A DNA stretch of 36,110 nt from a virus, in the IMG/VR virus record IMGVR_UViG_3300024999_000242, positions 1-36,110 of that record; one strand, 5' to 3'. Both the position numbers and the translations under genes were made by a program. How positions within the stretch are numbered: position 1 is the first letter of the stretch; every line of letters starts with the position of its first letter. The notes below the pieces were generated by a model. The model was not told where the DNA came from, ran no database searches, and saw nothing but the letters and a program-made list of their open reading frames with translations. Below, one piece after another: positions 1 to 36,110 of the stretch.

Positions 1-4
1 AAGA

Positions 5-403
5 GTGGCTTTTGATTTAACCTTTTCAAATAAAGCATGGGTAGAATTAGAAAGATATAGGTTTGTTGAATTTGTAAGTAGTCAATCTACAATGCACAGA
101 ATTTCAAAGTTTGATTTATCAAAACAATACAACGAATATGTTGACACTAGAATAATTGACATTATGGAAGAACTTAAAGACAAATATAATCGGTCACAAG
201 ACCCCTTAGATTATTTGAGATTATTATATTCTAATCCAGCAGGTTTTGAATTAACTGCAAGACTTACAACTAACTATAGAGCATTAAAAACTGTTTATTC
301 ACAAAGAAAAAATCATAGACTTCCTGAGTGGCAAGAGTTTTGTAGGTGGATAGAGACACTACCTGAATTTGGGAAGTTAATACTAAAGGAGGAATATATA
401 TAG
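5..403 (+). CDS. Conserved phage protein, possibly ThyX-like; 5' end may lie outside the window
   Basis: About 132 residues are visible from a GTG at position 5, but the frame is open to the window edge, so the true start may be upstream. The protein has a Met-His-Arg segment near residue 31 and a C-terminal block with Thr-Asn-Tyr-Arg, Gln-Arg-Lys-Asn-His and Glu-Trp. That spacing loosely recalls flavin-dependent thymidylate synthase (ThyX) or the ThyX-related proteins common in Firmicute phages, but the classical ThyX RHR motif is not present as such. The next gene is a nucleotidase and overlaps its stop codon by the 4-nt ATAG arrangement, which fits a nucleotide-metabolism pair. The family resemblance is fairly clear to me; the enzymatic role is inference. 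Confidence 0.6.
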   Translation: MAFDLTFSNKAWVELERYRFVEFVSSQSTMHRISKFDLSKQYNEYVDTRIIDIMEELKDKYNRSQDPLDYLRLLYSNPAGFELTARLTTNYRALKTVYSQRKNHRLPEWQEFCRWIETLPEFGKLILKEEYI

Positions 404-984
404 AAAAACAAAAATTTCTAATAGATATGGATGGTACTATCACAGATAGCATTAAAGCCTTTATATCCGTTTACTCCATGATATATTCTTACTATCCAGA
501 CTATACACCCATAAATCCAGATACTATAAACACATGGGATTTTAGTGAATGTAAACTATTACATAAATATAAAGACCATAGTGTTGAAGAAATATTCGGA
601 ATGAAAGAGTTTTTCGATAGATTAGAATTATTTCCAAATGCTTATGAAGTACTAAAAGAAATAAGTAAGCGATATGAATTATGGGTAGTAAGTATTGGCA
701 CATATGACAATTTACACTGGAAGGCTAAATATATTAAAGAAAAATTACCTTTTATAAAAAATTGTTTGTTGATAAATAATGGAGAAGTTAAAATGGATAA
801 GAGTATTTTAAGTCCACCATTTGCTCCCGTAGATTCAATTTTTATGGATGATGTGTATAGTAACCTTTTGTCAGCAGGAGTATATAAAAAATACTGTTAC
901 GGTAAGGTATATTCTTATAATCAAGAATGGACAGGAAATAGACTTTATAATTATATAGATGTAGCAAATCAATTTCTAAGATAG
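400..984 (+). CDS. HAD-family 5'(3')-deoxyribonucleotidase, AUA start
   Basis: This is a HAD-superfamily phosphatase of the NT5C type, expected to dephosphorylate deoxynucleoside monophosphates in the cytoplasm. Motif I reads IDMDGT, with the nucleophilic Asp followed by the general acid Asp; a Lys follows in HWKAKYI, and motif IV is FMDDV. The first in-frame ATG is at 427, but it lies one codon after the nucleophile and would delete it. The best start is ATA at 400: a strong AAAGGAGG lies at 385-392, 7 nt upstream, and the ATA overlaps the previous stop as ATAG, which suggests translational coupling. It sits in a plus-strand early operon with the ThyX-like gene and a RusA-like resolvase. Family assignment is secure; the AUA start is strongly implied but not proven. 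Confidence 0.85.
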   Translation: MEKQKFLIDMDGTITDSIKAFISVYSMIYSYYPDYTPINPDTINTWDFSECKLLHKYKDHSVEEIFGMKEFFDRLELFPNAYEVLKEISKRYELWVVSIGTYDNLHWKAKYIKEKLPFIKNCLLINNGEVKMDKSILSPPFAPVDSIFMDDVYSNLLSAGVYKKYCYGKVYSYNQEWTGNRLYNYIDVANQFLR

Positions 985-1025
985 TTAATAAAATATTATA
1001 TAAATTAAAAATTAAGGTGATATAA

Positions 1026-1172
1026 ATGTTTAATAGTAAAATCGTAGAAAAGTATGAAGAATATCGTAATTGGTTTGAGAAGCGACAAGATGAGTTATGT
1101 GATTATGAGATGCAACCACTTACATATGATGAGTTTGAAGATGGATATATATTTAGAAATGAAAATGATTAA
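1026..1172 (+). CDS. Small acidic phage protein, 48 aa, unknown
   Basis: A 48-codon frame starts at ATG 1026, shortly after AAGGTGATATAA, a modest ribosome site. The protein is rich in Glu, Asp and aromatic residues (for example RNWFEKRQDE and the acidic YDEFEDGY stretch) and has no Cys cluster or membrane segment. It lies between the nucleotidase and the RusA-like gene in the same direction with short gaps, so it is probably co-transcribed with them. I do not recognise a family. Coding status rests on position, ribosome site and codon use. Confidence 0.55.
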   Translation: MFNSKIVEKYEEYRNWFEKRQDELCDYEMQPLTYDEFEDGYIFRNEND

Positions 1173-1194
1173 GAAATTTAAGGAGAATTAATTA

Positions 1195-1797
1195 TTGAAG
1201 AATCAAGGAAAACCAACGTTAAAATTAATCTCACCTATACCTCCTAGTGTAAATCACTATTTAAAACCTAGAGGGTTTGTAATATATCAAGGTAAAAAAC
1301 CTATTGCTCAAATATCAATGTATGAAACTGCTGAAGCTAAAAGTTATAAAAAACAATTTACTCAATATGTAATAGAAGAAGTACAAAAGCAAAACTGGAA
1401 TTGGACTCCTAATAAAACTCAACATTTTTATGTAGATTGTGATTTCTTCTTTGATAGAGTTGATAAAGACCCAAATAATTATTTTAAATGTATGTTAGAT
1501 GCTATCACAGAAACACAGTTAGTATGGCTTGATGATAATGTAGCTTGTGAGAGGGTTAATTCAATTAGATATGATTCAATAAATCCTAGAATTGAGTTAA
1601 CTATATATCCTGTTGATTACATAGGAATTTACAAGGATATGGAAACATTAAATAAATTTAAAGAAGAATATTGTAATAAATGTAGTAAGTCAAATAAAAA
1701 TTGTACGGTGTTTAATAAGTCTTTAGAAGGTAGAGTGCAAGAAGAAATTGTTGATTTGAGATGTAGTAAGTTTAAAGTAATTAAGGAGGGAAAATAG
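1195..1797 (+). CDS. RusA-like Holliday junction resolvase
   Basis: The protein is about 200 residues. It opens with the RusA-type PIPPSVNHYL motif, and the central region has DKDPNNYFKCMLDAI followed by VWLDDNVA, matching the RusA block that carries the catalytic acids before and after the LDA helix. RusA enzymes cut four-way DNA junctions as dimers during phage recombination. In the usual D-x-D-N motif the second Asp appears as Asn here (DPNN), unless the DKD just before it supplies the pair. An extra C-terminal tail of about 45 residues contains four Cys (CNKCSKSNKNC, then LRC) and may bind metal. The start is TTG at 1195 with AAGGAGAA upstream. The family is fairly certain; activity is uncertain. 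Confidence 0.8.
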   Translation: MKNQGKPTLKLISPIPPSVNHYLKPRGFVIYQGKKPIAQISMYETAEAKSYKKQFTQYVIEEVQKQNWNWTPNKTQHFYVDCDFFFDRVDKDPNNYFKCMLDAITETQLVWLDDNVACERVNSIRYDSINPRIELTIYPVDYIGIYKDMETLNKFKEEYCNKCSKSNKNCTVFNKSLEGRVQEEIVDLRCSKFKVIKEGK

Positions 1798-1965
1798 ATG
1801 AAGCATGTTAGAGGATGCGACTTAAAAGAGACTTGTATACATAATAGAGCTTGTAATTTTGATAAAGGTGAAATATATGAGGGTGTGTTCCGATGTACTT
1901 GTTTTGAGAATATAGAAATGTTTTTAAATAAGTTGGTAGAGATGAATACTGAAACAAGCAAGTGA
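1798..1965 (+). CDS. Small Cys-rich phage protein, 55 aa
   Basis: The ATG follows the stop of the RusA-like gene with no gap (TAG-ATG), and AAGGAGGG lies about 10 nt upstream, so translation is probably coupled. The protein has five Cys: GC, TC and AC in the first 20 residues, then RCTC near residue 35. The spacing suggests a small metal-binding knuckle. There is no membrane segment. I do not recognise a family; small Cys-rich proteins of this sort are common in early operons of Firmicute phages. Confidence 0.6.
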   Translation: MKHVRGCDLKETCIHNRACNFDKGEIYEGVFRCTCFENIEMFLNKLVEMNTETSK

Positions 1966-2001
1966 ATATAGATAGGTATAGTGTACTAAGGGGGTAGATA
2001 T

Positions 2002-2127
2002 ATGAAGAAAAAGCAAAGAGTATTCGCAATAGTCTCAACAAATGAAATTAAAGAAGAAGAATTAAAGAAAACATTATTAGAAGAACTAAAGAGACACTAT
2101 GAAATTAAGTATGGCAAAGTTCTATAA
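2002..2127 (+). CDS. Small charged phage protein, 41 aa
   Basis: A 41-residue frame starts at ATG 2002, preceded by GGGGGTAGATAT, which offers a weak but well-placed ribosome site. After a short beta-like start (RVFAIVST) the rest is a highly charged predicted helix of Glu, Lys and Leu. It lies just upstream of the integrase promoter region. In integrase neighbourhoods small charged proteins are sometimes directionality factors, but this one is also short enough to be an ordinary early protein. No family is recognised. Confidence 0.5.
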   Translation: MKKKQRVFAIVSTNEIKEEELKKTLLEELKRHYEIKYGKVL

Positions 2128-2140
2128 GTAATAGTATAAT
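2112..2140 (+). promoter_or_regulatory. Possible promoter upstream of the serine integrase
   Basis: A perfect -10 box TATAAT lies at 2135-2140, with TGGCAA, a poor -35 box, 17 nt upstream. A second TATAAT is at 2156-2161. The 95-nt gap before the integrase is AT-rich with short repeats of TGTA and could also hold the phage attachment site, which large serine integrases often keep next to their gene. I could not identify a core. Confidence 0.3.
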
Positions 2141-2222
2141 GTGCATATAAGGTGATATAATAATTATTACTTTATATGTACATTTTTGTATAAATGTATA
2201 TTAATTACTAAGGAGGATTTTA

Positions 2223-3929
2223 ATGAATACATCAACAGCAAAGAAAGTAATTCCAAACAGCGAAAAGAAAGTATTAATTTATTGTAGAGAAAGCAGAGAT
2301 GATAATTCAGAAAACTATGAAAGAATTGAAACACAAAGAGATTTACTTGTTAAATTTTGTAATCAAAATGGTTATACTAATATTGTAGATATAATAATGC
2401 ATGATGATATGTCTGGTACGGACTTTTCAAGATTTGATGATATTAAAGATAAAATCTATAGTGGACATGTGACAGCCATCTGCATGAAAGATAGCTCAAG
2501 GCTCGGAAGAAACCAATTAGAAGCCTTAAAATTTGTTGAATTATTAGAAGAATATGGTGTAGAATTAATATTTGAAGGAAGAAAATATGATGCTGATTTC
2601 TTTCCCTTGGAGAGTTGGTTTAATGAAAGGCGTGCGAAAGATGACTCTGTAAAAATCAGAACTAATCTGAGACACAAGATGGAGGAAGGTGAACTTTTGA
2701 TAAGGTCACACTATGGTTATATTAAAGAAGGTAAAAAGTTAATTGTAGACCACGAAGTAATACCTATTATAAAAAGAATATTCAACTTGTATTTAGAGGG
2801 TTATGGTTATAAAGCAATAGCAACAAAACTTAATATTGATAAAATTCCTACACCCTCTCAATATAAAAACAATTCTAATAAACCTATAGCTGAAGTGTGG
2901 ATAGCACAGCATGTAGATAGGATATTAAAAAACGAAGTACTTACTGGTTGTATGATTTCAGGAACTACAGAAAAAATTAGTTTTAAAAAGAAAAACACTA
3001 GAAAAAAACCTAAAGAGGAATGGTTAAAAATTCCTAATACACATGAAGCAATTATAGACCAAGAAACTTTTCAAGCAGTTCAAGAGATGATGAAAAAGAA
3101 ACACACATTCGCACCTAAAACTAAAATACCCTGTGAGTTTGCAGGACTGATTTTTTGTGGTAAATGTAACTCCCCTATGTTCTTTATAAGATTAAAAACA
3201 AAACCTGATTGTTTTATGTGTTCAAAATATCATAGAGAAGGTAGACAAAAGGAAGATAATTTAAAAAAGGGTTGTTCTTCACATAGAGTACAAGAACAAG
3301 AAATTAAAGATTTCTTAAAAAATCATTTTAGTAATATATTACATTCTGAAGAATATAGAAATTACTTTTATAAGAATCTTAGTGATATTAATTCTATTAA
3401 AAAGAATTATGAAAACACTCTAAAAAAACTTGACAATAATCTTAGTAAATTAAAACAACAATATGAACAAGTTTATAATGATAAATTAAACGGTGACGTT
3501 CCAGAGTTTATTTATAAAAAGAAATCAAAAGAGTTAGAAGATAATATTAAAATTATTGAAAATCAACTAAGCGAACTTAAAACAGAATATAAAGGTTTCA
3601 ATACTGCTGAGACAAGCATTAATAGAATTGATGAACTTATTGATGAAATGCTTGAAAAAGGATTTACTAAAAGAGGTTTAAATTCTATTATAGATAAAAT
3701 TGTAATTTATGATGAGAATGAGATTTCTTTAGAAGATAAAGAGAGATATAATATTGATGATGTATTATATCAAAACATTGTAAACAATGGCGGCGTAGTC
3801 ATTGTATCTAAGTTCACAAATATTCAATATGTACTCACAAACAGGTGGATAACGGAGCTTATTGAAAGAAAAATATTTGATATTAAAAGGTACTTATCAG
3901 AAGAAAAGGAATATGAAGGAGTGAGTTAA
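2223..3929 (+). CDS. Large serine recombinase (phage integrase)
   Basis: The protein is 568 residues, normal for large serine integrases. The N-terminal resolvase domain (about 15-165) has the catalytic Ser in YCRESRDD (Ser24) and the conserved DMSGTDFSRF and SSRLGRN segments. A recombinase domain follows (about 170-290), then a zinc ribbon with FCGKCNSPM near 310 and further Cys near 335 and 350, a coiled coil (about 385-455), and a C-terminal arm. Such enzymes join attP and attB without host factors and need a directionality factor to excise. ATG at 2223 has AAGGAGG 8 nt upstream. It is the last intact gene of the + strand block, facing the minus-strand genes. It makes a temperate lifestyle likely. 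Confidence 0.93.
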   Translation: MNTSTAKKVIPNSEKKVLIYCRESRDDNSENYERIETQRDLLVKFCNQNGYTNIVDIIMHDDMSGTDFSRFDDIKDKIYSGHVTAICMKDSSRLGRNQLEALKFVELLEEYGVELIFEGRKYDADFFPLESWFNERRAKDDSVKIRTNLRHKMEEGELLIRSHYGYIKEGKKLIVDHEVIPIIKRIFNLYLEGYGYKAIATKLNIDKIPTPSQYKNNSNKPIAEVWIAQHVDRILKNEVLTGCMISGTTEKISFKKKNTRKKPKEEWLKIPNTHEAIIDQETFQAVQEMMKKKHTFAPKTKIPCEFAGLIFCGKCNSPMFFIRLKTKPDCFMCSKYHREGRQKEDNLKKGCSSHRVQEQEIKDFLKNHFSNILHSEEYRNYFYKNLSDINSIKKNYENTLKKLDNNLSKLKQQYEQVYNDKLNGDVPEFIYKKKSKELEDNIKIIENQLSELKTEYKGFNTAETSINRIDELIDEMLEKGFTKRGLNSIIDKIVIYDENEISLEDKERYNIDDVLYQNIVNNGGVVIVSKFTNIQYVLTNRWITELIERKIFDIKRYLSEEKEYEGVS

Positions 3930-3930
3930 G

Positions 3931-4260
3931 ATTAATGAATATTATTTTTCTAAAAGAATTTTTTGTAGCATTTGTGGAAATTCAATGCGTGGAATAAATG
4001 AACGAGGAGTAAAAAAATACGTTTGCAGTTCTTATAGCCTAGATATTAATAAATGTATACGCAATAAAATAGACGAACAAATTTTAATTGAGCATGTTTT
4101 GAGATATACGAATTTGAAGAATATACGTTTTCAACTTGATAAAAAATATTTTAAAGAGTTGATAGAAGAGATACAGATTTTTACAGATAACGAATTTATT
4201 ATAAAGTATAAAGATGAAAGTATTGGTTGTCTTAAAGAAAATTGCATAAGATATGTATAA
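3931..4260 (+). CDS. Recombinase zinc-ribbon/C-terminal fragment without catalytic domain, possible AUU start
   Basis: The frame from 3925 to the stop at 4260 encodes FCSICGNSMRG, then YVCSSYSLDINKC, then a helical tail. This is the same zinc-ribbon plus C-terminal layout as in the integrase just upstream (FCGKCNSPM, then Cys-Ser and Cys), with no resolvase domain. The first ATG (3985) falls inside the zinc ribbon after two Cys ligands, so it is a poor start. ATT at 3931 is about 9 nt after AAGGAG, which itself overlaps the integrase end. Either it is a separate small DNA-binding protein using a rare AUU start, or the remnant of a second integrase. No frameshift signal is convincing. Confidence 0.5.
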   Translation: MNEYYFSKRIFCSICGNSMRGINERGVKKYVCSSYSLDINKCIRNKIDEQILIEHVLRYTNLKNIRFQLDKKYFKELIEEIQIFTDNEFIIKYKDESIGCLKENCIRYV

Positions 4261-4290
4261 TTATTGTTTAAAAATAACTACTATTAAAAA

Positions 4291-4362
4291 AGATGACACA
4301 CATCTTAATTCAGGAATAAAAATGGTCAAAAAAGATGACATAGGTATAAAATTAAGATGACA
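4291..4362 (+). repeat. Three direct copies of AAGATGACA plus a small palindrome
   Basis: AAGATGACA occurs at 4291-4299, 4332-4340 and 4354-4362, all in the same orientation. The first copy also forms a perfect hairpin, AAGATG-ACACA-CATCTT (4291-4307). The cluster lies in the convergent gap just after the recombinase genes. It could be an array of protein-binding sites, possibly part of an attachment region, or decayed terminator sequence. Function is unknown. Confidence 0.5.
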
Positions 4363-4399
4363 CAATATAGATATATAGCACTATAAAAAACGTAAAAAA

Positions 4400-4437
4400 A
4401 TAGAGCAATACACGAAATTAATCATGTATTGCTCTAT
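4400..4437. terminator. Bidirectional rho-independent terminator between convergent genes
   Basis: A perfect 12-bp stem (TAGAGCAATACA at 4401-4412, TGTATTGCTCTA at 4425-4436) has a 12-nt loop; the flanking A/T pair extends it. On the - strand it is followed by seven T and then more T, ideal for ending the GIY-YIG transcript. On the + strand TAAATTTTATT follows, which could also end the integrase transcript. Confidence 0.85.
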
Positions 4438-4463
4438 AAATTTTATTATGGTAGATTTAATTT

Positions 4464-5126
4464 TTACTCAAAAATTTCATAAGTATCAATATCTATATCA
4501 TTATCTACAATGAAAAAGTTAGGATTAAATGTAACTATATTTCCACTATTTGTAGTAAAGATATTTATTATGTTTTTACTTTTAAGTCCTTTAATAGTTT
4601 CTAAAAATGTATTTCTACTCATTTGCACAATCTTCATAATTTCACTGTAAGTAGGGTATTTATAATTTATTTTTACCTCATTTCTAGGAGCATAAACAAA
4701 AGGTAATAATGAAAAAATAAATACACATTCATTTTTTGTATATTGATTTTTTAAAAGCATATTTCTGTTTTGTATTGAAAGAATTTTTGTGGAAAATTTA
4801 TTACTTGCAGGAATACTTGCTTTATCTGCAATATTATAACCTATATCTTTATTATATGAATTTAATTCATCCATCCAATATTGTTCACGTTCAATTAATC
4901 TTGTTTCATTTGAAACATATTCAATAACTTCAAATTCAAAGTTTTCTTCACTATATTTATTCCAAGCGTTTTGTAGATGTTTATTGTGATGCGTTTTATT
5001 ATTTAAATCATAAATATGTTTTTTCCATCTATTCTCAATATTTTTACTACTACCAACATACATTTTATTGTTCTTCATATTTATTATTTGATAAACACCA
5101 GAAATTGTATTATTATCATTACTCAT
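4464..5126 (-). CDS. GIY-YIG endonuclease fused to a winged-helix domain
   Basis: The protein is 220 residues. Residues 8-95 form a GIY-YIG nuclease domain: GVYQI, then MYVGSS, an Arg in IENRWKKH, and the metal-binding Glu near LIEREQYW. Domains like this cut DNA with one metal ion and are typical of homing endonucleases. The last 90 residues are a winged-helix domain (YPTYSEI, VQMSRNTF, FNPNFF) that aligns without gaps to the C-terminus of the adjacent regulator, over positions such as PT, EI/EL, IV and NP-F. The ATG at 5126 has GGAGGAAA upstream. The gene lies 30 nt downstream of that regulator in the same direction. It looks like a mobile nuclease using a copy of its neighbour's DNA-binding domain. 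Confidence 0.85.
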   Translation of the reverse strand: MSNDNNTISGVYQIINMKNNKMYVGSSKNIENRWKKHIYDLNNKTHHNKHLQNAWNKYSEENFEFEVIEYVSNETRLIEREQYWMDELNSYNKDIGYNIADKASIPASNKFSTKILSIQNRNMLLKNQYTKNECVFIFSLLPFVYAPRNEVKINYKYPTYSEIMKIVQMSRNTFLETIKGLKSKNIINIFTTNSGNIVTFNPNFFIVDNDIDIDTYEIFE

Positions 5127-5156
5127 TTTATTTCCTCCAATAACTCAATATTTATT

Positions 5157-5807
5157 TTATATATCAATACTTTCTCTTACTTTTTCTTCATCACAATCTA
5201 ATAACCCAAACAATTTTAAAGTATCTTTATCGAAATCTTTACAAGAAGCAAAATATTGAGGATTAATATAAATTGCTTTCTTATGACCAGATTGAGCTAA
5301 TTTAACTAAACCCTTTTCTTCGAGTGATTTAATTGCTTTTCTAATTGTTCTTTCTTTAAAACCAACAATAGATTCTAATTCTTCAAAGGTTGGGATTTTG
5401 CCATTTATCACAATACAATTAGAATAAGGCTCAATAAAATCTCTCAAAACATAATACACAACTTTTTCGTTTACATCTAATTTTATACTCATTAACTCAT
5501 CCCTCCCATCTCTATACATCATGCTAAAATTACCATTTTCATAATGTCCTATTTTAAATTCTTTTACTCTAGGTGTTTTAACTTTCTTCAGTTTGTAGTC
5601 TAATTCAATATCATTTTCAATAGCATATTGTCCTATTTCTTTATGTTGTTGTTTATCAAGTTCTTCCATTTTTATTTTTATGTATTGTCTATATTCTTCT
5701 TGTGTAAAATATTCTCCACTATTTTTACCATTGATTTTCAAATATGAACCAGCAATTAATGAAAACTCAGATTTTAATTCTTCGATATATTCCTTTATAT
5801 TTGGCAT
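5157..5807 (-). CDS. Winged-helix DNA-binding regulator
   Basis: I start the gene at ATG 5807 (protein begins MPNIKEYIEE) because AAAGGAGGG lies 9 nt upstream; a longer frame to 5870 has no ribosome site. The 216-residue protein has a charged helical N-terminal half and a C-terminal winged helix (IPTFEELESIV, KERTIRKAIKSLEEKGLV, INPQYF) of the kind found in phage replication and transcription regulators. The 150-nt region upstream has a perfect inverted repeat, so it may control itself. It shares its C-terminal domain with the GIY-YIG protein next door. Specific target unknown. Confidence 0.7.
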   Translation of the reverse strand: MPNIKEYIEELKSEFSLIAGSYLKINGKNSGEYFTQEEYRQYIKIKMEELDKQQHKEIGQYAIENDIELDYKLKKVKTPRVKEFKIGHYENGNFSMMYRDGRDELMSIKLDVNEKVVYYVLRDFIEPYSNCIVINGKIPTFEELESIVGFKERTIRKAIKSLEEKGLVKLAQSGHKKAIYINPQYFASCKDFDKDTLKLFGLLDCDEEKVRESIDI

Positions 5808-5858
5808 AGTCAAATGCCCTCCTTTTTTAGTCAAAATAAAAGCATCAAAAAATACAAG

Positions 5859-5882
5859 AATTCGGTACACAGATACCGAATT
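5859..5882 (-). promoter_or_regulatory. Perfect inverted repeat upstream of the winged-helix gene
   Basis: AATTCGGTA (5859-5867) and TACCGAATT (5874-5882) form a perfect 9-bp inverted repeat with a 6-nt centre, about 50 nt upstream of the regulator start. On the - strand a T-run follows 6 nt after the stem, so it may be an operator, an attenuator, or a weak terminator of the 92-aa gene upstream. Confidence 0.5.
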
Positions 5883-5958
5883 AAAGTAGAATGATGCATA
5901 TGAATATTCTTTTATATGTTGATATTACTATGTATTGCGTAAACCCCTTCTTATTTCT

Positions 5959-6237
5959 TTAAGATATATTATTAACTTGATATTTAAGTATTTCAGCCTT
6001 AATAATCTTAGTTATCTTTCTTCTATTATTTGAAAAATCTAATACATTAGCACTAACTAATCCAGATTTATAATCATTTTGCATTTGTATTAAATCATCT
6101 TTTTCACCTTCAAAATAAATATATGCCTTTAAATGTTTATCTCTGTCTTTATCAATTTCAATTTTATTATATTCATATCCCATAGTTATAAGATATGCTA
6201 TAAAATCAGTATCACTATATCTAAAATTCACTTGCAT
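5959..6237 (-). CDS. Small phage protein resembling DUF5659 family
   Basis: The protein is 92 residues with the start at ATG 6237 and AAGGAGGCA upstream. The pattern, an N-terminal FRYSDTDFIAYLITMGYEY, then a strand containing YIYFEGEKDDL and a helix with NNRRKITKII, resembles the small DUF5659-type proteins of Firmicute phages, whose function is unknown. There is no membrane segment. It precedes the winged-helix gene on the same strand, separated by the inverted repeat described there. The family call is from memory of its general pattern. Confidence 0.6.
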   Translation of the reverse strand: MQVNFRYSDTDFIAYLITMGYEYNKIEIDKDRDKHLKAYIYFEGEKDDLIQMQNDYKSGLVSANVLDFSNNRRKITKIIKAEILKYQVNNIS

Positions 6238-6279
6238 AATTAAATGCCTCCTTATAATATTTATTAATCAATATCAATC

Positions 6280-6319
6280 AAAATCGCAAAGCGATTTTAC
6301 CGCTATCCGCAGATAGCGG
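6280..6319. repeat. Two adjacent GC-richer palindromes in a 218-nt gene-free gap
   Basis: AAAATCGC-AAA-GCGATTTT (6280-6298) is followed after one base by CCGCTATC-CGCA-GATAGCGG (6300-6319). Each is a perfect 8-bp stem. They stand out in base composition from the AT-rich flanks. No T-run follows on either strand, so terminator function is doubtful. They look like a REP-type palindromic unit or a structured RNA. I see no gene in 6238-6455. Confidence 0.6.
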
Positions 6320-6400
6320 AACACCCCTATAATTTAATTATATCACTATACCAAAATTAGTCAATAAGTTTATATAATATCTCATTAAACTTTAAATATA

Positions 6401-6429
6401 GAGAGGATAATTTATCAGACTACCCTCTC
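6401..6429 (-). terminator. Weak terminator after the LLH-type holin gene
   Basis: GAGAGG (6401-6406) pairs with CCTCTC (6424-6429). On the - strand this follows the holin stop and runs into TATATTTAAAG, an imperfect T-tract. It probably ends the lysis operon transcript. Confidence 0.45.
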
Positions 6430-6455
6430 CTATCACAAATCACAATCTATTTCTT

Positions 6456-6809
6456 TTACTTATTAGTCGCTGGCAAATAAGCCACGGCAGTCTTTATAAT
6501 TAAACTTAAAGTTTCTTCACTAATTTCAATTTTTAATTTATTAAGTATATCCTCAGAAGCAGTTTGAATAGCCATTGCTTCTTTTTCACTATTTTCTATA
6601 CCATGTATTTCTTCTATGTCTGCTACAACCGATTCAACAATAATAATTATTTCTTTTATTTTATCATCACGTACTATTTCTCCCCCAAGGAGCAAAGCCA
6701 AACGCACATCTTCAAAAATTGTGGTATCTTTTATATAAGGTTTACCAAACCTCAAATATAAAAAGAAAGCCACTACCACGCATATTGTTATTAAAACATT
6801 GTAATCCAT
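6456..6809 (-). CDS. Holin-like membrane protein (LLH type)
   Basis: The protein is 117 residues. One N-terminal membrane helix (about residues 4-20, LITICVVVAFFLYLRFG) is followed by a soluble helical part ending in a region typical of LLH-family phage holins (KLKIEISEETLSLIIKTAV). These proteins form or help form the lesion that lets the endolysin reach the wall. The ATG at 6809 has TGGAGGAA upstream. It is the last gene of the lysis operon, directly downstream of the lysin. Confidence in the holin role is moderate, since it rests on context and topology. Confidence 0.65.
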   Translation of the reverse strand: MDYNVLITICVVVAFFLYLRFGKPYIKDTTIFEDVRLALLLGGEIVRDDKIKEIIIIVESVVADIEEIHGIENSEKEAMAIQTASEDILNKLKIEISEETLSLIIKTAVAYLPATNK

Positions 6810-6842
6810 TACTATTCCTCCATTAATTTATTTTACTTATTA

Positions 6843-8618
6843 TTACCCCTGTACATAAAACGCTATACAATTATCAACTGCTCTATTTTCAGTAGGAGAA
6901 TTAATTACCTTACCATTTAAACCTAATAACCTCGCACTTCCCCCTCCGTCAAGATTCAAAAATTGCTTTAACCCTAATTTTATTCCTAAATTAGAAAGTT
7001 CATTAACTGTCATGCCAACCTTACCAACCTGCCTACCATCAACAACCACTAAATACAAATACTTATCATCCATACCTATACAAGTTCTAGGATGCCTACT
7101 ATCTGTAAAATTCTTATCTTTAGTCAAACCTTTTAAATCAATATTAATCTTACCGTCAATTATTATTGTAGGTGAAGCACCAATGAAGTCACGAATATCA
7201 GTAATTTGTTTGTGATTACCAAATCCAAAACTACCATCATTCTTAACATATAATCCAAAATCTGAAAAATACCCATCAACAATTTTCTTTCCCTCATCAT
7301 ACATAGAGGACATACTATTTCCATTGTTCATAGCGAAAAGACCGCCATTAAGTACAAACGAAGGTTTAGGATTCAATCTATTATAAACTGACATTAAAGT
7401 TTCTTTTGGTTGCTTACATAATACTACATCTATCTTCTTTAATTTATCTTTAGGTATTTTCACAATATTAATATAGTTATTCATGTATTCTATTTCATAA
7501 TTTTTAGTTTCTTCTATTACACTAATGTCGGTTTTCTTAGCACTCATCAACCTATTCCAAGTAGCCATCCCCACAACTCCATCTTGTGTTAATTTATAAA
7601 CTCCTTGAAATTGTTTTACTAATCTATCAGTACCTATGCCAAAGATTCCATCTGCTATTAGGGTATATCCTAGTTCCTGTAATTTCTTTTGTAATATTAG
7701 TACAAACTCCCCTTTAGAACCTCTTTGGATTGTGGGATACTGTACTTCTGTAGGAGTAGAAGTTACAACTTTCTCAATTACTTTTTCCTCAACCTTCTCA
7801 ACCATCTTTTCTTCAATTATTTCCACATACTTCCCATTACCGCCTGAAATCCAACCTAAATTATTATTAATTCTATACCAACCATCTTTTTCTTCTAAAA
7901 TAGTTACTACATCATTTTTATTTAGTTTTCCTACTATATTAGCAGTTGTTGAATTTGATTGTCTTATGTTTAATGCTGTGGCTAGTATTTTACCTTGTTT
8001 TGTTTGTTGTGATTTAATTTCTTCTTTCATTTCTTTAAATTCCACTCCACAATATTCACAAATTGTTTTTACTGCAACTATAGCACATTGTTTTCTAAAT
8101 TCGTCTGATTTAAGTAATTTTAAATCATCGACATTACTATAAAAAGCATGCTCCATTAAAGCTGTTGGCATAAGTGTATCTCTATTAATAGCAAAATTAG
8201 TCCATTCATTAAGCTTAGATTGCATTAATCCTCTGCTTGGATTAGATAGTATTTCATCTGCATATTTCATCCATATTTCTGCCAATCTTTTTCCATTAGT
8301 AGATGTATGCCAATAAAAACACCAATGACCTTTTGCATTTAGATTATCATTATAATCCGCATGAAAACTCATTAATAATTTTATTGGATTTTTCTTATGT
8401 TCTGCATTTATATTATTTATTCTTTGGGTTAAATTAACTACATCACTATCTAAAGGTTGAGTTAATAATACTTCAAAGTCATTATACTCTGCTAAAGGTA
8501 TTGCATATTTAACTACTGCATTATTAAATTCCCATTCTGCAAAATCACCGATACCTTTACTTGGTGGGTATGTATCTTTTCCATGACCTATATCGAAACC
8601 TACACGAATTTTATTCAT
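6843..8618 (-). CDS. Endolysin: amidase_3, SH3, peptidoglycan-binding and phosphodiester glycosidase domains
   Basis: This is a 591-residue modular lysin. Residues 1-195 form an N-acetylmuramoyl-L-alanine amidase (Amidase_3), with Zn ligands in FDIGHG, an acidic EWEFN segment, SFHAD, and a catalytic Glu in LMEHAF. Residues about 208-268 form an SH3-type wall-binding domain (ALNIRQSNS, GWISG). Residues about 295-360 are a peptidoglycan-binding repeat (ADGIFGIGT, DGVVGMATW). Residues about 375-591 match the phosphodiester glycosidase (NAGPA) fold, with FVLNGGLFA, RTCIGM, VVDGR and LDGGGSARL. The protein would cut the peptide link of the wall, and the last domain may act on sugar-phosphate linkages such as those of wall polymers. 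The start has TAGGTGG upstream. The domain calls are confident; the glycosidase substrate is inference. Confidence 0.92.
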   Translation of the reverse strand: MNKIRVGFDIGHGKDTYPPSKGIGDFAEWEFNNAVVKYAIPLAEYNDFEVLLTQPLDSDVVNLTQRINNINAEHKKNPIKLLMSFHADYNDNLNAKGHWCFYWHTSTNGKRLAEIWMKYADEILSNPSRGLMQSKLNEWTNFAINRDTLMPTALMEHAFYSNVDDLKLLKSDEFRKQCAIVAVKTICEYCGVEFKEMKEEIKSQQTKQGKILATALNIRQSNSTTANIVGKLNKNDVVTILEEKDGWYRINNNLGWISGGNGKYVEIIEEKMVEKVEEKVIEKVVTSTPTEVQYPTIQRGSKGEFVLILQKKLQELGYTLIADGIFGIGTDRLVKQFQGVYKLTQDGVVGMATWNRLMSAKKTDISVIEETKNYEIEYMNNYINIVKIPKDKLKKIDVVLCKQPKETLMSVYNRLNPKPSFVLNGGLFAMNNGNSMSSMYDEGKKIVDGYFSDFGLYVKNDGSFGFGNHKQITDIRDFIGASPTIIIDGKINIDLKGLTKDKNFTDSRHPRTCIGMDDKYLYLVVVDGRQVGKVGMTVNELSNLGIKLGLKQFLNLDGGGSARLLGLNGKVINSPTENRAVDNCIAFYVQG

Positions 8619-8629
8619 TATATTACCAC

Positions 8630-8902
8630 CTAACCTTGTGTTGTTGTGTCTGTGTTAGTTACACTACTATCTTTACTCTTAAATAATTCACTCACATTTA
8701 TCTTTTGAACATTTTCAAATCCTGCTTTTCCTGTGTATGCTATAAGGCAGACGTTAAATGCATAAAAAACATACTGAAATATAAATGTAGTATCTTTATC
8801 CCAAATTATAAAAGCAACATTAGTAAAAATTAAATTAATAATAAATAGTGTTGTCACAATCCAAAGCAACTTTTTTGATGTTTCAAGTTTAGACCACTTC
8901 AT
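8630..8902 (-). CDS. Two-helix membrane protein of the lysis cassette (putative holin)
   Basis: The protein is 90 residues with two hydrophobic segments (about 12-33, LLWIVTTLFIINLIFTNVAF, and about 41-57, FQYVFYAFNVCLIAY) and a polar, Ser/Thr-rich C-terminal tail. ATG at 8902 follows AAAGGAGGAAA. It lies 11 nt upstream of the lysin and just downstream of the XhlA-like gene. Small two-helix proteins at this position are usually holins or their partners. The sequence also resembles small membrane proteins of unknown role near holins in clostridial phages. Confidence 0.6.
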   Translation of the reverse strand: MKWSKLETSKKLLWIVTTLFIINLIFTNVAFIIWDKDTTFIFQYVFYAFNVCLIAYTGKAGFENVQKINVSELFKSKDSSVTNTDTTTQG

Positions 8903-8936
8903 AAATTTCCTCCTTTACAATTCCAAAATCTATGTT

Positions 8937-9008
8937 AAAATAAAAGTGACAGGGGTTATAAGCAGATATTTTGCACTCAGCATTTATTTGTTCCCTGTCT
9001 TTTATTTT
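8937..9008 (-). terminator. Long hairpin terminator between XhlA-like and holin genes
   Basis: AAAATAAAA (8937-8945) plus GACAGGG (8948-8954) pair with CCCTGTC (8993-8999) plus TTTTATTTT (9000-9008), a 16-bp stem with a small bulge and a loop of about 38 nt. On the - strand the GC part is followed by ACTTTTATTTT. It probably causes partial termination within the lysis operon. Confidence 0.65.
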
Positions 9009-9027
9009 GATTATTCATATGTATCTC

Positions 9028-9459
9028 CTATTTTACTGGTAATGTATTTATAAAATTTATTATATATTTAAGTACTTCAATAATTATTACTGTAGCACCA
9101 CCTAGTTCCCATTTATGTTTTATTAACCAATCTGTAGCTTTTGTTTTTTCTACATCCCTAATATCTATCATGTTTTTTTGTTCGCTTTTTTCAAATTTAT
9201 TTTCTAAGTCATTAACCTTATTATTTGTACTTTTAACTTCAGTTTTTGTTTCTCTAATTTCTAATTTCATTTCTTTTAGTGTTTCAGAAACCTCACCACT
9301 AAATTTGCTTTGTTCTTCTTGTAGTATTGTTAGTTTCATGATTGCTTGTTTTATATCTGACATATCACTTACTTTGTCTTGCAATTCACTAACTTCACTT
9401 TTTAATGTAGCAATATCCTTAGTATGCTCCAGAATTATCTCATTTGGAAATTCACCCAT
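9028..9459 (-). CDS. XhlA-like hemolysin/holin-associated protein
   Basis: The protein is 143 residues. A long coiled coil (about 12-95, heptads rich in Leu, Glu and Lys) is followed by KTKATDWLIKHKWELGG and a C-terminal membrane helix (about 118-138, ATVIIIEVLKYIINFINTL). This matches the XhlA group of phage lysis proteins, which sit in the membrane and work with a holin. Its ATG at 9459 follows AGAGGTAG. It leads the lysis cassette, with a hairpin on each side, so the cassette may have its own transcription start. Family assignment is good. Confidence 0.8.
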   Translation of the reverse strand: MGEFPNEIILEHTKDIATLKSEVSELQDKVSDMSDIKQAIMKLTILQEEQSKFSGEVSETLKEMKLEIRETKTEVKSTNNKVNDLENKFEKSEQKNMIDIRDVEKTKATDWLIKHKWELGGATVIIIEVLKYIINFINTLPVK

Positions 9460-9524
9460 AATATCTACCTCTACTTTCTGTAATTTATTTAAATGAACAC
9501 TGTTCTCACCTTCCTAAATTGAAA

Positions 9525-9560
9525 AGACTAAGCAAATGCTTGAAAACACTCACTTAGTCT
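9525..9560 (-). terminator. Hairpin terminator at the end of the tail-fibre operon
   Basis: AGACTAAG (9525-9532) pairs with CTTAGTCT (9553-9560), with a 20-nt loop. On the - strand it is followed by TTTC, a short T-tract. It lies in the 192-nt gap between the last tail-fibre accessory gene and the XhlA-like gene; nothing else is evident in that gap. Confidence 0.5.
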
Positions 9561-9651
9561 ATATTTTGAGTTGTTGTGTTACAAAGGTTATAGAATATCA
9601 ATATAAAACACAGTTTTCATTGAAATAATAACGCATAATTATCCTACTTCT

Positions 9652-9816
9652 CTATAGATATCCCAAATCTTTTGCTATTTTTTCAAGCAGTTCATTACGT
9701 TCACTTGCAGTTAAACTTGACTTTCCCTTAAACTTCTCCTTTTCTGCCCTTGTAGTTTCCTGTTCTGCTTTTTTAGCTTCAATATCAGCCTTACTCAACC
9801 ATTTGATTTTAGCCAT
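9652..9816 (-). CDS. Small charged tail-operon protein, 54 aa
   Basis: The frame runs from ATG 9816 to TAG at 9652 and begins MAKIKWLSKADIEAKK. It is highly charged, mostly helical, with SLTASERNELLEKIAKDLGYL at the end. Small Lys/Glu-rich proteins of this type follow tail-fibre genes in many Firmicute phages (XkdX-like position), but its job is unknown. The start overlaps the stop of the upstream gene by 8 bp, so translation is likely coupled. Base composition matches the higher-GC fibre module. Confidence 0.65.
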   Translation of the reverse strand: MAKIKWLSKADIEAKKAEQETTRAEKEKFKGKSSLTASERNELLEKIAKDLGYL

Positions 9817-10084
9817 TTACAACACCTTCCTCGAACAATTCCTTTTCTTCCGCACCATAGAATCTTATTACTGTAACATTGACTGTATCTGTCACCTTTT
9901 CTACTGCGACAACAGGATTAACAGGCAATATCTCTGCAACAATTTCTTCTGCTGTACCCTCTGGAAGTCCTGTAAAATCGAATATCTCTACTGCTTCACC
10001 TATCGTTGCTGTCAGAATATCTCCGTTGGTTTCATATGTTGCTACTATATCTGCTCTCTGCGGAGTTTCAATGAGGTTTATCAT
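9809..10084 (-). CDS. Small tail-fibre-associated protein, 91 aa
   Basis: I take ATG 10084 as start; it overlaps the fibre stop codon as TAATG, and GGGAGG inside the fibre gene lies 8 nt upstream. A GTG at 10093 would be too close to that site. The protein is acidic and beta-rich, with repeated Thr/Val/Ile-rich strands (for example DILTATIGEAVEIFDF). It may be a fibre chaperone or accessory structural protein, judging from its coupling to the fibre gene. No family is recognised. Its GC content is higher than the phage average, like the fibre C-terminus. Confidence 0.7.
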   Translation of the reverse strand: MINLIETPQRADIVATYETNGDILTATIGEAVEIFDFTGLPEGTAEEIVAEILPVNPVVAVEKVTDTVNVTVIRFYGAEEKELFEEGVVNG

Positions 10085-13000
10085 TACTTCCACCTCCCAA
10101 TAGCCATAACTTTTACACCATAATCAACTGCGGTTTCGGACATTGATGATGCAAACCCTATTCCGCTATCTGTAGTTGTGATTGTAGTAGGAAAAAGGAA
10201 TGTTGCCCTTGAACTTGCCCTTGTTAGTGAACCTATTACTCTTGGAGCTGCCGAAAAAGTAGCAGGAAATGTCCATGTTGATGCTGTACCATTCATATAC
10301 ATCCCGCCTGCCGCAGTATTTACTGTTGCGTTCACTGTATAAGAATGCTCACAAATCATTGTGCCATCTTCAAACTTGATATAGTTACCATTTGAATTAC
10401 TGCCACTTTCTTTAATGTGCTTATTAAGTGTCGTTGCAATATGTCCTGCAAGTTTATTCGCTTCCTCTCCTACTGTCTTAACAAGCTCATTGTGGCTGTC
10501 TCTCAAGTTCTCTGTATACTCTGCTGTAAGTGCTACTTGCTGAGAGTTATATTCTTCCGGAAGGACTTCATATACCGCTTCGTATTTTGCTGCAATATCA
10601 TAATTTGCATTCTCGGTGTATGCAGTGCATGTTCCGTTTTGATTCGCCGTGGAAATAGAATTGACCCAGCTGCTATCAACTTCACCATTCCTCAATACAC
10701 GTAAAATATTATTGGTTTTGTATTCCAACGGGCTATCTACAACACTTGAAGTCAAACCCTTTTCGTTTATATACCATCTTAGTGTGCCACTATGCTGATT
10801 GGGCTTTACTTCTCTTTTAACAATCCCTGTCCTCAAGCTCACTGTAGTCTTGCCCTCAAACACTCCAAGTCCATTGATAGGAGTATCAAGTATTTCCTCT
10901 ACAGGAGTTGCAAGTGCATACCATAATGTAGCCCATCCTGTCCACCCTGCAGCCTTAGTAGTTGGGCATACTGTTACTGAGCCTGTGTTATTTACTGCGT
11001 TCCAGAGTGTCCAAGTTTTTGTGCCTGTGCCATTGTAAGGAGTTTCGAATACACCATTGTTCAACTTCCAGCCATTCATGCAAGCTTTTATTTCGTCTAC
11101 TGTAGGGGTATTATATGTTTCTCCAAAGCCTGAATCTGTGTCTGATATAGAAATATAGAAATATCCGTCTGTATTTAAAAATTCTTGGTCGGCTTTTGTT
11201 GGGTTAGACGAGAAATATTCAATTATTTTACCATCAAACTTTGATGTAATTTCTACACCACCAACGGAGCTATTTGGAGGAATCAATAATGACCTAATTC
11301 TTTTATACCCAGCGTAATCGGCGTAATATGCCCATGAAGGAGTCCCATCCAGCACAACCTTCTTATGCTTCATCAGCACTTTAGCTACACCATTTTTCCT
11401 GCTCACATGGTCAAGGTATGTGCCTATTCCACCAAATTCACCGTCAACGAGGAGTTCTGAGCCTTCAAATGATTTGTAGGCTGTGGCTACTGTGCCTTCT
11501 TCGAGCTGGAAGGTGTCATAATCAGCTTTTGCAATACTCAACCTTATATATCTTGCTGTCGCTGAAACTGCTACATTGGCAGTATTACCACCAGAAATAA
11601 AATTAAAATCCTTATCGTAAGCACACCAACCAGAGGAGCCACCAGTATAATAACTTGTTTTCCCACTAATTATATAGGAGCTACCAGCTTTTACAGGAAT
11701 ATAGTCGGATATACTACCGTTTGCATCTGTAATCAAACCGCCAGTAGTAGCATTTAATATACTGCCTAAAATTGATACTTTACTCTTATCAAACAAATTT
11801 TTCCCGCAAGACTGTATATCCAAGCCCATCATTGGCTGTATGCCGTTGACATAGGGATACTTAGCAAGGAGTTTAGTAACATCTGTTTCTGTTTCACCCA
11901 ATTCCGTTAAGTCTATTAACATTACACCGTCAATATAGATGTCCGGTGCATTTACCGTGTCATATCCAATAAAATATAAGCCCACATCCCCATCTACAGC
12001 GGTTCTTATGCCTCCTAATACTCCCGATTCATTTGCTTGTACAGTCGATTTAATTGCAAAATTTCCGGCAGATGAACTTTTTGTACGAAATCCCAGGAAA
12101 CCACCACCATTTATGAGAGCATTGACATTGTGATAATCAAATCTTACAAAATATACATGCCCAATAATATAGGAAAAGAGCCTAGAAATATATGCCGAAT
12201 TGCCAGCAGATGTTTGATATCTCTGAGACTTTGCCCCATATTTCACCCCTATAGTTGCTGACAACGAAGCTGTTATCCCCGCCCCTGCAACCCAACTGTC
12301 TGCTGTTCCATCAGCATTACTATCTACCTCGAAATCTCCATCTCTACCTAAGAGATTAACCATCAATGGCTTTGCTTCAAACTCAAAGTTTATGCCCCCA
12401 TTGACCTTTGCATCTATGCTTACTACTGGAGATGTGTTTGAGAGTGATAATGTTCCTGCTGGGATAGAGTTTTCGACTTCATTCTGTAAGGCTGTTATAT
12501 CGGTCTTAACTTCATTTACAGCACCCACTAAATTAGTCTTTTCAGTGGTTGTAAGATTGGATAAAATCCCGATTTGGTTGGCATTTGAATCCGTTGTATT
12601 TTTCATTATTCTTTTATCTGTAATATTAGCAGTTACAATAGTAATTACATTAGCAGAAACACTAATTTCAGCCAATAAAAAACCTCCCACTGGAACAGAA
12701 GGAACAACGGGGATAACATTAGGTGTACCAGCTAAATATGAAATTACACCTACACTATTCACATAAATAATATCAATTCTTGGATTTGTAACATCAGCAG
12801 TAGTAATTGCTAAAGCACTATTAGCTATAGGTGTTAATCTTGCTCCACCTGCCATATGTACGATACCACTAGCAACATTTACGGTCATATTGGGTGTTAC
12901 TTGAGCAGATACAGTTAAACCAGAGATTACACCATAACCAGTAGATTCTAATATTTGATTTGATTTTTCTTGTAAAGCACCTTCTACATCTGTAGCTGTT

Positions 13001-13557
13001 ATAATATTACCACTATCTGCTATATTAACTTGGTCAGCAGAATTAGAGCTTACTGCAACAAAGACCGTACCATTATATCTGAATAAAATAGGTCTATTTG
13101 CTCGTAAATCACCTGCTGATAGATTATTTACATTACCATTTACATCAACTTTAGTTAAAGTAATAGCTCCTAAAGAATTTACATTTAATGTTGCTGAACC
13201 TGTATTTTGTGTATCAAAAGTTGCTGTAATTAATAAGTTATTTGCATAGGCTGTAATGCTAGAATTAGTTGCCGTGTATATATTATCTGAGGATGCTATT
13301 GCTGTTATATTTTGAGGTACTTGATTTTTTAAAGCAATAATATCACTAGCATTTTGTACTACATTTTGTGTAGTTCTTCCTGTACCTGCAACAGAAGCAA
13401 TTTGGTCAAATGCGTTTTGCATATCAGTATCAATTTTATTTATATTAGATGTTGCTCCTGAACCTACAGAATCATCTCTAAAATCTAAAAATGACTCAGA
13501 AGTATCAGAAATTCTGTCATATGTGATATATCCCCTATTTGTAGTTGTATTAGGCAT
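10084..13557 (-). CDS. Large tail fibre / receptor-binding protein
   Basis: The protein is 1157 residues. The N-terminal 390 residues look like a tail-attachment region and repetitive shaft: a segment with FRDDSVGSG, then Ser/Thr/Asn/Val-rich strands. The middle region (about 395-760) has two jelly-roll-like parts resembling carbohydrate-binding modules (for example DGDFEVDSNADGTADSW, and IQSCGKNLFDKSK leading to ARYIRLSIAKADYDTFQLEEG). The C-terminus (about 1060-1157, NGNYIKFEDGTMICEHSY through VMAIGRWK) matches the distal tip domain shared by many Gram-positive phage fibres. The tip should decide host range. DNA coding for the N-terminal third is AT-rich like its neighbours; the rest (roughly 10084-12480) is clearly richer in GC, suggesting domain exchange. 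SD AAAGGAGGT precedes ATG 13557. Confidence 0.85.
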   Translation of the reverse strand: MPNTTTNRGYITYDRISDTSESFLDFRDDSVGSGATSNINKIDTDMQNAFDQIASVAGTGRTTQNVVQNASDIIALKNQVPQNITAIASSDNIYTATNSSITAYANNLLITATFDTQNTGSATLNVNSLGAITLTKVDVNGNVNNLSAGDLRANRPILFRYNGTVFVAVSSNSADQVNIADSGNIITATDVEGALQEKSNQILESTGYGVISGLTVSAQVTPNMTVNVASGIVHMAGGARLTPIANSALAITTADVTNPRIDIIYVNSVGVISYLAGTPNVIPVVPSVPVGGFLLAEISVSANVITIVTANITDKRIMKNTTDSNANQIGILSNLTTTEKTNLVGAVNEVKTDITALQNEVENSIPAGTLSLSNTSPVVSIDAKVNGGINFEFEAKPLMVNLLGRDGDFEVDSNADGTADSWVAGAGITASLSATIGVKYGAKSQRYQTSAGNSAYISRLFSYIIGHVYFVRFDYHNVNALINGGGFLGFRTKSSSAGNFAIKSTVQANESGVLGGIRTAVDGDVGLYFIGYDTVNAPDIYIDGVMLIDLTELGETETDVTKLLAKYPYVNGIQPMMGLDIQSCGKNLFDKSKVSILGSILNATTGGLITDANGSISDYIPVKAGSSYIISGKTSYYTGGSSGWCAYDKDFNFISGGNTANVAVSATARYIRLSIAKADYDTFQLEEGTVATAYKSFEGSELLVDGEFGGIGTYLDHVSRKNGVAKVLMKHKKVVLDGTPSWAYYADYAGYKRIRSLLIPPNSSVGGVEITSKFDGKIIEYFSSNPTKADQEFLNTDGYFYISISDTDSGFGETYNTPTVDEIKACMNGWKLNNGVFETPYNGTGTKTWTLWNAVNNTGSVTVCPTTKAAGWTGWATLWYALATPVEEILDTPINGLGVFEGKTTVSLRTGIVKREVKPNQHSGTLRWYINEKGLTSSVVDSPLEYKTNNILRVLRNGEVDSSWVNSISTANQNGTCTAYTENANYDIAAKYEAVYEVLPEEYNSQQVALTAEYTENLRDSHNELVKTVGEEANKLAGHIATTLNKHIKESGSNSNGNYIKFEDGTMICEHSYTVNATVNTAAGGMYMNGTASTWTFPATFSAAPRVIGSLTRASSRATFLFPTTITTTDSGIGFASSMSETAVDYGVKVMAIGRWK

Positions 13558-13573
13558 TTAAATACCTCCTTTT

Positions 13574-14197
13574 TTAGTTAATAATTGTTCTATCTAAATT
13601 TCCTAAATTCTGATTATCTAAATTACTTAAACTTAATCCATCATAATTTAATAATTTTCCATACCTATATAAATTTATATCTACCGTTGATAAAACAGCA
13701 GATTTAGATGACATTAACATCATCTTTTTTATTTTTAGAACTATTCCGTTAATAAAATTTAATTGGTCTAATGTTCTACTATCTAAATCACTTAAAATAA
13801 ACTCATCGAGTAAACCCAAAGTACCAATTTTACCAATTCTAAGACCACTTTTTAAAGTACACTTTATTTTCTTTATCATTAAAAAATTTATTCGAGTTTT
13901 TACACTTTGATTAATATTTATAAAATATTTTTTTATCATTTTATAATTAATAATAGTCTTTAGATTTACTTTTGAAATAGAATGTATTTTAGATTTTAAT
14001 AAAAATCCCATTACTGTTCTTAACGTATGTCTCAATTTTACATATATTGAATTACTTACAGTAAAGCCAAATATATTCAAACCAAAACTATATTGATTTT
14101 GTAGAGTTAGATTAAATTTCTGTTCTTGATTTGTAATAAGATTAAAACTATGTTCATGTTTTTCTTGTAAATCAAAATTATTCTGATTATATGGCAT
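13574..14197 (-). CDS. Tail-module protein with Leu-Asp-rich repeat, unknown function
   Basis: The protein is 207 residues. The first 45 are polar, with repeated Phe-Asn-Leu motifs; the middle is basic and Ile/Lys-rich. Near residues 125-142 and 183-205 there are two related segments (LLDEFILSDLDSRTLDQL and YDGLSLSNLDNQNLGNLD) of a type I associate with phage tail proteins. ATG at 14197 has no Shine-Dalgarno within 30 nt; the nearest, AAAGGAG, is 39 nt upstream beyond a hairpin. Removing the adjacent IscB element would place GGTGG 5 nt before this start, so the gene probably lost its own ribosome site to the insertion. Expression today may depend on read-through or hairpin bridging. Confidence 0.7.
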   Translation of the reverse strand: MPYNQNNFDLQEKHEHSFNLITNQEQKFNLTLQNQYSFGLNIFGFTVSNSIYVKLRHTLRTVMGFLLKSKIHSISKVNLKTIINYKMIKKYFININQSVKTRINFLMIKKIKCTLKSGLRIGKIGTLGLLDEFILSDLDSRTLDQLNFINGIVLKIKKMMLMSSKSAVLSTVDINLYRYGKLLNYDGLSLSNLDNQNLGNLDRTIIN

Positions 14198-14207
14198 TTA
14201 TACCAGA

Positions 14208-14231
14208 TTAAGAAAACTTGGACAATCTTAA
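14208..14231 (-). other. Hairpin at the proposed right end of the IscB element
   Basis: TTAAGA (14208-14213) and TCTTAA (14226-14231) form a 6-bp stem with a 12-nt loop, 3 nt inside the proposed end. It may be the subterminal hairpin of an IS200/605-type right end. A 9-bp inverted repeat (AAACTTGGA at 14214-14222, TCCAAGTTT at 14263-14271) overlaps the IscB stop and could form an alternative structure. Confidence 0.4.
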
Positions 14232-14269
14232 CCATTCTCCTTTCTTATTTGTTTTTCTCATTTCCAAGT

Positions 14270-15538
14270 TTATAGCCAATATATTTTATTAAATCTCCAT
14301 AATAATTTACAAGATTTAATTCCATATCTTCTTAGCGGTTTTCCATCTAAAGTAGTGAAGCTTAATGTTTTTCTCTCTGGTTGTAAAGATATTATCCAAC
14401 CAATATAGTTCTCATCATTTTTCTTGGTGTATTTAATTAAATCCCTATGCCTGAATCCTTCTAATTGCTCAACCTTTGCTTTTGATTGTCTCCTCATAGG
14501 TTTAATACTCCAATCTTTAATATCACATTGGTCTTGATTAACCTGTAATCCACTAATCACAATAGCATCATTAGAATGTGATTTTTTAATGTCCCAATCG
14601 ATTCTTCTATTAGCAGTCTCGCTACCAATTGTCAAACTTAATGGTGCAATTTTACCTAATTCTTGCCTAAGATAATTTTTACCTTGTATTACATGCATTG
14701 CATAATCAAATCTGATATTGCTACATTTAATTATAGACTGATATTTAGCAATAAATTTCTCTTCTACTCCCTCAGTTTTGTCATGACAACTTTCACATAA
14801 TGTAATTAAATTACCGATAATATCCGCACCTTTAAGTCTTTTAGATACAATATGGTGTACTTCCAACATACAATCTTTCTTACCACATTCTTGACATGTA
14901 TAATTATCTCTCATTAATGTAGCGATTCTTAGATTCTCATCTAATCTATTAGATTTCTGATATTGCCAACGATATAATTTACCGTCTTGCAACGCTCTAA
15001 TATCAATTTGTACATCTTCAAGATTTATCTTGTCAATCCTACACCATTTATTTAACCTATTAATTACTCTAAGAATAGCATCTTTCTTCTGTTTAATAGT
15101 TGGAGCAAGTCTATTAGTACGTCTAGATGATGCACGATTATTAAACCTAACTTTCCTGTATCGTTTGTGATGCCTATGATATCTACGATATCCTCTTCTA
15201 ACATCCATTAAGTGTTTTACATCGTTTCTTTGCTCAATTGTACCTTTGAATATAGCTTTATTTTTAGTTTTACATTGCTGAACAATAGCAATGCCAACAT
15301 GTTTGGAACCATCGTCAATACTGCAAATAAATTCAGATTCATCTTCTTCATTAACTTCTCTTTTAAGTTGAATTACCATAGGATATTTACTAACTAATAT
15401 AGCTTTTTGTTTTCTAATTAATATCCATGCTTTATTAATATTAGTTGGTACTAATTGTTTACCATTAATATCAATTACAAAACTATATTCTTTTTGTTTA
15501 GTTTCTTTAACATCTTTTAATTCATTAATTGTGGTCAT
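14270..15538 (-). CDS. iscB: IscB RNA-guided DNA endonuclease
   Basis: The protein is 422 residues, a full-length IscB, the ancestor-type relative of Cas9. In order: an N-terminal PLMP/RRXRR-type region (about 17-62, [22 protein letters not shown]); RuvC-I with Asp75 in [13 protein letters not shown]; an Arg-rich bridge helix (113-140); RuvC-II with Glu174 in INLEDVQID; a HNH domain (about 205-255) with CxxC at 215/218, His228-His229, Asn243 and CESCH; RuvC-III with His321 and Asp324 in HSNDAIVI; and a C-terminal TAM-interaction-like region (about 355-415, [17 protein letters not shown]). All catalytic residues seem present, so it should be active. IscB proteins use an upstream-encoded omega RNA to cut DNA next to a target-adjacent motif. 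AAAGGAG lies 11 nt before ATG 15538. No transposase is nearby. Confidence 0.93.
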
Positions 15539-15559
15539 CTCTAACCAATCTCCTTTCAG

Positions 15560-15854
15560 GAAAATTTCTTCTTGCCAAAGACAATATAATGCACATGTAG
15601 TTCGGTGTTTGACTTCAGGACATTAGAAGTCGGTCATCCTTTATACTCATAGAGCTTCAGACTGAAGATTACATCCGAAGGTATGTTTTTAGCATTTATA
15701 TAATCGTAGTTCATCCTGTAAATAATTTTCATTATACACAGTCACTGAGGCTTGAGTACTCCAAACAGTCATTGCACATTAGAATATTGTCCACTAATGT
15801 CCAACTTTGTCTAAATTTTAGCAACTGCTTGAAGTACCACCAATTAAGCTACTA
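15560..15854 (-). ncRNA. Candidate omega (HEARO) RNA of IscB, guide at its 5' end
   Basis: The 305 nt between the upstream tail gene and IscB contain no gene on either strand but several stems: ACATTAG/CTAATGT (15776-15782 and 15794-15800), GACTTC/GAAGTC (15611-15616 and 15626-15631), a palindrome CTTCAGACTGAAG (15655-15667), and GGATG three times on the - strand. In known IscB loci the omega RNA lies directly upstream of the gene, with the guide at its 5' end coming from flanking DNA. By that rule the guide would be read from about 15854 to 15835, covering the end of the tail gene and its junction. Exact ends and fold are not determined. Confidence 0.7.
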
Positions 15855-16257
15855 TATTTTCTAGATTAATTTGTAAAGCTCCTACAGAAAGTACGAGAAT
15901 AGTACCTGTCTCAACTGTGCGTGAATTTGTAAGTTGTCCGAAAACTTTAATATTACCACCCGTAAGTGCATCTGCTAAAAAGAAATGAGTTATAATTCCC
16001 CAACTTACTTGAGATTCTGGAAATTCATATTCCACAGCGTTGGTAAGAGAACCACTAGATGCTGTTGTAAATGAAACTTTCGTATTTGGAATTAATACAC
16101 GTGAATACGCTACATCTGTCGGCTCAGTTTTTCCAGTTCCATCGTTTTGAATAGCTGTAGTAGATACCCCCATATAATAATTTGTTGGTATAGTTGGCGT
16201 AACTTTACCAAAATACTCATCAAGAATAGTATTAGCTTGTGTATATGTAACTGACAT
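15844..16257 (-). CDS. Phage tail fibre/baseplate-type protein
   Basis: The protein is 137 residues. The patterns NYYMGVSTTAIQNDGTGKTEPTD, then YSRV, FPESQVSWGIITHFFLAD and a Gly-Gly-Asn turn are those of a widespread small phage tail protein family, seen near fibre genes, in which aromatic and WG-IT-F residues are conserved. The likely role is a structural part of the baseplate or fibre base. ATG 16257 has AAAGGAGGT upstream. The final codons form the left flank of the IscB insertion, so its 3' end probably supplies the omega-RNA guide; the coding sequence itself is intact. Confidence 0.75.
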   Translation of the reverse strand: MSVTYTQANTILDEYFGKVTPTIPTNYYMGVSTTAIQNDGTGKTEPTDVAYSRVLIPNTKVSFTTASSGSLTNAVEYEFPESQVSWGIITHFFLADALTGGNIKVFGQLTNSRTVETGTILVLSVGALQINLENIVA

Positions 16258-16270
16258 TTAATTACCTCCT

Positions 16271-16293
16271 TTAATATTTATATAAAATATTAA
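16271..16293. other. AT-only palindrome in a tail-gene leader
   Basis: TTAATATTT (16271-16279) and AAATATTAA (16285-16293) are a perfect 9-bp inverted repeat around ATATA, just upstream of a ribosome site. Related AT strings occur in other late-gene leaders (near 16655, 21505 and 34675). It may be a promoter part, an RNA-processing hairpin, or chance in AT-rich DNA. Confidence 0.35.
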
Positions 16294-16297
16294 TAAA

Positions 16298-16648
16298 TTA
16301 AACTATTGCTTTATCTATAATGATAATTCCCATCGCAGGAATAAATTTTTTACCTCCACTGTCTATTACAACAGGCTGTTGGATAAATTTTCCATATAAA
16401 GATTCTGTGTCTGCACTTGATAAAACTACCTGAAACGAATTTAGTCCAGTTATATTGCCTGTTTTTAAAAGAACTGCAACATCTCCAAACTCACCATACC
16501 TTTGTAATTTCCATGTACAGGTCGCACCATTTAAATCAACTGCACTACCGTCTGGATTTGTTACTGAGAAAGTTAGGTATTGTGTTGTAGAACCAATAAA
16601 TTGAATTTCAGGTAAGGTATAAGTATTATTAGCCAAACCTATCACCAC
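16298..16648 (-). CDS. Baseplate upper protein-like (BppU N-terminal type) domain protein
   Basis: The protein is 116 residues, all beta, with GSTTQYLTFSVTNPDGSAVDLNGATCTWKL as a typical immunoglobulin-like start, then NSFQVVLSSADTESLYGKFIQQPVVI and a final GIIIID strand. This matches the small domain proteins that resemble the N-terminus of baseplate upper proteins in Gram-positive siphoviruses. It should be a virion part near the tail tip. It lies between two other small tail genes. ATG 16648 is preceded by TAGGTGGTG. Confidence 0.65.
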   Translation of the reverse strand: MVIGLANNTYTLPEIQFIGSTTQYLTFSVTNPDGSAVDLNGATCTWKLQRYGEFGDVAVLLKTGNITGLNSFQVVLSSADTESLYGKFIQQPVVIDSGGKKFIPAMGIIIIDKAIV

Positions 16649-16669
16649 CTAATTTTATATAATATTTAT

Positions 16670-16861
16670 TTAAACCTTATTATTTTCTCCTTTTAGTACT
16701 TTTCGTTCTTCTTGATTTTCTTTATCAATATCCTCTAGAACACTTTCAAGTATCTGAATACAACCGAGCATATAATTTAAATTCACTTTTCCATGAACTT
16801 CAATAGCATTTAAAGTATTTATTGTTGAAACCATTTTTTGAAATAAAGTCTGTTTATCCAT
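16670..16861 (-). CDS. Small phage protein, 63 aa
   Basis: The protein is 63 residues, mainly helical: VSTINTLNAIEVHGKVNLNYM, then LGCIQILESVLEDI and a charged tail. A segment of this form (V-HGK-N-..-LGCI-LE) is familiar from small proteins in tail regions of Firmicute phages, without a known role. ATG 16861 follows AAAGGAGAG. The next gene upstream on the - strand is separated by the + strand cargo gene, so this gene must be reached by read-through or its own promoter in 16862-16990. Confidence 0.65.
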   Translation of the reverse strand: MDKQTLFQKMVSTINTLNAIEVHGKVNLNYMLGCIQILESVLEDIDKENQEERKVLKGENNKV

Positions 16862-16914
16862 ATTTAATTTAACTCTCCTTTATAAAATAAAAGTTTATTT
16901 ATTATATTATTAAC

Positions 16915-16942
16915 TTGACAAATCTTTCCTTTATAGTATAAT
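16915..16942 (+). promoter_or_regulatory. Consensus sigma-A promoter for the + strand cargo gene
   Basis: TTGACA (16915-16920) and TATAAT (16937-16942) are both perfect matches, with a 16-nt spacer. The start codon is about 60 nt downstream. A housekeeping promoter inside a minus-strand late region is the classic sign of a cargo (moron) gene expressed from the prophage. Confidence 0.85.
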
Positions 16943-17004
16943 TAAATTAAAAGAGCAAATAATAAATATGATAAATATAATTATATGAAAGGAAATGATT
17001 AATA

Positions 17005-17805
17005 ATGAAAACTAAAATTAACTTTAAAAGTATTCTTATTGGTATAATCATTGGTATTGTAATTATGTCCTCTGTATTTGCCGCTGGAGAAATTGTGCAA
17101 TATATATTTACTCCATCAACACATAAGTTGATTGTTGATAACAAAGAGTACTCAAACCCTGATATTCCCATAAATATGTTCATGTTTGAAAATAGAAATT
17201 ATATACCTATAGCAGTTCTCAGAGACTTATGTTTGAAGCTTGGTATCCCTTTTGAATTTGACAATACTACTAAGGAAATTAGAATTGATACTGTAACTAA
17301 TGCTGTTTATGGTAAAGTCTCTTCTCTAAAAGAAGCTTTAAAATTACCCCCAGAAGAAAAACAAAAATGGTTAAAAGAACATGCTGATGCTGAAGGTAAT
17401 ATTATTATTGATAGTAAAAAGGTTAATATTTATACTGGATTATCAGAAGATGATTTGGCAACAGCTATGCCAATTAAAGAAGATAAAAATAATAATACAA
17501 CTAAAGCAAATACTTCTTTAGATGGTATTGAATTAAAACTTAAATATAATAATAAAGGCGAATATGATGAAAACGGAATTTATTATATAAACACCACTCA
17601 AATTGAAACCAAATACAGTAATAAATTTAACTTAGAAAATGGATTTTGGTTTGGAAGAAAATTGCAACAAGATAATACAATAATAATGTGGATGATATAT
17701 AAAGGGAATACTATTAAACCTATTTTAGAGAATATACCAAATTTTAAAGGTAGAGAAATTCCGTTAGATTATTATGAAACTTATATGCTACCATTATTAA
17801 AATAG
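17005..17805 (+). CDS. Exported protein with copper-amine-oxidase-N-like (stalk) domain; probable lysogenic conversion gene
   Basis: The protein is 266 residues. Residues 1-27 are a good signal peptide: Lys-rich start, IIIGIVIMSSVF, and an AxA-type cut near VFA-AGE. Residues about 40-95 match the clostridial surface domain named after the copper amine oxidase N-terminus (HKLIVDNKEY, NYIPIAVLRDLCLKLGIPFEFD, KEIRID). The rest is polar with Asn-rich links and is unknown. It is the only + strand gene in the structural half of the window, with its own consensus promoter and a terminator just after the stop, so it is probably expressed in lysogens and changes the host surface. Lacks a sortase motif or a C-terminal anchor. 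The role is inference. Confidence 0.8.
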   Translation: MKTKINFKSILIGIIIGIVIMSSVFAAGEIVQYIFTPSTHKLIVDNKEYSNPDIPINMFMFENRNYIPIAVLRDLCLKLGIPFEFDNTTKEIRIDTVTNAVYGKVSSLKEALKLPPEEKQKWLKEHADAEGNIIIDSKKVNIYTGLSEDDLATAMPIKEDKNNNTTKANTSLDGIELKLKYNNKGEYDENGIYYINTTQIETKYSNKFNLENGFWFGRKLQQDNTIIMWMIYKGNTIKPILENIPNFKGREIPLDYYETYMLPLLK

Positions 17806-17824
17806 AAGGGGATTTACCCCTCTA
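17803..17824. terminator. Bidirectional terminator between cargo gene and Tal gene
   Basis: TAGA-A-GGGG (17803-17811) pairs with CCCC-TCTA (17817-17824) around ATTTA, with one bulged A. TTTTAT follows on the + strand and TTTTAATAA on the - strand. It ends both the cargo gene and the convergent Tal gene. Confidence 0.8.
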
Positions 17825-17826
17825 TT

Positions 17827-20652
17827 TTATATGGGGATAATATCAATATATCCTATTGCTGTAGAGCTACCATATGGTCTAATATATAATTTACCTAAAC
17901 TTTCCGAATAGTCAATGTGACATTTATTACTGCTATAATATGGTCTTAAATATCTAGTATCATGTGTATGGTCTATGTTGGCAAAATTACTGTCTATATA
18001 ACTTTTTGAATATACATCACCACTCTGCAAATAATTACTTAAATCACTATCTATTACTACTCTATTGCTTGCAGAAGCACTTCCAATGCATACTATACCA
18101 TAACTTCCACTTTTTAATATTAAATTTCTACCACCCGATAAAACTAAATCCTGACCATAAGGAGCAACACTAGCATTAGAATAGATAGTTAAAGCTTCAT
18201 CATTAAAATCAGCTATTCCACCTATCATTGTACCATTTCTATACATTAAACCTGCATATACACTCAAGTATTTTTCAATACAAAATCCGCTTTTAACATT
18301 TGAAGAATTGTAAGATTTTAATTGATTTGTTGACAACTCCAATCTTTCTCCGCTTGAAGCTGTTTTTATAGCTCCGCTTCCACTCATTGTTAAATTACCA
18401 GATACACTCAAATTACCAGTTATTGAACCGCCAGTAGCATTTATTGTACCATTTGCTACAACATATCCATTACTATCAACTGTAAAGTTTCCATTACCTA
18501 TATTTATTGAACCGCCTGAAATAGTCGAGTTTGATACTATGCTTCCTGCGATAAGTTCACCTTTAATTTTTAAGTTACCATTACTATAATATAGTTGGTC
18601 TGTCCATGTACCACCTACATTGCCTTGAAATTTAATTGAAGATGGTGTTAAGATTGCTTTTGATTTGTTGTCGGTAGTTGTGAGTGTAAAGGAGGCATCC
18701 ACAAGTGTTGCTCCCGTAGCATTAACAAGAAATTTGTTATTAGTATTTGTTATTAATAAAGAATTAGAAGCCACCATTTTGCCTACAATAACGTCACCAA
18801 TTAAACCGTACACAGTAGAGCCAGAAGGGTCAATAATTTTCCCAAGTGCTAATTTTGCTGTATTAAAATTATCATTTGAAAATGCTAATGTTGAACTCGT
18901 CAACCAACATTCATAAGGGGTATATCCACCTGTATTTACATCATATTGTTTACCACGTAGACCATTACCATCTATTTTAATTTCTTGATTTGAATTATTA
19001 ACTAAATTATTTTTTGTTGCGTCTAATGCACCATTTATAAATTCTGTAACTTCATCTTTGTTATTTTTAGTCCAATCAGTATATAAATATTTATCAAATG
19101 AAACTGAACTTCCTGCTTTAAAAGCATCTTCAAAAAGGTCTGAGAAAACAAATGCCGAATCATCAAGTCGATATCTATTACCAAAAACCATTGAGAAATC
19201 ATCATTCTCATAATCTATAGATATTTGTAAACATATGGGATAACTCATTACTCCTTCTTTTAATTCAACGTTCAAAATACTTCCCAATGTAAGTTGATTA
19301 CCAAAATCCTGAAATTCCTTTAAATTTAAGAAATTCACTGAGTTAACATTAAATTTATATTTTGGTTGACTAATTTTGCTTAATACTCTTACACCTTGTT
19401 CATATAATTGTTGTGCCATATCTTGTTGTTGTACTAATGTTTGAGTATTAACTATTAAAAATGAATCATTCTGATATGTTTCCTCGTAAATAAAACCATC
19501 TAATACAGATAATTGAGCAGTTGTAAAATTATTTTCTATTTTAAGAATATTATTTATATTTACAAGGTCTGCCTTAATTACGGTAATTTCATTTTCAAGC
19601 TGAATAATTTCATTCTCTTTGGTAGATATTTGTGAATTCTTAGAATTAATTTGAGAATTTATATCTGTTAAAGATAATCCTTGTTCTATTCTTGCTTTTT
19701 TAACCCCTATTAAGGCTGTTAATTCTGATTGAAGGTCTGTTAATTCTGCTTCTTTAGTAAGTAATAAAGTGCTTTTATCTTTTAATGAAACCAACTTGCT
19801 AGAATAAGAAGATTGATTTAAAGTAATTTTATTTTCCCATGTTGTAATAGCATCTATTAATGATTGCTCCATCCAGTTTGTGTTTTTATAAAAACTAAAG
19901 TTATATATTTTATTATCACCTAAACTATTTACAGAATGAATATCAAGTTCATTTCCTCCATAAACAGATAAACACGTAATTATTTCTGAGGATATTTCAG
20001 TTACTTCAGTTTGTTTTAATAAATTATCAAATGATAAATAAATGCTTGTATTATTCACATAATTAGATATTGAATAGGCATTAATCTTTTTATTAAATGT
20101 ATCAAAAGTAAAGAAACATTCATAGGATTGTTCAACATCACTCATAAGAAAATTAAAAAGATTTTGGTCTGAAACTTGGAAAGTACGAAATTTATCCCAC
20201 AAAGAACTATCTATTGAGCCTAATGTCCATCCTTTTAACATTGAAACAATTTCATACATCAACGTACCACTAGAACTAATTGGGTCATAGAATTTAAACA
20301 TACCATTGAAAGCTGTAATTTTACGTTGAGTAAGTTCCACTTCTAATGAATAGCATTTTACTTGTTTTGTCTCTTTTATCCCATCGCTAATTATATTTAC
20401 CTCATGTATTTTAAACCATGCTACATCTTTAAATAATATAAATTTCTTACCTATTATTTGGTCATAATATGGAGTTATTATATTGTCTTTTTTGTATGGT
20501 ATTTCAAACGTTAATTCACTAATATCATTGAATTTGAGGTCTAAATTAATATTAAAAGCACTTTCAAGAGGTGTTATATAGTTTTTATTTGGATTGGATA
20601 AAATCAATTCAGGGCGTTCTGGTCTATTAAAAAGGTCAAAATTTATTATCAT
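17827..20652 (-). CDS. Tail-associated (Tal) minor structural protein
   Basis: The protein is 941 residues. Its N-terminal 360 residues match the Tal/gp18-type minor tail protein that caps the tail tip (start INFDLFNRPERPELIL, then NDISELTFEIPY, SGTLMYEIVSMLKGW and a FFTFDTFNKKINAY strand). A coiled coil spans about 265-365. The middle part resembles a baseplate ring domain, and the C-terminal half (about 600-941) is repetitive Gly/Ser/Asn-rich shaft (NLKIKGELIAG, SGNLTMSGSG) with a distal part ending in YGSSTAIGYIDIIPI. It follows Dit, the usual order. I see no peptidase or hydrolase motif. ATG 20652 follows GAGGTGAAA. Confidence 0.85.
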   Translation of the reverse strand: MIINFDLFNRPERPELILSNPNKNYITPLESAFNINLDLKFNDISELTFEIPYKKDNIITPYYDQIIGKKFILFKDVAWFKIHEVNIISDGIKETKQVKCYSLEVELTQRKITAFNGMFKFYDPISSSGTLMYEIVSMLKGWTLGSIDSSLWDKFRTFQVSDQNLFNFLMSDVEQSYECFFTFDTFNKKINAYSISNYVNNTSIYLSFDNLLKQTEVTEISSEIITCLSVYGGNELDIHSVNSLGDNKIYNFSFYKNTNWMEQSLIDAITTWENKITLNQSSYSSKLVSLKDKSTLLLTKEAELTDLQSELTALIGVKKARIEQGLSLTDINSQINSKNSQISTKENEIIQLENEITVIKADLVNINNILKIENNFTTAQLSVLDGFIYEETYQNDSFLIVNTQTLVQQQDMAQQLYEQGVRVLSKISQPKYKFNVNSVNFLNLKEFQDFGNQLTLGSILNVELKEGVMSYPICLQISIDYENDDFSMVFGNRYRLDDSAFVFSDLFEDAFKAGSSVSFDKYLYTDWTKNNKDEVTEFINGALDATKNNLVNNSNQEIKIDGNGLRGKQYDVNTGGYTPYECWLTSSTLAFSNDNFNTAKLALGKIIDPSGSTVYGLIGDVIVGKMVASNSLLITNTNNKFLVNATGATLVDASFTLTTTDNKSKAILTPSSIKFQGNVGGTWTDQLYYSNGNLKIKGELIAGSIVSNSTISGGSINIGNGNFTVDSNGYVVANGTINATGGSITGNLSVSGNLTMSGSGAIKTASSGERLELSTNQLKSYNSSNVKSGFCIEKYLSVYAGLMYRNGTMIGGIADFNDEALTIYSNASVAPYGQDLVLSGGRNLILKSGSYGIVCIGSASASNRVVIDSDLSNYLQSGDVYSKSYIDSNFANIDHTHDTRYLRPYYSSNKCHIDYSESLGKLYIRPYGSSTAIGYIDIIPI

Positions 20653-20707
20653 AGTTTCACCTCACTTTTTAATATAATAAAAAGAAAGGAGTTAACCTTT
20701 CTTAACA

Positions 20708-21478
20708 CTAAATCTTCTTTAAGAAACGACATATAATTTTTAAAGTGCCATTCCCATTAATTACTAAATTATTATTCCCTGAAACCGTTCTAAACCAATT
20801 TAGATTAAATTTTTGTAATCTGTTTTGACCTGTCGAACTTGTTATTATTTTGAGTTCGTTATCAATTATTAAATTTTCACTACTGTTTATCCCTGTAAAA
20901 CTAAAAACCCTATCATTATCATTTATATTTTTAATTGAAAAAGATGTTGTAGTTGAAGATGTTGTAAAATTAATTTTAGGATAAATATACCCTTCAATAT
21001 CGGACAAATTAATAAATACAATACTTTGATTGGGTGTTATAATATTATATTGATAGGTAAATTCATCACTCCAAACATGCCCCTCAGAACAATAAACATC
21101 ACACTTAAACCCATATACTTGATTCCCAATGCTAATTTTCTTTGGATTAATCAACATACATCTAAAGAAAACTCCTTCTAAATCAGGTTGAACAATTTGC
21201 AAATATTTATATTCTAATCTATTAAATAATAATTGACCAATAGCTGAAACATCGTAATAATCTAACGGAGCTTCACTCATCATAGTAATTGGAAATGTTA
21301 AATTACCGCTTTGTTTAACTCCATAAAAATAGTTTTTATTTCTTGTTTTTTCTTCTATAATTTCTATATCTCCACCAAAATTATTTTCTATTACCCCTGA
21401 ATCAAAATTTGCTAAAAACAAATTATACTTCTCACAAGGAACATTATCAAACACGAATTCGGTTGCATAAAAACTCAA
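20708..21478 (-). CDS. Distal tail protein (Dit)
   Basis: The protein is 256 residues. The start (YATEFVFDNVPCEKYNLFLANFD) and the hallmark segment ETKNKNYFYGVKQSGNLTFP-like region (here EEKTRNKNYFYGVK) are those of the Dit family, the hexameric hub joining tail tube and tip. C-terminal strands (FTGINSSENLIIDNELKIITS, NNLVINGNGTLKIICRF) fit the galectin-like domain. It sits between tape measure and Tal, as expected in siphoviruses. AAAGGAATGAT precedes ATG 21478, and a terminator ends the tape-measure transcript upstream, so Dit may begin a new transcript. Confidence 0.85.
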   Translation of the reverse strand: MSFYATEFVFDNVPCEKYNLFLANFDSGVIENNFGGDIEIIEEKTRNKNYFYGVKQSGNLTFPITMMSEAPLDYYDVSAIGQLLFNRLEYKYLQIVQPDLEGVFFRCMLINPKKISIGNQVYGFKCDVYCSEGHVWSDEFTYQYNIITPNQSIVFINLSDIEGYIYPKINFTTSSTTTSFSIKNINDNDRVFSFTGINSSENLIIDNELKIITSSTGQNRLQKFNLNWFRTVSGNNNLVINGNGTLKIICRFLKKI

Positions 21479-21541
21479 TCATATCATTCCTTTCTAACCA
21501 TAATATTTATATAAACTTTTATTATTTGTTTTCAATATAAA

Positions 21542-21565
21542 AGGGTACTGATTTTTCAGTACCCT
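21542..21565 (-). terminator. Terminator after the tape-measure gene
   Basis: AGGGTACTGA (21542-21551) and TCAGTACCCT (21556-21565) form a perfect 10-bp stem with a TTTT loop. On the - strand TTTTATATTG follows. TTGAAA and TATAAA-like boxes about 18 nt apart lie just downstream and could restart transcription for Dit. Confidence 0.85.
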
Positions 21566-21577
21566 ATAGACTATAGA

Positions 21578-24500
21578 CTAAATACTAACTGTTTTTATAT
21601 TTCTACTAATTCCACGCATACCCATAGTATCAACTAATTTATCTACTGCCTGATTTACTATAGTTTCTAATCGAGGCATTACCGTATTATCGACATTTCC
21701 GTTGATAGTTAATAAACTATCTATCTGTATATTCCCTTTATTATTCACAGAACTCAATTGTGGTAAAGTATTAGTCATAAATCTATTCATTTGAATTGGA
21801 TTTATTATTAATTCACCCTTCAACAATTTAGCAAATTCTTCATTAGTCTTTAATAATGGTAAACCTCCAACAAATCCAGAATCAATACCTTCATGATACA
21901 ACTTAACTGTACCCTTATACCAATGACCGTCATTCTTATAAATAGCACCGATTAACTTAGCTAATTCTTCATTTTCAGCATGAAGTCTTTCTTTTTCACT
22001 TTCTGAAGCACTAGTCCACTCTAATGAATTCATCTGCATTTGTGCTACAATAGCATCTTCATCAATTTCATTAAATGCATTTTCAACATCTATTACACCT
22101 AATTCTGTTTTATATGATTGTAATGCTGATTTAGCTTTATCCCATGCTGTTGAGATATCTTGTTCCACACTGGTTCCGTATAACTTGTTCCATTTTACTA
22201 AATTAGCATAAACACTATCTGACTGTGAATTTATCAATGCCATAGCATCAGCGGTTAATTGACCAGACTTATTTAGATAGTCCTGAATTGTTTGAATTTC
22301 ATCTTCTTTAGTATCTTTAAATTGTTCTAATTCAGTATCTAAAGCATCTTCTTGAAGTTGTATACTTCTATCATGTTGTGTTTCTTCTAAATCTGTTGTT
22401 AACTTTGCTAATTCTTCTTCAAGTTTTAATCTTTCTGCCTGTGATTCTCTACTATCATCAAGACTTAATTCAAGAAGTCTATTTTGAATTGTAGATATAC
22501 CCTTCTGTTTTTCAGAGATATCTTTTTCATAATCATGTTGTTCTTCAGTGAGTTTTAATTGTTCTTTTTTAGCATTAATGATTTTTTCATAAGCGTCAAT
22601 TTCTTCTTTAAGTGCGTTAATTTCGTCTTCTTTTTGTTGTTTAATCATTTTTTCAGTAAGGTCGATTACTTCTTGAATAGATTCTTTTTGTTGTTTGTAG
22701 AGGTCTTGTTGTTTTTCCACTGATGTAGTTATATCTTGATTAATGTCTTTACGTGTCTTTTCAATATCAGCAAGCTTCCCCTGTACCCCTAATATCTTCT
22801 CATTGAGTTCATCTTCTAAACCTTTAGACTTTGCTACATTACGCTGTGACTCGTAATAAGCAAGTAAGGATTTTTGTGCTTTTTCTTCTAAGTCAAGATT
22901 ATTCTTTCGTGCTTCATATTCTTCGTTAAGAAGATTATTAGATTTATTTTCTGCTTCTATTACTTTATTTTGATATTCTTGTTCTTTGGTAAGAATATCG
23001 GAGAGAGAGGTGTCTTTTTTAGATTTATCTGTCTTAGAAACATCAGTAACCAACTTTTTTATATCTACAGATTTTAATCCAAAGAAATTATCTAGTTGTT
23101 TATTTATACCTGCTTTAGCTGTTTCTAAAGCGGCTAGTTTATTTCCAAGATAATATTGTGCTTCAGGACTACCAGCATATTCAGCAGAAGCAATAAGTTC
23201 ATTAATCTGAAGTATTTTTTCTCCTAACTTAGACATAATAAACATCTTAGCTTGCTGTGCATTTTTAAAATTATCTACATCAGACTGATAAACCTTAAAA
23301 GTATTATTAAGATTATCTTTTAATAATGATATTTGTGAATTTAATGAATCTTGTACTGAAGTCACTTTATCATTTTGTAATTTTACAAGTTCACTATATA
23401 AAGATTTTTCATCATTAAGATATTGAAGAAGTGAAGGATATTTATCAATTAATGAAATTAACGTATCAGTAGAAAATTTACCAGTTTCTTTATATTCATC
23501 TAATGCTGAATTTATATCACTTATTGATTCTCTAGCTTCAATTATAGTTTTTGCTAAATCTCCAAAACTAATAGTTTGTGAATTTATTGCATTATTAACA
23601 TCATTGGTAGATTTAGATAGGTTGCTTTCTTGTAATATTACAGATTCTATTGCTTTTGCACGTTCAGTAAGTATTTTATATTCTTCTGAACCTTGTTCAT
23701 TAGATTCATCTAAAACCTTTATATTCTTTTGAATTTCACTATATTCTTTTGTAAGAGATTCAGTTTTTTCAGCAATCTTATTTTTTAAATCTTCATACGT
23801 TTTAGCAGAATTTTTATTATTATCATCTAAGTTTTTAATTTCTTCATTATATTTTTTTAATAAATCAATATCGTTATTGCTTTCTTCGCCATATATACTT
23901 CCAACTTCACTTCCGATAGTAAAAGCACTATCTGCTATTTTAGGAGAAGAATTATCACCATATTGTTTTCGTACAAGAAGTTTTGTCTCATAAGCTAAAT
24001 TATCCTTTAAAGCTTCCTTTTGTTTCTCTAGAATTTTTAAATATTTTTCTTCTTGTTCAGTACGATTTTCTTTTGCTAAAAGTTGGTCTTTAGTGGATTG
24101 AAGGTTTTTTAATTCATCGGATAAAGCTTGAACTTTTTCACGTTGTTCTTCTACTGTAACAATAAGTACATCAAAAGCTTTTACTACTGCATATATTCCT
24201 GCCGCTAAAGCCAAAGGTGCAAACATACCCAAAATTGTATTAAGCCTTAATGCGGCAATTCCAGCGATGCCTAAACTCTTTGTAAAACCAGATATAGCTA
24301 TAGTCGCAACATTAATTATTGGAGCAAGTATCATTGATTTACTAAATACTGTAAAATAAGTAATAGTAATAGCAACAACCACATTTAAAAGTCCGAGATA
24401 ATCAGTTAAATTAACGATTCCTGTACCTGCACTCACTACAAATTTTATAAAATCAGAACTAATAGCATTATTCCACATCATTTGAACGGAGCTTGTAAAT

Positions 24501-26155
24501 TTTGACATACGACCTTGAATACTATCAAGGTATTTAGCGTTTTCACGTTCTGCACTACCAAATGAGTTAATTGCCGCTTGTGTAGCTCCCTCAACACTTT
24601 GCCAATTTTGCATTATTGCATTTAATACAGGGGCTTGTCTAACTCCACTTGCTAATTCTCCTAAATATTGTTTTTGCTCATCATTAAGAGTACCCCATAC
24701 TTTTTGCATATCCGATAAAATATCAAAAGTACTTCTCAATTGACCATTTGTAGTTTGAATATCTACTCCAGCAATTTCTTTAAACCCTTGTTGAAGTTTT
24801 GGCATTAAACCATCAATTTCTTCTCCAATATCAGTTACTCCACGCAATCTTTGTGAAATTGTTATCAATCCAGAAGAAACCTTTTCCATATTCCTTAAAG
24901 ATTCATAACCACCTGTTAATAGTCCCGTTAATTGTTCAACACTTGTTCCTGTCTGTGCCAAAGTTCCAGAAGTTCTTTGAAGTCCATCAGTTAAATTATT
25001 TGTATCTACTGCATACTTGTTGGACACTTCATTGAGGAGGTCAATAACATGTGAAGTATTAGTAGCTTCCATTTGATAACCACGTAATACAGCTATAATT
25101 GACCCTGCGGCTTCTGTTACATCAGTAATACCATCACCTACATTAGTGAGAATTAAAGCTTGTTTACTTAAATCAAAAGATTCTTGTAAATCAAAACCAG
25201 CTTTTGCAAAGGTACTTGTTGCTTCTATGACATCTTTTCCTGTTCTGCCTATAGTAACTCCCATTTCATAAGCTTGGTCTGTGAATAATTTCATTTGTGT
25301 TTTTGAAATATCCGTCACTTTGTTGAGTTCGGTTAAACTTGCATCCAATTCGACAACTGTATTTATTCCTTCTCTTAAACTTCTCAAAGGGGCGTATAAA
25401 AGTGCCGCTGCTGCCGACCAAATGGCAAGTTTTCCCAAATCCTTTACAAAAGTTGTAGCAAATCTATCCGATTCTTTCATAACACGAGTTGTTGCTTTTC
25501 TTACCTCATTCATTCCAGCAGTAGCTTTGGCTGTTTGAATATCTATGGCTTTTGTCACATCACTTACTTGTTTTAAAGAAGTGTAATCACTAGCATTTAA
25601 GTTATTAACTCGTTTTGCAATCGAGGACATTTCTGTTTCGTTATAACTTTTACCATAAGTTGTTTTTAGATTTTGATTTTTTATAGCAAATAAATCTTTA
25701 TATTCAGCAATTTGCTTTTGAATTGTAGCATTTACTTGTTTCTCTGCTTCATTTTGTTTATTTATTGTATTAACAACATTTGTTTTTACATTCAATACAC
25801 CTGAATGTTCTTTTTCAGCTTTTGTTAACATCTGTACTAATTGTACTTGTTCTTTTTTAGTAAGATTAACAAACTCTTCTTGTTGTCTATATTTTGATGC
25901 AAGTTGTATATATTGTTGAGCATCTATTTGTTGGGTTTTTCTTAAATGATTTAACTCTTGTAAAGAAACATTTTGTTTATTTTGAGCCTGTGTAGTTTTT
26001 CTTGTTTGTTGTTCAGTCTGTTTCATTTGTTCATTAATTGTTGAATTAATTTTTACATCGAGTTTATATTTTTTAGATAAACTATCAAGATAACTAGAAT
26101 ACTCTTTTTCTAGTTCTTTTTTATTTATTAATTGCATTTTTACACCTAGTGCCAT
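21578..26155 (-). CDS. Tape measure protein
   Basis: The protein is 1525 residues. The N-terminal 230 residues are coiled coil (Gln/Lys-rich, ESDRFATTFVKDLGKLAIWSAAAALLYAPLR), followed by the TP901-type tape-measure core (LDASLTELNKVTDISKTQM, FAKAGFDLQESFDLSKQALILTN-like region). Several hydrophobic helices lie at about 570-670 (GIVNLTDYLGLLNVVVAITI, LAPLALAAGIYAVV type), then long coiled coils to about 1300. The C-terminus (YHEGIDSGFVGG, LLKGELIINPIQ) is a common tail end of these proteins. It sets tail length and helps DNA enter the cell; at 1525 residues a tail of roughly 200 nm or more would be expected by the usual rule. ATG 26155 follows GAGGTGG. Confidence 0.92.
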   Translation of the reverse strand: MALGVKMQLINKKELEKEYSSYLDSLSKKYKLDVKINSTINEQMKQTEQQTRKTTQAQNKQNVSLQELNHLRKTQQIDAQQYIQLASKYRQQEEFVNLTKKEQVQLVQMLTKAEKEHSGVLNVKTNVVNTINKQNEAEKQVNATIQKQIAEYKDLFAIKNQNLKTTYGKSYNETEMSSIAKRVNNLNASDYTSLKQVSDVTKAIDIQTAKATAGMNEVRKATTRVMKESDRFATTFVKDLGKLAIWSAAAALLYAPLRSLREGINTVVELDASLTELNKVTDISKTQMKLFTDQAYEMGVTIGRTGKDVIEATSTFAKAGFDLQESFDLSKQALILTNVGDGITDVTEAAGSIIAVLRGYQMEATNTSHVIDLLNEVSNKYAVDTNNLTDGLQRTSGTLAQTGTSVEQLTGLLTGGYESLRNMEKVSSGLITISQRLRGVTDIGEEIDGLMPKLQQGFKEIAGVDIQTTNGQLRSTFDILSDMQKVWGTLNDEQKQYLGELASGVRQAPVLNAIMQNWQSVEGATQAAINSFGSAERENAKYLDSIQGRMSKFTSSVQMMWNNAISSDFIKFVVSAGTGIVNLTDYLGLLNVVVAITITYFTVFSKSMILAPIINVATIAISGFTKSLGIAGIAALRLNTILGMFAPLALAAGIYAVVKAFDVLIVTVEEQREKVQALSDELKNLQSTKDQLLAKENRTEQEEKYLKILEKQKEALKDNLAYETKLLVRKQYGDNSSPKIADSAFTIGSEVGSIYGEESNNDIDLLKKYNEEIKNLDDNNKNSAKTYEDLKNKIAEKTESLTKEYSEIQKNIKVLDESNEQGSEEYKILTERAKAIESVILQESNLSKSTNDVNNAINSQTISFGDLAKTIIEARESISDINSALDEYKETGKFSTDTLISLIDKYPSLLQYLNDEKSLYSELVKLQNDKVTSVQDSLNSQISLLKDNLNNTFKVYQSDVDNFKNAQQAKMFIMSKLGEKILQINELIASAEYAGSPEAQYYLGNKLAALETAKAGINKQLDNFFGLKSVDIKKLVTDVSKTDKSKKDTSLSDILTKEQEYQNKVIEAENKSNNLLNEEYEARKNNLDLEEKAQKSLLAYYESQRNVAKSKGLEDELNEKILGVQGKLADIEKTRKDINQDITTSVEKQQDLYKQQKESIQEVIDLTEKMIKQQKEDEINALKEEIDAYEKIINAKKEQLKLTEEQHDYEKDISEKQKGISTIQNRLLELSLDDSRESQAERLKLEEELAKLTTDLEETQHDRSIQLQEDALDTELEQFKDTKEDEIQTIQDYLNKSGQLTADAMALINSQSDSVYANLVKWNKLYGTSVEQDISTAWDKAKSALQSYKTELGVIDVENAFNEIDEDAIVAQMQMNSLEWTSASESEKERLHAENEELAKLIGAIYKNDGHWYKGTVKLYHEGIDSGFVGGLPLLKTNEEFAKLLKGELIINPIQMNRFMTNTLPQLSSVNNKGNIQIDSLLTINGNVDNTVMPRLETIVNQAVDKLVDTMGMRGISRNIKTVSI

Positions 26156-26179
26156 ATTACCACCTCACTTTCTGAGAAA

Positions 26180-26626
26180 TTATCTATAATTATCTAAATA
26201 ACCAATATTTCTATCATTGATTATCTCTACTTTTATTCCAAATTCTTTGCTTATCCTTTTTGCCGCCGACTCAATGAAATTACGAGCAGGATAATTATGA
26301 TACATATTATCAATACCTGTACTATCTTGATGTCCATAATTCAAATAAAAAGGAACATTCTTCGATTGGTTACTTCCGTCTACAACGGAGTAATAATCTA
26401 ATGCTCCTTCGTTAATGTATATCAACAATTCTCCATTTTCAGTTACCTTAGAATCCACAGATTCTAGTAAAGAGAAGGTGCGTTCATAGACCTCTGGTGT
26501 ATAGGAGTCATACACCAATCTCCCAATTTCTTCTCTTAATATCTGTTCACATCGTTTTTGAATGTCTTTAATAAATAAATTCATTTCATTTTGTATTTCT
26601 TTATCGGTAAGCAATGTTTTCACCAC
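26180..26626 (-). CDS. Phage structural/assembly protein upstream of the tape measure
   Basis: The protein is 148 residues. A helical start is followed by VYDSYTPEVYERTFSLLESVD, a strand pair (LLIYINEGALDYYSV) and a C-terminal part with HNYPARNFIESAAKRISKEF. The VYDSY-P-VY-RT motif is frequent in small proteins of Firmicute phage tail modules, possibly related in fold to tail completion (HK97 gp10) proteins, but that link is weak. It lies between the 181-aa gene and the tape measure, with a terminator upstream. Exact role unknown. Confidence 0.6.
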   Translation of the reverse strand: MVKTLLTDKEIQNEMNLFIKDIQKRCEQILREEIGRLVYDSYTPEVYERTFSLLESVDSKVTENGELLIYINEGALDYYSVVDGSNQSKNVPFYLNYGHQDSTGIDNMYHNYPARNFIESAAKRISKEFGIKVEIINDRNIGYLDNYR

Positions 26627-26636
26627 CTACAAATAT

Positions 26637-26668
26637 AAAACCCCTCCACAATTAAGTAGAGAGGTTTT
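26637..26668 (-). terminator. Terminator between the 181-aa and 148-aa tail genes
   Basis: AAAACCCCTC (26637-26646) pairs with GAGAGGTTTT (26659-26668), a 10-bp stem with one G-U pair and a 12-nt loop. On the - strand GGGGTTTTATATTT follows. It may reduce transcription into the 148-aa gene and tape measure. Confidence 0.7.
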
Positions 26669-26688
26669 ATATAGTTTATTATTAAATT

Positions 26689-27234
26689 TTATTTTTCTTT
26701 TTTAAGTCCATTGTTCCAACCTATCGCATCAGAAACAAATTTTAGTTTATTTTGGTCAATCTTATTTATCTGTTTTGGAATTTCTTTAATTATCTTTGAC
26801 CATCCATTTTTATCAGGGAAAGAATTAGCAATCTTAGTAATTCCTTTAGCAACAAGATTTTCTATGCTATTATTTATTGTCAATATATAGTTAATTTGTT
26901 CATCAAGACACTTTTTAATAAAACTCAATTCATTATCATTAACTCTATTAAAAATACTATCAACAATACCGCTTTCTTTAATTAAATCATATGTTTCTAT
27001 AATGTTATCACTAGATAAATCTAAATTTGAATATTGTGTCGAAATAACAAACTCATACCCCATCTGTTTTAAAGCACTATCAACATGTATTACTCCATTT
27101 TCATCCACAGAAGTACAGGTTTCTATAATATCCTCTATCATTTTCTTCTTAAAAGCAAATGGTAAATATTTTTCAATTATTATTAATTCAGGATTTTCTC
27201 TCACCTGTTCTATTGTTACTAAATTTGTATCCAT
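26689..27234 (-). CDS. Conserved phage protein, probable tail assembly factor
   Basis: I start at ATG 27234 (protein MDTNLVTIEQV), which has AAGGAGGAAAA upstream; the longer frame to 27276 has no ribosome site. The 181-residue protein is mostly helical (ENPELIIIEKYLPFAFKKKM, then NDNELSFIKKCLDEQINYIL) with a C-terminal GITKIANSFPDKNGW segment. Proteins of this pattern occur just before the tape measure in clostridial and related phages, the place of tail assembly chaperones. I did not find a slippery frameshift site at its end. The role is inference from position. Confidence 0.6.
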   Translation of the reverse strand: MDTNLVTIEQVRENPELIIIEKYLPFAFKKKMIEDIIETCTSVDENGVIHVDSALKQMGYEFVISTQYSNLDLSSDNIIETYDLIKESGIVDSIFNRVNDNELSFIKKCLDEQINYILTINNSIENLVAKGITKIANSFPDKNGWSKIIKEIPKQINKIDQNKLKFVSDAIGWNNGLKKEK

Positions 27235-27285
27235 TAATTTATTTTTCCTCCTTAAATTCCTCTTTAAATTTTTCACAAATAAAAG

Positions 27286-27307
27286 AGAGTAGATTTTACT
27301 CTACTCT
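27286..27307 (-). terminator. Terminator at the end of the FxLYD gene
   Basis: AGAGTAGA (27286-27293) and TCTACTCT (27300-27307) form a perfect 8-bp stem with a 6-nt loop overlapping the stop codon. On the - strand CTTTTATTTG follows. It closes the cargo-type transcription unit 27296-28048. Confidence 0.8.
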
Positions 27308-28048
27308 TACATCATTTATAAATATTCGTACCTTGTCATATTGACTATCATGTTTATGCATAATCTCAAACTCTTTCATATTACCACTTCTAAGTGTTTC
27401 TCCACTGTTGGTATAGTCTGAATCGAGAACTTGACCTGCACTATCTAAATATTCAGCAGTTACCTCAAAATAACTTATGTTTTCATTACTTACGTTTTTA
27501 ACTCTACCTTTTACATAAGAATAATTTCCATCAACATCCCAAGTCCAACCACTTTGTATTTCTAATTTAGGTGGTTCAGGCATATATTCATTAATTATTT
27601 CTGCATATTGAGTATCAAAATTCTTATTATATTCTCTTATCTGATTTGCATTTCTTTTATCTATTAGTTTTGAACCTTCAATTTGAAGTAATGAAATTCT
27701 AGCATTAGTCCCTGCTCTATCCATTTTATCATTTATTTTTCCTAGTATTGGATTTAAAGAAAGTTTATCTCTTAAACTATCAACTTTTAAAATACACTCA
27801 ATATAATCTTTGTCATTACCACTCAATGTATTAATATCTATTGAATTCTTAAATGTTTCTATTTCTTTGTTTATATCATAAGGTTTATCATTTAAAATAT
27901 ATGGAAATATCTTTTGTTCATGTTCATTATATTTGTCTATTAAATTCTGACTTACTAAATTTGATTTGTAGTTTGAATAAACAATTACTCCTGTCAAAAC
28001 CAAAACAGTCAAAATCACAATAATACTAATAAACAATTTCTTTTTCAT
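27296..28048 (-). CDS. Membrane-anchored FxLYD-domain protein; probable prophage cargo gene
   Basis: The protein is 250 residues. An N-terminal membrane anchor (about 4-25, LFISIIVILTVLVLTGVIVY) is followed by a helical region and, from about 165, an FxLYD domain: VKGRVKNVSNENISYFEVTA, then LDSAGQVLDSD and a GNMKEFEI strand. FxLYD domains are extracellular beta-sandwich units on Gram-positive surface proteins. The gene has its own promoter, a terminator over its stop, and a leader whose inverted repeat would block translation from read-through RNA. These features suggest cargo expressed by the prophage rather than a virion part. Function unknown. Confidence 0.75.
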   Translation of the reverse strand: MKKKLFISIIVILTVLVLTGVIVYSNYKSNLVSQNLIDKYNEHEQKIFPYILNDKPYDINKEIETFKNSIDINTLSGNDKDYIECILKVDSLRDKLSLNPILGKINDKMDRAGTNARISLLQIEGSKLIDKRNANQIREYNKNFDTQYAEIINEYMPEPPKLEIQSGWTWDVDGNYSYVKGRVKNVSNENISYFEVTAEYLDSAGQVLDSDYTNSGETLRSGNMKEFEIMHKHDSQYDKVRIFINDVRVE

Positions 28049-28145
28049 AATAAAAACCTCCTTTAATTTACAATATAATCATACTATTTTTTTACATAAT
28101 TGTACAATTATATTATATTATATGTATTAAAGGAGGTTTTTATTA
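28048..28145 (-). promoter_or_regulatory. 20-bp inverted repeat that would mask the ribosome site in read-through RNA
   Basis: TAATAAAAACCTCCTTTAAT (28048-28067) and its exact reverse complement (28126-28145) flank a 58-nt AT-rich spacer. The - strand arm next to the gene carries AAAGGAGG, the FxLYD gene's ribosome site, and the distal arm carries its complement. RNA coming from upstream would contain both arms and hide the site. RNA starting in the spacer lacks the distal arm. Confidence 0.75.
28078..28107 (-). promoter_or_regulatory. Candidate promoter of the FxLYD gene, overlapped by a palindrome
   Basis: On the - strand TTGTAC (28107-28102) and TATGAT (28083-28078) are 18 nt apart. The start of RNA would fall near 28070, just before the ribosome-site arm. 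A perfect 16-bp palindrome, ATAATTGTACAATTAT (28096-28111), covers the -35 box and may be an operator. Confidence 0.55.
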
Positions 28146-28162
28146 ATTATATATTATTTAAT

Positions 28163-28459
28163 TTATTCAAACAAGCCATCCATAACTTCATCATTTTTAT
28201 AATGTACCAATATTAATGTATATATATCTTTACCTTTATCTTCATAGAAAAACTTTACTGCACCTTGACTATGACCTTTCCAATCGTATGACTTTTTCAT
28301 ATATTTATCAATAAGTTTTTTATATCTAGGAAGCAATTCTTCTTTAGAAGAATATAGTTCAACCTTTTGATTTATTAACTTAGGTTCATTACCACAACCT
28401 ATTTGAATTCTTTTATTTAAGTCAAAATCATTTATAATTATTTTCCAATCTTTATTCAT
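28163..28459 (-). CDS. Unknown phage protein, 98 aa
   Basis: I start at ATG 28459 (MNKDWKIIINDF), with AGAGAGGT upstream; it overlaps the previous stop by 8 nt. The protein begins DWKIIINDFDLNKRIQIGCG, has a charged helical centre and ends with KDIYTLILVHYKNDEV. It is a compact alpha/beta protein without membrane segments. It is second in a two-gene operon under a consensus promoter next to the XRE regulator, so it may belong to lysogeny control or to cargo. No family is recognised. Confidence 0.55.
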   Translation of the reverse strand: MNKDWKIIINDFDLNKRIQIGCGNEPKLINQKVELYSSKEELLPRYKKLIDKYMKKSYDWKGHSQGAVKFFYEDKGKDIYTLILVHYKNDEVMDGLFE

Positions 28460-28730
28460 ATTTAACCTCTCTAATCTCACTAATCAAAGCCTTATTAATA
28501 TCTTCTGTCAAAATCACATCAACTTTTTCTTCAAGTTCTTCTTGAACAAACAGCTCCTTAATTCTAAGCCTACAAACATCTTCTTTAGCTTTTCTGTAAG
28601 TGTAGTTGATAATATCTACCCAACTATAAGGAAGTTTTTCATAATAGTAATTTTCAATCAATCCCAAACTGTAGTCAGTATCCATTTCACGAAGTTGAAG
28701 TCTTTCAAGGTTTTCTATAGTTCTATCCAT
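28452..28730 (-). CDS. Unknown phage protein, 92 aa
   Basis: I start at ATG 28730 (MDRTIENLERLQ), since AAGGGG is 8 nt upstream. The protein is acidic and helical: DYSLGLIENYYYEKLPYSWVD, then YRKAKEDVCRLRIKELF and a C-terminal EDINKALISEIREV. It is the first gene after the strong promoter at 28781-28809 with an operator-like repeat, the usual place of an early lytic or immunity gene controlled by the neighbouring regulator. No family is recognised. Confidence 0.55.
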   Translation of the reverse strand: MDRTIENLERLQLREMDTDYSLGLIENYYYEKLPYSWVDIINYTYRKAKEDVCRLRIKELFVQEELEEKVDVILTEDINKALISEIREVKYE

Positions 28731-28757
28731 TTTGAACACCCCTTTATAATATGTATT

Positions 28758-28770
28758 GGTAAGTTTTACC
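28758..28770 (-). promoter_or_regulatory. Operator-like inverted repeat just past the start of transcription
   Basis: GGTAA-GTT-TTACC lies about 5-15 nt downstream of the expected RNA start of the promoter at 28781-28809. A repressor bound here would block that promoter. The adjacent XRE protein is the natural candidate. Confidence 0.5.
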
Positions 28771-28780
28771 TTACAAGTAT

Positions 28781-28809
28781 ATTATAAAAGGAATATTTCA
28801 ATATGTCAA
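28781..28809 (-). promoter_or_regulatory. Perfect sigma-A promoter for the 92-aa/98-aa operon
   Basis: On the - strand TTGACA (28809-28804) and TATAAT (28786-28781) match consensus fully with a 17-nt spacer. No terminator separates this operon from the FxLYD gene, so read-through is expected. Confidence 0.88.
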
Positions 28810-28860
28810 TATAAATTCAATAAAAATGTAAAAATAATTTCAAAGTTCAATTAAACAAAA

Positions 28861-29406
28861 CTATCTGAGTAATAAAATTTCAAAAGCAAATCTATTATCT
28901 CTGTAATTATCTAAAAAATCATCTGCCAAAATCTGAAATTCTTGTATACCAAAATTATCAATAAACTTAGTTTTCTTATCTTGATATACTATTCTCAATA
29001 CATCCTCAGTTAAAGTACCTCTTTGATATAATTCATAAACTTGCTTAAAATCATTCAACATTTTTTCAAACTCATCTACCGAATACAAAAATTCTTCGGA
29101 TTCTTTATAGAAAATCTTCTCAACTGTAGTATTCAAAAACTTAGCAATATCTAAAGCTGTTGATAATGTTGCGTTTTGATACATATTTACTATATTGGAA
29201 AGTGTTGTTTTAGATATTCCTATTCCTTCTGCTAATTCTGTTTGAGACATGTTTTTTTCTGCTATAATTACTTTAAGTCTATTTTTTACAATATTAAAAT
29301 CAGGCTTATCTAACTCTGGTAGTAATGGCTGTAAATTCCCACCTAATTTTTCCTTTCCGCTATTATCTATTACTTTTTCAATATCTTTTTTCTTTATTTT
29401 ACTCAT
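28861..29406 (-). CDS. XRE-family (HTH_3) transcriptional regulator
   Basis: The start is ATG 29406 (MSKIKKKDIEKV), with AAAGGTG upstream; the longer frame lacks a site. The 181-residue protein has a Lys-rich leader, then a Cro/CI-type helix-turn-helix at about 42-100 (IIAEKNMSQTELAEGIGIS, then TLSNIVNMYQNATLSTALD), and an acidic helical C-terminal region that could dimerise. No peptidase motif is visible. It is flanked by two good promoters with inverted repeats, as expected for a phage repressor that controls itself and the neighbouring operon. Whether it is the main immunity repressor is unknown. Confidence 0.85.
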   Translation of the reverse strand: MSKIKKKDIEKVIDNSGKEKLGGNLQPLLPELDKPDFNIVKNRLKVIIAEKNMSQTELAEGIGISKTTLSNIVNMYQNATLSTALDIAKFLNTTVEKIFYKESEEFLYSVDEFEKMLNDFKQVYELYQRGTLTEDVLRIVYQDKKTKFIDNFGIQEFQILADDFLDNYRDNRFAFEILLLR

Positions 29407-29431
29407 ATGCTCACACCTTTCTCTTATATGT

Positions 29432-29460
29432 ATTATACTAGATAATATGTATTTTCTCAA
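29432..29460 (-). promoter_or_regulatory. Promoter of the XRE regulator
   Basis: On the - strand TTGAGA (29460-29455) and TATAAT (29437-29432) are 17 nt apart, 5/6 and 6/6 matches. RNA would start about 20 nt before the start codon's ribosome site. Confidence 0.8.
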
Positions 29461-29488
29461 TCAGAAAGATGTGTTGTTATGTAAAAGT

Positions 29489-29522
29489 ATTGTATTAATA
29501 TATTTATATTGTATAATACAAT
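29489..29522. promoter_or_regulatory. Operator-like ATTGTAT half-sites upstream of the XRE promoter
   Basis: ATTGTAT-A-ATACAAT (29508-29522) is a perfect 15-bp palindrome, and a third ATTGTAT half-site lies at 29489-29495. The cluster is 30-60 nt upstream of the XRE promoter in an otherwise gene-free gap (29407-29585). Confidence 0.5.
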
Positions 29523-29585
29523 AAATTATGATTGATTGCAAGAAATATTTATTTAATATGTTAAGACTAATTTTAATCTCCTTTT

Positions 29586-30194
29586 TTAATTATTATTTAA
29601 TACTATCTGAGCTTTTATAATATCATCTTTATTAAAATATTTTTGTTTTAATGATTTTATACTATAAAATATATCTCCTTCCTTACCATATCTATAAACT
29701 CTCTGTGCAAAATTATCTCTTTCATCATTAAAAGATAATATTACACATTCAAACCCAATATGATTTTCCTCGTTTGTTTTACTTAATTGATAAAGTCTGT
29801 TTGGGTTTTTATGATTTAAAGAATATGAAATGACATCAAAATTATATTTGTTAAAATCAATATCGTATTTGCTTTTTATAAATTCAAAAATTTCACTATT
29901 ATTAAAATTATAATTCCTATTAACATCTTCAAAATATTCATACTCATATTCATCTTCTACTATAAAACAAGTGTTTTCAATAAAATCAAATTCACAACTA
30001 AAAAACCAATCTTGCAAAACCATCTCTATACTTACATCAAACCATTCTCCATATTTTCTAAATTCTTTATAAAAATCATGAATATCCTTTTCTAAATTCT
30101 TTAATATAAATTCACTTAGAAAAATAACTCCCACTAATTTTAATTTGGGAGTAATACCTACATAATTTTGATATAATTGAATAAACTGTGACAT
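29586..30194 (-). CDS. C-terminal part of the T5orf172-type protein
   Basis: The frame has 202 residues from ATG 30194, but no Shine-Dalgarno lies near that ATG, and codons upstream of it (back to about 30253) clearly encode the first half of the nuclease domain. The visible part holds the helix with LEKDIHDFYKEF and the GEWFDVS ending of T5orf172, then a long acidic region (FIVEDEYEYEYFEDVN) and a C-terminal alpha/beta part with IGFECVILSFNDERDNF that I do not recognise. It is probably not made on its own. Confidence 0.6.
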   Translation of the reverse strand: MSQFIQLYQNYVGITPKLKLVGVIFLSEFILKNLEKDIHDFYKEFRKYGEWFDVSIEMVLQDWFFSCEFDFIENTCFIVEDEYEYEYFEDVNRNYNFNNSEIFEFIKSKYDIDFNKYNFDVISYSLNHKNPNRLYQLSKTNEENHIGFECVILSFNDERDNFAQRVYRYGKEGDIFYSIKSLKQKYFNKDDIIKAQIVLNNN

Positions 30195-30229
30195 TCTTTT
30201 TGATAAATCAGCAGTATAGCCAATTTTTA

Positions 30230-30448
30230 TTAATTTTGTATCTTCGTTATATAAAAATATACATAACCATAATTATTTATTCTTGTCATCTTTTCAATAA
30301 ATGAAAATTCATTTAAAACACAATTAGGAACATACCTAAAAACTGATTCATATTGTTCTTTCATGTTTTTCTCACACATAGAAATAAAATCTTCAATTTC
30401 CTCCTTGGTACATACCACATTTTCCATTAATTCATTCTTCTTTTCCAT
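30230..30448 (-). CDS. N-terminal part of the T5orf172-type protein
   Basis: The frame has 72 residues, with ATG 30448 preceded by AAGGCGG at 10-nt spacing. An acidic helical leader (TKEEIEDFISMCEKNMKEQY) leads into INNYGYVYFY, the first strand of the nuclease fold, after which the frame is lost and ends within seven codons. It has the ribosome site for the whole gene. If translated alone it is a truncated, inactive product. Confidence 0.6.
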   Translation of the reverse strand: MEKKNELMENVVCTKEEIEDFISMCEKNMKEQYESVFRYVPNCVLNEFSFIEKMTRINNYGYVYFYITKIQN

Positions 30449-30493
30449 AATTTAAATACCGCCTTTCATATTTTACGCCTTAAAATAGTAAAC

Positions 30494-30546
30494 AAGCAGG
30501 AAACCACTAAGGCTTGTGGCTTATTGGGAGCTACCCTATCCTGCTT
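30494..30546. ncRNA. Compact three-stem structured element, identity unknown
   Basis: AAGCAGGA (30494-30501) pairs with TCCTGCTT (30539-30546), enclosing two hairpins: CCAC/GTGG (30504-30507 and 30516-30519) and GGG/CCC (30526-30528 and 30534-30536). The segment is GC-richer than its surroundings and lies in the 5' leader of the T5orf172 gene on the - strand. It could be a structured leader RNA, a protein-binding site or a cruciform. It matches no riboswitch I can name, and the strand is not certain. Confidence 0.45.
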
Positions 30547-30597
30547 ATAAGTACTTACATCTCACTTCAGTACAAAATTTCTCTGTAAATATAAAAA

Positions 30598-30619
30598 AGA
30601 CACCTATAATTAGATGTCT
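30598..30619 (-). terminator. Terminator after the ORF6N-like gene
   Basis: AGACACCT (30598-30605) pairs with AGATGTCT (30612-30619), an 8-bp stem with one G-U pair and a 6-nt loop. On the - strand TTTTTTAT follows. The sequence is related to the terminator at 31502-31524. Confidence 0.85.
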
Positions 30620-30658
30620 AATAAATTTATTTATTATTTTAAAATTATTAATTAATTT

Positions 30659-31453
30659 TTAATTATTTAATAACTTCTTGTACTTACCGATTAATTGTTT
30701 TTCAATATAATCATAAGAAAATCCTAAACTAACTAAAGCTGTTACAATTGTTTCAGCTTCATCTACTAATTTAAGTTCCTCTTCCGTCAAATAATCTCTA
30801 GTTAAATCACTTTTTTTCTTAATGTTTCTAACATCTCTAATTTCTTTTGCGGTCATGTTAAATAAAATTTGATATACCATATTTGTATATTCTGGATACA
30901 CAAATAATCTTTTAGAGGACTCAGGAATATATCGACTAATGGCACTAGTCAATCTCTTCCTATCAACTTTTCCTACTTCTCTTTGTAAAGACCATGACTT
31001 TTGTTCTTGTGTAGAAATTTCCTCAAGATTTAATAAATAATTTCTAATCTTTGTTGCCATTGCACAGTTAGTCATAATTAATCCAACACGCAATAAAGAA
31101 CGTTTTGTAAGTATAGTGAAACTACCAACACGATTATCAATTAACTCAGATTCATTTGAAACCGAGTTAATTATTTCTTTAAATTCCTTTAACTCATCTC
31201 CAACTAATACTCTCATACCATCTTCTTCAAACTCATCTCTGTTTCTTTGAATAATCGTTTTAATTGAATTTTTAGATACCTCATAATAGTTAGCAATTTG
31301 GTCTATACTCAATATCATATCTTCTGTAAGATATTGAACCGCCTTAATCTTATCTAAAAAATCTGCACTTGTTGAAGATACTGCCTCATTTCTTAATGTC
31401 TTACTTTCGGTATAAACTGCTTCTCTTGAATTTTGATTATTCATTTTTTTCAT
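30659..31453 (-). CDS. ORF6N/antirepressor-like phage regulator
   Basis: The protein is 264 residues. Residues about 38-130 resemble the DNA-binding N-terminus of ORF6N/BRO-type phage proteins (YLTEDMILSIDQIANYYEVS, then a stretch with FKEIINSV, and FTILTKRSLLRVGLIM). The C-terminal half (RKRLTSAISRYIPES, FVYPEYTNMVYQILF, RDYLTEEELKLVDEAE) matches the conserved C-terminal region of phage KilA-N/BRO-like proteins. Such proteins often act as antirepressors or growth-phase regulators. ATG 31453 has AAGGAGG 8 nt upstream. The gene is a single unit between two related terminators, which suggests that it is an exchangeable cassette. The regulatory role is likely; the target is unknown. Confidence 0.65.
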   Translation of the reverse strand: MKKMNNQNSREAVYTESKTLRNEAVSSTSADFLDKIKAVQYLTEDMILSIDQIANYYEVSKNSIKTIIQRNRDEFEEDGMRVLVGDELKEFKEIINSVSNESELIDNRVGSFTILTKRSLLRVGLIMTNCAMATKIRNYLLNLEEISTQEQKSWSLQREVGKVDRKRLTSAISRYIPESSKRLFVYPEYTNMVYQILFNMTAKEIRDVRNIKKKSDLTRDYLTEEELKLVDEAETIVTALVSLGFSYDYIEKQLIGKYKKLLNN

Positions 31454-31481
31454 GAATAATACCTCCTTAAATTTTTATTTA

Positions 31482-31496
31482 GTGCATTTATTGCAC
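31482..31496. promoter_or_regulatory. Small palindrome in the leader of the ORF6N-like gene
   Basis: GTGCA (31482-31486) and TGCAC (31492-31496) are a 5-bp inverted repeat around TTTAT, between the upstream terminator and the ribosome site. It may be an operator for autoregulation; short, so tentative. Confidence 0.35.
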
Positions 31497-31501
31497 AAAA
31501 A

Positions 31502-31524
31502 AGAACACCTAAAATAGATGTCCT
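31502..31524 (-). terminator. Terminator after the tyrosine-recombinase-like gene
   Basis: AGAACACCT (31502-31510) pairs with AGATGTCCT (31516-31524), a 9-bp stem with two G-U pairs and a 5-nt loop. On the - strand TTTTTTG follows. Confidence 0.8.
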
Positions 31525-31621
31525 CTGTTCTGTAATAAATTTATATATTATATTTATAACTATTTTACTAACTTCGTTAAAATTCTAACCCTTCTGCTAC
31601 AATAAAAATATTTCAACCAAA

Positions 31622-32647
31622 CTAACTTTTGCTTGCGTTTATATTTCCAAATATCTTATTCTTTTCTTCTTCATGACTTCTTAAATCATAAAATTTCGAT
31701 GTAGTTGAGGTATCCTCATGTTGAGCTACAAACTCAGAAACAAGACTTAATTCTACACCAGTTTCAAGCAAGTAAGTTATGCAACTAGATTTAAAAAGAT
31801 GGGGATTTATGCGTCTTTGACAGATTTCAGATAATAAATTCTGACATAAAGCATTTGCCCATGTTTCGGATATGTGATGTATTTCTCCACCATATTTAAC
31901 CGCAAATATATATTCATTTTCAAATGGTCTATTTTCTATCCAAAGTCTTATATACTTTAGAGCTTCAAGGTTGACCATGTATTTTAAAGGCTTGCCATCA
32001 GCCGATTTCCCTTTTCCTCTTACCAAATTGCTTAATACATAATTCTGTCCATCAGGAATAGGATAGTTTATAATTTCTGTTTTAAACTGTATTATCTCTG
32101 CCCTTCGACTTCCAACATTAAATGCCACAGCAACCCAAGCTAAATATAAATATTCTTTTTTCTCTAATAAATACTCAACCATTTTTTCATATTCTTCTTT
32201 TGTTATAGCAATTTTATTATATGTTTGAGTCTTTGAGATAGAGGGGAGTCCTCTTGTGTAATTACGAAACCCCTTACACTGTGTCATTTCTTCATCATCT
32301 GCAACTACGTTTTCAATATAATTATTAAAACTAGATACACTTGATTTTCTTAATCCTTTTGCATTTGAAGACATTCCTCTTTCTTCTAACATACTCATAT
32401 ATTTCAAGAAATCTCTTTTAGTAATTTTATAATATGGTTTGTTATTTAGGTTTTTACAAACCCAATAAAAATATTGTTTTAAATTTGAAGTATATGTCCC
32501 TCGTGTCTTTTTTGAAAGTTGACTGTTTGAATCAAAATATTCTTTAAACATTTGTCGATTCTCTTCTAGCACTTCACTCCACATTGCGTCTGTAATATCA
32601 GGTAATTTATCTGCAACTTCACGCAACATATTTTTATTTATTGTCAT
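31622..32647 (-). CDS. Tyrosine-recombinase family protein with HxxK instead of HxxR
   Basis: The protein is 341 residues. Residues about 25-120 form a SAM-like core-binding domain (KKTRGTYTSNLKQYFYWVC). The catalytic domain has Arg near 181 (NVGSRRAEII), Lys212 or 214 (RGKGKSADGK), His283, His310 (VAQHED) and Tyr320 (SKFYDLR). The second catalytic Arg of the HxxR box is Lys286 here (PHLFKSSC). The phage already has a serine integrase, and this gene sits beside repressor-like genes. In SPbeta the master repressor MrpR (YopR) has a tyrosine-recombinase fold without recombinase activity, so a regulatory role is a real alternative to resolution or integration. Fold certain; activity uncertain. 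Confidence 0.85.
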   Translation of the reverse strand: MTINKNMLREVADKLPDITDAMWSEVLEENRQMFKEYFDSNSQLSKKTRGTYTSNLKQYFYWVCKNLNNKPYYKITKRDFLKYMSMLEERGMSSNAKGLRKSSVSSFNNYIENVVADDEEMTQCKGFRNYTRGLPSISKTQTYNKIAITKEEYEKMVEYLLEKKEYLYLAWVAVAFNVGSRRAEIIQFKTEIINYPIPDGQNYVLSNLVRGKGKSADGKPLKYMVNLEALKYIRLWIENRPFENEYIFAVKYGGEIHHISETWANALCQNLLSEICQRRINPHLFKSSCITYLLETGVELSLVSEFVAQHEDTSTTSKFYDLRSHEEEKNKIFGNINASKS

Positions 32648-32714
32648 TATTAATTACACTTCCTTAATTTCTTATTATCTATATCTAAACATTTCTGTTT
32701 TATTTCCAAACTAA

Positions 32715-32740
32715 AAGAGAGATAATTACTTACCTCTCTT
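32715..32740 (-). terminator. Terminator overlapping the end of the 62-aa gene
   Basis: AAGAGAG (32715-32721) pairs with CTCTCTT (32734-32740), a perfect 7-bp stem with a 12-nt loop. On the - strand TTTTAG follows. Confidence 0.65.
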
Positions 32741-32914
32741 GCAGGTTATTCCGTACCCTTTACCCTTAATTTTCATACGTTCCACGTAATCATTATATTC
32801 TTTACAATCACTATGTTCAGAACATTTCTGACAATGTTGTGAATCATAGATTTTATATTCCTTTTTCTTAACCTTTAAATCAGGATTATTTTTACTACCA
32901 TTACTACCTGCCAT
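32726..32914 (-). CDS. Small Cys-rich (zinc-binding) protein, 62 aa
   Basis: I start at ATG 32914 (MAGSNGSKNN), with AGTAGGTG upstream. After a polar leader the protein has CQKCSEHSDC and a final Cys in GITCK, a C-x2-C-x5-C pattern plus one distant Cys that could hold one zinc ion. It is basic at both ends, which suggests DNA or RNA binding. It precedes the tyrosine-recombinase-like gene by about 80 nt on the same strand, but a terminator lies between. No family is recognised. Confidence 0.6.
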   Translation of the reverse strand: MAGSNGSKNNPDLKVKKKEYKIYDSQHCQKCSEHSDCKEYNDYVERMKIKGKGYGITCKRGK

Positions 32915-32991
32915 CTTAATCACCTACTACTTAAAAATAATTAACTCCAAATCTTCTTTTTTAACCGAACGCATTAGGTTGAAATTTAATT

Positions 32992-33032
32992 AAAAGAGTA
33001 GATAATTTTATAATATTTATATATACTCTTTT
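32992..33032 (-). terminator. Terminator after the second tail fibre gene
   Basis: AAAAGAGTA (32992-33000) and TACTCTTTT (33024-33032) are a perfect 9-bp stem with a 23-nt AT-rich loop. On the - strand AATTAAATT follows, a weak T-tract. It marks the border of the accessory island. Confidence 0.6.
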
Positions 33033-33057
33033 TACTAATTACAGATTTAATTTGATT

Positions 33058-34320
33058 TTATTCTTCATAAGTTATCAAAATTGTTGCTGTTCTTCCAGCA
33101 ATATTAGTTGCACCAGAACCAGTATATATCCCTACATGAGTTGATGTAACATAACAACTATAATACCAAGGTTCAGTATCAATCCCTGTTGCGTTGAGTT
33201 GAAAAGACCCATCTGCATCAAGTACAATGCAACTGTAGCCGATTATTTTTGATTGAGTCAATCCATGTGCAACAAACGCAGCATTATTAATGCTGGCACA
33301 TATTAACGTAAGTTTCTTTGTCTTGATAGCAGGTGCATCATTGCCAAGTTTAGTAAATCCATTGATACGAAAATTAGCACCATTTTCTAATGCCAACTGT
33401 ACATCTGTTTCACCATCCCCCATGAACCCTAAACGTGTTCCGTCTCCTTTTTTCCATTCAAGGAAACCTGTGTGAGTAGAAGAACTTTGATTCATGGTTA
33501 CGCAACCATTAGTTCCATTTGCGTTACTTACTGAACCGTCAATATTTAACGTATTTGTGATATTATTCCAAGTTAAATTATCACTTGCACCAGAAGCACC
33601 ATTATCATTAAATTGTATTTGACCATTAGCACCAGCTATTCCACCAGCAGGAGTAGTCCATGTACCATCTTCCCTAAGAAATTTCGTTGTCCCTTCAATA
33701 GATGGAGTATCAGGTATGACACCAGCACTATGATTTACTCCCGAAGCACCCATTACAGGTAACCTTGCTGAATTTACTGTACCAGAAGTTATATTATTAG
33801 CATTTGTTTGGTCTACATTCTGCACATTATCCAAACTAACATCTGATTTTGATAATGTTACTACACCTGTTTTACCAGCAACAGAAGATACAGATTGAGT
33901 AGTGGTAATTTTACTCCATGTAGAACCGTCAGATATAATCCAATCTCCAATTGCCCATGAATTTATACCATCTATAATTGTTGTACCTGCTACAGACACA
34001 ACATAGTAATATCCTTTATTTTCAGATGAAGCTATTGGAATTATAGGAATATTTGTATTTGCATTCCAAATTCCACGATAATTTACTGAACCTAAAATAG
34101 ATTCAGGGAGTTGAGTATTTACTAATTTTCCATTAATATCAAGAAGTGCAACACCATTTGCAATTCCCATTTCTAAACGCTTTATTTGGGCATCATTGGT
34201 TACATTGTCTAGTCCAATATCGGAAGGTGTAATTGCTACAGAACCAGTTTTACCATTTACTGACGTTATTGCACCATTATAACCACTAGATATAAACTTT
34301 TTACCTATTTCAACTGGCAT
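33058..34320 (-). CDS. Tail fibre / collar-type appendage protein
   Basis: The protein is 420 residues. It has two copies of a fibre repeat: SVNGKTGSVAITPSDIGLDN (about 20-39) and SSVAGKTGVVTLSKSDVSLD (about 143-162), the KTG-V-L-DV-L-NV pattern of many tail and fibre shafts. Next comes FLREDGTWTTPAGG, a common fibre hinge, then Gly/Asn-rich strands and a C-terminal beta-rich part (CASINNAAFVAHGLT, GRTATILITYEE). It should be a virion appendage binding the host surface. It lies between tail-tube genes and the accessory island, away from the main fibre gene. ATG 34320 follows AAAGGAGTG. Confidence 0.8.
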   Translation of the reverse strand: MPVEIGKKFISSGYNGAITSVNGKTGSVAITPSDIGLDNVTNDAQIKRLEMGIANGVALLDINGKLVNTQLPESILGSVNYRGIWNANTNIPIIPIASSENKGYYYVVSVAGTTIIDGINSWAIGDWIISDGSTWSKITTTQSVSSVAGKTGVVTLSKSDVSLDNVQNVDQTNANNITSGTVNSARLPVMGASGVNHSAGVIPDTPSIEGTTKFLREDGTWTTPAGGIAGANGQIQFNDNGASGASDNLTWNNITNTLNIDGSVSNANGTNGCVTMNQSSSTHTGFLEWKKGDGTRLGFMGDGETDVQLALENGANFRINGFTKLGNDAPAIKTKKLTLICASINNAAFVAHGLTQSKIIGYSCIVLDADGSFQLNATGIDTEPWYYSCYVTSTHVGIYTGSGATNIAGRTATILITYEE

Positions 34321-34335
34321 TTATATCACTCCTTT

Positions 34336-34647
34336 CTAGAAAAATTGTCCTGACCATCGTATATGTGTTCCGAGATTATTCATTACTTGTATAGAAGAAA
34401 TTTTTTCAAATGAATAATTTCTTGATTCTCCTGCTGGAATGTAAATGCAGTAATCACTTGGTAACATTCTCACATATAATGGAGTTGTATCTGCTTCGAT
34501 TAACAAATCATTAAGATAGCGTTGTTGACCATCAAACTCCTTAAATTCTATTACTTCATTTTGTTCCGCAAGAGTATACCAAGGTGTAAGATTATCATAT
34601 TTTATTGAGCTTATAAAACCTGAATGATAAAGATTCCCAATCGCCAT
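34336..34647 (-). CDS. Small virion-associated protein, 103 aa
   Basis: The protein is 103 residues, beta-rich: IGNLYHSGFISSIKYDNLTP, LLIEADTTPLYVRMLPSDY, CIYIPAGESRNYSFEKISS and a WSGQFF end. The layout suggests a small immunoglobulin- or jelly-roll-like structural domain. It is 15 nt upstream of the fibre gene and probably co-transcribed and functionally linked, for example as a fibre base or decoration. AAGGGAGAA precedes ATG 34647. I do not recognise a named family. Confidence 0.6.
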   Translation of the reverse strand: MAIGNLYHSGFISSIKYDNLTPWYTLAEQNEVIEFKEFDGQQRYLNDLLIEADTTPLYVRMLPSDYCIYIPAGESRNYSFEKISSIQVMNNLGTHIRWSGQFF

Positions 34648-34984
34648 ATCAATTCTTCTCCCTTCAATTTTGATATATTTATATTAAATGGGATTAACCA
34701 TCTAATTTCTAATTATAAAATTTTCAGTTTCTATTTTGAGATATTTATGTTTCTATAATGTGTCTGTGGATTATTATATTAATCTAGGATAAATCTTTAG
34801 TATGATTTGGTATAAACTGTTTACTTGATGTTTCAATTTCTTATAAATCAAATTAAACGCCTGTTTTTCATTATTTATTCACTTTTCAATGAAAGAGACA
34901 TTTTGTGTGGATTTTTGAGTAAAAAAATAGAGAAAGGCACGAAGCCTTTTTAAATTAAGCTTATTACCTTTCTCTATAGTAAAT
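34648..34984. other. Gene-free gap with terminator, probable late promoter region
   Basis: This 337-nt gap holds a terminator at its right end and AT-rich sequence upstream of the 103-aa gene. Several weak promoter-like boxes are visible on the - strand, but none is convincing. I see no gene. Confidence 0.5.
34928..34976 (-). terminator. Nested-hairpin terminator after the 63-aa gene
   Basis: AAAGGC-ACGAA-GCCTTT (34933-34949) is a short strong hairpin. TAGAGAAAGG (34928-34937) can also pair with CCTTTCTCTA (34967-34976). On the - strand both structures share one arm, followed by seven T. The choice of partner might allow attenuation, but plain termination is simpler. Confidence 0.75.
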
Positions 34985-35176
34985 TTATTTTATTTCTTCT
35001 TCTAATTTCTGAACTTTTTTCTTTACTTCTAAGTCTTTCCACTCAAAATTTACAGGTTGAAATAAAATTTTGATTCTTTCTAAGTCAAGTTCTGCTTGTA
35101 ATTCATCTAGAGTATATGACTTTTTCAAATCATATTTTGTTACTGCTGGATGACTATATTTTAATAATTTTATCAT
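34985..35176 (-). CDS. Small charged phage protein, 63 aa
   Basis: The protein is 63 residues: a basic start (MIKLLKYSHPAVTKYDLKK), then LDELQAELDLERIKILFQPV and an acidic/basic helical end. The start ATG 35176 follows AAGTGGTG. It lies 13 nt after the tail-tube-like gene in the same direction and is closed by a terminator. Small proteins here may be connector or assembly factors, but nothing in the sequence proves it. Confidence 0.55.
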   Translation of the reverse strand: MIKLLKYSHPAVTKYDLKKSYTLDELQAELDLERIKILFQPVNFEWKDLEVKKKVQKLEEEIK

Positions 35177-35189
35177 TTAATCACCACTT

Positions 35190-35948
35190 TTACAGTTTTG
35201 TTAATATCATCATATCATTATCTTCATTTGGAAATAAATCAAACACAGCACTTATATTAGTTACTCCGCTTGCTTGCATTGTGATTGTAATATTACCAAG
35301 TGGTTTTGCATTTGGACACTTAAATTGTACAAATTCAGTTACTCCATCATATTTTCTTGCCATCATAGTGTCACCTATAACTTCATAAGAAACGGGGAAT
35401 TCTGTACTCTTTATATTAAGTGTTTCAGCAGTTGCCGCAGAGTCTTTTAAATAGTAGCAAACAAATTTAGTACCTTCAGGGGCAGTAGTAGCATTTAGTG
35501 TAACTGTTGTTCCTGAAATAGAATAGGTATTTGGGGTTGTACCCGGCGTACCGACAGTTTGTTCTGCATCATGTCCTATATTATCTGCCTGTAATTTAAA
35601 AATTGCTAAACTAGATGCATTTGGAGTACCTGTTAAAGTAATAGTGTTTGTAGCACTAGCTGACAAAACATCTTTTTGTGCTATATCTACAACTCCTGTA
35701 CTCCATGCACCACCCAATAAAATTGAAATCCATTTTAAATCAAAAACTTCAAATTCACAAGTCAATTTGCCTTGTTTGTTATAGTCAAATCTTACCGCCC
35801 TCGAACCTTTAGCATTTGCATACACCTGTTCAGAAGAAAATTCAGCAGTAGTTGTATTAGCATAGGGTGTACTCAATACAATATTTCCTGTAGATTTTTC
35901 TTTCAATCTAAGATTAGCGGCATCAGCAATAGCATAATTAAATCCCAT
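35190..35948 (-). CDS. Probable major tail (tube) protein
   Basis: The protein is 252 residues, beta-rich and without charged clusters. The N-terminal part (NYAIADAANLRLKEKSTGNI, then SRAVRFDYNKQGKLTCEFE, LKWISILLGGAW) resembles tail tube proteins of Firmicute siphoviruses, with a central Thr/Ser-rich insertion domain (NTITLTGTPNASSLAIF) and a final part with YEVIGDTMMARKYDGVTEF and VFDLFPNEDNDMMILTKL. Many copies would form the tail tube. ATG 35948 follows AGGAGGTAA. The call rests on pattern and on its place upstream of the tail genes. Confidence 0.65.
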   Translation of the reverse strand: MGFNYAIADAANLRLKEKSTGNIVLSTPYANTTTAEFSSEQVYANAKGSRAVRFDYNKQGKLTCEFEVFDLKWISILLGGAWSTGVVDIAQKDVLSASATNTITLTGTPNASSLAIFKLQADNIGHDAEQTVGTPGTTPNTYSISGTTVTLNATTAPEGTKFVCYYLKDSAATAETLNIKSTEFPVSYEVIGDTMMARKYDGVTEFVQFKCPNAKPLGNITITMQASGVTNISAVFDLFPNEDNDMMILTKL

Positions 35949-35966
35949 AAAAATTACCTCCTGTAT

Positions 35967-36110
35967 TTATATTTTTATTTTATAAACCCAATAAGTCAAA
36001 TCTAAATCTTTTGGGTCACAACCTACTAAATATTTATCAAAATTTATATGCCATGAGTCAGTCCCAACGATTGCTTCATATCTACTCATTAACTGAAAAA
36101 TAGTCATTTC
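35967..36110 (-). CDS. 3' end of a phage tail/connector gene, cut by the window edge
   Basis: The - strand frame from the window edge to TAA at 35967-35969 encodes about 47 residues, including FQLMSRYEAIVGTDSW and VGCDPKDLDLTYWVYKIKI. The stop lies just before the ribosome site of the tail-tube-like gene, so the genes are consecutive. The position suggests a head-tail connector or tail completion protein. Too little is visible to assign a family. Confidence 0.6.
   Translation of the reverse strand, partial: EMTIFQLMSRYEAIVGTDSWHINFDKYLVGCDPKDLDLTYWVYKIKI

What the first reader, a model, noticed from the sequence alone, without database searches (positions are those of the whole stretch)
28048..28145. 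Inverted repeat that silences a cargo gene in read-through RNA only
A perfect 20-bp inverted repeat has the cargo gene's ribosome site in one arm and its complement 58 nt upstream in the other. A candidate promoter lies in the loop, so its RNA would lack the upstream arm. The upstream operon has a perfect consensus promoter and no terminator before the cargo gene, so read-through is expected. The design would keep the FxLYD protein off in those transcripts and on from its own promoter, like the fold-back inhibition known in some IS elements and in T4 gene e.
Basis: partly seen in the sequence, partly recalled or inferred. Interest (0 to 1): 0.68.

Follow-up and report, generated by a model that had tools for sequence, protein, structure and literature searches.

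The report
Promoter-spanning hairpin gating phage cargo translation
A membrane-protein gene carried by a Gram-positive phage appears to be written so that only messages started at its own promoter can be translated, because messages that run in from upstream genes fold back and hide the ribosome site; relatives of the phage do the same for several other cargo genes.

Summary
The 20-bp perfect inverted repeat is real and is the only perfect pair of 14 bp or more in the window; shuffles reach 15 at most. One arm holds the Shine-Dalgarno (SD) of an FxLYD-domain membrane-protein gene, and the other is its complement 58 nt upstream. The window is an SPbeta-like phage fragment: the gene lies in a cargo island between homologues of yomM and the tape-measure gene yomI. 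In SPbeta this stretch belongs to one late operon. In read-through RNA, freeing the SD costs 18.3 kcal/mol, against 2.0-2.7 in RNA from either loop promoter and about 2 for average genes. The only related FxLYD gene found has the same layout with a different arm sequence (p = 0.003). Other promoter genes of the island, and 11 homologues of another island gene in relatives, put an anti-SD inside or beside their own promoter. Terminator and invertible-promoter readings fit worse. The mechanism is that of T4 gene e and T4-type homing endonucleases, here on cargo of Gram-positive temperate phages with the timing apparently reversed. The pattern is not general to all promoter genes, and SPbeta yomJ lacks it.

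The parts
28126..28145 (-). 5' (upstream) arm: anti-SD TAATAAAAACCTCCTTTAAT in the RNA sense
28048..28067 (-). 3' arm ATTAAAGGAGGTTTTTATTA: SD of the FxLYD gene; its last base is the A of ATG
28068..28125 (-). loop, itself imperfectly self-complementary; the whole 98 bp is about 80% identical to its own reverse complement
28117..28146 (-). candidate promoter 1, TTAATA-18-TATAAT (10/12); start near 28109, downstream of the 5' arm
   Evidence: start inferred
28078..28106 (-). candidate promoter 2, TGTACA-17-TATGAT (9/12); start near 28070
   Evidence: start inferred
28096..28111 (.). perfect 16-bp palindrome ATAATTGTACAATTAT, possible operator; unique in the window
27296..28048 (-). cargo gene: 250 aa with a hydrophobic N-terminus and a C-terminal FxLYD domain
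27286..27307 (-). intrinsic-terminator-like hairpin at the end of the FxLYD gene
28781..28809 (-). perfect consensus promoter of the upstream two-gene operon
28777..28805 (-). anti-SD arm of gene 28452-28730, lying within that promoter (-35 to just past -10)
   Evidence: p = 0.0018
28452..28730 (-). first gene of the upstream operon, likely start ATG 28730
29461..29481 (-). anti-SD arm of the HTH gene, immediately upstream of its -35 box (TTGAGA from 29460, TATAAT ending 29432)
   Evidence: p = 0.013
28861..29406 (-). Cro/CI-type HTH gene of the island
31622..32647 (-). YomM homologue, 56% identical to SPbeta YomM; upstream border of the island
21578..26155 (-). tape-measure protein (yomI-like); downstream border of the island

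Best explanation
The inverted repeat is an isoform-specific translational switch. Any RNA that enters from upstream (the 28809 operon promoter or the late tail operon) carries the anti-SD arm; this pairs with the SD over 20 bp and keeps ribosomes off the FxLYD gene. RNA started at the gene's own promoter between the arms lacks that arm, leaves the SD open, and is translated. The effect is to tie synthesis of a membrane-anchored cargo protein to its own promoter (probably active in the lysogen) and to keep it off when late genes are transcribed through the island. Shown in silico: the repeat, the folding difference, the conserved layout and the synteny. Inferred: promoter activity, actual read-through in this phage, loss of translation, and the lysogeny/late timing.
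For: The SD is closed in read-through RNA (unpaired probability 0.00, opening cost 18.3 kcal/mol) and open in either own-promoter RNA (0.51-0.57; 2.0-2.7); 149 control genes average 1.9, 95th percentile 4.4. Rank 1 of 530 genes for SD-to-upstream pairing (z = -9.4), p = 0.0002, the floor of 5000 shuffles. The related FxLYD gene in L003 (36% identity overall, 59% in the best segment) has a different arm pair, CTCCTTTTCAGT/ACTGAGAAGGAG, flanking TTGCAT-16-TATAAT (p = 0.003). The same island has arms at two further promoters (p = 0.0018 and 0.013). Eleven homologues of an island gene of relatives, gathered by protein similarity, all have a 10-12/12 promoter with a CCTC-type anti-SD before or in the -10; read-through opening cost 4.0-9.3 against 0-4.2 native; combined p = 6e-5 for the nine not used as seeds, relatedness ignored. 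RNAalifold places the consensus helix exactly there. Island genes of the 61 YomM loci show more SD pairing than their neighbours (p = 0.011). SPbeta late genes are one operon made by the phage polymerase YonO.
Against: The loop promoters are only 9-10/12. No transcription start or expression data exist for this phage. SPbeta's own yomJ shows no long-against-short RNA difference. A broader rule (all strong-promoter genes read from upstream) failed in SPbeta, TR-TP1 and phiCD27. Covariation within the homologue family is not significant, because the SD and -10 are conserved for their own reasons. YonO is not detectable in the window fragment or in the L003 phage. An extra terminator function is not excluded.
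Confidence: 0.72

Rival explanations
1. The hairpin is an intrinsic terminator that also contains the SD: upstream transcripts end at GGAGGTTTTT, so insulation is transcriptional.
For: A-tract, CCTCC/GGAGG and T-tract are present around the stem, and the loop also folds.
Against: The loop is 58 nt and A/T-rich; the terminator scan does not call it (loops limited to 3-8). The relatives keep SD pairing but have no T-tract after the stem: L003 AGAAGGAGAGATAAAAATG, the homologue family GAGGAGATACAT, L074 AAGGAAGGTGTTAAT. A terminator-like hairpin already follows the gene (27307-27286).
Confidence: 0.13
2. The repeat flanks an invertible promoter flipped by a recombinase (phase variation); YomM could be the recombinase.
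For: Perfect 20-bp repeat around a promoter-containing segment; a tyrosine-recombinase homologue lies 3.5 kb away; the loop has a good promoter match on the + strand too (TTTACA-17-TATATT, 10/12).
Against: The arms are unrelated in sequence in the related FxLYD locus, so there is no shared crossover site. The element is 80% identical to its own inverse, so flipping changes little. No copy with this arm pair was found in IMG/VR. YomM is present in many relatives, among them SPbeta.
Confidence: 0.05
3. A chance or mutational palindrome (inverted duplication, or an operator dyad) with no effect on translation.
For: Inverted duplications can arise by template switching (own knowledge); the loop contains a perfect palindrome that could be an operator.
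Against: Length far beyond shuffles; the repeat is in exact register with the SD and start codon; the same layout recurs with different sequences.
Confidence: 0.1

Closest known systems
T4 gene e (also soc, 49) translational control
   Same: Long upstream-initiated RNA hides the SD in a hairpin; a promoter lies in the DNA of the 5' strand, so its RNA is free; in T4, lysozyme synthesis from the long RNA falls 100-fold (PMC3014915).
   Different: T4 silences late genes on early RNA using T4 late promoters. Here a cargo gene with a host-type promoter would be silenced on RNA from upstream, probably late, transcription, in a Gram-positive SPbeta-like phage.
T4-type homing endonuclease genes I-TevI, segB and mobE
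   Same: Embedded cargo genes inside another transcription unit, with an SD-sequestering hairpin and an internal promoter (PMC2988022).
   Different: The cargo here is not a nuclease but a membrane FxLYD protein, an HTH regulator and small proteins; the promoters are sigma-A-like and in several cases carry the anti-SD themselves.
IS10/Tn10 and IS50 fold-back inhibition of transposase (own knowledge, not read here)
   Same: External read-through RNA is translationally inert because it folds over the start region.
   Different: No transposase and no element ends; here the arm overlaps or abuts the cargo promoter.
SPbeta yomL/yomK/yomJ island
   Same: Same position and neighbours (yomM on one side, yomI on the other); YomJ (d protein) is an immunity-type protein (PMC8270828).
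   Different: Different genes, and no SD fold-back at yomJ.

Membership tests
SD-sequestering leader with internal promoter (T4 gene e / I-TevI / mobE type) | SD lies in the 3' arm of a stable hairpin | tested here: met
SD-sequestering leader with internal promoter (T4 gene e / I-TevI / mobE type) | Structure forms only in the longer RNA | tested here: met
   predicted opening cost 18.3 against 2.0-2.7 kcal/mol
SD-sequestering leader with internal promoter (T4 gene e / I-TevI / mobE type) | A promoter starts RNA downstream of the 5' arm | tested here: inconclusive
   two consensus matches of 9/12 and 10/12; no start mapping
SD-sequestering leader with internal promoter (T4 gene e / I-TevI / mobE type) | Gene is embedded in a longer transcription unit | tested here: inconclusive
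   consensus operon promoter upstream without terminator; synteny with the SPbeta late operon; no RNA data for this phage
SD-sequestering leader with internal promoter (T4 gene e / I-TevI / mobE type) | Translation is reduced in the long RNA | not testable with these tools
   needs reporters
SPbeta-like phages | yomM, yomI, yomH, yomG homologues in order | tested here: met
   56% YomM; TMP, Dit and Tal matches
SPbeta-like phages | late polymerase YonO | tested here: inconclusive
   absent from the 36-kb fragment and from the L003 phage, present in four of ten relatives' records
Intrinsic terminator | short-loop G+C stem followed by a T-run | tested here: not met
   58-nt loop; not called by the scan; T-run absent in relatives
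Invertible promoter | shared crossover arms and both orientations found | tested here: not met
   arms differ in the relative; no other copy found; a read-level test was not possible

The most novel reading that the evidence does not exclude
Low-GC SPbeta-like phages systematically protect cargo and immunity genes placed inside the late operon by writing the complement of each gene's SD into or beside its own promoter, so the promoter doubles as a tag that marks late read-through RNA as untranslatable. This would be needed where a late polymerase ignores terminators.
Probability: 0.33. Interest if true: 0.72.

Novelty: new variant of a known kind. Interest (0 to 1): 0.58.

Why it matters
Terminators and separate promoters are the textbook way to isolate phage cargo genes. 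Here isolation would act at translation and be encoded in or beside the promoter itself, which would explain how lysogeny or immunity genes can sit inside a late operon without being made during lysis. It gives a sequence signature (anti-SD next to the -35 or -10) for finding cargo genes and their true starts in phage genomes, and extends a T4-type device to Gram-positive temperate phages.

Tried and rejected
Exact arm pair in IMG/VR: none. DNA relatives of the island in annotated phages: none. Plasmid blast hits of the repeat region are short partial matches, about a quarter to a third of the query. Relatives of the two operon proteins and of the HTH protein: none. Genome-contig searches with the FxLYD protein: none. 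A general rule that strong-promoter genes read from upstream carry anti-SD arms looked significant in window plus L003 phage (p = 0.002) but was found after the fact and failed in SPbeta, TR-TP1 and phiCD27, so it is not claimed. Covariation in the 12-sequence alignment is not significant. Divergent-gene origin of the second SD-like arm: no + strand ORF of 60 aa or more starts there. Rfam: no family above its cut-off. Phage c-st is not in the collection and was not pursued.

Full report
Observation. On the minus strand the RNA order is: upstream gene 28163-28480, 5' arm 28145-28126 (TAATAAAAACCTCCTTTAAT), 58-nt loop, 3' arm 28067-28048 (ATTAAAGGAGGTTTTTATTA), ATG of the 250-aa FxLYD gene. The arms pair 20/20. 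Among perfect inverted repeats with up to 200 nt between arms the window has one of 20 bp and one of 13 bp; shuffled windows reach 15 at most. The RNA folds at -35.4 kcal/mol, z = -7.5. The whole 98 bp resembles its own reverse complement at 80%.

Context. The window is an SPbeta-like phage fragment: 31622-32647 is 56% identical to YomM, and the tape-measure, distal-tail and tail-associated genes match yomI, yomH and yomG. The cargo island lies between the yomM and yomI homologues, where SPbeta carries yomL, yomK and the immunity protein YomJ, and its genes point along the late genes. In SPbeta the late cluster is one operon made by the phage polymerase YonO (PMC8270828; PMC5467207). The paper describes YonO as highly processive and able to bypass pause signals; whether it ignores terminators was not stated in the passages read. 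YonO was found in four of ten relatives' records, not in the L003 phage or the window fragment. A perfect consensus promoter (28809-28781) drives the two-gene operon just upstream of FxLYD, with no conventional terminator between. Read-through into FxLYD is therefore likely from at least that promoter.

Mechanism in silico. In an RNA starting 150 nt upstream the GGAGG is unpaired with probability 0.00 and costs 18.3 kcal/mol to open. In RNAs starting after promoter 1 (about 28109) or promoter 2 (about 28070) the values are 0.51-0.57 and 2.0-2.7. A random set of 149 genes averages 1.9, 95th percentile 4.4. Ranked over 530 genes of the window and the L003 phage, FxLYD is first (z = -9.4).

Independent confirmation. 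The only related FxLYD gene found, in a 349-kb phage contig (L003; 36% identity overall, 59% in the best segment), has a different arm pair, CTCCTTTTCAGT with ACTGAGAAGGAG (one G-U), around TTGCAT-16-TATAAT; p = 0.003. SD opening there is 10.9 against 1.3 kcal/mol.

The same design elsewhere in the island. The first gene of the 28809 operon has an anti-SD inside its promoter (p = 0.0018), and the HTH gene has one abutting its -35 (p = 0.013). In 61 YomM loci from IMG/VR, a test fixed before looking, with window and L003 excluded, gave lower pairing energies for island genes than for the rest (p = 0.011). The strongest cases code for membrane or lipoproteins (L074 12560, z = -6.0; L060 17632, z = -4.5) and HTH-associated small proteins. 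For one such gene family I collected 14 loci by protein similarity. All 11 distinct leaders have a 10-12/12 promoter and an anti-SD just before or within the -10; opening costs fall from 4.0-9.3 (long RNA) to 0-1.1 in ten of them, and from 6.2 to 4.2 in the eleventh. RNAalifold chooses this helix unprompted, but compensatory changes are too few to be significant. Not all of these 14 loci could be placed in a tail module. In C. difficile phages phiCD27 and phiCD418 the membrane gene after the tape measure has the same layout with differing arms (z = -3.7 and -5.5).

Limits. The rule is not universal: it fails as a general property of strong-promoter genes in SPbeta, TR-TP1 and phiCD27, and SPbeta yomJ lacks it. 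The examples outside the homology-selected sets were noticed because they scored well, so their p-values are descriptive.

Rivals. A terminator reading is weakened by the 58-nt A/T-rich loop and by the absence of a T-run in relatives that keep the SD pairing. An invertible promoter is weakened by unrelated arms in the relative and by the near-palindromic element.

Place among known systems. The device works like T4 gene e, soc, 49, I-TevI, segB and Aeh1 mobE (PMC3014915; PMC2988022): long RNA closed, internal-promoter RNA open. The new aspects are the host class, the cargo type, the anti-SD in or beside the promoter, and the apparent reversal of timing (off in RNA from upstream transcription). 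I therefore file it as a new variant of a known kind; the feature that defines the class experimentally, loss of translation in the long RNA, remains to be tested.

Noticed in passing
L025 16621 and 46878 (phiCD27); L104 1642 (phiCD418): The membrane-protein gene after the tape measure in C. difficile phages has an anti-SD arm inside an extended -10 promoter, with arms that differ together between the two phages; a second phiCD27 gene has an even stronger arm (z = -7.2).
   Followed up: partly
window 28774-28730; L090-L103 leaders: A further inner stem or operator-like dyad (GTAAGGTAAAACTTAC type) follows the -10 of the promoter after the HTH gene in many of these phages, possibly the binding site of the HTH protein.
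   Followed up: no
window 28091-28119: A consensus promoter on the opposite strand of the loop (TTTACA-17-TATATT, 10/12) would make RNA antisense to the upstream operon.
   Followed up: no
window 26641-26665: Strong hairpin CCTCTCTAC/GTGGAGGGG plus T-run just upstream of gene 26180-26626, so the late genes beyond the island would need antitermination, a terminator-insensitive polymerase or another promoter.
   Followed up: no
L003 contig (349 kb; L005-L022): Contains two terminase-like genes (near 93.5 kb and 250 kb) and two YopR-like genes: possibly two phages joined or a very large SPbeta relative.
   Followed up: no
window 14270-15538: Protein with an HNH-like motif and an N-terminal RRxxRRxR-type region, IscB-like in appearance, inside the tail module.
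   Followed up: no
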